In this document: positions 1-41,652 of the stretch, one piece after another
Position numbering within the stretch: the stretch's first letter is position 1
How the letters are laid out: each line of letters opens with the position of its first letter
NCBI GenBank assembly: GCA_012522755.1
Contig: JAAYJV010000136.1
Span: 1-41,652 of the forward strand
DNA length: 41,652 bases
Direction: 5' to 3'
From: Candidatus Hydrogenedens sp.
GTDB taxonomy: Bacteria; Hydrogenedentota; Hydrogenedentia; Hydrogenedentales; CAITNO01
The notes under the pieces: generated by a model
The model's database searches: none
Told to the model about the DNA's origin: nothing
The model's input: the letters and a program-made list of their open reading frames with translations, nothing else
Translations under genes and position numbers: made by a program

Positions 1-80
1 AAAAAGCATGATACAATAGACGCGTGGACATGAATATTCTCCTTTTTTTGCTGATGAAACATTGCGGAGAATATACCATC

Positions 81-140
81 ATGTCCACAACCCTTAATTC
101 AAGTACGCAAAAACCGGATGAGCCCAATTTTTCTGTGTGA
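81..140 (+). CDS. possible 19-residue small protein
   Basis: This short reading frame starts MSTTLNSSTQ and ends NFSV. A GGAG lies 11 nt before its ATG, and a strong intrinsic terminator begins 9 nt after its stop. A -10-like TACAAT at 12-17 could start the transcript, but its -35 region would be outside the window. No plus-strand gene follows, so it is not an attenuation leader for anything visible. It could be a real small protein, the translated part of a small RNA, or chance. No family is recognised. Confidence 0.3.
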   Translation: MSTTLNSSTQKPDEPNFSV

Positions 141-148
141 ATATATAC

Positions 149-183
149 ACGGCGTCTGGTCTTGTGATCAGGCGCCGTTTTTA
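149..183 (+). terminator. rho-independent terminator
   Basis: The arms ACGGCGTCTG (149-158) and CAGGCGCCGT (169-178) form a 10-bp stem with one G-U pair and a 10-nt loop. Five T follow at 178-182. The T tract is on the plus-strand side only, so it ends a plus-strand transcript covering 1-148. The minus-strand hydrolase gene stops right next to it. Confidence 0.8.
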
Positions 184-1506
184 ATTCTCACGGCTCACAG
201 GACTGTGTCGGGGAAGCTCGGCTTTGAAATCGCCCAGACTTTCCCAGTAAAGACGTCGGTTCAGATCCACCTCAGCCACGGCCAGGCGGCCCCACTCCCC
301 GGTTTGCGCGATGATGTGCCCTTCCCGGTCAAAGACTCCCGTGATCATCCAGTTGATGGAGACATCACAGTAAGTACTGGCGACAATATAAACATGATTT
401 TCGCAGGCCCGGGCCGCCACCAGAAGGGGGTTGCAGCCGGCTACGGGAAAGGCGATGATCTCGGCACCATTCAAAGCCAGCTGGCGGGCGGGCTCCGTAA
501 AAAAACCGTCATAACAAACCATCATGCCTATGCGTCCTATGGAGGTGGTAAAAACGGGATAGTCTCTTCCCGGCGTGACACCGGCCTCGATTTCGGAACG
601 GGGCAGTGCAACCTTGCGATATGTTCCGACCAGAGTGCCTGAGGGGTCGAAAAGGGCGGCTGTGTTGTAAATGAGCCGGTCGTCCCGTTCCACCAGTCCG
701 GCAACGAGATGAATTCCGGCTTTCCGGGCCTGCTCTCCGAAATAATCGCTCATGGGGCCGGGGATGGCTTCCGCCACTTCTTCATAGCTCAACCCTGTTC
801 CTGTGAGAGGGATGAATTCGGGCAGTACGAGCAGATCCACCTGCTGTGCTCCGGCCTCTTCGATGAGAGACTCGAATTGACGGCAACTCTCCAGACCATT
901 TTGACAGTTTTTCGGCACCAGATGAGCAGCGGCCAGACGCACTTTCCGAGCCGGCGGTGTCTCTGCTGGGCGGAGACTTATATCGCGCCAGACGACTTTT
1001 GCCCGGGTTGCCCAGCGCAGATGAAGTTCAATTATGGCTGTCGTTGCCCCGGGCGGAGACTCATAAAAATCGGAAAGGAGGGACCAGCACTCATCGGCGG
1101 TGGAGACCAGAGCGGGATATTCAGGCTCGGAATGAGGAGACCGGTCTCCGGCATAACTTTTCGCACCCCTCTCTTTATGACGCAGTATCTGTCCGTCTGA
1201 GCCGCGCCAGAGAATCCTGGCCAGAACAGAGCGTCGTGGATGAACCACCCCGGTAGCCTGGTAAAAGGCCTCAAAGTGATACCACTGATTTTCCTGTACG
1301 GACAGACTTCCTCTCCAACATCCAGCCAGCCCTTCCCGGTCGTCCGCAGTGATAATCAAGCGGCCGTCATCATCTTTGTCAAAGCCTGGAAGAATCTCTT
1401 CCCTTGCCGCTCGGGGCTCCCAGTGGCTGATTTCGCCGTCATCGCCAGAAGCGGAAAAAGAGAGGAGAAGTGCTGTTGAAAGTAAAAATGTTTTCAGATA
1501 AATCAT
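181..1506 (-). CDS. exported carbon-nitrogen hydrolase (nitrilase superfamily)
   Basis: The start is the ATG before [16 protein letters not shown], a signal peptide, with GGAAGGG just upstream; an ATG 17 codons earlier would bury that signal. Residues about 20-180 form a region of unknown family, possibly a beta-sandwich. From about residue 188 a nitrilase fold follows with the full Glu-Lys-Cys triad: E230 in VLPEF, K298 in YRKVALP and C331 in VCYDGFF. Members of this superfamily hydrolyse nitriles, amides or N-carbamoyl compounds. Export is unusual for the fold, and the substrate cannot be read from sequence. It is the last gene of a minus-strand run after the sulfatase-fold gene, 77 bp away. 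The family is certain; the function is open. Confidence 0.85.
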
Positions 1507-1583
1507 GGTGCCCTTCCTTTCCGCTTGCAATGGATACTGAACCGGCTGCGATGGCATTCATAATAAACAGGAGAGGAGTGGAC

Positions 1584-3644
1584 TCAGAGATATCCCAGAG
1601 CCTGAAGAGATCGGATATCTTCCAGATCAATACGCTGCTCCTCACTGTCTTCCAAACGGAATAGTGAACGCAAGGCCTCGTCTTTGTCCCGTGCTTCCTG
1701 AAGGAGTTCCTGACCGCGGGCGGCCATTTCAGAGTCCCGCACAGGGAGCGCTTCCAGTTCCCGGGGGTCTTCCTGCAGGTTATACAGTTCTTCCCGGGAG
1801 GAATTGAGGGAGCGGAGATATTTATGCTCTTCAAAAACAACGGCTTCCAAAGGATCATGGAAGAGGGTGGAACCCAAAAATACAGGGGCGATGATACAGT
1901 CTTCTTCTTCGTCTGCGAGGTGTGGCACCAGACTGTTATGGGCCAGGTAGTCAGGCACCTTCAAACCACAGAGCTCAAGAAGCGTTGGCATGATGCCCTC
2001 TGTCGTGATAGGGCTGTGCTTTTCCTCTCTGGCGTTGTTTCCGGGCTGCTTCCACAGGAAAGGAACACACATCAGTTCATTGTACAGACAGTGGCCATGT
2101 TCGAAATGTCCATGATCCCAGAACTCTTCACCATGATCGGAAGTGAGTATGATGAGAGTATCGTCATAAAGTTTCAGGATCTTGAGGGCGCCCAGCAGTC
2201 GGCCGATCTGGGCATCCGTATAGGCCACATCGCCCTGATAGAGCGCTCGGATCCATTCCCGTTCTTTCGGGGTCCGTGCGACACTTCCGGCACGGCCGGA
2301 CCAGGTTTCGCCGAAGCGATTGCCCAGCGCTTTCAGTTCCGGATCCTCGGGCAACCATTCTTCGGGCGGTGCATAAGGAATATGAGGATCAAAATAATGC
2401 AGCCAGAGAAAGAAAGTTTCGTCCTCGTGCTGTTGCAGCCAGTCAATGGCCAGGTCGGTAAGACTGGTCGCATCGACGCGCTTGCGTCCGGCCATAAGGA
2501 GCAAATTATGGGAAAGGCCTGTGGAAAAGGTTCTTTCTTCCAGTTTTTGCTGTGGGAACCAGTGATATTCGTTGAATCCGCGATCGAGCCCACTGCGCGG
2601 CAGAAGCAGAGAATTGGAGCCGATGGCGCAGCTGTGATATCCCGCTTTTTGCATGGCTTCGGCCAGGGTGGGGATTTCCCGGGGAAGGGCGGTTTTCCCG
2701 TCGACCATCCCGTGAACCCCGGGCGATACGCCTGTGAGGAAAGAGGCTACGGAGGGATAAGTCCAGGGAGCGCAGGTATACGCCTGGGTAAAGACAAGAC
2801 TGTCCCGGCCCAGAGCATCCAGATGAGGGGTCTGTGTTGCTCCCCTGTTATACAGTCCCAACGCATCCTGTCGCAGGGTATCCACGGTGATCAGGATGAT
2901 CCGTTTCGCCGGCTGTGTTGTTCCGCTCTGTTGTGCAATCACTTTCGGCTGGGGATCATGAAGAGAAAAGCGGGCATAGACAGCACTTCCATGAACCAGC
3001 CCCAGAAGGAGGAGCAGCGTTATAACCATTGGAGTGCTGCCCTTGGATATCCTGACAACACTGACGGTGATCAACAGCATCAGCACCAGAGCAGCGATCC
3101 ATGAGGAGCTGTCCACAAAACCTGCATGGTAAAAGTGCCCGTTGTTGAAGGCCATTGCCAGCATGGCAAGAAAAAGATTCAGTGCGAAGAAATAACGGGG
3201 CGACAGAGAAATTTCTTTGTTCCGGGTAATCTTGCCGACGAGAAGACTCAGCGCTCCGGCTCCGAGAAAAGAAAAGAGTCCGAAATAGCGCATGAGGGTT
3301 GTCCATTGTTGAACATATCTATCCGTGAAGGTGAAGAGAATATCCAGAACAACGGTGAGGTACGTGTATAGAAAAAAGAAGCTGAAGATGAAGAGCAGCG
3401 CAATACCTCCGCGTACGCCGCCCAGCCATACAGGTACGATGCTCATGAAGAGCCAGAGGATCATGAGACCGGAAAGAAGCAGGAGCGAACTATTGGAGAA
3501 GCGCAGGATAAATTCCGGAAGAGGAAGGGGTGTTGCCTCGGCAATGAGCACATTACCCAAGGCCTCCAGTGCAGCCAGACCCAGGGACGCGGGAAGGCAC
3601 CAGAGAAGGGAACGACCCAGCCAGGTGATAATTCGTTTGATCAC
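1584..3644 (-). CDS. membrane-anchored sulfatase-fold hydrolase or transferase
   Basis: The 686-residue protein has about six or seven hydrophobic segments in residues 1-225, then a sulfatase/alkaline-phosphatase-fold domain from about 247. Metal-binding signatures are visible: VDTLRQD (D255, D260) and DHGEEFWDHG near residue 508. The nucleophile site reads CAPWTYPS (C291) followed by FLTG. Classical sulfatases need C/S-x-P-x-R for formylglycine formation; here the Arg is Thr, so standard maturation is doubtful and a phosphatase or phosphotransferase role is possible. The start is GTG with a weak ribosome site, chosen because the hydrophobic N-terminus begins there. It lies 90 bp after the DUF1080 gene and is probably co-transcribed with it. 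Confidence 0.8.
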   Translation of the reverse strand: MIKRIITWLGRSLLWCLPASLGLAALEALGNVLIAEATPLPLPEFILRFSNSSLLLLSGLMILWLFMSIVPVWLGGVRGGIALLFIFSFFFLYTYLTVVLDILFTFTDRYVQQWTTLMRYFGLFSFLGAGALSLLVGKITRNKEISLSPRYFFALNLFLAMLAMAFNNGHFYHAGFVDSSSWIAALVLMLLITVSVVRISKGSTPMVITLLLLLGLVHGSAVYARFSLHDPQPKVIAQQSGTTQPAKRIILITVDTLRQDALGLYNRGATQTPHLDALGRDSLVFTQAYTCAPWTYPSVASFLTGVSPGVHGMVDGKTALPREIPTLAEAMQKAGYHSCAIGSNSLLLPRSGLDRGFNEYHWFPQQKLEERTFSTGLSHNLLLMAGRKRVDATSLTDLAIDWLQQHEDETFFLWLHYFDPHIPYAPPEEWLPEDPELKALGNRFGETWSGRAGSVARTPKEREWIRALYQGDVAYTDAQIGRLLGALKILKLYDDTLIILTSDHGEEFWDHGHFEHGHCLYNELMCVPFLWKQPGNNAREEKHSPITTEGIMPTLLELCGLKVPDYLAHNSLVPHLADEEEDCIIAPVFLGSTLFHDPLEAVVFEEHKYLRSLNSSREELYNLQEDPRELEALPVRDSEMAARGQELLQEARDKDEALRSLFRLEDSEEQRIDLEDIRSLQALGYL

Positions 3645-3734
3645 AATTTGCTTCTTTCTTCAATCCGGGAATCCGGCTGGAGACCGGTGTGGATACCGGC
3701 CTCCGCCGGAAGTATTTTGCTCAAGACCGACGTA

Positions 3735-4403
3735 TCAGTCAGTCAATTCTTTGATGCGGAGATTTCGGAATTCAAGCACGTCGCCATGGCCGAGAAAACC
3801 GAGATGGCCGGAACTTCTGGCCACACCCGGATGATCCTGACCGTCCAGGGTCCCGTCTTTCGTGGCTTCGTCCAGATCGGCATCCACAATGGTTTCGCCA
3901 TTGAGAATCACGGTGATCTGCCGACCTTTGGCGATGATTTCCTCTTCATTCCATTCGCCTACGGGCTTGAGATGGTCGCGCTTCGCCGAAACAATGCCAT
4001 AAATGGAACCATGGGCCTGCCAGTCGTGGAGCTCTGCATATTTTGGATGACGATCGTCGAGGATCTGAATTTCCATACCCGTGTAAGAGGGATTCCCTTC
4101 CAGAGGCGCACGGATACCCACGCCATTGTTCGCACCGGGAGTGAGTTTGAACTCAAAGCGGAAGGAAAAATCGGAATATTCTTTTTCCGTGAAGACATTG
4201 CCCCCCGGCTTGCAGATCATGAGCCCGTCTTTGACGATATAGCCTTTTGTATCGCCAATCCAGCCATCCAGATTCTTGCCGTTGAAGAGGGACACATAGC
4301 CTTCTTCCAGCTCCGGATCAGCCTCAACGGCATCAGACATGGCCGCGCAGGCACAAAAGAGGGTCAGCACAAATAAAGAAACAGAAAGCTTCAGATAATT
4401 CAT
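3735..4403 (-). CDS. DUF1080 (3-keto-disaccharide hydrolase-like) exported protein
   Basis: The 222-residue protein begins MNYLKLSVSLFVLTLF followed by CAC, an export signal and possibly a lipobox. The body has the DUF1080 pattern: SLFNGKNLDGW early, then NNGVGIRAP, a concanavalin-like beta-sandwich and a C-terminal FRNLRIKEL. Members from Bacteroidetes and Planctomycetes have been linked to 3-keto-glycoside hydrolysis. I chose ATG at 4403. A TTG two codons upstream has better spacing from AAAGGA and cannot be excluded. It is the first gene of the minus-strand run that continues with the sulfatase-fold protein and the nitrilase-fold protein. Confidence 0.82.
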   Translation of the reverse strand: MNYLKLSVSLFVLTLFCACAAMSDAVEADPELEEGYVSLFNGKNLDGWIGDTKGYIVKDGLMICKPGGNVFTEKEYSDFSFRFEFKLTPGANNGVGIRAPLEGNPSYTGMEIQILDDRHPKYAELHDWQAHGSIYGIVSAKRDHLKPVGEWNEEEIIAKGRQITVILNGETIVDADLDEATKDGTLDGQDHPGVARSSGHLGFLGHGDVLEFRNLRIKELTD

Positions 4404-4632
4404 GAACAAGTCATCCTTTCCATAGATGTAATATCAGGAGGGTTGCAGAGAACTGTAATAATCGTTTTATTATGCCACGCTCCCTTCACCGCTGCAAGTT
4501 GATGCGCCCTGAGCCGGGCGATTTGGAGCGTGACCTTCCTGCGGCTTTGGATTCCCTGAAAAAAATGAGCAGCACACAGGGCCTGAGTGATAGAATACAA
4601 TCCTTGGCCTTACACTGCTGAAAGGAGCTGCC

Positions 4633-6351
4633 ATGTTTTCCGCCTTGCGTCGTCCTGTCGTTTTCCTGCTTGGTCTGGCTGTTGTCTGGTCCGCTGCGCT
4701 CTGGGCCGATTTCTTCTACGAAGCGGAAGTGCCCATTGTCATGAAAGACGGCACCATCTTACCAGCCAATATCGCACGTCCCGCTGAAGAAGGCGCCTAT
4801 CCTGTCGTACTCCTGCGTACACCCTATGGAAAACCGGGAAAAGACAATGGCGATATGCAGCGCTATGCCCGCGCAGGTTATGCCATTGTCATGCAGGATT
4901 GCCGGGGTACCGGTAAGGCCGAAGGGGAATGGGAACCTTTTCGCGATGATCCGCAGGACGGACACGATACCCATGCCTGGATAGCCGCACAAGCCTGGTG
5001 CAACGGACGCATCGGCCTGGCGGGGGGTTCTTATGTGGGTTGGACCCAGTGGGCATCCCTGCCGGGTGCTCATCCGGCTGTACGCTGTGCCGTTCCCATT
5101 GTGCCCTTTGCCGAGGCTTACCCCGATCTGGCCTATTATGGCGGCGCTTTTCAGATGGCTCTCCTCATGGGCTGGGGAGGTCTCATGGGCGGTGCATCCC
5201 TCACGGAAGAAAATGTGCAGGAAATATTCCGTTATCAGCCTTTGAATACTTTCGGTAACCAGTTCACAAAACCTGTCCCCTACCTGAATGACTGGATCGC
5301 TCATCCGCTGGGAGGTGACTATTGGGCGGCCCGGGGGATCAATGGTCGCTATGACGACGTTGAAACTCCCATATTGAATATAGGCGGATGGTACGATATT
5401 TTCTCCAAGCCTGTTCTGGATTTATGCACCAGAGTCAGGCATGAATCAAAAAACAGACTGGCCCGACGCAATCAGTTCGTTATTGTGGGACCCTGGGCTC
5501 ACGGCGTGGACGTGCAGAAAGTCGGTGAACTCGACTTCGGCAAAGACGCAAAACTCGGACTGCCCGACTTGCAGTTTGAATGGCTCGAATACTGGCTGAA
5601 AGATGAGGAGACGGGTGTCCAGGAGTGGCCACCTTACAAACTCTTTGTCATGGGCGAAAATTGCTGGCGTAATGAATATGAATGGCCTCTGGCCCGGACA
5701 CGATATACGCCCTTTTATCTTCACAGCCAGGGGAAAGCGCAGACAAGAAGCGGCGACGGTCTTTTGAACCTGGAGAAACCCGGAAGCGAGGAAGCGTCCG
5801 ATAGCTTCGTTTATGATCCGGACAATCCTGTGCCCACAGCTGGAGGCAACAATCTCTTTGGCGCACCGGCTGGGCCGTTTGATCAATCAGCCGTGGAAGA
5901 TCGCGACGATGTGCTGGTATACAGCTCTGAAGTATTGGAGGAAGATTTGGAGGTGACAGGCCCTGTGACTCTGGTGCTCTATGCCGCTTCATCAGCCCGG
6001 GACACAGATTTCACCGCAAAACTTCTCGATGTGCATCCTGATGGAAAGGCCTATAACCTTTGCGACGGTATCATCCGCGCAAGCCGCCGACCCGGTCAGG
6101 AAGAGAATGCTTTACTCACACCGGGTGTTGTGGAGGAATTTTCCATAGACCTCTGGGTGACGAGCAATCTCTTCAAAGCGGGGCATCGCATCCGTGTGGA
6201 AATTTCCAGCAGCAATTTCCCGCGCTTCGACAGAAATCCCAACAGCGGCCTTCCTTTCGGAACTGATACAGAACTGCACAGAGCGGAGCAGCAGGTTTTT
6301 CATTCGGAGACTTATCCTTCTCATATTCTCTTGCCGGTGATTCCGAGGTGA
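4633..6351 (+). CDS. CocE/NonD family alpha/beta hydrolase, exported
   Basis: The 572-residue protein has an N-terminal hydrophobic signal (VVFLLGLAVVWSAALWA) and an ideal AAAGGAG ribosome site before ATG. Family marks include the QDCRGTGKAEGEW segment near residue 88, the nucleophile elbow GGSYVGW with Ser133, and a C-terminal X-Pro-dipeptidyl-peptidase-like beta domain (TGPVTLVLYAASSARDTDF). CocE-type enzymes cleave esters or amides, including acyl groups on glycans or peptides. A -10-like TACAAT lies at 4596-4601 without a clear -35. It is divergent from the DUF1080 gene. The enzyme class is clear; the substrate is not. Confidence 0.88.
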   Translation: MFSALRRPVVFLLGLAVVWSAALWADFFYEAEVPIVMKDGTILPANIARPAEEGAYPVVLLRTPYGKPGKDNGDMQRYARAGYAIVMQDCRGTGKAEGEWEPFRDDPQDGHDTHAWIAAQAWCNGRIGLAGGSYVGWTQWASLPGAHPAVRCAVPIVPFAEAYPDLAYYGGAFQMALLMGWGGLMGGASLTEENVQEIFRYQPLNTFGNQFTKPVPYLNDWIAHPLGGDYWAARGINGRYDDVETPILNIGGWYDIFSKPVLDLCTRVRHESKNRLARRNQFVIVGPWAHGVDVQKVGELDFGKDAKLGLPDLQFEWLEYWLKDEETGVQEWPPYKLFVMGENCWRNEYEWPLARTRYTPFYLHSQGKAQTRSGDGLLNLEKPGSEEASDSFVYDPDNPVPTAGGNNLFGAPAGPFDQSAVEDRDDVLVYSSEVLEEDLEVTGPVTLVLYAASSARDTDFTAKLLDVHPDGKAYNLCDGIIRASRRPGQEENALLTPGVVEEFSIDLWVTSNLFKAGHRIRVEISSSNFPRFDRNPNSGLPFGTDTELHRAEQQVFHSETYPSHILLPVIPR

Positions 6352-6399
6352 TGGAGGTCTTTGTGGTAAAACAATACAACCAGGACGGAGAGTCTGAAC

Positions 6400-6582
6400 A
6401 TGAGCGCTGAAAAGAAAAAGCCCGGCGTCCGGAAGACTCGTGGTTCCTGGGGTGGTATCAAGCCCGTTCAGCGGCCCCATTCCTCGCCCAAAGGGAAGCA
6501 TGGATACAGCCGTCAGGACGACAAGAAGAAAAGTGAAGAGGCTGTGGGTGACCACGAGTCGAATCCCGAGACACAGGATTGA
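6400..6582 (+). CDS. small basic protein, unknown function
   Basis: This 60-residue, Lys/Arg-rich protein begins MSAEKKKPGVRKTRGSWGG and contains SPKGKHGYSR near residue 30, then an acidic tail. GGAG lies about 10 nt before the ATG, and it sits 48 bp after the CocE gene, so co-transcription is likely. The KGKxGYxR stretch recalls the KGKGSYxR motif of ArfA-type ribosome-rescue proteins, but the rest does not match and this is only a loose resemblance. No signal peptide or membrane segment is present, so it is probably cytoplasmic and binds nucleic acid or ribosomes. Confidence 0.55.
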   Translation: MSAEKKKPGVRKTRGSWGGIKPVQRPHSSPKGKHGYSRQDDKKKSEEAVGDHESNPETQD

Positions 6583-6673
6583 GTGCAGGGGCATTGATTG
6601 GGATTTGTGGTCTCCGGGGAATCGGTCGTACTTTGGTCTTCCGTTGTCTTTTATCAACTGTGAAGAATAAAGG

Positions 6674-6743
6674 CTTTGGAAACCCTGAAAGACGTTGGAA
6701 GCCATTCCTGGGAACGCCAATTTCCACATTGGCAGACAGCGTA
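6674..6743 (+). repeat. family B hairpin repeat, copy 1
   Basis: The core is GCCAAT (6716-6721), six bases TTCCAC, then ATTGGC (6728-6733), flanked by CCTGAAAGACGTT upstream and AGACAGCGT downstream. A close copy is at 41463-41534, and an inverted, shorter copy is at 39595-39640. Conservation reaches well outside the stem, so this is an element and not a chance palindrome. Confidence 0.75.
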
Positions 6744-6861
6744 TGACGACCCGGAGAAGTTATAAACCTGATTGCGGCTTGACATCTCGTTTTTCTTAAA
6801 CAAATCAATTACTGAGAAAACTTTCCGACAGAGGATGTGAATATCGTGGGAGAACAACAAG

Positions 6862-7160
6862 GCGGACAAACCGGAATCAGGGCGGGGTATGTCTGGGGGA
6901 AAATAAGAGACTTGAAGAGATCAGTAGTCTCCGGGGAGTCAGTCGGATCGGTCGGATCAGTCGGATCGGACGGATCTGCGAGGGGCTCAGGTAGGTTCTG
7001 AGTATTGATTCAGGGTCCGTGGACAGAATGGACAGAATGGACAGAGTGGACGTGTTAAGACCATAGATCTTTTTTATGCTGCATTGTACTTTTTCCGTGT
7101 GTTCCGTGATTGACCTGGTGAAAGAAGAAAAGATTATTTGATTGCGGCTGTGCTGCACCA
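6862..7160 (+). repeat. family A composite repeat, copy 1
   Basis: The order of parts is a GGCGGGGTATGTCT head, four 9-nt units of the type TCGGATCGG at 6943-6978, a GGGGCTCAGGTAGGTT spacer, four 9-nt units of the type TGGACAGAA around 7020-7052, and a tail containing CGTGTTAAGAC and TTTTTCCGTGTGTTC. The same order recurs at 15750-16110, 39183-39540 and, on the other strand, 36463-37007. Confidence 0.8.
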
Positions 7161-7260
7161 TGTCCCATTGTGGTAAAAACAACGCTATCCCCCGGTTTTA
7201 CCTTTCCCGGGTGAATACCGTAAAATGGTTTTGAATGAAAACCCATGAAAGGAAAGCATT

Positions 7261-9099
7261 GTGAAGATCTTTATTCTCTCTTTCTTGTTGTGTACTCTTC
7301 TCCTCTTGCCTTTGACCACAGGCTGTGTCTTTGCTCAGGAGGCTCCGCAATCTGAGCCTTATAAGACAGCACTGCGTACTTCCTGGGGTGAGAAGGTAAA
7401 TGCGGAGAATGCCTGGCGCGAATATCCCCGGCCGCAGATGAAACGGGAGAACTGGCTGAATCTGAATGGGCTGTGGGACTATGCCATTACAGACAACAAG
7501 CAAAGTGAAACGCCTGAAGAGATGGAAGGTCAGATTCTGGTTCCCTATGCACTGGAATCGCAGTTGAGTGGCGTACAGCGTTTGCTTCAGCCGACAGAAG
7601 CGCTCTGGTACAAGCGCAGCGTGGAGCTGAGCCCCGCATCAGGCAAAAGGATTCTGATGCACTTTGAAGCCGTTGATTATGATTGTGAACTGCGCGTGAA
7701 CGGGATCAGCCAGGGAACTCACCGGGGCGGCACTCCCTTTTATTTTGATATCACCGATGCCGTGAACGAAGGTGACAACGAGCTTTTGCTCCGTGTGGAA
7801 GATCCCACTGATGATTGGCAGCTTCGGGGCAAACAGGTTCTTGAACCCCGTGGCATCTGGTATACCCGTGTCTCCGGTATCTGGCAGACCGTGTGGCTGG
7901 AAGAAGTACCCGAAGCATATATTGCCGATCTGCATTTCACGACCGATGCGGCCGCCGGTACCATTCATCTGACAGCTTCGCTGGTCGGTGCCAAGTCGGA
8001 CAATCTCCTTTCCGTAAGCGTGCGCAGCGGAGAAGATATTGTCGCTTCCGGTACAGGTCCGGCCTCGGGCATTACCATCCCGGTTTCTGAGCCCATTTGC
8101 TGGACTCCGGATACTCCTCATCTGTATCAGTTGGAAATTGCGCTTCTCTCTGATGCCGGAGAGGCTGTGGATCGTGTCAGCTCCTATACAGGCATCCGTA
8201 CTGTGGGGAAAACCCGCGATGAAAACGGGCATCTTCGTTTTACACTGAATGGCGACATTATTTTTCACTGGGGTCCCCTGGATCAGGGTTGGTGGCCTGA
8301 CGGTCTGCTCACGCCGCCATCCGATGAAGCCATGCGCTGGGACATTGAATTTCTGAAGAGAGCCGGCTTCAACATGATCCGCAAACATATCAAGATGGAG
8401 CCGCGCCGTTACTATTACCATTGCGACCAGCTCGGCATGCTCATCTGGCAGGATCAGCCCAGTGCGGCTCATGGCCCGAAATGGACTTTTCTGAAAGAAG
8501 ATCCCATCGATGCGGAATGGCCCGATGAGCATCACAATCAATTCATGACAGAGCTGGAAGGGATGATGAATGCGCTGAAGAACCATCCCTCCATTGTCGT
8601 ATGGGTTCCTTTCAACGAAGCCTGGGGACAGCACCGTACGCTGGAAGTGGGCAAGTGGACCGTGGAACGCGATCCCAGTCGCCTGGTCAACATCGCCAGT
8701 GGCGGCAATTTCTGGCCCGTCGGGGATATTGTGGATTTCCACAGATACCCTGATCCCGATTTCCCCTTTGATGAGGAACGTTACCATGACTATATCAAGG
8801 TCGTGGGAGAATTCGGCGGCCATGGCTATCCCGTGGAAGGCCGTTTATGGAACCCTGACCAGAAAAACTGGGGCTATGGCAAACAACTGCCGAAAAACAA
8901 GGCGGAATATGAGGAACGCTACCGCCGTACTCTGGAAGGTTTGAACGAACTGCGCAAAGCAGGCATTGCCGCCGGGGTCTATACACAGACCACAGATGTG
9001 GAAATTGAAATCAACGGACTGCTCACCTACGACCGTGCTGTGGAAAAAATCCCGGCCGAAGAACTGCATACAATGAGCCGAGTACTTTTTGAAGACTGA
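7261..9099 (+). CDS. GH2 family glycoside hydrolase, exported
   Basis: The 612-residue protein starts at GTG behind AAAGGAAAG. Its signal peptide ends LTTGCVFAQ and could be a lipobox (TTGC) or a type I cleavage site. The GH2 order is complete: sugar-binding domain (VPYALESQLSGVQR), immunoglobulin-like middle, and TIM barrel from about residue 340. The acid/base Glu453 lies in PFNEAWGQ and the nucleophile Glu517 in VVGEFGGHG. GH2 enzymes cleave beta-galactosides, beta-glucuronides or beta-mannosides, and the specificity is not readable here. It converges with the sialidase gene 8 bp away and faces the GH51 genes, suggesting one glycan-degrading locus. Confidence 0.92.
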   Translation: MKIFILSFLLCTLLLLPLTTGCVFAQEAPQSEPYKTALRTSWGEKVNAENAWREYPRPQMKRENWLNLNGLWDYAITDNKQSETPEEMEGQILVPYALESQLSGVQRLLQPTEALWYKRSVELSPASGKRILMHFEAVDYDCELRVNGISQGTHRGGTPFYFDITDAVNEGDNELLLRVEDPTDDWQLRGKQVLEPRGIWYTRVSGIWQTVWLEEVPEAYIADLHFTTDAAAGTIHLTASLVGAKSDNLLSVSVRSGEDIVASGTGPASGITIPVSEPICWTPDTPHLYQLEIALLSDAGEAVDRVSSYTGIRTVGKTRDENGHLRFTLNGDIIFHWGPLDQGWWPDGLLTPPSDEAMRWDIEFLKRAGFNMIRKHIKMEPRRYYYHCDQLGMLIWQDQPSAAHGPKWTFLKEDPIDAEWPDEHHNQFMTELEGMMNALKNHPSIVVWVPFNEAWGQHRTLEVGKWTVERDPSRLVNIASGGNFWPVGDIVDFHRYPDPDFPFDEERYHDYIKVVGEFGGHGYPVEGRLWNPDQKNWGYGKQLPKNKAEYEERYRRTLEGLNELRKAGIAAGVYTQTTDVEIEINGLLTYDRAVEKIPAEELHTMSRVLFED

Positions 9100-9107
9100 G
9101 ACACTTG

Positions 9108-10232
9108 TTATTCGGACGCTTCACCCGGATCTTCACCATCAGTGAGCCAGTCCAGGCTGAAGCGTACAAATACATTTTTCTGATAGTCGTCTATCTCGAA
9201 GAACAAACCTATATCGCCATTATTCAACAAGCTCATGGTGGAATAGGCCGCCCTTCCGGGATAGACGACTTTTCCTTTGCTCCAGTTTTCGCCTTCGTCA
9301 TAGCTGATACGCACGGCGAGCTGTTGCCGTTTCTTTTTGTCTCGGGCATTGGAAAAAAGGATGCGGTTTTTCGCTGCACCCTGAGACATGCGTGAATAAC
9401 GAAGGAGCGCGCCATTGCATCCCGGATCGATAAGGTGCTTTTCTCTCCGACTCTCCCAGGTTTTCCCTTCGTCCGAAGAGATATGGGTAAAGCGGCAGCC
9501 GCTTTTATTGACCCGGCTGTTGATGAGCCAGCGTCCGTCATTGAGCTCCAGCACTTTTGATTCGTCCGCCGGTTTGATGGGCGTATCGATGAGAAACCAG
9601 CTGTTCCCCTGATCACGGCTTCCGAATAAATGAAGGCCCCGTCTCAGATTGACCAGGGTATGGAGAAGCATGCCCGATTCTGTCTGCGCACCCAGCCCGG
9701 AGGTGATGAACTTGAAGTCTTTGCTCCAGTCCTCTCTTGTGATCTGCGCCGTGATGTCTTCTCCTTCAGTCCAGGACTTGCCCGCATCGGTGCTTTTCAT
9801 GAGATGAAGGCGATATTCACCCGGTGCTTTGTCGTGATCCATGAAGTTGTAAAAGAGGAAAATATGGCCGGTGCTTTCATCAACGATGAGGGAGGGATCG
9901 GAAGCGCTCTGTCCGTCGGGATAATCGCAGACCGTTTCCATGGCCGACCAGCTGTCACCATTGTCTTCACTGCGACGCATGACCAGATTGATATCCCGGT
10001 TCGTGCCCAGGTCACTGCCATCAGCGCAGCGCTCATCAATGACAGCCAGCAAGGCGCCATCTTTGGCCGTTGCCAGTGCGGGGATGCGGTAACAGCTGAC
10101 ACCTTCTTTCATGGAGCTATGGAAGAGATTCCGGCTGACTGAAAGCCCCTCGGAAAAGGGTGCCTTTGAGTCGACACCCAAAGCGAGTCCGGGGATCAAC
10201 ATAACTGTAATAGCGAGGAGATGTCTGAACAT
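9108..10232 (-). CDS. exo-sialidase-like protein (GH33, Asp-box beta-propeller), exported
   Basis: The 374-residue protein starts at ATG (MFRHLLAITVML) behind AAAGGAG, and a TTG further upstream is less likely. A signal peptide ends near LALG. Five Asp boxes are visible (SEDNGDSW, STDAGKSW, SRDQGNSW, SSDEGKTW, SYDEGENW), as expected for a six-bladed propeller. YRIPALA carries the first Arg of the sialidase triad, and ERCADG and RWLINSR match other active-site blades. It would release terminal sialic acid or a similar acid sugar outside the cytoplasm. It follows the GH51 fusion gene by 37 bp on the same strand and is probably in one operon with it. Confidence 0.85.
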   Translation of the reverse strand: MFRHLLAITVMLIPGLALGVDSKAPFSEGLSVSRNLFHSSMKEGVSCYRIPALATAKDGALLAVIDERCADGSDLGTNRDINLVMRRSEDNGDSWSAMETVCDYPDGQSASDPSLIVDESTGHIFLFYNFMDHDKAPGEYRLHLMKSTDAGKSWTEGEDITAQITREDWSKDFKFITSGLGAQTESGMLLHTLVNLRRGLHLFGSRDQGNSWFLIDTPIKPADESKVLELNDGRWLINSRVNKSGCRFTHISSDEGKTWESRREKHLIDPGCNGALLRYSRMSQGAAKNRILFSNARDKKKRQQLAVRISYDEGENWSKGKVVYPGRAAYSTMSLLNNGDIGLFFEIDDYQKNVFVRFSLDWLTDGEDPGEASE

Positions 10233-10269
10233 GAGACTCCTTTCCAATAATAGTGAGAGCTAAAAAAGA

Positions 10270-13200
10270 TCAGTTTTTCAGGGTGGCACGGATCACAGAG
10301 GCTTCCTCTTCGCAATAGGGTGTGCCATCGGGGCGGAAGACATCGTGGAACCAGGGCTCCGCTTCGTTTTCAAAAGGCTCGTTCCAGGAATGCCAGGGAT
10401 AAATGGTTTGAGAGCGTCCGGAAACCAGTCCCCAATGGACAGCAGCGATATTCTGTTCTCGCAAATAAGGAAGCACCGTCTGGAAAGTGCTGCCCGAAGT
10501 GCGAGCCATGTATTCCGTGCAGAAGATAGGTCTCTGACATTGCTGCAGCCATGCCACGGCTTTTTTCACGCCCAGGACATTCTGATAGCTGTGGAAGCTG
10601 ATGAAGTCGGAGCGTTCCCCCATGAGTTTGTCGATGGGCCGCACCGGATTGATGCGTGATCCCGGGCCTCCCCAGATGCCCACGGTTATTGGCTGTGAGG
10701 GATCCACTTCCCTGGCCCAGTCAAAGAGCTTGTCCACCAGAATCACATGGGCCTCTTCTTTTTCCTGCGGCGACCATCCTTCTGTGGGCCTGTATTGAGG
10801 CACCGGGTTGGCAGGTTCATTCAAAAGATCCCAGGCCAGTACCCGCGGATCATCTTTGAAACGGGACATGATGGCAATGACATAAGGCTTCAATGCTTCT
10901 TCATAGCCTTCGGGATTCTTCTGAATATCAATGTGCGGGCTCTGCAACCACCGTGAATTATGGACGCCCGGGACGGGCTCCTTCTGGGGGCCCAGTTCGG
11001 GGAAAGGATCCCAGACACTGTCGAAGAGGGTGAGCATTGTTTTGATACCATGCTTCATGGATATGTCCAGGTATTCATCTATGCGTTGTTCGTAGGCCGC
11101 TCCCTCCTCTTTCCAGAGCATGTCATGAAGGAAAACGCGCATCATGTTGAAGCCGAGATCAGCCGCCCAGCCGAGCTCTCTGTCGATGGTCTCGGGGTCC
11201 CAGGTGTCGGCCTGCCACATCTCCAGCTGGTTGGATGCCGTGGAAGGTACGAAGTTGGCACCGGCGGGGAAAGCTTCTTTGGCATACCACTCGCGGATAC
11301 GTTCCAGGCTCCAGCGTCCCTCTTCTTTTTCCCAATGGATCACTGTCTCATCGCCCACTTTGGGGATGCGAAGCAGGGTGACACTGTAGGGGTCCAGGGT
11401 CAGGCTCTTGTCCACATTCTGCAGAAAGATTTCCTGGATGGCCGAATTCTCAGGGGCATCCGCTTCGTTCCTTATATAAGGGTTGTCATTTTGAATCTGC
11501 CAGCCATGCAGAGATTCCGGCACTGTCAGGCCGTCTATCTTCAGCTGAAAGGAACGGGGTTCATCGTGGGGATTCACAGCCGCCAGCGTCAGAGCAGAAT
11601 GGTCCGCCGTCCAGGCCGCAGCGAGATCAACACCCGGCAGACCATGCTCCACCGCTACGGGAAGTGTGCCGAAATGTTTGCGGTACAGCACCAGTACCTG
11701 CCCCATGCTTTCCAGGAAAGCTCCTGTCCGGGTTGTTTTGATGGCTCCCAGCACATTCACGGTCTGTGCATAATTGGCCATATAAAAAAGGTCGCTGTTG
11801 CGGATCATGGCGTGGATCGCACCTGCACAACCGAAGGCATCACGCATCTCATAGCGTACGCCCAACTCACCACGCTTGTGCGGTCCGCCGTAATTCCATT
11901 CGTCAAAGGCGATGCGTATATCTTTCTCTTTCAACCCGGGAATCTCGTTTCTGTAACGGCGGTGATCAGCGGCGAGACGCTCCACATCATTGATGGCTGA
12001 CCAGGTATGAGCAGCCACATCATCCCTGGGCTGCCAATACTGATGTTCACTGATAAGCTCCATATGATCGGCGCACTCAGCGAGCATGGTTTCACTCCAG
12101 AGACCGGCATTGCCCACAGCCACACATTTGGCTTCAGGCGATATGGCACGTATGGCATCGACGAGAGCGTTCTGTTTTTTCACATAGTCTTCCAGCGGCA
12201 TGTACCCGAGCTGCCAGTCGCCATACATTTCATTGCCCACGGCCCACCAGATTACTTTCCAGGCTTCTGTCCGTCCGTTGGCGGCGCGCTTCTTCCCTTC
12301 TTCCGTATCAGCAGCCGCTGTGATATAGGCCACTTCCGCCGCAGCCGATTCGATATCGCCCAGTCCTGTATTGAGAGCGATGAATGGTTCTGTGTGGATG
12401 AGCTCGCAAAGGCGCATGAATTCATGGATACCCACATCGTTATGCTCAGCCCCCGGCCAGTGGGGATTCTTCCGGGGCGGTCGCTTGTCTCTGGGTCCGA
12501 CACCGTCACGCCAGTCGTAGCCGCTGACAAAATTACCTCCCGGCCAGCGATAAATGGGCGCATCCAATTGGCGCATGAGTTTCAAGGTGTCGGGACGGAA
12601 GCCTTCCACATGATCGGCTGGCATGAGTGACGGCGCAGCTATAAAGACACGGCCTTCACCGGAGAAACGGAAAGTGAGGCGTGCGTGCTTACTGGCATCA
12701 CCGGCGGTGAAGCGGAAAGCAATCTGCTCGAAAGACTCCCGGATATCCTGAAGAGTTGTAACAGCTTCCTGGTTCGCTCCCGGTCCCCATTGCAGAGCAG
12801 CTTGAGCTTTTGTTACTTCCCCTTCAGCGCGAAGCCATACATAACCCACATAGTCCTTGCCTTTCTCCACAGCCAGACGGGGATGGTAAATACCTTGCCA
12901 ATCGCCGCCATTGTTTTCAAGGATAAGGGCACAATCCTGGTCGCCACAGAAAGGCGCATCGTGATTCATGAAGACCTGTTCTTGCGGGCCTATAATACGC
13001 CAGAGAGAGCTTTCAGGAACTTTATAAGGATTGCCCCTTTCTTCCCAGAGGACTTCATTGCCCGCATAGGGGCCGCCATCTACAGGATAGAAAAACTTGC
13101 GGTCTTGCAACATCTCCGCCCAGATACCGCCATAGATACACCGACCCATATGTTCAATGAATTGTCCATATATATAAGGAGAGACGGGCTCGCCTTCCTC

Positions 13201-13299
13201 TTCGGCAAGAACATGTACCGTCTTCAATGCTCCCGCAGGCTGAGAGAAAAATAAGGTCAGGGAAAGAAGGCTCACAAAAAATACGGACAGATATCTCAT
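10270..13299 (-). CDS. two-enzyme fusion: GH51 alpha-L-arabinofuranosidase-like plus GH5-like C-terminal domain
   Basis: The 1009-residue protein starts at ATG (MRYLSVFFVSLLSL) behind AAAGGA; the same start context is seen in the paralogue upstream. After the signal peptide, residues about 25-650 are GH51-like with acid/base Glu357 (AVGNEMYG) and nucleophile Glu467 (FDEWNYGG). From about 665 a second TIM barrel of the cellulase/xylanase type follows, with Glu828 (LLNEPANP) and Glu929 (CTEYMART). GH51 removes arabinofuranose side chains and the second domain would cut a backbone, so the fusion suggests attack on arabinoxylan or a similar branched polymer. The exact linkage is inference. The sialidase gene follows 37 bp downstream. 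Confidence 0.88.
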   Translation of the reverse strand: MRYLSVFFVSLLSLTLFFSQPAGALKTVHVLAEEEGEPVSPYIYGQFIEHMGRCIYGGIWAEMLQDRKFFYPVDGGPYAGNEVLWEERGNPYKVPESSLWRIIGPQEQVFMNHDAPFCGDQDCALILENNGGDWQGIYHPRLAVEKGKDYVGYVWLRAEGEVTKAQAALQWGPGANQEAVTTLQDIRESFEQIAFRFTAGDASKHARLTFRFSGEGRVFIAAPSLMPADHVEGFRPDTLKLMRQLDAPIYRWPGGNFVSGYDWRDGVGPRDKRPPRKNPHWPGAEHNDVGIHEFMRLCELIHTEPFIALNTGLGDIESAAAEVAYITAAADTEEGKKRAANGRTEAWKVIWWAVGNEMYGDWQLGYMPLEDYVKKQNALVDAIRAISPEAKCVAVGNAGLWSETMLAECADHMELISEHQYWQPRDDVAAHTWSAINDVERLAADHRRYRNEIPGLKEKDIRIAFDEWNYGGPHKRGELGVRYEMRDAFGCAGAIHAMIRNSDLFYMANYAQTVNVLGAIKTTRTGAFLESMGQVLVLYRKHFGTLPVAVEHGLPGVDLAAAWTADHSALTLAAVNPHDEPRSFQLKIDGLTVPESLHGWQIQNDNPYIRNEADAPENSAIQEIFLQNVDKSLTLDPYSVTLLRIPKVGDETVIHWEKEEGRWSLERIREWYAKEAFPAGANFVPSTASNQLEMWQADTWDPETIDRELGWAADLGFNMMRVFLHDMLWKEEGAAYEQRIDEYLDISMKHGIKTMLTLFDSVWDPFPELGPQKEPVPGVHNSRWLQSPHIDIQKNPEGYEEALKPYVIAIMSRFKDDPRVLAWDLLNEPANPVPQYRPTEGWSPQEKEEAHVILVDKLFDWAREVDPSQPITVGIWGGPGSRINPVRPIDKLMGERSDFISFHSYQNVLGVKKAVAWLQQCQRPIFCTEYMARTSGSTFQTVLPYLREQNIAAVHWGLVSGRSQTIYPWHSWNEPFENEAEPWFHDVFRPDGTPYCEEEASVIRATLKN

Positions 13300-13355
13300 G
13301 GTATTTCCTTTATATTGGCGTTTAAAGTACTCTGCCACAACGGGGACGATTTAAT

Positions 13356-13480
13356 CCACTAAGCGACTTCAGAGAGTCGGGCGGCCAAAACCAAAATAAC
13401 GGCGGGGGAATGTCTTGGGGCAAATAAGAAACTCCAGGGAAGGGGTTTTCTCCGGGAGTCGGTCGAATCGGGCGGAAGCC
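13356..13480 (+). repeat. family A repeat, 5' part only
   Basis: Only the head and start of the first array are present, with GGCGGGGGAATGTCTTGGGG, GGTTTTCTCCGGGAGTCGG and one TCGAATCGG unit. The sequence from about 13331 to 13475 matches the region upstream of the other GH51 gene (15734-15880) base for base over long stretches, so it was duplicated together with that gene. Confidence 0.7.
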
Positions 13481-13516
13481 TGTGCAGTGAAGCTGAAAAG
13501 AAGGCTCAGGAATATA

Positions 13517-13556
13517 TCCCGGTATCGACTCACTCTTCTGCGGGCCGATACCGGGA
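13517..13556. repeat. 11-bp perfect inverted repeat
   Basis: TCCCGGTATCG (13517-13527) and CGATACCGGGA (13546-13556) are perfect reverse complements around an 18-nt loop. It marks the exact junction between the family A fragment and the decayed GH5-like remnant, so it may be part of the event that deleted the rest of that domain. Confidence 0.6.
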
Positions 13557-13736
13557 TACCGGGTTGGCGGGTTCATTAAAGAGGTCCCAGGCCGGTATGG
13601 AGATCATCCTTGAAGCGTGTTTGGATGCCGTGGAAGGCACAAATTGGCTCCAGCCGGGAAAGATTCATTGGCATACAAGCCTCTGATACCTTCCAGACAT
13701 CAGCAGCCTTCTTCTTTTTCTCAATGGATCACTGTC
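13556..13736 (-). pseudogene. remnant of a GH5-like C-terminal domain
   Basis: Read on the minus strand, 13736-13621 matches the stretch of the fusion gene just after its GH51 part (11350-11231), and 13618-13556 matches the region around its catalytic Glu828 (10868-10801). The words NEPANP can still be read. About 360 bases between these blocks and everything beyond are missing, and small indels break the frame. It shows that the 655-residue GH51 gene was once a full fusion like its neighbour. Confidence 0.85.
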
Positions 13737-15704
13737 TCATCGCTCACTTTTGGGAATACGCACCAGAGTGATACTGTAGGGCGGCAGGTTGACAGTGTTC
13801 TTGCTCACTTCCAGAACAACATCTTTGATGGATACGCTGTCGGGTGTATCAGCCTCGTTCACCATATCGGGATCATCGTTCTGGATCTGCCAGCCGTGAA
13901 GCGATTCAGGAACTTCCAAGCCATCCACTTCCAGTTGAAAGGAAACAGGCTTGCCGTTGGCATTCACTACAGCCAGTGTCAGAGCTGAATGATCCGTGGT
14001 CCAGGCTGCGGCGACATCGACACCGGACACATTTTGTTGCACCGTCACAGGGAGAGTACCGAAATATTTTCGATAGAGCACGAGTGCCTTGCCGGTGCTT
14101 TCCATAAAAGCCCGGGTCTTCGATGCTTTGATGGCGCCCAGCACGTTCACGGTCTGTGCATAATTGGCCATATAAAAGAGATCGCTGTTTCGGAACATGG
14201 CATGGAGCGCTCCGGCACATCCCAGCGCATCGCGCATCAGGTAGCGTACGCCAAGTTCACCATACTTGTTCGGACCGTACCAGTAGTTCCATTCATCCAA
14301 AGCGATGCGGATATCCTTGTCTTCCAGTCCGGGTATCTTTTCTCTGTACCGGCGATGATCTGACGCCAGGCGTTCCACATCATTCATGGCTTTCCAGCTG
14401 TGATGTACCACATTGTTGATATGCTGCCAGTAGAGATGTTCACTGATGAGTTCCATGTGTTCGCTGCAGTTGGTGAGCATGGTTTCGCTCCAGGGACCGG
14501 CATTGCCCACGGCAACACATTTTGCTTCAGGCGAAACGACACGAATGGCCTCGACCAGGGCATTGTGTTTTTTCACATAGTCTTCCAGAGGCATATGACC
14601 CAACTGCCATTCACCATACATCTCATTGCCCACAGCCCACCATACCACTTTCCAGGGCTCTGTCCGCCCGTTGGCGGCGCGCTTCTTCCCTTCTTCCGTA
14701 TCAGCGGCACCAGTGATATATGTCACTTCCTCCACGATGGACTCAATATCACTCAGGCCCGTATTGAGAGCAACAAAGGGCTCCGTATGAATGAGCTCGC
14801 AAAGGCGCATGAATTCGTGAATCCCCACATCATTATGTTCGACACCGGTCCAGGCGGGATTTTTGCGGGGAGGCCGCTTGTCTCTGTCACCGACCCCGTC
14901 ACGCCAGTCGTAGCCACTCACGAAGTTGCCACCCGGCCAACGGTAAATGGGCGCATCCAACTCACGCATCAGTGTCAATACATCAGGGCGGAAGCCTTCC
15001 ACCTGATCTGTCGGCATGAGCGAGGGTGAAGCGATAAAGACACGTCCTTCGCCGGTAAAACGAAAAGCAAGACGGGCATCATCATCAGCCTCTCCGGCGG
15101 TGAATTGAAAAGCGAGCTGCTTGAAGGAGTCATTGATATCCTGCAGGGCAACCACAGCTTCCTGTGTCGATTCCGATCCCCACTGCAAGACGGCCTGTGC
15201 TTCCTTCACCTCTCCTTCACAGCGAAGATAGACATAGCCTTCATAGTCTTTGCCTTTTTCCACAGCCAGCCGGGGATGGTAGATGCCCCGCCAATCTTCG
15301 GAATTATCCAACTTTACAGCGCAATCCTGTTCGCCACAGAAAGGGGCCTCTTTATTCATGAAGACTGCTTCTTGCCCGCCCATAATCTGCCAGGGCGATG
15401 CCTCCAGAATTTCATAAGGCTTGCCGTCTCCTTCCCAGGAGTTTTCCTGGCCCCGATGCATGCCCCAGCCTTCCCGGCTCCCGTCGACGGGATACAGGAA
15501 CTTACGGTCTTCAAGCATCTCCGCCCAGATACCTCCATAGATACAGCGGCCGAGATGCTCAATGAACTGTCCGTATACATAGGGCGAAATGGGCTCCCCT
15601 TCAGCCTCGGCGCGCACATGTACAGTCGACTGAGCACAACATGACAGAGAGAAAAGCACGGCAATGGAAAGAACACCCAAAAACGATACAGACAGATATC
15701 TCAT
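13737..15704 (-). CDS. GH51 alpha-L-arabinofuranosidase-like protein, truncated duplicate of the fusion enzyme
   Basis: The 655-residue protein begins MRYLSVSFLGVLSI with a signal peptide ending near CCAQ, behind AAGGGA. It is closely similar to residues 1-650 of the adjacent fusion enzyme, and both GH51 catalytic glutamates are kept: Glu361 (AVGNEMYG) and Glu471 (LDEWNYWY). Its last residues are RIPKSER. In the fusion gene the same place reads CCCAAAGTG; here it is CCCAAAAGTG. This one extra A shifts the frame into an immediate TGA. The GH51 unit alone should still fold and act, since free-standing GH51 enzymes are normal. It is separated by 437 bp of repeat and remnant sequence from the fusion gene. 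Confidence 0.92.
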   Translation of the reverse strand: MRYLSVSFLGVLSIAVLFSLSCCAQSTVHVRAEAEGEPISPYVYGQFIEHLGRCIYGGIWAEMLEDRKFLYPVDGSREGWGMHRGQENSWEGDGKPYEILEASPWQIMGGQEAVFMNKEAPFCGEQDCAVKLDNSEDWRGIYHPRLAVEKGKDYEGYVYLRCEGEVKEAQAVLQWGSESTQEAVVALQDINDSFKQLAFQFTAGEADDDARLAFRFTGEGRVFIASPSLMPTDQVEGFRPDVLTLMRELDAPIYRWPGGNFVSGYDWRDGVGDRDKRPPRKNPAWTGVEHNDVGIHEFMRLCELIHTEPFVALNTGLSDIESIVEEVTYITGAADTEEGKKRAANGRTEPWKVVWWAVGNEMYGEWQLGHMPLEDYVKKHNALVEAIRVVSPEAKCVAVGNAGPWSETMLTNCSEHMELISEHLYWQHINNVVHHSWKAMNDVERLASDHRRYREKIPGLEDKDIRIALDEWNYWYGPNKYGELGVRYLMRDALGCAGALHAMFRNSDLFYMANYAQTVNVLGAIKASKTRAFMESTGKALVLYRKYFGTLPVTVQQNVSGVDVAAAWTTDHSALTLAVVNANGKPVSFQLEVDGLEVPESLHGWQIQNDDPDMVNEADTPDSVSIKDVVLEVSKNTVNLPPYSITLVRIPKSER

Positions 15705-15749
15705 GGTATTTCCCTTTCGTTGAGACTATCAGTACTCTGCCATAATACA

Positions 15750-16110
15750 AATGATTTAATCCACTGAGCGGCTTCAAAGAGCGGATCGCAAAAAAAACCG
15801 GGAAGACGGCGGGGGAATGTCTTGAGGCATATAAGAAACTTCAGGGAACGGGTTTTCTCCGGGAGTCGGTCGGATCGGACGGATCAGTCGGATCGGTCGG
15901 ATCTGCCAGGGGCGCGGGTTGGTTTTAGGTGTTGCTGCGGGGTTAGTGGACAGAATGTACAAAGTGAACCAAGTGAACGTGTTAAGACTATGGATCTTTT
16001 TTATGCGCATTGTACTCTTTCCGTGTGTTCAGTGATTTCTGTGGTTCAATTAGAAAATATCATTTCCTTGCGGCTGTGCTGCGCCGTGTGTTCAGTGATT
16101 GACCTGGTGA
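15750..16110 (+). repeat. family A composite repeat, copy 3
   Basis: A full copy with the head GACGGCGGGGGAATGTCTTG, four 9-nt units (TCGGATCGG type) at 15870-15905, GGTTGGTTTTAGG, a short AGTGGACAGAATGTACAAAG array, and the tail CGTGTTAAGACTATGG. The tail carries two partial repeats of the CCGTGTGTTCAGTGATT element (around 16019 and 16085). It fills the gap between the GH51 gene and the M28 peptidase gene, and no gene is visible in it. Confidence 0.78.
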
Positions 16111-16234
16111 AAATAGATCCCTGCTACCTTTATATAATTCCGCAGTTTCAGGCTTATTGTGTTAGGATAGAATCTCAAGGACAGGCATACTTTTCTGACA
16201 GACGGTCATTTTCGATCTGAAGAAGGGAGTTCTC

Positions 16235-17449
16235 ATGCTGAACGAATCTCAGTCGGAAGCTTGTGCATCGTGGGTGATGGAACAGGTGCGCCATGTTATC
16301 GAGACTTTCGGCCCGCGCGCTCCGGGCACAGCCGCTGAAAGGGATGCGCAGAAGTATATCCGCGATGAGATGCAGGACTTTTGTGACGGTGAAGTTGTTC
16401 TGGAGCCTTTCACTCTGGCGAGTCAGGCCTTTTTCGCCATGCCAGCTGTTACAGCCCTCATCATGCTTCTTTCTGTTGTCTGCTGGTATGTTCACCCCTG
16501 GATTTCCGTGGGACTGGATCTGCTCGCCTTGGCGGTGCTCTATTTTCAGTTTTTGCGTTATCGTCTTTTTCTGGATCCTTTATTTCCCAAAAGCGAATCC
16601 TCCAATGTCTACGGACGTATCGCTCCTTCAGGAGAAATCCGCCGCCGCGTGATTCTTGCCGGCCATGTGGACAGCGCCCGTGAGTGGCTTTTTCTTTATC
16701 TGCTGCCTTGCTTTTTCTGGGTGATGGTGATTGCCTTCTTTGTCGGATTGACGCTTCTGATGCTGATTCATCTGGGCAGTGCTGTGGCGTGGGCTGTGGG
16801 CGGATCCCTTTGGGAAAAGGTATCACGTGTGGCTGTGTTTCAGTGGATACTCTGTCCCTTGCCCTACGCAGGCATTTTTTTCAGCAACCTGCGGCGTGCT
16901 GTGCCTGGCGCCAATGACAATCTTTCAGGCGTGTTCACGAGTATGGCCATAGGCCGCGCCCTCAAAAAAGAAGGGCTCTCTCTGGCTCATACGGAACTGG
17001 TTCTGGTGAGCATGGGTTCCGAAGAGGCGGGCTTGCGGGGCGCCAAGGTATTTGCTGAAAAGCACAAGGAAGCCTTTTCCGATGTGCAGACGCTTTTCAT
17101 CGGAATGGAAACCTTCCGTGATCTGGAGCACATGACCATTTACGACCGTGATATGAACGGCACGGTGCATCACGATGAACAGGTTTGTTGTCTTTTGAAG
17201 GAAGCGGGAAAAGTCCGGGGTCTGGATCTTCCTTTCGGCAGTCTCTTTTTCGGATCTTCCGATGCGGCCGCCTTTACCCAGGCCGGCTGGCAGGCGGGAC
17301 TGCTGGCGGCCATGGACCCTGCACCGCCCCCCTATTATCATACGCGCCTGGATAATTGGGATAATATGAGTCAGGAATGTCTGCAACAGGCTATTCAGAT
17401 CGCTTCGACGGCCTTGAGACTTTTTGATAAACAGACAGAGGAGGTGTAA
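16235..17449 (+). CDS. membrane-embedded M28 family zinc peptidase
   Basis: The 404-residue protein starts at ATG behind AAGGGAG. M28 metal and catalytic residues are in place: H144/D146 in AGHVDSARE, D228 in GANDNLSG, E263/E264 in GSEEAGLRG, and a late His near 373 in YYHTRLDN. Hydrophobic segments lie at about 67-110 and as an insertion at 151-217, within the catalytic domain between the first and second metal-ligand motifs. Soluble M28 aminopeptidases lack this insertion. It probably trims peptides at the membrane face. A DUF2007-type gene follows 11 bp later. Confidence 0.85.
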   Translation: MLNESQSEACASWVMEQVRHVIETFGPRAPGTAAERDAQKYIRDEMQDFCDGEVVLEPFTLASQAFFAMPAVTALIMLLSVVCWYVHPWISVGLDLLALAVLYFQFLRYRLFLDPLFPKSESSNVYGRIAPSGEIRRRVILAGHVDSAREWLFLYLLPCFFWVMVIAFFVGLTLLMLIHLGSAVAWAVGGSLWEKVSRVAVFQWILCPLPYAGIFFSNLRRAVPGANDNLSGVFTSMAIGRALKKEGLSLAHTELVLVSMGSEEAGLRGAKVFAEKHKEAFSDVQTLFIGMETFRDLEHMTIYDRDMNGTVHHDEQVCCLLKEAGKVRGLDLPFGSLFFGSSDAAAFTQAGWQAGLLAAMDPAPPPYYHTRLDNWDNMSQECLQQAIQIASTALRLFDKQTEEV

Positions 17450-17460
17450 AAGAGAAAGCC

Positions 17461-17733
17461 ATGCCAGCCTTATTCACAAAATGGGAGACCATCCACGTTT
17501 TTGATAAATTTGGAGATGCTATCTTTATGAAGGCCTTTCTGGAACATGAACGGATCCCGGTACGCCTGAAAAGAGAAATGATGGCCTGGTTTCTCGGGCT
17601 CTTCACCGCTTCCGGGAAAAGTCCCATCGGTGTCGTGATGCAGGTGCCCCGGGCCTCTGTTGAGCGGGCGAGGGGTCTGGTGGAAAACTTCGCACCCGAC
17701 GATGAAGAACAAGACAGTACACAGGAAAGTTGA
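17461..17733 (+). CDS. DUF2007-type small protein
   Basis: The 90-residue protein resembles the DUF2007 (putative signal-transducing) family: an alpha/beta pattern with AIFMKAFLEHERIPVRL near residues 20-36, later GVVMQVPRASVERARGLVE, and an acidic tail. The molecular role of this family is unknown. The AGGAGGTG at the end of the M28 gene lies somewhat far from its ATG but suggests translation coupling. The promoter of the next operon begins at its stop codon. Confidence 0.65.
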   Translation: MPALFTKWETIHVFDKFGDAIFMKAFLEHERIPVRLKREMMAWFLGLFTASGKSPIGVVMQVPRASVERARGLVENFAPDDEEQDSTQES

Positions 17734-17764
17734 CAGCTGGCGTATAACGTTACTATGATAGTAA
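17730..17764 (+). promoter_or_regulatory. strong sigma70-type promoter with palindromic operator candidate
   Basis: TTGACA (17730-17735), an 18-nt spacer and TATGAT (17754-17759) make a near-consensus promoter, predicted to start around 17766. The 15-bp perfect palindrome TTACTAT-G-ATAGTAA (17750-17764) covers the -10 box, the place where a repressor would block RNA polymerase. It controls the sugar operon starting at 17801. Confidence 0.7.
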
Positions 17765-17800
17765 GCTGTCCTCTACGGTTAACTTAAAGGAGAATAAAAA

Positions 17801-19129
17801 ATGTCAAGCACCAATCCCAAAACCGATAACAATTTGGCAACACGCCGCAGTTTTCTGCAGGCCTCTACCGTTGCCGCTGCAGGCGTTGCACTCAACAGCG
17901 CCGGCTCCGCTTCAGCAGCCGCCACAGAAAAGCTCGCCATCCAGGGCGGGTCTGCAGCCATCCCCAATCCCAATACGGACGCCTGGCGCTGGCCACGCTA
18001 CACGGAAGTGGAAGGGGAAGCCCTGGCGAAAATGCTTATGGCCCCTGATTACAGTGACATTCCCGCTCTGGAAGAAGAGTGGAAAGAGCAGACCGGCGCC
18101 CCCTATGCCAAGGCTTATTGCAACGGAACGAGCGTGTTGCTGTCCATGTATTTCGCCCTGAACCTCCCTCCGGGCAGCGAAATCATGGTGCCCAGTTACA
18201 CCTTCTTCGCGAGTGTCGTACCCATGCGTCTTTTCGGGCTGGTCCCTGTATTTGTGGATATCAATCCCCGGACCCTCAACTTTGATCTGGAAGATGCCAA
18301 AAAACGACTGACCCCCAATACACGCGCCATCCTTCCTGTACACTGGATCGGGCTGCCCTGTGACATGGACGCCATTTCCGACTGGGCGAAAGAAGAAGGA
18401 CTCATTGTTCTCGAAGATTGCGCCCATGCCCAATATGCCAAACTCAAAGGCAAACACATGGGCACCTTCAGCGACATGGCTATTTTCAGCTATCAGATGA
18501 GCAAGCCCCTGCCGGGTATTGAAGGCGGTATGGGCCTCTACAGCACCCAGGAATACCATGACCGCGCCACCATCTTCGGCCATTATGATACGCCGGGCAT
18601 CCCCGCGGACAGTGCCTACAAAAAATATCATGGTACGGGACTGGGCACAAAAACACGCATGCATCCTCTGGCGGCAAAACTGATCCGCCTGCAGATGCGT
18701 GATCTCAAAGAAAGAGTGGCGGCCGGTGTGGCACAGACCAGACGGCTCAACGATGTGCTGACTCAGCTGCCCGGTCTCTATGAGCAGACCAGCGGCCGTT
18801 CCGATGTGGAGCGTCTCTATTATGAGTGGAACATGCTCTTCATTGACGAGAAAGAAGCCGGTGTCTCCCGTCAGGCTGTCGTGGATGCCCTCCGTGCAGA
18901 AGGGGTGCGTGCCGATGCTCTGGCCTACAGATTGCAGCATGAACAGCCCCTGTATAAAGAGGCTGAGTGGTGGCACCATCTTCCCACCATCACCGAGCTG
19001 CCCGGTTCCACAGCGGCCAATGCTACCAGTATTGCCCTGCCCTATTTCACCACCGATGCGCCCGAAATGGTGGAAGGCTATATCAAGGCCTTTGAAAAAG
19101 TCTGGGCCCATCGTAAAGAACTTGCATAA
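17801..19129 (+). CDS. DegT/DnrJ/EryC1/StrS-fold PLP aminotransferase with Tat signal
   Basis: The 442-residue protein starts at ATG behind AAAGGAG. Its N-terminus has a twin-arginine signal (ATRRSFLQAS, then an Ala-rich stretch to SASAAA). The body is a DegT-type PLP enzyme: CNGTSVLLSM, VPSYTFFASV, EDCAHAQ, and the PLP Lys235 in MSKPLPGIEGG. The family usually transaminates keto-sugars on nucleotides in the cytoplasm. A Tat signal fits because Tat moves folded, cofactor-loaded proteins, but the role outside the cytoplasm is unclear. It heads an operon with a TIM-barrel lipoprotein and an SSS symporter. The family is certain; the reaction is not. Confidence 0.88.
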   Translation: MSSTNPKTDNNLATRRSFLQASTVAAAGVALNSAGSASAAATEKLAIQGGSAAIPNPNTDAWRWPRYTEVEGEALAKMLMAPDYSDIPALEEEWKEQTGAPYAKAYCNGTSVLLSMYFALNLPPGSEIMVPSYTFFASVVPMRLFGLVPVFVDINPRTLNFDLEDAKKRLTPNTRAILPVHWIGLPCDMDAISDWAKEEGLIVLEDCAHAQYAKLKGKHMGTFSDMAIFSYQMSKPLPGIEGGMGLYSTQEYHDRATIFGHYDTPGIPADSAYKKYHGTGLGTKTRMHPLAAKLIRLQMRDLKERVAAGVAQTRRLNDVLTQLPGLYEQTSGRSDVERLYYEWNMLFIDEKEAGVSRQAVVDALRAEGVRADALAYRLQHEQPLYKEAEWWHHLPTITELPGSTAANATSIALPYFTTDAPEMVEGYIKAFEKVWAHRKELA

Positions 19130-19146
19130 CCAACGCAGATACAATC

Positions 19147-19190
19147 CCGGGTGCCGGCATTTGTCCCGCCGGATGAGTACCGGCACCCGG
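19147..19190 (+). promoter_or_regulatory. intercistronic 11-bp hairpin
   Basis: CCGGGTGCCGG (19147-19157) and CCGGCACCCGG (19180-19190) pair perfectly over a 22-nt loop between the DegT and TIM-barrel genes. No T tract follows, so it is more likely an mRNA-stabilising or partial-stop structure than a full terminator. Confidence 0.5.
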
Positions 19191-19227
19191 CCATCCCTCC
19201 CCGGAATAATGTAAAGGAAGGCTTCCC

Positions 19228-20109
19228 ATGAAAATGATTTGCAAGCAGTATGCTGTCCAAAGCCTGATTGTGCTCGCTCTTGTCTCTTCTTTTGCCGGAT
19301 GTGCCTGTCTGAATGAAAATGCCTGTGCAGCCCGTAATGATATGGAGCCCTTGCGTCTCGCCTGTCGCCTGGCGAACTATGGCAAGTTTCAGGAGCAGGG
19401 ACTCGCCCATATCAGTGGTATGGGGCTTAACTATGTTTTCATGAATCTGCCCAAAGCGGAAGAAGTGGACGCTGTGGCTGCTCAATTGAAAGCGCTGAAT
19501 CTGGAGCTGATCGTGGCCCGTGGCGAGACCAATCTCTCCACGGACGATGCCATTGAAGACCTGCGCGGACAATTTGAAATCTGCAAGACCCTTGGTCTGA
19601 AATATCTTTTTCTCTCGCCCAAACGTCATGATGCTCCCAAAGAAGAGGTTTATGAACGGCTGAGGAAAGCCGGTGATGCCGCAGCAGACAATGATGTCAT
19701 TCTTGTATTGGAGACCCATCCTGATCTGGGTACCAATGCGGCCATCCATATTGAGACCATGAAAGCCATTGATCATCCCAATGTGCGCGTGAATTTTGAC
19801 GTGGCCAATATCCTCTATTACAATGAGGGTGCTGATCCCGTGGAAGAGCTGAAGGCCTGCATCGATTATGTGGCCACTGTGGAAGTGAAAGACCATGACG
19901 GCAAACTGGAGAGCTGGTTTTTCCCGGCTCTCGGCGAAGGGGTTGTGGACTTCCCGGACTTTTTCAAAGTACTTCGTGATCACGGCTATACAGGCCCCAT
20001 CACCATTGAAGTGGAAGGGATCAAAGGGATCGAATGGAGCGAGGCGGATACGCATAAAGCCATGGAAGATTCCGTACGCTATCTGCAGAGCATCGAAACA
20101 TTCAAATAA
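19228..20109 (+). CDS. sugar phosphate isomerase/epimerase-like TIM-barrel lipoprotein
   Basis: The 293-residue protein starts at ATG behind AAAGGAAGG. A lipobox SFAGC near residue 25 marks it as a lipoprotein. The rest is a xylose-isomerase-like TIM barrel with the usual divalent-metal ligands at strand ends: Glu in LETHPD, Asp in NFDVAN, His in VKDHDG and Glu in IEVEG. Such enzymes interconvert keto and aldo sugars or epimerise them. With the Tat-exported DegT protein before it and a symporter 30 bp after it, sugar conversion in the periplasm before uptake is suggested, which is inference. Confidence 0.87.
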   Translation: MKMICKQYAVQSLIVLALVSSFAGCACLNENACAARNDMEPLRLACRLANYGKFQEQGLAHISGMGLNYVFMNLPKAEEVDAVAAQLKALNLELIVARGETNLSTDDAIEDLRGQFEICKTLGLKYLFLSPKRHDAPKEEVYERLRKAGDAAADNDVILVLETHPDLGTNAAIHIETMKAIDHPNVRVNFDVANILYYNEGADPVEELKACIDYVATVEVKDHDGKLESWFFPALGEGVVDFPDFFKVLRDHGYTGPITIEVEGIKGIEWSEADTHKAMEDSVRYLQSIETFK

Positions 20110-20139
20110 GGAAGTCGTAACAGAAGGGAAAGTCATTCC

Positions 20140-21903
20140 ATGAACGCCCAGGGTACTTTGCAAGTGCCGGATTATTTCATGATCATCGGCTATTTCGTTC
20201 TCATGCTGATCATCGGTCTTTATTTCTACAGATCCATGCGCAATGTGAAAGAATATTTCAGCGGCGGAAACAGCATCCCCTGGTGGATGAGCGGCATTTC
20301 CTTCTACATGAGCAGCTTCAGTGTGGCGGCTTTTATCTTCTATCCTTCCCTGTGCTATCGCTATGGCTTTGTCGGTATCACCCTGCTCTGGGTGGCCATT
20401 CCCGCAACACTTTTCGGCGTGCTTTTTCTGGCTGTGAAATGGCGACGTGCCCGTATTGCCAGTCCTGTGGAATATCTTGAGCAGCGCTACAGCCCGCTAT
20501 TGCGTCAGATTTTCGCCTGGCAGGGTGTGCCCGTAAAAGTCATTGATGACGGTATCAAGCTTTTCGCCATCGGCACCTTCATGTCCGTGAGCCTGAATAT
20601 GGATGTCAATCAGAGCATCATTGTAGGCGGAGCCATCATGCTGATCTACACTTTCATGGGTGGACTCTGGGCGGTGAATGTGACCGACTTCATCCAGTTC
20701 ATCATTCTCACGGCGGCTATCATTATTCTCTTGCCCCTGTCTTTCATTCGTGCCGGTGGCTGGGGCGCTGTTACGGAAAACATGCCCGACAGTTTTTTCA
20801 AACTCACCACAAGCGAATATGGCTGGGGCTATGTGATCTTTCTCGTTGTCATGTATTCTCTGTCCTGGAGCAGCAACAACTGGGCACTGATCCAACGGTA
20901 TTATTCCGTACCCAAAGAAAAAGATGCCATCAAGGTCGGCCTCATGGTCATTGTCCTGTATATTCTCGGGCCGCCTCTCATGTTTTTGCCGGCCATGCTC
21001 GCCACACAGATATTTCCTGAGCTGGCCGATGCGGGCACCGTCTACCCCATGTTGTGCAAGACACTTCTTCCTGCGGGGATGCTGGGTCTGGTTGTGGCCG
21101 CCATGTTCGCAGCCACCATGTCCACTCTCAGCGGTGATTACAATGTCTGTGCCAGTGTCCTGACCCATGATATCTATCAGCGGCTCTGGCGTCCTGATGC
21201 CTCAGAAAAAGAACTGGTCAATGTGGGGCGAATCGCCACACTGCTTGTGGGAATCATTGCGCTGGCCACGGCAATCTTCATGGCTCGCGGAAAAGGAGAA
21301 GACCTCTTCCGAATCATGGTGACCCTCTTCGGGCTGGCAACGGCCCCTGTGGCCATCCCCATGATTCTCGGGCTTCTTACGCACAAGCTCTCAGCCCGGG
21401 GCGCTCTCATCGGTTTCCTGGCAGGGCTTTCCACAGGGCTGGCCCTCTTCGTTCTTTCCCGCACTCTGGGCCCTGTGGCCCGCGGTCCCATCGCCTGGCT
21501 GCCCGAATCCAACGAACTGCTTCTCTGGGGATACAAGGCCAAACTGGAAATGGTGCTCTTTCTCGCCTCCGGTTTCATAACACTGCTGGTCATGCTCGTT
21601 GACTGGTGGCTCATAACCATGTCGGAAAGCGAAGCCGAACGTATAGAGGTCTTTTTCAAACGGCTTTCCATTCCCATTGGCGAAATGCCCGGTGAAGAGG
21701 ATCTGGATCAACGCGTCGCCGGAGTTTCCCCTTTCGGCATTGTCGGCATTTCTCTTTTCTTTACAGGTCTGCTCATGGCATGCGTACTCCCCTGGGCGGG
21801 GCTTCTCGTAACGGCTCTGCTCAATGGCACCATTGCGCTGATCCTCATCTTTGTCGGGGCTTTTCTCGCCTGGCCACTGCTAAGGGACTTTATCCGTGGA
21901 TGA
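20140..21903 (+). CDS. SSS family sodium/solute symporter
   Basis: The 587-residue membrane protein has about 13-14 hydrophobic segments. It begins with DYFMIIGYFVLML, then VKEYFSGGNSIPWWMSG, the SSS family opening pattern, and contains ASPVEYLEQRYS and MFAATMSTLSGDYN further on. It would import a sugar or related small molecule using the sodium gradient. The ribosome site is AGAAGGGAAAG. Position in the operon after two sugar-type enzymes supports a sugar substrate. The next gene overlaps its end by 8 bp. Confidence 0.9.
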   Translation: MNAQGTLQVPDYFMIIGYFVLMLIIGLYFYRSMRNVKEYFSGGNSIPWWMSGISFYMSSFSVAAFIFYPSLCYRYGFVGITLLWVAIPATLFGVLFLAVKWRRARIASPVEYLEQRYSPLLRQIFAWQGVPVKVIDDGIKLFAIGTFMSVSLNMDVNQSIIVGGAIMLIYTFMGGLWAVNVTDFIQFIILTAAIIILLPLSFIRAGGWGAVTENMPDSFFKLTTSEYGWGYVIFLVVMYSLSWSSNNWALIQRYYSVPKEKDAIKVGLMVIVLYILGPPLMFLPAMLATQIFPELADAGTVYPMLCKTLLPAGMLGLVVAAMFAATMSTLSGDYNVCASVLTHDIYQRLWRPDASEKELVNVGRIATLLVGIIALATAIFMARGKGEDLFRIMVTLFGLATAPVAIPMILGLLTHKLSARGALIGFLAGLSTGLALFVLSRTLGPVARGPIAWLPESNELLLWGYKAKLEMVLFLASGFITLLVMLVDWWLITMSESEAERIEVFFKRLSIPIGEMPGEEDLDQRVAGVSPFGIVGISLFFTGLLMACVLPWAGLLVTALLNGTIALILIFVGAFLAWPLLRDFIRG

Positions 21904-24106
21904 AAAGTCTGAGTCTCTCACCATGACTTCATCGGTGACACGCAAAGAGCTGCTTTTCGGTCTGGCTACTCTGACACTCACGCTGTGTTTCTTTACGCCT
22001 CTGAAAATATATTTTTCCAATACGGAAGAATTTTTCACGACCGGCCGGAGCTTTGCTGTTCTGAGTCTTCTGCTGGGTGCCGGTCTCTTTGTTGTTCTGA
22101 GCCTGCTCTTTGTTTTTCAGCCGGGATCCTGTCGCCGCTTTGTGCTGACCCTGGCCGCTTTCTTTACGACAGCGCTGTGGGTGCAGGGAAATCTTTTCGT
22201 ATGGAACTATGGCGTCCTTGATGGCTCGGCTTTGGAGTGGCATTTTTTGCATTGGCGCGGCCTGGTGGATCTGGGACTGTGGCCCGGGCTCTGTCTGGTT
22301 TTTCTATGGCTCGGACTGAAAAAGAAACAGAGATTCATTACCCTGCTGGCTGTCCTTCTTTTCCTGCAAGGAGCCACCACGCTGCTGGACTGCAATGCTT
22401 ATCGCAATGAGCTTCCGCTTCAGGAAGGAGAAGTGCAGGAAAAAGCCATTCACATGAACAGCCAGTTCGCTTTTTCCAGTACGCGCAATGTGATCATGAT
22501 TGTTCTCGATGCCTATCAGAGCGACGTGTTCAATCAATATCTGGAAGAAAATCCCGACTATGCCAATGCTCTCCCGGGATTCATCTACTATCCTGATGCG
22601 CTTACAGAAGCCTTTTTTACAGAATTTTCCATCCCCACACTGCTCACAGGAAAGCCACTCTACAGACAATTTTTCCCAACGCTGGCGAGTTATCAGGAGC
22701 ATCTGAACCGGGAACTCATGACCGGCTCCATACCCGCACTCATGAAAGAAGAAGGCTATCACGTCGGCATTTACACCACCTATGCCCACCGTTATTATCC
22801 ACCCGCCGTCTATGGGGAGATTGCCGACAACTACAGCGATACAGAGGCCATGGCACCCCATTCAGCGGGCGAAATGCGGCAACTTGTCATTGCCGCCACT
22901 TTCCGACTCGCCCCGCACAGCCTGAAGAAATGGATCCATGATCGCTGGATGCTGGAGCCTTCACTGGAGCAGGATCGCCAACAGTTTCACTATAACCTGC
23001 AAAAGGACATGCGTATCGCCACGGATCAGCCCTGCTTCAAATATTATCACTTGCAGGGGATTCACCCGCCTCAGGTCATTGATGGAAAAGCGCAGAAGAA
23101 ACTTGAGCGCGGACCCACTATGGAAATAGCCCAGGAGATAAACAGTGCCCTGGCTCTTTTCATGAAAAAACTTCAAGATCTCAAGATTTATGATTCAGCG
23201 GATATCTTTATTCTGGGCGATCATGGCCTTTTCTGGGACAGCCCGCAAATTGAATTTGGCCGATATGATCAGGAAGGCATCGCCAGAGAACCGGTCCTGG
23301 ATATTTTTGTCAAAAAGCCCAGAGCACTGCCCCTGCTCCTCTATAAACAAGCCGGAGCACAGGATGCCTTTCATGAAGATCTCCGGCCCGTGTCCCTTCT
23401 CGATCTCATGCCCACTTTAGCCGAACGTTGCCTGTGGGATAAGCACGAAGACTGGACGGGAATCTCTCTGCTGGAAGAACATAAAGACACTTCGCGAAGC
23501 CGGCGCTTTTTCTCTTCCGATTACGCAAAAAGAACTTCAGCGCCCCTCTATGAATTCATCATAGAGGGCTTCTCCTGGCACAGTGCGTCCTGGTGCTATA
23601 CAGGCAATGTCTGGCAGAATGGAAAAACAAAACGCATCCCTCTGGATAATTACAGGCCGGGTACAGAACTGTCTTTCGGTCATCAGGGTTCGGCTCTGCA
23701 ATATCTCGATACACACTGGCTGACCGGAGATGGGTTTCATATGCCTTCCCTCTCAGGTGCTCGCATCTCCCTGCCTCTGGATCAAAGCAGTTCAAATCTG
23801 ATGCTCTCTCTGGAACTCGCTCCCGCTGAAAACCATCAGGCTGACAAACAGACCCTTAGCGTACTTTTTAATGATGTTTCAGCAGCAGAACTGGAAGTAA
23901 CAGAAAAAAATAATTTCATACTTCCATTGCCCCGGCTGGATCATTGGAACAAAGCGCTTGCCCCGCCCAAACGCTCTCTTTCCCCTTCATCACCCTGGAG
24001 AGCGCTCCCGCCGCCACTCTCCGAACGCCGCGCTGAGATCCGTCTCCTTCCCTCCCGGGAAGGCATGAAAGTGTATTCCCTGAAGCTGGATTTGAAAGAA
24101 GAGTGA
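21896..24106 (+). CDS. membrane sulfatase-fold protein (phosphotransferase-like)
   Basis: The frame starts at GTG overlapping the symporter stop by 8 bp, with AAGGGA about 9 nt upstream. An ATG nine codons later (21923) is the alternative. About five hydrophobic segments occupy residues 15-165, followed by an alkaline-phosphatase-fold domain: IVLDAYQSD, then TEFSIPTLLTG at the nucleophile site, and ILGDHGLFW. The formylglycine motif is absent; a Thr or Ser in the TEFS stretch could serve, as in lipoteichoic-acid-synthase-type or phosphoethanolamine transferases. A C-terminal beta-rich region of about 200 residues is unassigned. Translation is coupled to the symporter. Confidence 0.75.
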   Translation: MDEKSESLTMTSSVTRKELLFGLATLTLTLCFFTPLKIYFSNTEEFFTTGRSFAVLSLLLGAGLFVVLSLLFVFQPGSCRRFVLTLAAFFTTALWVQGNLFVWNYGVLDGSALEWHFLHWRGLVDLGLWPGLCLVFLWLGLKKKQRFITLLAVLLFLQGATTLLDCNAYRNELPLQEGEVQEKAIHMNSQFAFSSTRNVIMIVLDAYQSDVFNQYLEENPDYANALPGFIYYPDALTEAFFTEFSIPTLLTGKPLYRQFFPTLASYQEHLNRELMTGSIPALMKEEGYHVGIYTTYAHRYYPPAVYGEIADNYSDTEAMAPHSAGEMRQLVIAATFRLAPHSLKKWIHDRWMLEPSLEQDRQQFHYNLQKDMRIATDQPCFKYYHLQGIHPPQVIDGKAQKKLERGPTMEIAQEINSALALFMKKLQDLKIYDSADIFILGDHGLFWDSPQIEFGRYDQEGIAREPVLDIFVKKPRALPLLLYKQAGAQDAFHEDLRPVSLLDLMPTLAERCLWDKHEDWTGISLLEEHKDTSRSRRFFSSDYAKRTSAPLYEFIIEGFSWHSASWCYTGNVWQNGKTKRIPLDNYRPGTELSFGHQGSALQYLDTHWLTGDGFHMPSLSGARISLPLDQSSSNLMLSLELAPAENHQADKQTLSVLFNDVSAAELEVTEKNNFILPLPRLDHWNKALAPPKRSLSPSSPWRALPPPLSERRAEIRLLPSREGMKVYSLKLDLKEE

Positions 24107-24150
24107 AAATTTCTCAGCCGGCCGGTTACTGTACCCTGCGACGCTTTCTT

Positions 24151-24159
24151 TGCTATACT
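24151..24159 (+). promoter_or_regulatory. extended -10 promoter element for the aldolase gene
   Basis: TGC-TATACT is an extended -10 match 114 bp before the aldolase start. No good -35 is visible. It suggests that the aldolase/dehydrogenase pair can be transcribed separately from the symporter operon. Confidence 0.4.
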
Positions 24160-24272
24160 TGATGCAGGTATCAAGCTGGATACCTCCCGCCTGAGGGTCG
24201 TCGGCCCAGGGCCTTTCTCTATTCAATTTCCTGTACACAGATATGCTCCTGTACGGGTGAAGGAGTTTTGTC

Positions 24273-25031
24273 GTGAGCGCATCCGCCATTCTTCAAAGTC
24301 TTACGGAAATGTCCCATTATCTGGGTGTGGAAAGCCGTGGATATGCCATCATCGGCGAGGGGAATACTTCCGCCCGCATTGATGCTGATCATTTGTATGT
24401 GAAAGCTTCGGGTACCAGCCTGGCGACCATGAAACCGAGCGATTTTCTTGCTGTCAATATTTCGAAAGTGACGCGTCTTCTCGATTCCAGAGATGCTACG
24501 GACGATGATGTACGGGAGACGCTGAAATCTTCTCTGGTCGATGAGCAGGAAACACGGATGCCCTCTGTGGAGACCATGCTCCACGCCCTGCTATATGATT
24601 ATCCGGAATACAATTTCATCGGCCATACGCACCCTGTTTATACGAACAGCGTCCTCTGTTCCGTCAATGCGGAAGAGGCCATTTCCGGCCGCTTGTGTCC
24701 TGATCATATTGTGGTCATGGGCCGTGCCACGGTCTTTGTTCCCTATGTGGATCCCGGTCTGGTTCTGGCCCGTGAAGTACGCGATCGCGTCCGCGTCTTC
24801 GTGGAAAAAGAAAACCAGCCGCCCAAGGCCATTGCCTTGGAAAACCACGGATTTTTCGCCCTGGGGCCCAATGCCCGGGCTGTGACCAATATTACGGACA
24901 TGGCCGAGAAGATGTCCCATATTCTTGTTGGCACCTACAGTATGGGCGGTCCCCAGTTCATGAGTGCTGCGGATATTGACCGTATCGACAGCCGCCCTGA
25001 TGAGAAATACCGGCAGGAGCGCATCGCCTGA
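24273..25031 (+). CDS. class II aldolase/adducin-family protein
   Basis: The 252-residue protein starts at GTG behind AAGGAG. Class II aldolase features are complete: GEGNTSARI and KASGTSL for phosphate binding, Glu100 as probable catalytic base, and zinc ligands His118 and His120 in GHTHP and His192 in ENHGFF. Relatives cleave L-fuculose-1-phosphate, L-rhamnulose-1-phosphate or L-ribulose-5-phosphate, or act as decarboxylases on sugar acids. Here it would take part in cytoplasmic breakdown of the sugar brought in by the upstream symporter, which is inference from order alone. The dehydrogenase follows after 62 bp. Confidence 0.88.
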   Translation: MSASAILQSLTEMSHYLGVESRGYAIIGEGNTSARIDADHLYVKASGTSLATMKPSDFLAVNISKVTRLLDSRDATDDDVRETLKSSLVDEQETRMPSVETMLHALLYDYPEYNFIGHTHPVYTNSVLCSVNAEEAISGRLCPDHIVVMGRATVFVPYVDPGLVLAREVRDRVRVFVEKENQPPKAIALENHGFFALGPNARAVTNITDMAEKMSHILVGTYSMGGPQFMSAADIDRIDSRPDEKYRQERIA

Positions 25032-25093
25032 AGAGGCGGCCTCCGGCCCAGACTTTAACCCGCTGATTTTCCAGCACAATGAGGTATGAACCC

Positions 25094-26716
25094 ATGAGTA
25101 AACTTGACGCATATAAACAGGCTCAACAGCCCCTTCCTGAACAATATGAGGCCTGGCAGGTTTTCGGCGCCGGACTGGAAAATGTGGGTCGGGATGGCAA
25201 GTCCGTGACTGTTCCCATGCGCGCACCCCAAGACAATGAAGTGCTGCTGCGCATTGATACCCTGGGCCTGTGCCTTTCCGATATGAAGATCATCAACCAG
25301 GGCGGAAACCATCCCCGTTTGCGCGGCCGCGATCTTCAGGCGGATCCGACAGTACTGGGCCATGAAGCCGCTGTCACCATTGTGGCTGTGGGTAAAGACT
25401 GGCAGGACAAATTCGCTCCCGGTCAACGCTATATCGTGCAAGCCGACATTTATTACAAAGGCGTGGGCTACGCTTTCGGCTATATGATTCCCGGCGGGCT
25501 CGCTGAATTCGCTTTTCTTGATGAGCGCGGCCTGGACGGAGATGAAGGCTGCTACCTCCTGCCTGTGCAAGACAATACCGGCTATTCACAAGCGGCACTG
25601 AGCGAGCCCTGGGCCTGTGTGGTCATGTCCTATGTCCTTGACGAGCGTGTCACACCTACGGGCGAAAAGCAGCTCGTCGTTGCCGATGACCTGAGCGACT
25701 GGGCGGAGAAACAGCCGCGCGCACTTTGTGTGAACAAATCGCTGGAAGGTCTGGCTGATGATGCCACCTTCGACGATATCATCATCGTTGCTCCCACACC
25801 TGCTCTCGTGGAGACGCTGGGAGCGCGCCTCAACCCCAACGGTGTCATGTTCCTTCTGGGTGCTCCTGCGGAAGGCGGCGAAGCGCAGATCGATGTGGGC
25901 GCCATTCACTACCAGAACAAACGGTATATCGGTGGTGGCGACACACTGGAAAAACTGGCTGAAGTCAACAGCCGCATTGATCTGTTGCCCGGCGGAACAG
26001 CTCTCTTCATCGGAGCCGGGGGTCCCATGGGCCAGATGCATGTCCAGCGTGCCATTGAAATGAAAAATGGTTCCGGCACGGTGGTGGTCACCGACCTTGA
26101 CCGTGGTCGACTGAATCATATTGAGAAACGCTTTGGAGATCTTGCCAAAGAACGCAATGTGAAACTGATTACCCTGGCTCCGGGCGATTTCGAAGACCAG
26201 AAAGAAATGAATTTGCGCATGGCCGCTTTGGGTGGTGCCAAAGGCTATGACGATGTGGTCGTTCTCGTTCCCATCCCCGCGCTCGTGCAGCAGGCTGTGC
26301 AACTTTCAGCGCCCAATGCTTTTGTCAACCTTTTCGCCGGTATCGCCACAGGTACCAATGCCCCTGTCTCCCTGGATCAGATCTGTCGCGGCGTGAAAAT
26401 GATCGGATGCAGCGGAAGCCGTATCAAAGATCTGCGTGACGTACTGGACATGGTGGAAGCGGGCGAGCTGGACAGCAACCGCAGTGTTGCCGCTATTGGC
26501 GGACTGGATGCCTCTCATGAAGGGCTCGCAGCGGTGAAAGACGCTGTCTACCCCGGTAAAACAGTCATTTACCCGCAGATCCCCTCTTTCCCGCTCACTT
26601 CCATAGATGATCTTGTAAAAACGGAACCGGAAATTGCAGCGAAGTTGGGGCAAGGAGGTATCTGGACCAATGAGGCGGAAGAAGCCCTGCTGAACAAATA
26701 CCTGCCTGGATCTTGA
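25094..26716 (+). CDS. long zinc-dependent MDR dehydrogenase (sorbose-1-phosphate reductase-like)
   Basis: The 540-residue protein starts at the ATG giving MSKLDAY, because AGGT lies 9 nt before it, while the ATG 15 bases upstream has no ribosome site. Catalytic-zinc ligands are Cys60 (LGLCLSD), His90/Glu91 (LGHEAAV) and Glu171 (SEPWACV); the four-Cys structural zinc loop is missing. The cofactor motif GAGGPMGQMH is at about 307-316. Usual family members have about 350 residues. The extra length comes from an additional segment (about 226-261) that resembles a later one (about 386-425): DDIIIVAPTPALV against DDVVVLVPIPALV. It probably oxidises or reduces a sugar or sugar phosphate together with the aldolase. 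Confidence 0.85.
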   Translation: MSKLDAYKQAQQPLPEQYEAWQVFGAGLENVGRDGKSVTVPMRAPQDNEVLLRIDTLGLCLSDMKIINQGGNHPRLRGRDLQADPTVLGHEAAVTIVAVGKDWQDKFAPGQRYIVQADIYYKGVGYAFGYMIPGGLAEFAFLDERGLDGDEGCYLLPVQDNTGYSQAALSEPWACVVMSYVLDERVTPTGEKQLVVADDLSDWAEKQPRALCVNKSLEGLADDATFDDIIIVAPTPALVETLGARLNPNGVMFLLGAPAEGGEAQIDVGAIHYQNKRYIGGGDTLEKLAEVNSRIDLLPGGTALFIGAGGPMGQMHVQRAIEMKNGSGTVVVTDLDRGRLNHIEKRFGDLAKERNVKLITLAPGDFEDQKEMNLRMAALGGAKGYDDVVVLVPIPALVQQAVQLSAPNAFVNLFAGIATGTNAPVSLDQICRGVKMIGCSGSRIKDLRDVLDMVEAGELDSNRSVAAIGGLDASHEGLAAVKDAVYPGKTVIYPQIPSFPLTSIDDLVKTEPEIAAKLGQGGIWTNEAEEALLNKYLPGS

Positions 26717-26740
26717 CAAACGGGTCATCTGCAGGATTTT

Positions 26741-27472
26741 TCAGTCCCTGACAGGCTTCGGGGCGGTAATGAAAACCGCTCCTTCCCTGATCCCGGGAGA
26801 AAGAAGCCCGGCCTCAGGCGTTGCGCCGGAGTGGTCGCGAATGCTGATGGATGATACTGTCTCTGAGACCTGAGCGCGGATCAGGAAGTGCAGTTCCGCG
26901 AGTAAAGTGCTTTCAATGGTATCCTGCCCCCCATAAACAACCAGCGTCAGCACACCTGCAGCGCGCTTGTGACCATCCATCTCTTTGCCTGCTGAACTCA
27001 CTTTCTCGCTCACAGCCATTTCCTGAAAGATCATCTCATCAGGATCATAAAGCACCGTGAAGAGCAACGTGGACGCGGCCTTTTCACCAGCCTCATAAAT
27101 AACCGGAATGCGAATTTCCGTATCAGCCGGAGCTGCGGCCGTACCCAGAACAATCATCCCTTCCTCAGGAACGGGCTGTTGTGAACCGCTTCCGGCCGCC
27201 CAGCTCTGGGATATGGACTGGCTGTCCTGATAATGATACCACCCACCCCCTTGAGACAGCTTCAGAGCCTGTATGGCAAAGACCATGGGATTGTACTGTG
27301 TCTGCCAGTCTTGAAGATATCGTTGCGCCTCCTCCGGGCTGATCTGCCAGTCTCCATCCCTGTCTGCAGGATGAAGCCAGTTGTTTTCGGCTGCAGCCAA
27401 GTCAGACGGACAGAGCATTACAAAAGCCGCAGCCACAAGTGCGGTATATAAAAAGAGCTGTTTATTCATCAT
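26741..27472 (-). CDS. secreted EF-hand plus cohesin-like domain protein
   Basis: The 243-residue protein starts at ATG 27472 or the next ATG (27469); a start further upstream would lie before the promoter. A signal peptide (LFLYTALVAAAFVML) is followed by one perfect EF-hand loop, DRDGDWQISPEE at about 37-48, and then a GGGWYHY segment. The C-terminal half (about 100-235) has a cohesin-like beta pattern: IRIPVIYEAGEKAAS, TVLYDPDEMIF and later TLLAELHFLIRA. Dockerins have two EF loops, so this is not a standard dockerin. It may mediate calcium-dependent adhesion or assembly at the cell surface. It is divergent from the cobalamin-controlled gene. Confidence 0.65.
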   Translation of the reverse strand: MMNKQLFLYTALVAAAFVMLCPSDLAAAENNWLHPADRDGDWQISPEEAQRYLQDWQTQYNPMVFAIQALKLSQGGGWYHYQDSQSISQSWAAGSGSQQPVPEEGMIVLGTAAAPADTEIRIPVIYEAGEKAASTLLFTVLYDPDEMIFQEMAVSEKVSSAGKEMDGHKRAAGVLTLVVYGGQDTIESTLLAELHFLIRAQVSETVSSISIRDHSGATPEAGLLSPGIREGAVFITAPKPVRD

Positions 27473-27498
27473 TGTGCCTGTTCCAAAAGTATCGCTAA

Positions 27499-27528
27499 AG
27501 TATACCCTCCCTGTGAAGGCATCGTCAA
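27499..27528 (-). promoter_or_regulatory. sigma70-type promoter of the EF-hand/cohesin-like gene
   Basis: On the minus strand TTGACG (27528-27523), an 18-nt spacer and TATACT (27504-27499) form a near-consensus promoter, predicted to start around 27492, 20 nt before the gene. It fixes the start codon choice. Confidence 0.7.
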
Positions 27529-27569
27529 TGTGCTGAGTCTGAGAACTCTTTTTCATTCCCCTGCTCTTT

Positions 27570-27580
27570 TATGCTATGCT
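27570..27580 (+). promoter_or_regulatory. -10 region of the riboswitch transcript
   Basis: Two overlapping TATGCT hexamers (27570-27575 and 27575-27580) lie right before the first riboswitch helix; the second has a TGC extension. With the first, the transcript would begin at about 27582, exactly at helix P1. No good -35 is visible. Confidence 0.5.
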
Positions 27581-27582
27581 CT

Positions 27583-27801
27583 GCAGGTCGGTTCGTCAGT
27601 GCGACAGGCGCACTGATGCTAAGAGGGAATCCGGTGAAAATCCGGAACTGCCCCGCAGCGGTAATCAGGAACGAACGGCACACTTCTTCCAGCATCGGAA
27701 GAAACAAAGCACTGGTCTCCATGGGCGAGACTGGGAAGCGGTGCTCAGTAGAAAAGACCTCTCCTCCGGAGAAGTCCGGGCCTGCAAGTCCGAAGACCTG
27801 C
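27583..27801 (+). ncRNA. cobalamin (B12) riboswitch aptamer
   Basis: The conserved core is clear: GAGGGAATCCGGTGAAAATC, then GCCCCGCAGCGGTAA (about 27623-27664), a B12-box-like AGCACTGG near 27709, GACTGGGAAGCGGTGC, and the 3' end AAGTCCGAAGACCTGC. The ends close in a perfect 7-bp P1 helix, GCAGGTC (27583-27589) with GACCTGC (27795-27801). Cobalamin riboswitches normally turn expression off when B12 is plentiful. The only gene downstream is the surface protein at 27931. Confidence 0.95.
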
Positions 27802-27829
27802 CGATACAGGAACTGTTGTCCTTCGGGCG

Positions 27830-27926
27830 AACCCTTCGCGGGAAGGGGGTTGCGCACTTTCTCCGCTCCCCTCCTTCTGTCTGTGAAAACCCTTCTCCCG
27901 GATGACATCCAACCGAACGAGGGTTT
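27830..27926 (+). promoter_or_regulatory. translational expression platform of the riboswitch
   Basis: AACCCTTC occurs twice (27830-27837 and 27888-27895), with GAAGGGGGTT between (27842-27851) able to pair with either. AAACCCT (27887-27893) can also pair with AGGGTTT (27920-27926), which contains the GAGGG ribosome site of the gene at 27931. If 27842-27851 pairs with the second AACCCTTC, the ribosome site is free; if it pairs with the first, the site can be hidden. No T tract is present, so control is probably on translation. Confidence 0.65.
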
Positions 27927-27930
27927 CACC

Positions 27931-29268
27931 ATGTCTCACTCCCCTTTCTTCACGCTCTCTCTGGTCGTCGTGCTTTTTTCTTCCGCTTTTGCGGCAGCCT
28001 ATGGCCCTGTCCCCGCAAATCAGGCGGAAATAGAAGAGCTACTCCTCTTTCCGCTGACAACCTCAAGTGCCCTGGTCAGCTTTGACTGGGATCCCGAAGG
28101 CACCCTTCATTATACGGTGGGCGACCCCAACTTTGGCCTCAAACTGGAAGTGTACAAAGCTGCTGAAGGAGGAGACCAGCTTCTTTTTTCCTCTTCTGAT
28201 GTCTGGGTGGGCTCACGCATTACCCGCATAGGCGATCATATGTTTTTTAACGATGGTGGCGATTATATCAATCCGGATTACAATTATTATGGCTATGCAG
28301 CCACCAGTCCGGAGACCATATTCCCTGTTCTCGAGGCCCCTTTTGAAGCCAGTTTGTGGGGACTGGAAACGCGCAATGAAGGTGAGTTTTTCGCCTCCGG
28401 TGCCGCTTTCTCCTGGGGCCCCGCCGCCTTGTTTTTTGGGCTCATGGATAATAGCGGTCAATTGAGTACGCGCCCTGTGATTCAATTCGCGGAGCTGGGC
28501 GATTCAGCAGGTCCCCTTTGCTTTGATAATTCAGGGACACTGTACTATGCTCATGGATATGCCTATGACGGTACCGGCCGTATCTTTCGGTGGACAGCCG
28601 AGGAAGTGGCCGCAGCCCTGGCTGATCCGCTGAACAATTCCTTGTCCATGGAAGGGCATGTGTGGAATGACCTCCCTGCTCCTTATGATGGTTCGACAGG
28701 TATAGCTTGTGATGATTTCGGCAATGTTTACGTGACGGCAACAGCCTGGGGATCGCCGAGCCAGTTGCTGCTTTACAACGCACCTTCTTCAGAGCCTGTT
28801 ACCGTTGCGGAATATGAGGGTCGTCTGGAGACAGTACGCTATCGTGATCGCAGTATTGCTGTCAGCTGTGGGGCCGGTGTTTTCTCAGTCCCTCTCCTCC
28901 GCATTAATTCAGGGACAGGCTCGCAGCTGCTCTCCGGAGTTGTGGGCGAGACTGTGGTTTTTGCTGTGGATGTGGAAGGCGGTATAGGCGAACGGCATTT
29001 CCAGTGGTTTGAGCAGTCATCCTCCAAGACTTCCTTGCCTGTAGGATCGGATGCTTCTTTTTATGCTCTTTCTGTCAGCGAATCAGACCATGGAAAAAGC
29101 TTCTATTGCGAAGTATCCGATGCCAGCTGCACGCTTCAATCCCCACTGTTCACGCTATCTGTTGAGAAATCTGTTCCCGCCAGTTCCTGGAAGACACTCG
29201 TTGCAGCAGTATTTCTTCTGGCTCTCAGTACCGGCATCATTCTGCGGAGATCATTCAGGGATTGCTGA
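27931..29268 (+). CDS. cobalamin-regulated surface protein: beta-propeller-like, Ig-like, C-terminal membrane anchor
   Basis: The 445-residue protein starts at ATG 27931 with GAGGG 7 nt upstream. The open frame continues upstream through the riboswitch only by chance. A signal peptide (LVVVLFSSAFAAA) is followed by propeller-like repeats: FDWDPEGTLHYT, CFDNSGTLYYAHGY, IACDDFGNVYVTATAW. Residues about 315-405 look like an immunoglobulin domain (FQWFEQSSSK, SESDHGKSFYCEV). The C-terminus is a membrane helix with a basic tail (AVFLLALSTGIILRR). The protein family is not recognised. Being under B12 control, it is likely to take part in corrinoid capture, as the propeller BtuG does in Bacteroides; this is analogy, not homology. 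Its 3' end overlaps the convergent SGNH gene by 14 bp. Confidence 0.75.
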   Translation: MSHSPFFTLSLVVVLFSSAFAAAYGPVPANQAEIEELLLFPLTTSSALVSFDWDPEGTLHYTVGDPNFGLKLEVYKAAEGGDQLLFSSSDVWVGSRITRIGDHMFFNDGGDYINPDYNYYGYAATSPETIFPVLEAPFEASLWGLETRNEGEFFASGAAFSWGPAALFFGLMDNSGQLSTRPVIQFAELGDSAGPLCFDNSGTLYYAHGYAYDGTGRIFRWTAEEVAAALADPLNNSLSMEGHVWNDLPAPYDGSTGIACDDFGNVYVTATAWGSPSQLLLYNAPSSEPVTVAEYEGRLETVRYRDRSIAVSCGAGVFSVPLLRINSGTGSQLLSGVVGETVVFAVDVEGGIGERHFQWFEQSSSKTSLPVGSDASFYALSVSESDHGKSFYCEVSDASCTLQSPLFTLSVEKSVPASSWKTLVAAVFLLALSTGIILRRSFRDC

Positions 29269-30823
29269 CAGCGCCCTGCAGTTCCTGTTCCAGGAAAGGT
29301 TGCAAGCTTTCAAAAATAATATTTGCCTTGAGTTCCACGCCGGGATTGCGCAGGTGACAGATATCCCCGAAGAAATTGGCTGTCCCGATGAGATTTTCGG
29401 CGACAGGGATATAGAGGATGTCTGAATCTTCGCAGAAGGCTTTGATGGCTCTGTTGTACTGCTGCAGGATTTTCAGGTAGACGGCGAAAGACACATAGCG
29501 TCCGCCCCAGCTCGTGCGGGTGATCTGCTCGTAATAGTCCCGTTCGTCACGGCTCAGTTGTGTCACATCAGGGGCTGCAAAGCTGCACATGGCCAGAGCC
29601 ACCCCTTTCTCCCGGGCACAGTCATGTATGAAACGGAAATTCTCCATATTGTAGTGGTCAATATCTTCAGCAATATCCTCGTCTGAAGGAATAATCAAAT
29701 TACCCAGATACCGGATGATGAATTGGCTGCGCCACAGCGTCCTGTCTATGGGTCCGCTCCATTGTACCCACATGGGCAAAAGATGATGGCAGATATCGTT
29801 GACCGCGTTATAAAAGAGCATCAGATCCGGTTCCAATGCGAGATAATCAGCAATGCGTATTTTGTGTTTGTTGGAATTCATCCCGGAAAGTCCGCAATTG
29901 ATGACATCGATCTTTTTTTCACCAAAATGACGATTCAACAATGTTTCAAGAATTGCCGGATAGGTGAGATCGTTGAGGGGCCCTTCTTCGGTGGTGGAAG
30001 CACCGATACACAGGATCCTGTAACAGCCCTCTGGTTTGGGAAGGATCACATCATAATCACGGAAACCATGGTTGTTCATTCTGAAATGCTGGGCCATGAC
30101 AAAGGCATTGGGAATGAACTTCAGATCCATGTGTTTTTTTCCGGCAAAATAAGGGATTTCCCAGATACTGTCCTCAGGCATATCTTCCCAGACCTTATTA
30201 CGGGGACATGCCATCCACAAAAGAGTGTCGGCTCTTGAATCTGTTTCGGGGAGATCGGGAAAGAGACAATAATCGAATGGCCCCACTGAGTCACCCCGGC
30301 TGCGTTGGAAAAAACGGATATCCTTTTCTTCCGCTACTGCATTAAAGGCCTTCAAGAGTGTTTGTGCATCTTCAGCCGGGATGATGGCACTGAGTGATCC
30401 GCCTTGATCCGGTTCGCCATCGAGAAAACTGTCCACAACACGGCCATTTTCCGTAATTGCACAGAGCTGGAGAGCATAGAGGTCAGCAAACATCCGGCGT
30501 TCATCAGCATTCAGCCGCAGAAACAAAGGATAGCGCTGGCGCATGTCTTCTTCAGCTGAAGCGGGAGCCAGGAGCTCGGCCGATTTTCCCGGTCCGCGGA
30601 ATGCTTCACGCTGTTCTTCGTCCTGCAAAAACTCAGAAAAGAGATCGGACTCATCTCTGGGAATGGGCCAGAGTTTCCCTTCAAAACGTGACAGAAGAAA
30701 GGGATTGTTCTTTTCTATGTAATTCCACCGCCAGCGTGCCCAGCCTTCCAGGGCAAGCCCCAGCATGGCCAACCAGAGGCCGAGTATAAAGACCATGTAG
30801 AGAAAGCGTCCCAGATATTTCAC
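29255..30823 (-). CDS. membrane-anchored SGNH/GDSL hydrolase-like protein
   Basis: The 522-residue protein has one N-terminal membrane helix (FLYMVFILGLWLAMLGLALE), a region of about 230 residues with no recognised fold, then an SGNH domain. Block I reads CIGASTTEEG with Ser276; NCGLSG, YNAVND and the final D487/H490 in DICHLRNPG supply the other blocks. Such domains add or remove acyl groups on lipids or polysaccharides. Its start overlaps the end of the GT39-type gene by 4 bp (ATGA type), so the two are translated together and probably act in the same surface-glycan pathway. The 3' end overlaps the convergent gene by 14 bp. Confidence 0.82.
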   Translation of the reverse strand: MKYLGRFLYMVFILGLWLAMLGLALEGWARWRWNYIEKNNPFLLSRFEGKLWPIPRDESDLFSEFLQDEEQREAFRGPGKSAELLAPASAEEDMRQRYPLFLRLNADERRMFADLYALQLCAITENGRVVDSFLDGEPDQGGSLSAIIPAEDAQTLLKAFNAVAEEKDIRFFQRSRGDSVGPFDYCLFPDLPETDSRADTLLWMACPRNKVWEDMPEDSIWEIPYFAGKKHMDLKFIPNAFVMAQHFRMNNHGFRDYDVILPKPEGCYRILCIGASTTEEGPLNDLTYPAILETLLNRHFGEKKIDVINCGLSGMNSNKHKIRIADYLALEPDLMLFYNAVNDICHHLLPMWVQWSGPIDRTLWRSQFIIRYLGNLIIPSDEDIAEDIDHYNMENFRFIHDCAREKGVALAMCSFAAPDVTQLSRDERDYYEQITRTSWGGRYVSFAVYLKILQQYNRAIKAFCEDSDILYIPVAENLIGTANFFGDICHLRNPGVELKANIIFESLQPFLEQELQGAVSNP

Positions 30824-33021
30824 GGTTGCTCCTTCGCTTCCGCTCTTTCCAGGGCTGTCAGAGCCAACCCTATCCTGCCATCATTTGAATTGCGGGAGAG
30901 CGCATCCAGAAGTACCTCTCGCGCTTCTTCAAAACGCCCCAAGGCCGTCAATGCCTGTCCCTGGAGAGTCAACACCCAGGAATCACCGGGGAGAATCTCC
31001 AACCCTTGCTCCGCAGCAGCCAAAGCCTCCTCATGGCGCTCAGCAGCCAGGAGTAATTCTGCACGGTTGGGATGATTCCAGGGGTAATCTTCCGGGTCCA
31101 GAGAAATAGCCTGTTCAAAAGCGGCCAGAGCCTCTTCACTTCTTCCCATTTCTTTCCAGGCCATAGCCATGTAGGCCCAGGAACGGGGATAATCCGGATT
31201 GATACGCTGTGCGTTTTTAGCCACCGTCACAGCCACTTCGAATTCTTTTTTCCGCCAGAATTCCATGGCCAGATCCGCATATTCTCTGGCCGCATCTTCG
31301 GGCAGATCTTCGGCGGGCACATAGTCCGGAAAAGCCCGGTCTCCTGAAGAGATGTGATAAACCAGAACATGCTGTATCCCGCGGAATTCCTCCAGAGTAA
31401 AAGAAAGACCGCGCTGCTCCAATGCCTCATCCAGTTCTTCCCAGGAATCCTGGATAAAATAATCCTGGATCCTGACAATCCACAGATCGCGGGGCTGTCC
31501 ATCCGTCTCAGAGGGGAGTGCCAGATTCATGAAAAACGCAGCCTGATCCGCCAGAATGGATTCATCGGAGCCATAGCTTACCGGATTGGGAACCGGTCCG
31601 AGATTGTAGCAGAAGACTCTTTTCCACAGCCAGTTATAGGAGAGTATCAGGTCGTCGTCACGGCTCTGTTCTCTTATATGAGCAGCCGCACCGCCCCAGT
31701 CGGGGTGCTGACCTTCGCCGATCATGATGAGCTGCTGATATCCATAAAAAATCAGAAGAAGGACCAGGAGTATCCGGCGCAGTTTTCTGGAAGAGATCAG
31801 CGTGAAGAGGCCACCGAGAATGAGGTAGAGAGCCAGCGATGAAGGAACGGTATAACGAGGCTGATGACAGGGACGCCAGGCCAGAGAAAGAAGATAGAGA
31901 ACAGTGGGCGGCACAACAAGCCAGAGCGCCAGAAAACCGTACCACAGATTCTTAGCTTCAGTGTCATTTTCTTTGAGCCCTTTTATACGACGGAAAACAG
32001 AGCGCAACGAGAACGCTGTCGCGATCACTGTGGCCGTCATGGAGACAAACAGAAAGATCTGTCCCACCTTCCAGCGCCAGGCCAACAGCGTGTCGGCTCC
32101 TTTCATACCCAGAAAATAAGCCGGAGCCAGAGGACTTGCATTAATCTGATAAGTGGCACCAATGGCATCATCGGCAAAAATATCATTGATCACTTCATTG
32201 AAGCTGGGCAGGCGCATCCAGGAATCTGTACTGTCCTGTCCCCAGAATTGGATGGAGAGCACATGAAGTATTGCGGGGAGAACAGCCAGGGAAATGGCTG
32301 TTGACCAGAGAGCCAGTTTCCTGATCTCCAAAGGCCGTGCAATGAGCCAGAAAAGACCCTGGACAAAGGGCAGCAAGAGCGCGAAAGGATGGGTCCAGGA
32401 AAGAAACAGAGTGGCGATGACGGTTACGGCCCACCATCCTTTCTTACCTTCTTCCCAGGCACGGATAAAAGCATAAGCTGAAAAAAGAGCCAGGAGGGTC
32501 ATGAGCCCGTACATGCGGATTTCTTTGGCGAACTGGACATGGATGGGCGACATGCTCAGACAGGCCATGGCGATGAGGCCCGCCCGCTCGTCAAAGAGTT
32601 TTTTCCCTGTGAAATAAAGCAGGGGCATGAGCATGACTCCGATGAGCAGAGACAGTATTCTCAGAGAAAAGGGCGAGGCATGAACGTACTGATTCCAGGC
32701 ATATTCCAGAAGCAGATACAAGGGCATGGCTGCGGGATCCAGACACTGATTCTGTTCAAAAAAAGTGTCCAGAGTCAGCACTTCGCGACGATCCACCAGC
32801 TGATTCCAGTGCTCATAATGAGGGGAAAGACGCCAGGCCTGGGGAGGATCCAGAAAAGCGACGGTGGCAAATTCATCCCACCACACACTTTCGGTCTGAA
32901 GATGCTGGAAACGGATAATACATCCCAGCATGAAAATCACAATAAAACAGAGCGCCACGAAGGGGCGTTTCCCTGAAGTGGAGGATGGGATATCGTGAGT
33001 CTTTGCGCTGATCTTATCCAT
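30820..33021 (-). CDS. GT39-type (GT-C) membrane glycosyltransferase with C-terminal TPRs
   Basis: The 733-residue protein has about 10 membrane segments in residues 20-440 and the GT-C catalytic acid motif SVWWDE in the first outer loop near residue 48. Such enzymes move a sugar from a polyprenyl-phosphate donor to protein or lipid on the outer face of the membrane. Residues about 590-725 are TPR repeats (SWAYMAMAWKEMGRSEEAL, ALTALGRFEEAREVL), expected to bind partners. The start ATG has no ribosome site, but an extended -10 TGATATAAT sits 7 bp before it, so the mRNA is probably leaderless. It overlaps the SGNH gene by 4 bp. Confidence 0.85.
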   Translation of the reverse strand: MDKISAKTHDIPSSTSGKRPFVALCFIVIFMLGCIIRFQHLQTESVWWDEFATVAFLDPPQAWRLSPHYEHWNQLVDRREVLTLDTFFEQNQCLDPAAMPLYLLLEYAWNQYVHASPFSLRILSLLIGVMLMPLLYFTGKKLFDERAGLIAMACLSMSPIHVQFAKEIRMYGLMTLLALFSAYAFIRAWEEGKKGWWAVTVIATLFLSWTHPFALLLPFVQGLFWLIARPLEIRKLALWSTAISLAVLPAILHVLSIQFWGQDSTDSWMRLPSFNEVINDIFADDAIGATYQINASPLAPAYFLGMKGADTLLAWRWKVGQIFLFVSMTATVIATAFSLRSVFRRIKGLKENDTEAKNLWYGFLALWLVVPPTVLYLLSLAWRPCHQPRYTVPSSLALYLILGGLFTLISSRKLRRILLVLLLIFYGYQQLIMIGEGQHPDWGGAAAHIREQSRDDDLILSYNWLWKRVFCYNLGPVPNPVSYGSDESILADQAAFFMNLALPSETDGQPRDLWIVRIQDYFIQDSWEELDEALEQRGLSFTLEEFRGIQHVLVYHISSGDRAFPDYVPAEDLPEDAAREYADLAMEFWRKKEFEVAVTVAKNAQRINPDYPRSWAYMAMAWKEMGRSEEALAAFEQAISLDPEDYPWNHPNRAELLLAAERHEEALAAAEQGLEILPGDSWVLTLQGQALTALGRFEEAREVLLDALSRNSNDGRIGLALTALERAEAKEQP

Positions 33022-33027
33022 AACCCG

Positions 33028-33036
33028 ATTATATCA
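33028..33036 (-). promoter_or_regulatory. extended -10 promoter, probably giving a leaderless mRNA
   Basis: Minus-strand TGA-TATAAT (33036-33028) is a perfect extended -10. Transcription would begin about 7 nt later, at or next to the ATG at 33021, where no Shine-Dalgarno sequence exists. No -35 box is visible; an arm of the inverted repeat at 33050 lies there. Confidence 0.55.
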
Positions 33037-33049
33037 GGCTTCTCATCCC

Positions 33050-33103
33050 GCCCCACTTTCCACCAATAAGCCTGTCTTCGCTTTTTGCGACAGAAAGTGG
33101 GGC
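33050..33103. repeat. 11-bp inverted repeat with inner stem
   Basis: GCCCCACTTTC (33050-33060) and GAAAGTGGGGC (33093-33103) are perfect complements; inside, TGTC..CGC and GCGACA can pair around TTTTT. It lies after the DUF1015 gene and over the -35 position of the glycosyltransferase promoter. It could be a terminator without a T tract, or an operator. Confidence 0.5.
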
Positions 33104-33117
33104 TGGATGATGCAAGC

Positions 33118-34386
33118 TTATTCCAAGGGGTTCAACACAGCCCCTGAAGGGAGCTTTGGAAAGTAAAAGGTCGTTTTCTGTGGCATGGGCTCAAAAGCTT
33201 CCGCACAGGCACGAACCTGTTCAGACAAAGTGGCCCGCAGCAGAAAAGCCAGGGAGGCATTGCCCTCATCCACCTGAGTCAGAGTCACACCGGCATCCTG
33301 TTCATAGCCGTAAAGCATGGAATCGGGCAATTCAAGAATTTGACTGAAAATACCGCGATGCAGCACGGCCACATCAAGATTGCGCCAGGCGGCTTTGCGC
33401 TCTGTATCCAACAGCTCATCCCGTTTCTCTTCTTTCAGGCTGAGCAGCCAGGCTTTTTTATCCTTTGTATAGAGGACAAAACGGCAGCCTCCCGGATGAA
33501 GTTCGAGAGCCTCTTCCGGGGCGGTGTTGTTCAGAGGGGCACATTCAAACCAGGGATTCAAACGCCCGATGAGCTCCTGACTGTCAAAGGAAAACTCAGG
33601 CGGAAGAAAACGGTGTGTCGGAAAAATGCAAAGCCCGGGATCTTCAAAAGCCACAAAACCGGCCAGAACAAAGTCATGGGCCTTGCCCGTAAAACCATTG
33701 TCGCCCGCTGCTTTGCGCTGTTCGTCACGATAAGTGCAGGCTGTTTTAAAGCGGTGATGCCCGTCAGCGATATAGAGGACCTGGCTTTTCAGATGTTCTT
33801 TCAAGGCGTCGGGATAAGTGCTGCGCCACAGTTCCTGTTCCACCTGATCAGCTGTTTCCACGACAAAGAGCGGTGCCTCCCTGTCCATGACCTGAAAGAG
33901 CTCTCGGGTCAGCTTCCGCCCAGGATCGGAGTACATGACGAAAATGGGTTCCAGATTCGCTTTGACCGCCCGGGTCAGGGCAAGCCTGTCTTCCACAGGC
34001 TTGTCAAAGGTACGTTCATGACCGAGAATGCTTTCTTCATCGGCCTCAGGAATACGGATGAGGGCGAAGAAGACCTGGCGGATCCGTGTTTTCCCTGTAT
34101 CATCAAGAAATTTCTGACGGAGCAGATAGATGCCGTCAGTGTCTTCCTGCTTCAAGGCGCCGGATTCACGCCACTGCTGAAGGATGGCTGTGGCATTGGC
34201 ATAGGCATCCCGTGATCCCTCGGCCTGTGGCAGCATGACATGGGTCATGTTGAAGGGGCTTAGAGCACCGAGGCGCTCCCGTTCCTCTCCGTTGATCACA
34301 TCATAGGGAGGCGTCAAAACGTGATTCAGATCACCTGTGACACTTTCGTCAAACATGAGGGCTTTAAAGCCGTGGACATCGACCAT
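33118..34386 (-). CDS. DUF1015 family protein
   Basis: The 422-residue protein starts at ATG with GGAG 10 nt upstream and has no signal peptide. Family marks are LTPPYDVI near residue 24, GHERTFDKPVEDRL near 122, and the hallmark YIADGHHRF near 210. DUF1015 proteins occur widely in anaerobic and uncultured bacteria, often near serine or amino-acid metabolism genes, but their biochemical role is not established. The FKBP gene lies 57 bp upstream on the same strand, so they may share a transcript. Confidence 0.88.
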   Translation of the reverse strand: MVDVHGFKALMFDESVTGDLNHVLTPPYDVINGEERERLGALSPFNMTHVMLPQAEGSRDAYANATAILQQWRESGALKQEDTDGIYLLRQKFLDDTGKTRIRQVFFALIRIPEADEESILGHERTFDKPVEDRLALTRAVKANLEPIFVMYSDPGRKLTRELFQVMDREAPLFVVETADQVEQELWRSTYPDALKEHLKSQVLYIADGHHRFKTACTYRDEQRKAAGDNGFTGKAHDFVLAGFVAFEDPGLCIFPTHRFLPPEFSFDSQELIGRLNPWFECAPLNNTAPEEALELHPGGCRFVLYTKDKKAWLLSLKEEKRDELLDTERKAAWRNLDVAVLHRGIFSQILELPDSMLYGYEQDAGVTLTQVDEGNASLAFLLRATLSEQVRACAEAFEPMPQKTTFYFPKLPSGAVLNPLE

Positions 34387-34443
34387 GGGCCGTATTCTCC
34401 AAAGATAATAAAAGAGCTTCTACTTCAGAAACATGCATCAATA

Positions 34444-35190
34444 CTACTGGATCTGAATTTGCGGTGCATCGGAAAGAATTTCCAGAAGCTCCACTTCAAA
34501 AAGCAGTACGGAGTTGCCGGGAATGCGCTGGTTGCCCTGAGGCCCATAAGCCAGATCGGGAGGAATGATGAGATTGTATTTCGCACCAACCTTCATCATT
34601 TGCAAGGCTTCTGTCCAGCCGGGAATGACCTGACCGACACCAAAGGTGGCCGGCTCGCCTCGCTTGTAGGAGCTGTCAAATTCCGTGCCATCAATGAGGG
34701 TTCCCGCATAGTGGACCCGTACCCGGGAATCGGCGGAAGGTTTGTCGCCATCGCCTTCTCTCTCAACCGTATACAGAAGGCCGCTGTCAGTTTTGCGGAC
34801 GCCCTCTTGTTTCTCAGCCTCAGAGAGATATTCCTCTGCTTTTGCAAGGTTTTCCTGTGCTTCTTCTTCCATACGTTGTTCAGCGGCTGCGTGGGCATCT
34901 TGCATCTTCTTCTGGAGAGCCGCCTCCACTTCCTGCAGTTGCTCCTCGTTCAGCGCAGGCTCTTTGCCAGCAAGCATATCGGCGATTCCCGCTGAAAGAG
35001 GCTCAATATCAACATCCAACTGGCTTTGTTTGAGCATGGTGCCCAGCTGCAGACCGATGGCATAGCTGATACGATCTTCTTCAGTATTAAGCTCGGCCCC
35101 GAAAGAGGCTGACTGAACGATCAACAGGCCGGTGGCTGTGATAAGAAAAAATGCCATTCCGGCCAGGATGTTGATACGTGAAATTTTCAT
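34444..35190 (-). CDS. FKBP-type peptidyl-prolyl cis-trans isomerase, exported (FkpA/Mip type)
   Basis: The 248-residue protein starts at ATG behind AAGGAAAG. It has an N-terminal signal (GMAFFLITATGLLIV), a helical dimerisation region with SYAIGLQLGTML and a long Glu/Ala-rich helix (about 90-125), then a C-terminal FKBP domain: VRVHYAGTLIDGTEFDSSY, FGVGQVIPGW, IIPPDLAYG and LLFEVELLEI. This is the Mip/FkpA layout, a periplasmic folding catalyst and chaperone. A palindrome lies 39-53 bp upstream of the start. Confidence 0.93.
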   Translation of the reverse strand: MKISRINILAGMAFFLITATGLLIVQSASFGAELNTEEDRISYAIGLQLGTMLKQSQLDVDIEPLSAGIADMLAGKEPALNEEQLQEVEAALQKKMQDAHAAAEQRMEEEAQENLAKAEEYLSEAEKQEGVRKTDSGLLYTVEREGDGDKPSADSRVRVHYAGTLIDGTEFDSSYKRGEPATFGVGQVIPGWTEALQMMKVGAKYNLIIPPDLAYGPQGNQRIPGNSVLLFEVELLEILSDAPQIQIQ

Positions 35191-35493
35191 GGATACTTTC
35201 CTTATGGGTTCTGGGTTGTTTAAGCTATGTGTCGCTGCGACACAAACAAAGTGCCCGAAATCAGAGGGGGGATACGGGACTGTTACGCATACGGTAACGC
35301 TTTTACAGGGTCATTCTCAAATTTTACAGGAAAATTGCCTTTCCACTTGAAGTTCTGAAGCTTGATTTGTTTACTGTGGTTATGTAATGCTTACCACGCT
35401 TAACTCATCGGGCCTGTGCTGTGCTTTTGTTGGTGGCGATTTACACCGTTCTTAAGATCCTTCTCTGAAGAACACCACGGAAAGTACAGAGCC
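35191..35493. promoter_or_regulatory. divergent control region between the FKBP and prepilin genes
   Basis: It contains a 15-bp perfect palindrome, GTGTCGC-T-GCGACAC (35229-35243), close to the FKBP start, and a weaker dyad GTTAC/GTAAC (35282-35286, 35294-35298). Upstream of the prepilin gene, TTGATT (35362-35367) and TAATGC (35385-35390) at 17-nt spacing are a weak promoter candidate. No gene is visible. Confidence 0.4.
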
Positions 35494-36402
35494 ATGAAAA
35501 GAAATGTCGGTTTTACCTTAATCGAATTGCTCGTTGTTATTGCCATCATCGGGATACTTGCAGCCATCCTGTTGCCGGCCTTGAGTCGCGCCCGCGAGGC
35601 CGCCCGACGTTCTTCCTGTCAGAATAATCTCAAGCAACTGGGGCTTGCCTTTCACATGTACAGCGACGAGGCGAAGAGCCATGATTTTCCATCCCGGAAA
35701 ATATGGGAATGTGACGGCACCACACTGAGCAATGCCATGATTTTTGACGGCGTGAGCATGATCCCCGAATATATTTCCGATGTGAATATTGTCTGGTGTC
35801 CTTCCTGGACGAAGGAGGCTTCGCCTCTGGAACGCTATGATGAAGGGCGTGGCAATAAAAACGGCGTGGTGGAACCTTGCGAGCTGGTGAAAGAACCCTT
35901 TGACTATACCGGCTTTGTGATTCTGGACGATTATAATATTGTCGGCTTTGACAAGATCGGAGAGTTGGGTTCCGGCCCCGGGGGTCGTTGGGAGAAAGCC
36001 GAATACCTCGGAACACCCTGGGGAGAGTTATGTGAGGCCAATGCGAATCCCAACGCTCCGGGCCGTGCAAGTCAGGAAGATTTCAAGCTGTCTTCGCTGC
36101 ATGCGGGGACACAGGTCGGCGACGGAAACATCATTTATCGTTTGCGCCAGGGGATTGAGCGTTTTCTGATCACGGATATCAACAATCCGGCTGCCAGTGC
36201 CACAGCAGCCAGCGAGCTTCCTGTTCTATGGGATCATATCAGCACAAACACCATTGATTTTGCCCATATCCCCGGAGGTGCCAATGTGCTGTATATGGAT
36301 GGTCATGTTCAATATCATCGTTATCCCGGCCTTCGTTTTCCCATGACCATCGACAGCGCCCGGATCATGGGACGATATAACAGCCCCTTCACTGGTTTTT
36401 GA
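35494..36402 (+). CDS. prepilin-like DUF1559 protein
   Basis: The 302-residue protein starts at MKRNVG, placing the prepilin peptidase site [18 protein letters not shown] at residue 6 as the family requires; a longer frame from 35416 would put 26 extra residues before it. [25 protein letters not shown] is split here as the usual DUF1559 start: [13 protein letters not shown] then [11 protein letters not shown]. The C-terminus reads [15 protein letters not shown], the family's H-X9-DG box with one additional residue. These pseudopilins are abundant in Planctomycetes, Lentisphaerae and related phyla and may form type IV-like surface or secretion fibres. It stands alone. Confidence 0.9.
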
Positions 36403-36462
36403 GATTCCCTGGACATTACTGGAATGTTGCTGTGAAGCGACTGCAAAGATGATGACAAGGGT

Positions 36463-37007
36463 AACGCAAAAAATGACCGGGATCCAGATTGGAAAGACAA
36501 AGAGAAGCATAACCCACCCTCTTCAGTGTGTTATTTACCCTTGGTCCATTCTGTCCATTCTGTTCACTGACCCGCAGCAATGCCCGAAACCAACCCGAGC
36601 CCCTCGCAGATCCGTCCGATCCGACCGATCCGACCGATTCCCCAGAGAAGACCAATCCCCTGAAGTCTTTATAAACGCCCCAAGACATATTCCCGCCGTC
36701 ATCCCGGTTTTTTTTGCGACCCGGCCCGCCCATCGAAGCTTTCAGCCGCAACAACGCAAAAAATGACCGGGATCCAGATTGGAAAGACAAAGAGAAGCAT
36801 AACCCGCCCTCTTCAGTGTTTTATTTACCCTTGGCCCATTCTGTCCATTCTGTTCACTGACCCGCAGCAATGCCCGAAACCAACCCGAGCCCCCGCAGGT
36901 CCGTCTGATCGAGGCAAACCAAGGCATGAATCCGCTGAGTAAGACGAAACCAACCCGAGCCCCCGCAGGTCCGTCTGATCCGTCCGGTCCGTCCGATTCG
37001 TCCGATT
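36463..37007 (-). repeat. family A repeats in tandem, inverted orientation
   Basis: A block of about 140 bp at 36463-36602 recurs at 36753-36892 with only a few differences, giving a 290-bp tandem period. A further 34-bp piece (36887-36920) recurs at 36947-36980. Both copies carry the 9-nt arrays (GATCCGTCC/GATCCGACC type at 36607-36642 and 36972-37007) and CCATTCTGTCCATTCTGTTC, which are the reverse complement of the copies at 6862, 15750 and 39183. Confidence 0.82.
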
Positions 37008-37343
37008 CCCCAGACACCGTCAATCTCTTCAAGCCCTTGAAATGCCCTGACCCCATCCCCTCTGTAGCGAAGAATTCCACTGAAGCTTCTTTGGATAAGC
37101 CATTGTTTTTCAAACAAATTCTCTCGGGATTACAGGCAAGCCTTTAGTTTTGTCCCGTCTTCTTGTGTAAAATAGTGTAAGCTATAACGTACTCCTTTGC
37201 TTGTTTTGTTACAAAACCAAGTATGTTGAACAAGGACTTAAGATTCCATCTCTTTGTTTGCTGAAAAGTGCTTTTCGATTTTGAATCCACCATTGAAATA
37301 GAATTGCCTATGGCTAGACTTTTTATCTGTATAAGGGGTAAGG
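37008..37343. other. AT-rich gap before the DUF262 gene
   Basis: After the last family A fragment, base composition changes to clearly AT-rich and stays so through the next gene. No gene or named repeat is visible. TATAAG at 37330-37335 is a weak -10 candidate. Confidence 0.4.
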
Positions 37344-37376
37344 ATGTCCCAAATCAAAAAGGAAACTAAAAAATGA
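37344..37376 (+). CDS. possible 10-residue leader peptide
   Basis: ATG at 37344 opens MSQIKKETKK, whose TGA overlaps the ATG of the DUF262 gene (ATGA). A GGGG stretch precedes it. It could couple or limit translation of the next gene, but may be chance. Confidence 0.3.
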   Translation: MSQIKKETKK

Positions 37377-39064
37377 CAATGCTGAGCCATTCCCTGCGCA
37401 AGATAGTAAACTTCTTAAACAATCCTGAGGAAGATGGTGGCTTCTGGCTTCCTAATATCCAGAGACCATTCGTGTGGAATGAAGATCAGATCTGTCGCCT
37501 TTTTGATTCCATTTTAAGAGAATATCCCATCAGCACTCTTCTTGTGTGGAAAACCAAAAGTAAGATTCGGCGCAGGAAATTTATAGACAATTATCACCGA
37601 AGAATTCAGTTGCGCGATTTTTATGTTCCTGAAACTGACAAGAAGAAATGCCTGGTATTAGACGGTCAACAAAGACTTCAAAGTTTATTTATTGGTCTAT
37701 GTGGAAGTTATGAGGGACGAGAACTATTTCTTGATATTTTAAGCGGAGATGTGTCAGCTCCGGACGATGTCAAATTCAAATTTGAGTTTCTAAAAGCAAG
37801 TGATGCAGTCTTTCCCTGGATTAAATTCAAGGATTTGGTTTTTAGTAATACTGATGGATATACCGCTGCAGAAGCTCTGATAGAGAAAGCGGGTTGGGAC
37901 CTTTCCTCTGAGGAAAGTCGTAAGATCAATAGACACGTTAGTATTGTCTTTAAAGCTTTTCATTCCAATGATGGAATTTCGTATCAGGAACTGGACAGCA
38001 TCGACAATCCGGAAGTTTATACCGAAGACGATGTGGTCGAGATTTTTATACGGGCAAATGCAGGGGGAACGCGGTTGGGAAAATCAGATTTACTTTTCTC
38101 CTTGTTGAGTTCAAGCTGGGATCTCGCCGACGAAAAAATGGACGAACTTCTATCGGAACTCAATCGCCATGGTTTTACTTTCACTCGTGATTTTGTTTTG
38201 AAATCATGTCTTACACTGTTGAATCAGGGTGCGCGATACGAAGTTTCGAAGTTCAGAAAAAGGGGTGTGAGGGAGAAAATAGAGCAACACTGGGAAGACA
38301 TTACAGAAGCACTGAAAGATGTTTTGGACTTCCTCCGCGGAAAGACCTTCATCCGATGTGACAAAGCTTTACCATCTTATCTTGTTCTGATTCCATTGGT
38401 CTATTCTCGCTATCATTTTCGAGATAAATGGCAAAATGCGCAGGGAATGGATAATTATCTGTTGCGCACCTTGATTAGTGGGGCTTTCAGTGGAACGCCG
38501 GACCAACTCATCGATGACTGTGTTGCAAAGATCAGGGAAATGAACGGCTTTGACTTGAATTCTCTTTTTGACGTTATACGTTCCAAAGGTCGAAGCCTTG
38601 ATCTTGCGGAGGATCGCTTTTGGCATATGGGTTATGGTTCTGATTCTATTCATTTGATTTTTAATCTGTGGTATCGGCAATTCAATTATACGCCGGCTTA
38701 CGATAATAGTCTCCCACAAATCGACCATATTTTTCCGCAGAGCGCATTGAAACAAATCAAAACTGTTAGTCCTGAAACCGGTCGGCTCAGCATAATGAAA
38801 TACAAAGCAGATGTGCGTGATCAGTTAGCCAACTGTATGTTACTTACTCAGGAGGAAAACGGATCCGGAGGGAAATCAGATATCTTGCCTGAAGACTGGT
38901 TCTCTGACAAGGAGGAAAGTTATTTAGAGATGCACTTGATTCCAAAAGATAAGGAACTCTGGAAGATAGAATCTTTCGAAGACTTCATCGAGGAACGCAA
39001 GAAGTTAATAAGAAATAAATTTTCTTATCTTCTTGTCCAGAAAATTGAGGATAGTCAAGTTTAA
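37373..39064 (+). CDS. DUF262-DUF1524 protein, probable GmrSD-like defence nuclease
   Basis: The 563-residue protein joins an N-terminal DUF262 domain (PNIQRPFVWNEDQICRLFDS, then LVLDGQQRLQSL with the DGQQR nucleotide-binding motif) to a C-terminal DUF1524 HNH-type region (LPQIDHIFPQSAL near residue 450, followed by a conserved Asn). GmrSD and SspE-type enzymes have this layout and cut modified or phage DNA using a nucleotide switch. The gene is much more AT-rich than its neighbours (lines sampled: 18/60 and 23/60 G+C, against 33/60 in the GH2 gene), is flanked on both sides by family A repeats, and has no partner gene. Horizontal gain is likely. Confidence 0.85.
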   Translation: MTMLSHSLRKIVNFLNNPEEDGGFWLPNIQRPFVWNEDQICRLFDSILREYPISTLLVWKTKSKIRRRKFIDNYHRRIQLRDFYVPETDKKKCLVLDGQQRLQSLFIGLCGSYEGRELFLDILSGDVSAPDDVKFKFEFLKASDAVFPWIKFKDLVFSNTDGYTAAEALIEKAGWDLSSEESRKINRHVSIVFKAFHSNDGISYQELDSIDNPEVYTEDDVVEIFIRANAGGTRLGKSDLLFSLLSSSWDLADEKMDELLSELNRHGFTFTRDFVLKSCLTLLNQGARYEVSKFRKRGVREKIEQHWEDITEALKDVLDFLRGKTFIRCDKALPSYLVLIPLVYSRYHFRDKWQNAQGMDNYLLRTLISGAFSGTPDQLIDDCVAKIREMNGFDLNSLFDVIRSKGRSLDLAEDRFWHMGYGSDSIHLIFNLWYRQFNYTPAYDNSLPQIDHIFPQSALKQIKTVSPETGRLSIMKYKADVRDQLANCMLLTQEENGSGGKSDILPEDWFSDKEESYLEMHLIPKDKELWKIESFEDFIEERKKLIRNKFSYLLVQKIEDSQV

Positions 39065-39110
39065 CAAATGGGACTGGGTTCTATCTTTCAGATGAGATTA
39101 AGTTAAACTT
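39057..39110 (+). terminator. inverted repeat after the DUF262 gene, terminator-like
   Basis: AAGTTTAAC (39057-39065, spanning the stop codon) and GTTAAACTT (39102-39110) pair perfectly. No strong T tract follows on the plus strand, so termination is uncertain. Confidence 0.35.
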
Positions 39111-39182
39111 ATAAAAAATCTTAAAGATTGTATGTAAAAACAAAACTAACGGTGTTATAGTCATTTCCTATAGGCCCCTAAT

Positions 39183-39540
39183 CTGAATTCCGGCCTTTTT
39201 TGCGTTATTGTTGCTGAATGCATCGATGTGAGTGTCGAATCACAGAAAAAACGGACATAACGGCGGGGACTGTGGTCTGGGTTTTTAAGATACTCGAAGG
39301 GATCAGCAGTCTCAGGGGAATCGGTCGGATCGGTCGGATCAGTCGGATCGGTCGAATCTGCGAGGGGCTGAGGTTGGTTCCGGGCATTACTGCAGGGTCA
39401 GTGGACCAAGTGGACAAAGTGGACGTGTTAAGACTATAGCTCTTTTTTATGCCACATTGTACTTTTTCCGTGTGTTCAGTGATTTCCGTGGTTCAATTCG
39501 AAAAGTATCATTTGGTTGCGGCTGTGCTGCGCTGTGATCT
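39183..39540 (+). repeat. family A composite repeat, copy 6
   Basis: A full copy with the head GACATAACGGCGGGGACTG, four 9-nt units at 39325-39360, GGTTGGTTCCGGGCATTAC, three TGGACNAAG-type units, CGTGTTAAGACTATAGC, and the tail CCGTGTGTTCAGTGATTTCC. No gene lies in 39111-39994. Confidence 0.8.
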
Positions 39541-39640
39541 CTGAGACTTTGTTGTCCCGTCAAATACCTGCATGAGCTACAATCTTTTCCCGGGTATCCT
39601 GCCAATGTGGAAATTGGCGTTCCCAGGGAAGTCTCCGAGG
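39541..39640. repeat. module C plus inverted family B repeat
   Basis: GAGACTTTGTTGTCCCGTC (from 39542) recurs near the window end as GAGTCTTTGTTCTCCCGTC. After it comes the family B hairpin in inverse orientation: GCCAAT (39601-39606) and ATTGGC (39613-39618), then GTTCCCAGGGAAG. Confidence 0.65.
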
Positions 39641-39664
39641 CTTTTTTAAACCATTGTGTTCACC

Positions 39665-39860
39665 CTCGCGATTTGGCGAAAAAAACCTGCATGACGGCGG
39701 GGGTTGGTTCCGGGCATTACTGCAGGGTCAGTGGACCAAGTGGACAAAGTGGACGTGTTAAGACTATAGCTCTTTTTTATGCCACATTGTACTTTTTCCG
39801 TGTGTTCAGTGAATGACCTGGTTTAAAAATCATTCCATTTCGCAGTGTCCCATTGTGTCC
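39665..39860 (+). repeat. family A repeat, 3' part, direct copy
   Basis: 39702-39812 appears identical over 111 bp to 39372-39482, a direct repeat with 330-bp period. The first 9-nt array is missing here; AAAACCTGCATGACGGCGGG runs directly into the GGTTGGTTCC part. The copy ends in CCTCTGTGCCTCCGTGGTG, another variant of the tail theme. Confidence 0.78.
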
Positions 39861-39994
39861 TCTGTGCCTCCGTGGTGAAAAATAATCAATCTCCCATTCT
39901 TTTTCCTGCAGGATATGGCTCCCGGCAATGGAGTATGATATAGTTGATTCATCCCCTCTGACTCTTCCCCTTTAATTCTGGAACACAAGCCGCC

Positions 39995-40306
39995 ATGAAA
40001 GAAAATCTTTACGCTGAATTCAAGCCGGCCTCTCTTATTTTGCGCGATCATCTCGCCATCGACCGTACCCTGCTGGCCAATGAGCGTACCTTGCTCGCCT
40101 ATCTCCGTTCGGGGGTCGCCATGATCATGGCGGGTTTCACCATTCTTCATTTTCTTGAACATGGCTGGTTCTGGGTGGTGGGACTGGCCTGTCCGCCTAT
40201 AGGTATTCTTACGGGGAGCATCGGGATCTGGCGCTATGTGCGTATGCACCGCGCCATTACACTTGTGCGCCGCCAGTCGGCTATGAATGATCCGGAGGCC
40301 AGATAA
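39995..40306 (+). CDS. DUF202 (YidH-type) small membrane protein
   Basis: The 103-residue protein has the family signature LLANERTLLAYLRSG at about 28-42, followed by two hydrophobic segments (GVAMIMAGFTILHFL and VVGLACPPIGILTG) and a basic tail. DUF202 proteins are inner-membrane proteins of unknown function. The start ATG has only a weak GGAACA upstream. Its last 26 bp overlap the end of the convergent crotonase gene. Confidence 0.82.
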   Translation: MKENLYAEFKPASLILRDHLAIDRTLLANERTLLAYLRSGVAMIMAGFTILHFLEHGWFWVVGLACPPIGILTGSIGIWRYVRMHRAITLVRRQSAMNDPEAR

Positions 40307-41075
40307 AATCGGAGAAATCGGGTGGGCGTTTTTCGACAAAGGCCTGCAAAGCCTCGGCGGCTTCAGGTCCTTTGAGGAGTTCTTCAAAGTGTTGCACCTC
40401 ACGCAAAAGGGCATCACGCATTTCTTTTTCCAGTGGTTTCCGGAGAAGTGCCCGGGTACGGCGGAGCGCATCGGGAGGCATGGCCGCCACTTTCAGGAGA
40501 CGCTTTTCTGATTCAGCATCAAAACTTTCTTCAGAGAAAACAGCAGAGATCAATCCCCAGTCTTCAGCGGTCCGAGCGTCTATGGCATCACCTGAGATCA
40601 GGAGGGTTGCGGCCCGGGTGAGTCCGACGACCTTGGGCAGCAGCAGACTCGAGGCGGCTTCGGGACACAAGCCGAGCTTTGTGAAGGGGAGTTGGAAAAA
40701 GGCCTTTTCTGAAGCATAGACCAGATCGCAATGGAGGAGCATGGTAGTTCCGATCCCCACGGCTGCACCTGTGACCTGAGCGCATAGAATTTTCGGAAAG
40801 CTGACGAGCGTTTCAATAAACCGGAATACGGGACTTTCGGCTGTGATGGACTGGTTCAAAAAGTCCATCAGATCGTTGCCACTGGTGAAAGTGCCGCCCA
40901 TTCCTTTGAAAGAAACAAGTCGGATTGTTTCATTGCTGGCCGCCTCTTCCAGAGCCTCCGCCATGAGAGCATACATTTCCCGGGTGAGAGCATTTTTCTT
41001 TTCGGGCCGGTTCATGATGATCTGCATCATGCCCTTATCCGAACGGACGATTACGGGTAAGCCTGGCTGAGTCAT
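40281..41075 (-). CDS. enoyl-CoA hydratase/isomerase family protein (crotonase)
   Basis: The 264-residue protein starts at ATG behind GAGGAG. Crotonase features are complete: NRPEKKNALT near residue 22, the oxyanion-hole segments FTSGNDLMDF (about 63-72) and GAAVGIGTTMLLHCD (about 103-117), and LGLCPEAASSLLLP, where a catalytic Glu usually sits. It acts on acyl-CoA in fatty acid or aromatic breakdown; the PEAASS pattern is more like enoyl-CoA isomerase or PaaG relatives than hydratases with two catalytic Glu. It overlaps the DUF202 gene tail to tail and has no metabolic neighbours here. Confidence 0.88.
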   Translation of the reverse strand: MTQPGLPVIVRSDKGMMQIIMNRPEKKNALTREMYALMAEALEEAASNETIRLVSFKGMGGTFTSGNDLMDFLNQSITAESPVFRFIETLVSFPKILCAQVTGAAVGIGTTMLLHCDLVYASEKAFFQLPFTKLGLCPEAASSLLLPKVVGLTRAATLLISGDAIDARTAEDWGLISAVFSEESFDAESEKRLLKVAAMPPDALRRTRALLRKPLEKEMRDALLREVQHFEELLKGPEAAEALQAFVEKRPPDFSDFIWPPDHS

Positions 41076-41460
41076 GATTTCAGCTCCTCTGCAAAGCCTT
41101 ATTCGAAGGTATTTCCGACAGAATTATTTTCCGGTATGTTACTACTCATCAACTTCCATTATTTTTTTCGAAGAAGTTTGTTTTATTGTCTATCCAACGC
41201 GGGCTTTGCCCGCAACCCAGAAGGCATGTCCTTTTTATTTGATGAGGCTCAAAAGGCAGATATTCTCTGCAGTATTCACAGTTTATTTAATTGCATAACT
41301 TGTTGTATTTCAATATAATATATCAGTTGTTTTGTTTTTTTGCAAAATTTTCTTGTTGTTTTTAATAGAAGATGACCGATAAGGTACTAAGTCATTTAAC
41401 CTGAACAAGTGATGCGACCACAGATTCGGCCACATTATTTTTGATAATCACAAACTAATA
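41076..41460. other. AT-rich gene-free gap with one hairpin
   Basis: No convincing gene is seen; small frames here have no ribosome site or family signal. The only structure is GCGGGC-TTT-GCCCGC at 41199-41213, a 6-bp GC-rich hairpin without a T tract. Confidence 0.45.
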
Positions 41461-41462
41461 AC

Positions 41463-41534
41463 ACCTTGGAGAACCCTGAAAGACGTTGAGAGTCACTACT
41501 GGGAACGCCAATTTCCACATTGGCAGACAGCGTG
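41463..41534 (+). repeat. family B hairpin repeat, copy 3
   Basis: CCTGAAAGACGTTGAGAG, then GGGAAC and the GCCAAT (41507-41512) / ATTGGC (41519-41524) stem, then AGACAGCGTG. It is close to the copy at 6674. After it, GAGTCTTTGTTCTCCCGTC (from about 41618) is the second copy of module C. Confidence 0.75.
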
Positions 41535-41652
41535 TTATGACATTGACATTTTGTAAACAGTGATGCGGTAACAGGTCTTTTGCCAACCAAGAATAAAATA
41601 AAAGCCTTTGTAAACTCTGAGTCTTTGTTCTCCCGTCAAATGCATACATAAA

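Follow-up and report, generated by a model that had tools for sequence, protein, structure and literature searches.

The closest described systems come from Bacteroides. BtuG, a surface beta-propeller, has seven blades and itself binds corrinoid, and in BtuG1 the propeller is fused to a BtuH domain (PMC10404256); BtuH2 binds B12 via its C-terminal domain (PMC8941943). Here we analysed a 41,652-nt window (the whole stretch of DNA under study) from a Candidatus Hydrogenedentota MAG, which is 95% complete (G000; same genus as G001), and found a cobalamin riboswitch in front of a gene for an exported protein, P0001, that is predicted to contain a six-bladed beta-propeller. We consider P0001 likely to be an anchored corrinoid-capture propeller that is analogous to BtuG without being a BtuG, with both binding and surface exposure being inferred.

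The cmscan search of the window returned a single Rfam match, the Cobalamin family RF00174 (Table 1). This match scored 92.6 bits (gathering threshold 31.5; E = 7e-22) and covered model positions 1–189, the full length of the model. P0001 is the sole gene downstream of the riboswitch, because both neighbours point the other way: the gene at 26741–27556 (−) diverges from it and the gene at 29255–30823 (−) converges on it. RF00174 was present 60–264 nt upstream in 14 of the 14 testable P0001 orthologues (a fifteenth, truncated by a contig end, was excluded from the count), and the pairing spans 7 genera at 33–61% identity. The background for this count is about 92 RF00174 sites in 60 genomes, and the 14 cases are not independent events, as the genomes share ancestry. 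Taken alone, the leader's folding energy (z = −0.44) tells nothing, so the riboswitch claim rests on the covariance model and conservation. A chance riboswitch was ruled out by the bit score and the 14/14 conservation, and a riboswitch serving a different gene was ruled out by the opposite strand of the neighbouring genes. Both the riboswitch and the gene order are shown.

Other genes of the window were judged by eye only. The divergent neighbour looks secreted and seems to combine a cohesin-like region with a stretch resembling an EF-hand or dockerin (DRDGDWQISPEE). Two adjacent similar genes, at 10270–13338 (−) and 13737–15704 (−), look like alpha-L-arabinofuranosidases, the longer one having an additional C-terminal glycosidase-like part.

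A hairpin with a GCGGG loop just 3' of the aptamer was present in 8 of the 11 orthologous leaders inspected, and it is possible that this loop kisses the CCCGC of L5, as inferred from complementarity without pairing data. No plus-strand terminator was found in the leader, and with the folding energy uninformative the mode of regulation is left open. Judging by analogy with other members of this riboswitch class, we infer that B12 is likely to repress translation. P0001 is thereby expected to be B12-repressed (an OFF switch), an inference made without cobalamin-binding or expression data.

Table 1 Features of the riboswitch–P0001 locus (window coordinates)
Feature	Position	Strand	Basis or remark
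Cobalamin (B12) riboswitch aptamer, RF00174	27572..27817	+	cmscan; conserved before 14/14 testable orthologues
CCCGC, L5 region; could form a kissing loop with the hairpin at 27832–27847	27652..27656	+	inferred: sequence, Rfam alignment, complementarity to GCGGG
Small hairpin CCCTT-CGCGGG-AAGGG; inferred candidate for P13/L13 in the expression platform	27832..27847	+	orthologous leaders
Ribosome-binding site GAGGG within the conserved AACGAGGGTTTC block	27919..27923	+	most orthologues have this block ahead of the start codon
P0001: exported six-bladed beta-propeller (predicted), Ig-like domain and C-terminal anchor, 445 aa	27931..29268	+	riboswitch-controlled gene
Signal peptide MSHSPFFTLSLVVVLFSSAFAAA, without lipobox cysteine	27931..27999	+	sequence
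Six-bladed beta-propeller (predicted), residues 35–321	28033..28893	+	AlphaFold2, Foldseek
Ig-like domain, residues about 328–412	28912..29166	+	profile matches to PDB Ig domains; AlphaFold2
Sorting-like tail at the C terminus (VP motif, membrane helix, Arg-rich end)	29170..29265	+	sequence

The fold of P0001 is a model prediction. AlphaFold2 with 16 sequences placed a propeller, an Ig domain and a helix at residues 420–444 in the whole protein (pLDDT 88.1). Because the Ig domain blurred the Foldseek search with full-length P0001, the propeller was modelled separately, which gave 24 strands forming six blades of four (pLDDT 91.9, pTM 0.91). The propellers 2p4o and 1rwl were the best Foldseek matches of this model, at a TM of about 0.68; nearly all of the 50 matches shown were propellers, and no BtuG structure was among them. 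The Pfam SBBP propeller repeat fell slightly under its cut-off (19.9 vs 20.5 bits). No BtuG chain appeared among the PDB profile matches shown, PF16819 was not found in 16 members of the P0001 family, and DUF4465 had no match in P0001 or in P0002, the second riboswitch-controlled protein described below. The signal peptide has an A-x-A cleavage site and no cysteine at that site, so P0001 lacks a BtuG-type lipoprotein anchor. Among 60 related genomes, full-length counterparts of P0001 occurred only in its own bacterial family, where nearly every genome has one; outside the family, just the Ig-plus-tail module matched, a common surface module that numerous large surface ORFs of these genomes carry.

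The original prediction, made from sequence alone, had claimed a cobalamin riboswitch with a single gene behind it, encoding a signal peptide, propeller-like repeats, an Ig-like domain and a membrane helix at the C terminus. All of these claims held: the predicted fold favoured the propeller, and the helix was followed by an Arg tail; the riboswitch start given there, 27583, lies 11 nt inside the aptamer.

G000 has two cobalamin riboswitches in total. The other one (G000:C63) controls P0002, a 716-aa protein, together with a pilin-like gene that overlaps P0002 by four bases. In hmmsearch, the P0002 family (profile A3) matched PDB 7biz (E = 3.1e-18), which we take to be the BtuH2 structure, because the BtuH paper names this entry and its 501-residue chain agrees with the construct that was crystallised, 103–593 plus tag. 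The same profile matched chain B of 8blw (E = 1.6e-17) at the BtuH domain fused in BtuG1. Profile searches thus show P0002 to be homologous to the C-terminal, B12-binding domain of BtuH2; that P0002 itself binds B12 is inferred. An NGNGLPDDxWY block is conserved in the family; the published B12-contact residues were not mapped singly. Separately, residues 22–130 of P0002 (L003:10438–12588) gave a weak match to the NCBIfam LIC_13355 lipoprotein model (35.7 bits, cut-off 120), and on this below-threshold match it is no more than possible that LIC_13355 lipoproteins share a BtuH-like B12-binding domain.

We then surveyed the cobalamin regulon across the order. RF00174 was found in 54 of 60 relatives, with 92 sites listed including the two of G000; 82 sites were taken, of which 78 had enough downstream sequence to read. 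Genes were called within 4.5 kb on the same strand, pilin and BtuF by motif and the others by profile. The first recognised gene was a BtuH-like protein at 30 sites, a propeller of a second family (A2) at 20, a pilin at 12, a P0001-type propeller at 11 and BtuF at 4, with none at 1, so that 77/78 readable sites lead with a propeller, BtuH-like protein, pilin or BtuF. The recurrent co-regulation with BtuH-like proteins is shown by these data. P0001 is very likely to be a component of a corrinoid-capture regulon. A link of propeller, pilin (DUF1559) or PEP-CTERM to a cobalamin riboswitch was not found in the titles and abstract starts of the open-licence literature searched. The survey names three B12-regulated protein families of no assigned function, two propellers and the pilin.

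The propeller-like family A2 lies in sister families, where 26 of 28 gene starts are 110–283 nt behind RF00174, and is missing from the bacterial family in which P0001 is present. P0001 and A2 fill one regulatory slot in different families; the propeller fold of A2 is inferred, as it has not been modelled. Sequence similarity between the two was not detectable by hhalign (1.5%), and homology between them is not supported. Two propeller families without detectable similarity in one slot would be a clear non-orthologous replacement.

The survey also turned up unusual arrangements of the pilin-like genes. At six loci (L074, L099, L101, L112, L119 and L202), a single ORF encodes the BtuH-like protein with its anchor helix at the C terminus, followed by a leader of the class III prepilin type ([GA]FTL[IV]ELL). 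This ORF is the first downstream of the riboswitch in five genomes and the second in L202; such a fusion could conceivably be cut apart by prepilin peptidase. In genomes other than these six, the BtuH-like and pilin genes often overlap by four bases. At eight loci (L087, L091, L097, L106, L115, L192, L197 and L198), the gene directly behind the cobalamin riboswitch, with no BtuH-like gene intervening, is pilin-like, has a GWFG[PR] tail and is of no known function. One site, G054:C11:52302–52814 (L196), has a tandem pair of cobalamin riboswitches, both on one strand, ahead of a pilin-like ORF.

Does the propeller itself bind the corrinoid? An alternative is that it is a B12-regulated partner or scaffold: it would bind no corrinoid and would instead dock another component, be it an unknown outer-membrane channel, the pilin or the BtuH-like protein. 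Propellers are often protein-binding platforms, the BtuH-like protein could bind alone, and the dissimilar A2 family in the same slot would fit a general partner role. Against this, residues conserved family-wide open the inner strand of every blade (S50, G94, G144, G194, G254 and R298), as expected of a central pocket, and the Bacteroides propeller is itself the binder (PMC10404256). We regard the scaffold reading as unlikely. The inner-strand residues fit a ligand site in the central channel, an inference for which there are no docking or binding data, and P0001 is likely to be a corrinoid binder on the same inferential footing.

Few Verrucomicrobiota have a P0001-type propeller (5 of the 289 genomes sampled). 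A BtuH-like gene adjoined the P0001 homologue in 8 of 8 loci examined, one of which is labelled Bacteroidetes in its record; the match at L216 was weak but significant. Riboswitch, propeller, BtuH-like gene and pilin form one cassette at L135 and L138, the full row recurs with a diverged copy at L222, and the order at L216 is riboswitch, BtuH-like gene, propeller. At L223 and L224, a TonB-dependent receptor adjoins the propeller/BtuH-like pair. No riboswitch was found near these two receptors and their B12-receptor model scores were below cut-off, so we call them receptor-like and not proven BtuB. One ORF from Chthoniobacteraceae (L137:5935–7944) encodes a P0001-type propeller in frame with a PEP-CTERM-like stretch and a BtuH-like domain, which echoes the BtuG1–BtuH fusion of Bacteroides.

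These neighbourhoods bear on another alternative, that P0001 is B12-regulated on account of a non-corrinoid ligand, such as cobalt, or a B12-independent substitute pathway. Cobalamin riboswitches do also control cobalt transport and B12-independent isozymes. Against this reading stand the constant BtuH-like company, the TonB receptor in two genomes and the absence of any enzyme domain detectable by Pfam in P0001, and we hold it to be very unlikely. P0001 as an enzyme or B12-independent isozyme was ruled out, no such domain having been found.

We then considered how P0001 is anchored. Its hydrophobic-P-TM-R tail recurs on most other riboswitch-controlled proteins and had no match among the curated CTERM models; the verrucomicrobial homologues carry true PEP-CTERM signals. 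G000 encodes a protein of the exosortase/archaeosortase family (TIGR04178, 53.3 vs 23 bits) that is closest to XrtH and falls under the cut-off of that model (77.4 vs 86). One possible reading is that P0001 sits in the inner membrane via its C-terminal helix and faces the periplasm as a corrinoid sponge, not a surface catcher; it overlaps with the preferred explanation except for location. In its favour, a single C-terminal helix with an Arg-rich end may be a plain stop-transfer anchor, and the XrtH-like score is just below the specific cut-off. Against it are the true PEP-CTERM signals of the homologues and the family-level exosortase score, which is above cut-off. We infer that surface display of P0001 is likely.

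On the import side, G000 contains six B12-binding domains over cut-off and therefore uses B12, and the presence of Omp85 and secretins suggests that the cell is diderm. An operon without a riboswitch (G000:C85) encodes BtuF-, BtuD- and BtuC-type proteins. The presence of these genes is shown; their substrate is only inferred, because the calls are below the NCBIfam B12 cut-offs. TonB plug domains were detected in three control genomes but neither in G000 nor in ten further members of its family. This absence is likewise shown, and the BtuBG type of hand-over thus cannot apply.

In the preferred explanation, scarcity of corrinoid would let the riboswitch permit P0001 expression, the OFF-switch direction being inferred. 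P0001 would be exported and then held by its sorting-like tail, where the six-bladed propeller may bind corrinoid in its central cavity and would work with the BtuH-like P0002, under the only other cobalamin riboswitch of the genome. The corrinoid would then be handed, again by inference, to the BtuF–BtuD–BtuC-type ABC transporter. Outer-membrane crossing without BtuB is unexplained, and the lack of detected TonB-dependent receptors in the family of P0001 raises the question of how B12 crosses there. A bolder and unlikely reading is a TonB-independent outer-membrane B12 route, with the anchored propeller and BtuH-like protein catching the corrinoid and the pilin drawing it through a secretin to BtuF; it is conceivable because the linked pilin is commonly encoded beside the BtuH-like gene and shares a reading frame with the BtuH-like protein in six genomes.

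The proposal of the original prediction, an independently evolved corrinoid-capture protein, was supported, as both of the checks it named that could be computed favoured it. The predicted fold is a propeller, and homologues lie behind cobalamin riboswitches (14/14), beside BtuH-like genes and, in two genomes, beside a TonB-dependent receptor; independent evolution fits six blades versus the seven of BtuG, no BtuG match in PDB and no PF16819. Corrinoid binding and exposure at the surface rather than towards the periplasm remain unproven.

Among known systems, the B12-binding jelly-rolls BtuJ/DUF4465 (PMC13398666) are exported high-affinity binders of several clades and often lie near propeller genes; they are beta-jellyrolls, whereas P0001 is a predicted propeller. 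The tail of P0001 resembles those of the PEP-CTERM/exosortase (XrtH-like) system in its hydrophobic-P motif, helix and Arg. BtuH, the B12-binding surface lipoprotein of Bacteroides (PDB 7BIZ; PMC8941943), is B12-regulated and has its domain in common with P0002, which differs in that its BtuH domain is N-terminal and that it is anchored C-terminally and not by a lipid; P0001 itself is without a BtuH domain. BtuG (PDB 3DSM, 8BMX, 8OKV, 8BLW; PMC10404256) is exported, controlled by a cobalamin riboswitch and associated with BtuH, and P0001 is alike in these respects. However, P0001 has six blades in the model versus seven, and a C-terminal membrane tail with an Ig domain where BtuG has an N-terminal lipid anchor; BtuG is encoded with the TonB-dependent transporter BtuB, whereas P0001 has no BtuB partner in G000. 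P0001 as a BtuG was ruled out by its six blades and by the lack of sequence similarity, lipid anchor and BtuB. In the preferred reading, surface B12 scavenging, as characterised in Bacteroides, would extend to a little-known phylum, with anchoring of another kind and propellers of an unrelated family.
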